Assembly (NCBI GenBank): GCA_003662985.1
Contig: QMZD01000108.1
Location: forward strand, 1 to 6,453
Reading direction: 5' to 3'
DNA length: 6,453 nt
Source of the DNA: Archaeoglobales archaeon
GTDB taxonomy: Archaea; Halobacteriota; Archaeoglobi; Archaeoglobales; Archaeoglobaceae
In this document: positions 1 to 6,453 of the stretch, one piece after another
Numbering within the stretch: position 1 is the stretch's first letter
Layout: each line of letters starts with the position of its first letter
Position numbers and translations under genes: made by a program
The notes under the pieces: generated by a model
Seen by the model: only the letters and a program-made list of their open reading frames with translations
The model's database searches: none
What the model was told of the DNA's origin: nothing

Positions 1-378
1 GAATTCCTCAACCTCGAAAACATCGTTAATTCTCATTTTCACAACCGCTTTTTTTGGTTCTCTGGCATATTCGGGAATTTCTCCATTCTCTTCCCAGTGT
101 ACATGACTGCTCTCGTAATACATATCACACGTTGCCAAGATCTCATAGCAACCTTCTTCCAGTTTTTTAACATAATTTATTTCCATTCTCCCAAGAGAAT
201 AGGATGATTCTGAACCCCACCATACCCCATATCCCTGTAGTGTCTTGTTTCTCTCTCTGAACTCTTCCTGAGTTATCTTTCCCGCTTCGACTGCCCTAAA
301 CAGATCTATAAACTCCTTTTCGCCCCTTTCAAGTTCGTGACGAAGTAGTTTCTCTATAACCTCAGCTGAAATTTTCAT
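1..378 (-). CDS. Hypothetical protein, C-terminus beyond left edge
   Basis: An open frame of 126 codons runs leftward from an ATG at 376-378 and leaves the window without a stop, so only the N-terminus is visible. The start is supported by an AGGTGA ribosome binding site (383-388, minus strand), four bases upstream of the ATG. The protein begins MKISAEVIEKLLRHELERGE and its first 45 residues are highly charged and probably helical. From about residue 50 there are more aromatic residues (GYGVWWGSESSYSLGRME) followed by alternating hydrophobic stretches such as CYEILATCDMYYESS, which suggests a beta-rich or alpha/beta second part. No signal peptide or membrane segment is seen. It is divergent from the protease-like gene at 624, with a 245-base shared promoter region. 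I do not recognise the family and assign no function. That it is a real gene is fairly secure from the frame length, binding site and amino-acid composition. Confidence 0.75.
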   Translation of the reverse strand, partial: MKISAEVIEKLLRHELERGEKEFIDLFRAVEAGKITQEEFRERNKTLQGYGVWWGSESSYSLGRMEINYVKKLEEGCYEILATCDMYYESSHVHWEENGEIPEYAREPKKAVVKMRINDVFEVEEF

Positions 379-623
379 CCTTTCACCTTTTTGTCATAAC
401 ATCAAATCTTTAACGATCGTATCTTTTATGAAAGTTATTCATCGAATTCATTAGCTTTGGATCTATTTTCAATGAATCAAGATTGAACGCTGATAGAGTA
501 AATTATTTTTTGTGTATTTTTATTGTTTTAGTGAAAATATAAATTTAGTATTAGCATGGTTAAAGTATTTATAATACCTAACAATAATGCTAAACACCCT
601 AAAATAAAGGTTGAGGTGTTGGT
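379..623. promoter_or_regulatory. AT-rich divergent intergenic promoter region
   Basis: This region separates the divergent genes starting at 378 and 624. On the minus strand a TATA-like stretch (CATAAAAGA, about 426-434) lies about 50 bases before the ATG at 378, leaving room for a short leader with its AGGTGA site. On the plus strand the TATA box listed at 566-576 serves the gene at 624. A 7-bp inverted repeat (ATTCATT at 446-452, AATGAAT at 471-477) lies between them but is short enough to be chance in such AT-rich DNA. No further gene is visible. Confidence 0.5.
566..576 (+). promoter_or_regulatory. Probable TATA box for the protease-like gene
   Basis: TATTTATAATA is preceded by a purine-rich TTAAAG that could act as a TFB recognition element. 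An archaeal transcript start is expected about 25 bases downstream, near 595-600. That gives a leader of about 25 bases carrying the GAGGTG ribosome binding site at 612-617. Confidence 0.5.
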
Positions 624-2786
624 GTGGTTGTAAGCAAAGCCGTGTTTTTGGCACTTGCAGCACTGCTTTTCTTCCCAACCATAGCCGAAGCATACTATGA
701 CCCACCGGGGCCACCAGCAATAGAGGTCAGGGTATACATAGATGGAATTTTGCTTCAAGAGAGCATGGATGATGGCTACAACGGTGCTGCTGACATAAAA
801 ATAGATTATAAAGTAATTCAGAGAAATCAAGAGGTCAGCAAAGGTTCTAGGGAGGTGTACTATGACTGGGATGTATATAAAGGTGGGTTTATGCCCCTTT
901 CAAGAAAGATACTCGTCTACACCCAGAGAGAATGCTGGCCGATGAAAGAGGTAACACTAAAGCTGAATTTGAAGGAAACTGGGGTTTTTTTAGATAAAGC
1001 AATAGGAGAAAATGCAGTAACACTTAATCATGCTGGAGAGGCGTTCGTAAACGTTGGGAAAGTGAATGTCTCCGTTGAAGTTGAAATAGTTCCCATAGGT
1101 GCCGCTTCTGAAAAATGCTCGTGGTTCTACGATCAGCCTAACGACTATGCAAGCAGTATCGTAACCCATTCGGGTGGCTACATCTACGACTGGCAGCTTG
1201 CAAACATGATTAAGATGTGGATAGTGGACAAAGGCTACGCCAACATGATTTTCATATTCAGCCAGTGCTTTGGAGGGGGCATGATCGACGATCTGAAGGA
1301 TAAGCTGGACGGAACGGGTGATGCAGCTTTTCTCAGCGCTTCAAAACATGATGAGTCAGCGTATGGATTGGGAGATTCGTATAATCCAGATTTCTCTCCG
1401 GAATTAAAGAAACGGGGTTTTACAAAACCTGAAACTTACTATCCAAAGGAGGTAAGTGAAGAACTCGAAAAATCAGAGAAGCCAACCATTAAGGAGATTG
1501 CCAGAATGACAGAAAAGGAAGATGCAAATGGACCTTACGGAATTTACAAGGAAGACATCGAACATCCCCAGTATACTTCCATAGGTAGGGGAGACGACAT
1601 AAGAATTGGGAAGAAAACTGATGGCTCGGATGTTGCAAGCAAGCATGCAATTCTTTTCGCTGGCGATGCAAATGCCCTGCGCCACTGGAACAACATAGAC
1701 AGAATGTACAAAGCATTGAGAAAGCAGGGCTTTACCGATGAGGACATAATTGTGCTTGCGGGAGATGGTAAAAAGCGATCCGATGGCTCGGATGCTCCGG
1801 CATATGTAGATGGCCCGGGAACGAAGAAAGCTCTGTACGAGGCGATTCAGAATGTGAGCAAGAAAATGAATAAGAATGAACAGTTTGTTTTCTGGGTTTC
1901 GGATCATGGCAACAATGAGCGTTATGAGGCCACACTGAATAAAGCGATAAAGGATCCCGTAAGAGAACCCATACCTCCAAAGAAAACTGCTAAAAACGGG
2001 AAGCTTACATGGGATCTTAACAGTGATTTTCTGAAAGCTATGGCAAGGGATCCGGAAAACGAGCCGTATGTCAGCATCATCGTTGAACCCCCAGCTCAGG
2101 CTGAAGAAATAAGCTTCTTTGAGAACGTGGAACTATACCTCAACGGAGAGGAGCTCTCTCTTGAGCTGATCGAGCCGATTGTTGCGTACGATGATAATCC
2201 TGACCTTGACGGATACGAGCTTGTGTATCCAACGGATGAAAGACTTCTTAAATCGGATAACCTCATCGAAATCGGCTGGGGAGGAAGTGTTGAGAAATTC
2301 AAGGAATACGAGGTGCTTGCGCTCCAGATAAGTACAGGTGGTATTACGGAGGCTGTTGCGGATTTAAATGAATCCGAAATAAGTGAAGAGCCAACCTTGT
2401 ATGAATTGCTCGTGGAGAAAAAGGACGAATACAACGAGAACGTTAATGCGGTGCCTGGGATGATAAAAAGCATAATTGGAAATGAGAGGATAAACATCGA
2501 GATAGCTTGTGAAGATGGTACCCTGATTGTTGGGGCTGCTACCGAAAACGCTTATGTTACGGAATTTGCCAAGAGTGGTATCTCCGATCCAACGATCAGA
2601 GCGTGGACGACAGAAAAGGTTGTGAGGGAAGTAGTGGAATCAAAAGATTTTGTCAATGCGGTGATGAATGCAATAAAATCTGGAGATATAAAATATGAGG
2701 GCGTAGGCTTCGTGAAAAGCTTAAAGATAAACATCATGAGATCTTTGATGGGATTGTACGATACGATCATAGGAATGTTAGGGTAA
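624..2786 (+). CDS. Secreted caspase/legumain-like protease, apparently circularly permuted
   Basis: A 720-residue protein starting at GTG 624, six bases after a GAGGTG ribosome binding site (612-617). Residues 1-23 form a Sec signal peptide (hydrophobic VFLALAALLFFPTI, likely cleavage after AEA), so the product is exported. Residues about 30-160 look beta-rich. Clan CD (caspase/legumain C13-like) protease motifs follow: a strand ending in the putative nucleophile, MIFIFSQCFGGGMIDDL with Cys215; SASKHDESAYG (238-248) in the place where this clan has its specificity-pocket loop; then a strand HAILFAGDAN (341-350), a second strand DIIVLAGDGK (374-383), and FVFWVSDHGN with the putative catalytic His428. 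Known members run His half then Cys half; here the Cys half comes first and no second Cys motif follows His428. His182 (THSGG), 33 residues before Cys215, is an alternative partner. Residues about 484-580 look like a beta domain; 590-720 are mostly helical. The motifs are seen, the clan is recognised by motif, and permutation and activity are inferred. It appears monocistronic. A pseudoenzyme is possible. Confidence 0.8.
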   Translation: MVVSKAVFLALAALLFFPTIAEAYYDPPGPPAIEVRVYIDGILLQESMDDGYNGAADIKIDYKVIQRNQEVSKGSREVYYDWDVYKGGFMPLSRKILVYTQRECWPMKEVTLKLNLKETGVFLDKAIGENAVTLNHAGEAFVNVGKVNVSVEVEIVPIGAASEKCSWFYDQPNDYASSIVTHSGGYIYDWQLANMIKMWIVDKGYANMIFIFSQCFGGGMIDDLKDKLDGTGDAAFLSASKHDESAYGLGDSYNPDFSPELKKRGFTKPETYYPKEVSEELEKSEKPTIKEIARMTEKEDANGPYGIYKEDIEHPQYTSIGRGDDIRIGKKTDGSDVASKHAILFAGDANALRHWNNIDRMYKALRKQGFTDEDIIVLAGDGKKRSDGSDAPAYVDGPGTKKALYEAIQNVSKKMNKNEQFVFWVSDHGNNERYEATLNKAIKDPVREPIPPKKTAKNGKLTWDLNSDFLKAMARDPENEPYVSIIVEPPAQAEEISFFENVELYLNGEELSLELIEPIVAYDDNPDLDGYELVYPTDERLLKSDNLIEIGWGGSVEKFKEYEVLALQISTGGITEAVADLNESEISEEPTLYELLVEKKDEYNENVNAVPGMIKSIIGNERINIEIACEDGTLIVGAATENAYVTEFAKSGISDPTIRAWTTEKVVREVVESKDFVNAVMNAIKSGDIKYEGVGFVKSLKINIMRSLMGLYDTIIGMLG

Positions 2787-2921
2787 AGGGAGTTTGATGT
2801 TGGGAAGAACAGGAAAATAAGATGGATGGAATGGGTTTGCCGCTTACAACTTGGCAACACCCTTCTTTTTTAATTGAAAATGGGGTTTTGAAGCAGGTTT
2901 GAAGCAATGGGAGTGTTCGGC
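2787..2921. terminator. Convergent intergenic region with T-tract terminator
   Basis: Two genes converge here. CCCTTCTTTTTT, with six T at 2866-2871, fits an archaeal oligo-T terminator for the plus-strand protease-like gene. No strong T-run is seen for the minus-strand gene that ends at 2922. A 9-bp direct repeat TTTGAAGCA (2887-2895 and 2898-2906, 11-bp period) is present, with no known role. Confidence 0.4.
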
Positions 2922-3722
2922 TTAAACTCTTAGGGAATCCTCTTTTCCGGTGTATATAAAACCGCTAAAATTGCTCAAATCACCTTTCACTACGGCAAAA
3001 ACGTTATATCTTTCTCTGATTTTCTCCAACTCTGTAGAAGTGTAGATTTTGGGAGAAATCAGAAGGAGAAAGTTATTCTTTAAAATGGCAAAATCAGCCT
3101 CCGGAAAATCATCTCTCACATCTTTTTCGGTGAAAAGCTCCTCATTTGCCTTCCAGAAATCATCCCCTAAGGTCTGATCGTGAGGTTGTAGAAGTATGTA
3201 ACCCTCATCGATAAAAATAACGTTTGCTGCAGGATTTTGCGATTGGAAATCACTTGTAACTGCCGAAACTAATGGGAAAGCGCAGAGATAAGCATCGTTA
3301 ACTCTGATATTGCATTCCTGTGTCAGCCCGGTATCCCAGCCGGAATCTATATAGCGTTTATCGGGAGGTAGTATCTCCGTTTGGAATCCTTTTTCCTTGA
3401 ATTTTCCTGCTAGCTTTATAAGGGCGTCATAAAACCTTTTTTGTCTCTCCTCCTCTTTTCTGATCGCCTTTTTAATTTTTTTCTCGGTGAGGTTTATTCC
3501 TCCCTTCATTGATTGGAAATAGTTTCTCCAGCAATCAATCGCTTTGCCCATTATGGACTCGACAATGTTTCTCTCTCCGTTAAATGCCCTTACGGCAATC
3601 TCTAGAAATATCGTTTTCATACATTCTTTAAATTCTGATCTTACGGCCTCAACGTATTCTGATGTTGCATTGTGATCACCTAGAACTTTTTGTTCTTCAT
3701 AATCTGGGATTTTCTCATTCAT
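2922..3722 (-). CDS. Hypothetical soluble protein, 266 residues
   Basis: The frame opens at TTG 3731, but I choose the ATG at 3720-3722. The ribosome binding site GAGAAGG ends directly against the TTG, whereas it lies nine bases before the ATG, a normal spacing. A TATA-like AAAATAAAAATATC lies at about 3766-3781. The protein has no signal peptide or membrane segment. Residues 20-75 look helical, with VEAVRSEFKECMKTIFLEIA and a Trp/aromatic patch CWRNYFQ. Residues 79-112 are strongly basic and charged (KKIKKAIRKEEERQKR) and may form a coiled coil. The second half, from 115, is alpha/beta, with strands such as ANVIFIDEGYILLQP (166-180), FAILKNNFLLLIS (211-223) and NVFAVVKGD (240-248). The C-terminal half is reminiscent in layout of a small alpha/beta nuclease-like or ligand-binding domain, but no catalytic signature is recognisable and I assign no function. 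It converges on the protease-like gene; no operon partner is visible. Confidence 0.8.
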   Translation of the reverse strand: MNEKIPDYEEQKVLGDHNATSEYVEAVRSEFKECMKTIFLEIAVRAFNGERNIVESIMGKAIDCWRNYFQSMKGGINLTEKKIKKAIRKEEERQKRFYDALIKLAGKFKEKGFQTEILPPDKRYIDSGWDTGLTQECNIRVNDAYLCAFPLVSAVTSDFQSQNPAANVIFIDEGYILLQPHDQTLGDDFWKANEELFTEKDVRDDFPEADFAILKNNFLLLISPKIYTSTELEKIRERYNVFAVVKGDLSNFSGFIYTGKEDSLRV

Positions 3723-4116
3723 TTTGAACAACCTTCTCTCTTTTATCTTGATTATTAAATTTGTGTGATATTTTTATTTTTTGTTGTTATTCTCCTAAAA
3801 CTATCAATTCTCGACTACAATCGCTGTGTGGAGTCATAAATCTATCCAAATTTTGTGCCATGTTATCTAATTTTTGATGTAAAGATTGTCTAGGGGGTGT
3901 TCAATTAGTTAATATTTTGTCAGAAAATTATAGAATTATAGTTTTACAAGAACCAAAGAGATGTATTTAACTTAGCCCTAGTTTTGGTAGAGAGGTCTTA
4001 GACTATAAAAAATCCAGTCATATAAAATTCACTAATTTTAGAATAGGGTGATAAACCTGGCGATTAGTTACCCTAAGTCAAACTTCAAGCTAAAGTTTTA
4101 ATAAATTCATTAATAA
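3723..4116. other. AT-rich intergenic spacer, no gene seen
   Basis: About 390 bases between divergent genes without a plausible coding frame on either strand. It holds the likely promoter of the minus-strand gene (about 3766-3781), an imperfect inverted repeat at 4044-4075 and the AT-rich promoter of the gene at 4117. CTAGGG (3890-3895) and CCCTAG (3976-3981) are inverted 80 bases apart but are too short to define a mobile element. No RNA gene or C/D-box pair was recognised. Confidence 0.5.
4044..4075. repeat. Imperfect inverted repeat upstream of 4117 gene
   Basis: TAGGGTGATAA (4044-4054) is matched in reverse complement by TTAGTTACCCTA (4064-4075), with perfect hexamers TAGGGT/ACCCTA at the outer ends. 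It lies about 40-70 bases before the start at 4117, upstream of the TATA-like sequence, which would suit an operator or a weak hairpin. Function is unknown. Confidence 0.3.
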
Positions 4117-4761
4117 ATGTGCTTAATGATCTCTGTGGGTCTTGGTGAAGTATTAGCAATAATCCGCCAATTATGGTGGTTGGATAAAAAAACGAAACTG
4201 GCTAAACAACTTAGAAAGATTATTGATGAACCATTAACTGAAGCATTGGCATCAGTTGAGAAATTTACAGACAACTTTGCAATGTGCCTTGGCAGTGCTA
4301 TTGTATATTCGTGGATTTCTGAACCACAAGATCCCGAGACCAAAGCGAAAAACTTATCAAAAAACCTGAAATCTAGTTATACTAATTTAAAAAGAGCATT
4401 GGCAGTACTATCAGAAAGGATTGATGCACATAGAGACTCTTTTAGAGATGCTCTCTCTAAAGAAGATTGGCTTATTATTGAAGGATATATACACGAAATG
4501 AAAAAGGAAACTCCTGACTGGAAACACATTTTAGAATTGGTTAGCTCTGACAGCAGATATAGGAAGACCAGGATGAGTAAGAGTCAAGTTATTTTTATTG
4601 AGATGTTAAACCAAGAGTTATACGAATTTACTCATGAAGAAAACCTAAATGAACTTGAGACACTCCTTAAAAAAACATTATCCACGATTAGTTCCGTAGA
4701 TTTAAAGTGCTTGAATAAGTGCCTACACAAGAGACGAAGGGGTAAATGGAAGTTTAAGTAA
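4117..4761 (+). CDS. Hypothetical helical protein, probably leaderless
   Basis: A 214-residue frame from ATG 4117 to TAA 4759-4761. No ribosome binding site precedes it; an AT-rich TATA-like TTTTAATAAAT (about 4096-4106) lies only 10-20 bases upstream, so the message is probably leaderless. The next ATG at 4126 (fourth codon) is an equally possible start. The predicted protein is almost wholly alpha-helical. Residues 1-22 are hydrophobic with a WW pair and could be a membrane anchor or amphipathic helix; 24-65 and 75-130 are long charged helices that could form coiled coils; residues 153-190 are another helix pair. The C-terminus is strongly basic (KCLHKRRRGKWKFK) with a CLNKC pair that might bind metal or form a disulfide. 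No family is recognised. The codon use is more AT-rich than in the protease-like or archaellin genes, which fits acquired DNA. Function is unknown. Confidence 0.7.
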   Translation: MCLMISVGLGEVLAIIRQLWWLDKKTKLAKQLRKIIDEPLTEALASVEKFTDNFAMCLGSAIVYSWISEPQDPETKAKNLSKNLKSSYTNLKRALAVLSERIDAHRDSFRDALSKEDWLIIEGYIHEMKKETPDWKHILELVSSDSRYRKTRMSKSQVIFIEMLNQELYEFTHEENLNELETLLKKTLSTISSVDLKCLNKCLHKRRRGKWKFK

Positions 4762-4835
4762 ATTCTGCGAAAGTAGGAAGTTGAATCATTTAGCATTTAT
4801 TACAAGATAGAAAGCATGCTGAAGTGTTAAATCTA

Positions 4836-4855
4836 TCGGCTGGCGGGATTTGAAC
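4836..4855 (-). other. tRNA 3'-end-like sequence, possible attachment-site remnant
   Basis: On the minus strand this reads TTCAAATCCCGCCAGCC and onward. It has the universal T-loop (TTCAAAT) followed by a CCCGC T-stem strand and an acceptor-like 3' strand, but the upstream T-stem strand does not pair and no rest of a tRNA is present. Integrases of many archaeal elements target exactly this part of tRNA genes. It lies directly before the integrase-like remnant. It does not match the tRNA-Arg at 5955 beyond the T-loop region, and I cannot name the parent tRNA. Confidence 0.4.
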
Positions 4856-5041
4856 GGCACGAGGACCCATTGGCGAAATAGACGGACTTTCGTGATTCAT
4901 TCAAAAAGTGGTTATACAAAGCATGTTAGCAAAGACACTGAGGACTACATTAGTTACTTGAACCTCGAAGAATCATCATGTGCTAGTAGAAGTTATTGAG
5001 AAGTTTTTAGTTGGAAGTGTCTAGCTAGAAGATACTCCAGA
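4837..5041 (+). pseudogene. Decayed N-terminal fragment of an archaeal tyrosine integrase
   Basis: Two overlapping frames together resemble the N-terminal SAM-like DNA-binding domain of archaeal tyrosine recombinases. The frame from 4837 reads LAGFERHEDPLAK, a stop at 4879, then TDFRDSFKKWLYKAC and a stop at 4927. The next frame, from about 4910, reads YTKHVSKDTEDYISYLN and continues to a stop at 4997. Joined by a one-base shift near 4910-4918 this gives the familiar pattern of an F-x-x-W-L helix, then S-K-x-T and a Y-[IV]-S-Y-L helix. The first residues come from the tRNA-like sequence, as in integrases whose 5' end overlaps the attachment site. The catalytic C-terminal domain (R...HxxR...Y) is absent. 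Its end overlaps the 3' end of the HNH gene. The call is by pattern only; the short length keeps confidence moderate. Confidence 0.4.
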
Positions 5042-5609
5042 AGTCATCTTTTTTCCTTCTAGTTGATGTTCTTTTTTTGGTCTTCTTGGATGTGGTCTTC
5101 TTTGCTTTACTCTTTGTTTTGGTTTTGGCGCTACCGCCTTTTTTCGTAGAAGAACTGCGTTTCCTTCTACTTGTCCTTGAGCTGGTACTAAATGGATCTG
5201 AAAAGGTGGGTAGTTCGACCTTAGGTAAATCGACTTTGAGGTAACCACCACTAGCAGAAAGACCGCCTTTAACTTCTGTAACTTTTTTACGGTCTCTTAG
5301 TATGTTCGTAATCTGCTGTTTGACTTTTTTATTTCTTTTTTTGACTATTTCTTTCAAACGTGCTTGGGTTATCTTCCCATCGTGAGCGTCTCTATGGTGA
5401 TTAGCACATAATGCGATCAAATTACTACCTATATTTCTTCCACCCTTTGATACTGGTACGATATGATGTATGTCATATGCTTTAGCCCTACAACCAGGTA
5501 TTTCACACTTACCGCCTACTACCTGTTTTATTTTCGCTTTTTTAGCATTTGTTAATGCCTCTCTTCTTATTTCAGCGTCTGTTTTGTCATAAAATGGGTC
5601 AAACACCAT
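5025..5609 (-). CDS. HNH endonuclease with basic low-complexity tail
   Basis: A 194-residue protein with an HNH (beta-beta-alpha metal) nuclease domain at residues 32-78. C35-x4-C40 and C68-x2-H71 are the likely structural zinc ligands; DIHHIVP (46-52) carries the catalytic His49; SKGG follows, then N63 in SNLIALC, and HHRDAH supplies the final His of the motif, so the active site looks intact. HNH enzymes cut DNA with a divalent metal and occur in restriction systems, phages, plasmids and homing elements. Residues 80-112 are a basic helix; 118-140 hold a linker with KVDLPKVELPTF; 143-188 are almost entirely Lys, Arg, Ser and Thr, likely disordered and nucleic-acid binding, before a hydrophobic end DDFWSIF. 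The ATG at 5607-5609 is preceded by GGAAGGGAT, and only one base separates it from the stop of the upstream small gene, so the two are co-transcribed. The specific target is unknown. Confidence 0.9.
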   Translation of the reverse strand: MVFDPFYDKTDAEIRREALTNAKKAKIKQVVGGKCEIPGCRAKAYDIHHIVPVSKGGRNIGSNLIALCANHHRDAHDGKITQARLKEIVKKRNKKVKQQITNILRDRKKVTEVKGGLSASGGYLKVDLPKVELPTFSDPFSTSSRTSRRKRSSSTKKGGSAKTKTKSKAKKTTSKKTKKRTSTRRKKDDFWSIF

Positions 5610-5610
5610 G

Positions 5611-5802
5611 TTATCCCTTCCTTGTTATTTTTTCTTTTAAACATGGTATTATGTCAACTAAATTGTTAGAATAAAAATAATTATGATTTTCGTTGTCTAT
5701 CCTAAGTTTAAAGTAAACAAATTTTTTATGAAAAAGATGCTTTGTGACCACATCACAGATCCATCCCCAAACAGTCAAGTATTCTGAGTTTATGGCAACC
5801 AC
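5611..5802 (-). CDS. Small protein, possible SH3-like barrel, partner of HNH gene
   Basis: A 63-residue frame from GTG (5800-5802) to TAA (5611-5613). Its stop is followed by one base and then the ATG of the HNH gene, and the HNH gene's ribosome binding site lies inside its last codons: strong signs of a translationally coupled two-gene operon. The sequence alternates hydrophobic and polar residues (VWGWICDVVTKH, then KFVYFKLRIDNENHNYFYSNNLVDIIP), the pattern of a small five-strand SH3-like beta barrel whose middle strands are joined by an Asp/Asn turn; it ends in a basic KEKITRKG. No other upstream start is available before an in-frame TAG at 5830-5832. Function is unknown; a DNA-binding, immunity or accessory role beside the nuclease would fit but is inference. 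Confidence 0.6.
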   Translation of the reverse strand: MVAINSEYLTVWGWICDVVTKHLFHKKFVYFKLRIDNENHNYFYSNNLVDIIPCLKEKITRKG

Positions 5803-5830
5803 AGTGTGTATAAGGATACTATATGCAGTC

Positions 5831-5850
5831 TAAAAAAGTATAAAAACATA
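5831..5850 (-). promoter_or_regulatory. Probable TATA box for the small protein-HNH operon
   Basis: On the minus strand this reads GTTTTTATACTTTTTTA within an AT-rich block. The TATA core is centred near 5842, about 40 bases before the GTG at 5802, predicting a transcript start near 5815 and a very short leader. The block is almost symmetrical and could also act in the plus direction, but no intact plus-strand gene follows. Confidence 0.4.
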
Positions 5851-5861
5851 ACTATGAGTAA

Positions 5862-5954
5862 ACGGCTGGTGACTCTGGCAAGACATACGACCTTAATATC
5901 AGTGCATTCGTTGAACAGAAGTTACAAGAATGGTTTAAAACAGAAAACAGAGTA
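5862..5954 (+). pseudogene. Remnant of a ribbon-helix-helix-type small regulator
   Basis: The plus frame through 5871-5954 reads SGKTYDLNISAFVEQKL followed by QEWFKTENRV. This resembles the C-terminal helix pair of archaeal ribbon-helix-helix (CopG/CcdA antitoxin-like) proteins, in which a [IV]-[NS]-S-x-F-[IV]-E-x-K-L helix is typical. The frame has no start: it is closed upstream by TAA at 5859-5861. A different frame just before it begins ATG at 5854 and reads MSKRLVTL, the usual style of such a protein's first strand, so an internal deletion or frameshift is likely. At its 3' end the frame runs without a stop into the antisense of tRNA-Arg. The assignment is by pattern only and the fragment is short. 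Confidence 0.3.
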
Positions 5955-6026
5955 CGGACCCGCCGGGAGTTGAACCCGGGTCTGAGGCTCCGAAGGCCTC
6001 CAGGATATCCGCTACCCTACGGGCCC
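5955..6026 (-). tRNA. tRNA-Arg (UCG)
   Basis: A full 72-base cloverleaf on the minus strand. The acceptor stem pairs GGGCCCG with CGGGTCC (one G-U), discriminator G; the D arm carries GG at the usual place; the anticodon arm is GAGGC-CTTCGGA-GCCTC with anticodon TCG (plus-strand 5991-5993), reading CGN arginine codons; the variable loop is four bases; the T arm is CCGGG-TTCAACT-CCCGG. No intron and no encoded CCA, as usual in archaea. Short T-runs downstream (minus strand of 5936-5947) probably end the transcript. It sits between the HNH-containing region and the archaellin gene. Confidence 0.96.
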
Positions 6027-6071
6027 TTTCCGCACCATTGTTCTAAACTTTCATTCTGGTTTATTGCTTAT

Positions 6072-6097
6072 AGCTTTTGTTATAAGCTTTTGTTATA
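6072..6097 (+). repeat. Perfect 13-bp tandem repeat, two copies
   Basis: AGCTTTTGTTATA occurs at 6072-6084 and again at 6085-6097 without a gap or mismatch. It lies between the 5' end of tRNA-Arg and the archaellin promoter, about 45 bases upstream of the tRNA. It could be a simple slippage product or belong to a promoter; nothing decides this. Confidence 0.8.
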
Positions 6098-6157
6098 TTT
6101 TCAGCTAAGTACAGTTTAATTGAGTTGTAGGATTAAGATCCTCGGAAACTACCTACT

Positions 6158-6187
6158 TATGTATCTACATACGCATCTGTTTATGTA
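6158..6187 (+). promoter_or_regulatory. Three TACATA/TATGTA hexamers, possible archaellin activator site
   Basis: TATGTA (6158-6163) and TACATA (6166-6171) form a palindrome with a two-base spacer; a further TATGTA lies at 6182-6187. All are just upstream of the archaellin promoter. In Methanococcus the archaellum activator EarA binds TACATA hexamers upstream of the BRE/TATA of its fla operon, so this cluster is a candidate site for an EarA-like protein. Assignment to this organism is inference. Confidence 0.4.
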
Positions 6188-6204
6188 ACTCACTACCTAC
6201 AAAC

Positions 6205-6221
6205 AAAAAACCCTTATATAC
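6205..6221 (+). promoter_or_regulatory. BRE/TATA promoter of the archaellin gene
   Basis: AAAAAACCCTTATATAC combines an A-rich TFB-recognition stretch with a TATA core, TTATATAC (6214-6221). A transcript start near 6240-6245 is expected, giving a leader of about 20 bases with the strong GGAGGTG ribosome binding site at 6252-6258. Confidence 0.65.
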
Positions 6222-6263
6222 TTCCATTATTATTATTACAATTACAATTGTGGAGGTGGAAAA

Positions 6264-6453
6264 ATGAAAAAATTGAGAAAGGACGAGAAAGGTGCGATCG
6301 GTATCGAAATACTGATCGTCTTCATTGCCATCGTATTAGTGGCGGCAGTGAGTGCAGCGGTTCTCATCCAGACAGTTGGCTTCCTACAGCAGAAGGCACT
6401 TGCAACAGGAAGAGAGACAACCAAAGAGGTTGCTAGTGGCCTTAAGATTACAA
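6264..6453 (+). CDS. flaB: Archaellin (archaeal flagellin), N-terminus only
   Basis: Sixty-three codons from ATG 6264 to the right edge; the rest lies outside the window. The start is fixed by GGAGGTG (6252-6258), five bases upstream. The protein begins [15 protein letters not shown]: a short positively charged class III signal peptide, cut by the preflagellin peptidase (FlaK/PibD type) after Gly10, followed by the hydrophobic helix [20 protein letters not shown] that forms the filament core, and then [20 protein letters not shown], typical of euryarchaeal archaellins. The product is exported, processed and assembled into the swimming filament (archaellum). A single or first archaellin gene of a fla/arl cluster would be expected to the right. 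The outer glycosylated domain is not visible. The family call is secure; which paralogue it is cannot be told. Confidence 0.95.

What the first reader, a model, noticed from the sequence alone, without database searches (positions are those of the whole stretch)
624..2786. Caspase/legumain-like protein with the Cys half before the His half
The strand plus nucleophile motif FSQCFGGG (Cys215) and pocket-like SASKHDES lie about 210 residues before the strand and His motif WVSDHGN (His428), while the first two strands of the fold (HAILFAG, DIIVLAGDGK) sit between them. Clan CD proteases normally run strand 1, strand 2, His, Cys. No second Cys motif follows His428, so this looks like a circular permutation in an exported 720-residue archaeal protein. 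A competing reading pairs Cys215 with His182 in THSGG, only 33 residues upstream.
Basis: partly seen in the sequence, partly recalled or inferred. Interest (0 to 1): 0.7.

Follow-up and report, generated by a model that had tools for sequence, protein, structure and literature searches.

The report
Circularly permuted legumain-like protease family
An archaeal gene, with relatives in other archaea and in bacteria, carries the two halves of a legumain/caspase-type protease domain in swapped order, so that the likely catalytic cysteine comes before the likely catalytic histidine although both are predicted to meet in one ordinary active site.

The parts
624..2786 (+). Whole gene, 720 residues, GTG start, with GAGGTG at 613-618 as a possible ribosome-binding site
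   Evidence: full-length relatives; ribosome-binding site read by eye
624..692 (+). Predicted signal peptide (about residues 1-23)
   Evidence: the only strongly hydrophobic stretch; no signal-peptide program was run
714..1097 (+). C2-like domain (residues 31-158)
1134..1571 (+). Cys half of the peptidase core (about residues 171-316), which ends a canonical domain
   Evidence: Pfam C13 positions 128-190; sister C-half profile at 184-254, E 3.2e-11
1167..1169 (+).
   Evidence: H in 9 of 85 rows
1266..1268 (+). Cys215, predicted nucleophile
   Evidence: C in 84 of 84 rows that reach it
1335..1358 (+). SASKHDES loop (238-245), counterpart of AARHDExSW in the sister family
1572..1637 (+). Linker (317-338) that joins the old C-terminal end (EHPQ) to the old N-terminal end (strand 1)
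   Evidence: rotation optimum at residue 327
1638..1913 (+). His half of the core (339-430): strand 1, helix 1, strand 2, strand 3 with His428; it begins a canonical domain
   Evidence: Pfam C13 positions 2-44; sister N-half profile positions 3-102 of 103 at 340-429, E 2.5e-13
1680..1685 (+). Arg353-His354, aligned with the Arg-His on helix 1 of legumain-type enzymes (possible S1 pocket)
   Evidence: R in 56 and H in 61 of 85 rows
1905..1907 (+). His428, predicted catalytic histidine
   Evidence: H in 85 of 85 rows
1941..2342 (+). Beta-sandwich domain (about 440-573) with the acidic loop D523, D527, D529, E532
   Evidence: the four residues are invariant in the 37 rows, but D523 is D in 42 of 85 rows
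2391..2762 (+). SCP2-like domain (590-713)

Best explanation
The gene encodes a likely secreted cysteine endopeptidase whose legumain/caspase-like domain is circularly permuted: the half with the predicted nucleophile Cys215 comes before the half with strands 1 and 2 and the predicted catalytic His428, the cut lies just after that histidine, and the old ends are joined by a linker of about 22 residues. Shown by sequence: both halves are homologous to the two parts of one C13-type domain, in swapped order, in a family of about 80 proteins that form one clade. Predicted: the halves fold together into one alpha/beta domain in which Cys215 attacks the peptide bond and His428 assists, as in legumain and caspases. 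Inferred: cleavage after Asn or Asp, because Arg353-His354 fall on the legumain Arg-His of helix 1; a place outside the cell because of the signal peptide; C2-like and SCP2-like domains as lipid- or partner-binding accessories; and, because the domain now begins in the loop next to the active site, a C2-like domain attached at the rim of that site that may gate it.
Confidence: 0.8

Rival explanations
1. The permuted domain is real, but the protein does not act as an endopeptidase: it is a transpeptidase or ligase, as some plant legumains are, or a binding protein that has kept the dyad.
For: The nearest solved chains include asparaginyl ligases and GPI transamidase (8imx_K); accessory domains look like binding domains.
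Against: Nothing specific; the fully conserved dyad speaks against a dead enzyme. Ligases and proteases of this fold share the same active site, so sequence cannot decide.
Confidence: 0.13
2. The two halves complete each other between two chains (a domain-swapped dimer) and not within one chain.
For: A linker of about 22 residues between halves does not forbid it.
Against: The single-chain model places both halves as one domain with pTM 0.94. No dimer was modelled.
Confidence: 0.05
3. Cys215 pairs with His182 in THSGG, 33 residues upstream, in a small local unit, and the 339-430 part is something else.
For: The spacing (33) is near the canonical His-Cys spacing of 42-52.
Against: His182 is H in 9 of 85 rows; in the legumain-type alignments the stretch begins after the legumain His motif; residues 340-429 match the strand 1 to His segment of the sister family over its full length.
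Confidence: 0.01
4. The swapped order is an assembly or gene-fusion artefact of this genome.
For: The window's genome is in 383 contigs.
Against: The same order is in many independent genomes, isolates included, and 13 full-length core hits lie in 94 genomes of the family of L011.
Confidence: 0.01

Closest known systems
Canonical-order sister proteins found here (L019-L034; no family name found)
   Same: Signature motifs RYWND, HG, QCF(S/A)GGM(M/I/L)D, A(A/S)xxxExS(W/Y), and a closing E-x-P in most; exported-looking proteins of bacteria and Methanosarcinales
   Different: Strand 1, strand 2, His, Cys in the ordinary order, His 42-52 residues before Cys
Peptidase family C13: legumain, asparaginyl endopeptidases and ligases (Pfam PF01650)
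   Same: Whole-protein Pfam score over the cut-off, Arg-His on helix 1, HG motif, Cys at the end of a strand
   Different: Order of the halves, 213-residue Cys-to-His distance, no Asn42 counterpart, different accessory domains
Type III metacaspases of secondary-endosymbiosis algae
   Same: A natural rearrangement in the caspase-like fold that puts the later part first (PMC5756287, passage)
   Different: There the whole p10 domain is moved in front; here the cut lies between His and Cys; metacaspases are family C14
Engineered circularly permuted caspase-2 (PDB 8vp4, 9c2y; design in PMC7760212, passages)
   Same: Best listed structural match of the core; small-subunit part precedes strand 1, old ends joined by a linker, one chain
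   Different: Man-made; cut between large and small subunit, so His should still precede Cys (inferred from the subunit boundaries given)

Membership tests
Peptidase C13 (PF01650) | Profile match over the curated cut-off | tested here: met
   33.4 bits against 22.8 for the whole protein; each half alone is under it, 22.3 and 19.0; the six-frame genome search scored 20.3, under it
Peptidase C13 (PF01650) | Catalytic His before catalytic Cys in one continuous domain | tested here: not met
   Cys215 precedes His428; halves swapped
Peptidase C13 (PF01650) | Third active-site residue Asn42 of legumain (PMC9604545, passages; said there to vary in clan CD) | tested here: not met
   falls on Ala351 when Arg353-His354 is set on Arg44-His45 (by eye and recalled legumain numbering)
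Peptidase C13 (PF01650) | Cleavage after Asn or Asp | not testable with these tools
   needs an assay
Clan CD | Caspase/haemoglobinase alpha/beta fold | tested here: met
Clan CD | Conserved His-Cys dyad | tested here: met
   residues conserved 85/85 and 84/84; geometry not measured
Clan CD | Linear order His then Cys | tested here: not met
Type III metacaspase (C14) | Whole p10 in front of an intact p20 that holds His and Cys | tested here: not met
   His and Cys lie in different halves; the Pfam scan lists no C14 family
C2 domain | C2 fold at residues 31-158 | tested here: met
SCP2-like | SCP2 fold at residues 590-713 | tested here: met

The most novel reading that the evidence does not exclude
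A natural, single-origin lineage of clan CD enzymes in archaea and bacteria in which Cys precedes His, made by a circular permutation that cut the chain inside the active-site loop between the two catalytic residues; the new terminus at the rim of the active site lets accessory domains such as the C2-like domain be plugged in there and act as a gate.
Probability: 0.4. Interest if true: 0.78.

Novelty: new variant of a known kind. Interest (0 to 1): 0.68.

Why it matters
The sequence order of catalytic residues is one of the criteria by which peptidases are classed (PMC12445089, passage), and clan CD is His then Cys. A conserved family with the reverse order, an intact dyad and a living unpermuted sister would show that this fold survives a cut between its two catalytic residues. 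It explains why Pfam sees only two partial, swapped C13 matches here, and gives a natural counterpart to the permuted caspases that engineers designed. Because sister and permuted forms both exist, the effect of moving the chain ends on folding and activation can be tested directly.

Tried and rejected
Cys215-His182 pairing: rejected by conservation and by the match of 340-429 to the strand 1 to His segment. Artefact: rejected by isolate genomes. Fold search with the full-length model: the 50 rows shown from the PDB lists were filled with C2, SCP2 and beta-sandwich matches and showed no peptidase of this fold, so the core was folded alone. Conserved neighbours: among the nine permuted loci listed no partner is common to all by eye. 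L010 shares both flanking ORFs of the window (57% and 62% identity); L011-L013 share another neighbourhood (see Noticed in passing). Pfam on residues 25-164 and on 446-720: nothing. NCBIfam: nothing for the window protein. Not searched: promoters, terminators, repeats, RNA families, viral structure library, viral contigs, phages, plasmids, E. coli genomes.

Results against or weakening the reading: no PDB chain at E 0.001 in Foldseek for the core; single-stretch E-values are weak; Arg353 absent in 29 of 85 rows; Asn42 not kept; the acidic loop after the core is invariant only in the 37 closer rows. Four of 86 proteins were not hit by both half-profiles at E 0.01: P0030 (begins after the Cys), P0066, P0076, P0083. 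The 86 were gathered with permuted queries, so the uniform order is partly selection; they include the window's own protein (P0002) and one duplicate (L018 = P0047). The scan did return both orders (10 permuted, 16 canonical). Bootstrap support for the branch nearest the root is low (61).

Rows dropped: from the tree, ten proteins (the window's duplicate, fragments and near-copies; P0080 for its long insert) and six that my motif pattern missed, the loci that repeat listed proteins, and one of 16 sisters (L021). Of its 91 rows 64 went into. One search used 85 rows: 82 proteins and three loci.

Papers: ten searches. Lists were complete in 13 (7 papers), 14 (1), 18 (1) and 80 (0) and capped (20 of 873; 25 of 230; 15 of 174; 10 of 20; 10 of 582; 15 of 29). 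Of seven papers I saw passages only: PMC3482391, PMC8580257, PMC5756287, PMC4357240, PMC7760212, PMC9604545, PMC12445089; of the rest only listings. One search reports one 'circularly permuted' in PMC3482391, but it is not in the part of the text that is held, so I did not see it. Nothing that I saw describes a natural permutation between His and Cys in clan CD; most subscription papers are not held, so this is no proof of absence.

Full report
What is there. The window lies in a genome of 2.15 Mb in 383 contigs. The ORF at 624-2786 encodes 720 residues. Its nearest relative, 84% identical, is in an Archaeoglobus metagenome-assembled genome (L010), and a same-genus genome holds an 84% identical copy, so the window is very likely Archaeoglobus (inference). 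The first 25 residues are the only strongly hydrophobic stretch, read here as a signal peptide (predicted).

The observation. My motif scan finds one Cys motif and one His motif, 213 residues apart, Cys first.

The two halves are parts of one known domain, swapped. Pfam's C13 profile hits the whole protein at 33.4 bits (cut-off 22.8) with two stretches. Run on pieces, residues 165-330 match profile positions 128-190 (22.3 bits, E 1.1e-4) and residues 335-445 match positions 2-44 of 258 (19.0 bits, E 0.0011). A profile of 37 sequences hits asparaginyl ligases, legumains and a metacaspase in the PDB; in all five alignments shown both halves hit the same chain, the second half to its early part and the first half to its later part, though each single stretch is weak.

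An unpermuted sister family exists. A scan of the GTDB species genomes with a profile of distant permuted relatives gave 26 loci. By motif order 10 are permuted (L009-L018) and 16 canonical (L019-L034). The sisters share signatures with the permuted proteins: RYW/RYY on helix 1, HG, QC(F/Y)xGGM, and an A-x-x-x-x-E-x-S loop. Profiles were made from the 16 sisters for the parts before and after the His. On the window protein (as P0002) they score 46.6 bits (residues 340-429, positions 3-102 of 103, E 2.5e-13) and 39.3 bits (184-254, E 3.2e-11), E-values for 1000 sequences. Of 86 proteins 85 are hit by the first at E 0.01, 83 by the second, 82 by both, and in 82 of 82 the Cys half comes first; in all 16 sisters the His half comes first. 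The best of 1000 shuffles of the window protein reached 6.3 and 5.6 bits.

Rotation. When the window core (165-445) is rotated through every second start point, the best single match to the sister profile rises from 52.2 bits in native order to 89.8 bits at a start of residue 327, covering profile positions 3-180 in one piece. Five other permuted cores gain likewise (45.1 to 79.5, 38.7 to 80.2, 35.6 to 77.8, 37.3 to 66.0, 57.6 to 104.9). Two canonical controls gain 0.0 and 0.9 bit. With this places the cut within the residues just after His428 and the new joint between EHPQ (313-316) and strand 1 (339).

Which histidine. In an alignment of 85 proteins His428 and the Gly after it are present in 85, Cys215 in all 84 that reach it, and position 182 is S in 31, K in 15, N in 12 and H in 9. 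In the legumain-type alignments the stretch that holds position 182 starts after the chain's His motif. The His182 reading is rejected.

Origin. A tree of cores in canonical order, rooted on three legumain-type proteins, keeps the permuted proteins as one group: 70 rows, SH-aLRT 96; 44 rows, bootstrap 99 and SH-aLRT 97, one change in 100% of 200 bootstrap trees. The canonical rows need three changes, so the permuted group sits among canonical ones. One permutation event is the simplest account. I swapped the halves myself before aligning, so junction columns could add some signal; only columns filled in half the rows were kept.

Distribution. In the phylum sample 98 of 294 genomes match the window protein. 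Matches that run through the peptidase core are in five: the window's own, one of the same genus and three of one other genus of the family. A sixth genome matches residues 337-431 and is a canonical-order protein there (L075). The other matches listed lie at residues 562-720. In the family of L011, a Thermococcus by its title, 16 of 94 genomes match: 13 with the full core, one in two pieces, one partial and one as a 33-residue remnant. Patchy presence suggests transfer or frequent loss (inference). Bacterial members include Dadabacteria, Acetothermia, Phycisphaeraceae and Omnitrophota. Four of the 38 proteins carry PF07589 (a PEP-CTERM anchor, name recalled), and P0047 has a PEP-CTERM-like tail under the NCBIfam cut-offs; this fits a place outside the cell.

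How it likely works. Shown: order, homology, conservation of the dyad, one clade. Predicted: one alpha/beta domain. Inferred: thiol attack by Cys215 assisted by His428. Legumain's Arg44 on helix 1 lies where caspases have their S1 arginine (PMC4357240, passage); Arg353-His354 align with the Arg-His there and are kept in 56 and 61 of 85 rows, so Asn or Asp at P1 is the best guess for the window's clade and may differ elsewhere. Legumain's Asn42 (PMC9604545, passages) falls on Ala351. The new chain end lies in the loop next to the active site: a short member such as P0034 begins there right after its predicted signal peptide, and the archaeal ones attach a C2-like domain there, so gating is plausible but untested. 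In three Thermococcales loci (L011-L013) the gene lies beside glycan-degradation genes, a lead towards breakdown of outer glycoproteins or polymers, not shared by the window.

Known or new. C13, caspases, type III metacaspases (p10 moved; PMC5756287, passage) and man-made permuted caspases are known. A natural permutation between the catalytic His and Cys of clan CD was not seen in ten searches of the open library (several lists capped), and the word stem 'permut' does not occur in the clan CD reviews PMC4357240 and PMC12445089. I place it as a permuted sister lineage of C13-like peptidases that works like them, not as an ordinary C13 or clan CD member, since the His-then-Cys order was tested and not met.

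Noticed in passing
2391-2786 (residues 590-720); loci L039-L058: The SCP2-like C-terminal domain matches 155-300-residue open frames in many genomes of the phylum, so it is a common separate module; its role is unknown.
   Followed up: partly
L011:2-5340, L012:1-3421, L013:1965-5392: In three Thermococcales loci the permuted gene lies next to a GH1 glycosidase, with a GH4 glycosidase and a PIG-L type de-N-acetylase close by (GH1 and GH4 by Pfam in all three, PIG-L tested in L011 only). The window has no such genes.
   Followed up: partly
L019-L034: The canonical-order sister family has no name that I found; several members share a conserved stretch before the peptidase (WFFFVDExPGANWEHKASYI and the like).
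   Followed up: no
G371 (family of L011), C1:1760100-1760961: The copy in this Thermococcaceae genome is in two open frames, so it looks broken; P0030, a 437-residue Thermococcus protein, begins after the Cys half.
   Followed up: no
P0033: A permuted member with a PKD domain between the beta-sandwich and the C-terminal domain.
   Followed up: no
5025-5609 (-): HNH endonuclease (PF01844, E 6.5e-8) with a long Lys/Arg/Ser/Thr-rich tail.
   Followed up: no
6264-6452 (+): Start of an archaellin gene (PF01917, E 3.7e-15), cut by the window's end; tRNA-Arg(tcg) at 5955-6026 (-).
   Followed up: no
1-378 (-) and 2922-3731 (-): Flanking ORFs without a Pfam family over its cut-off, kept beside the permuted gene in L010 (57% and 62% identity).
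   Followed up: partly
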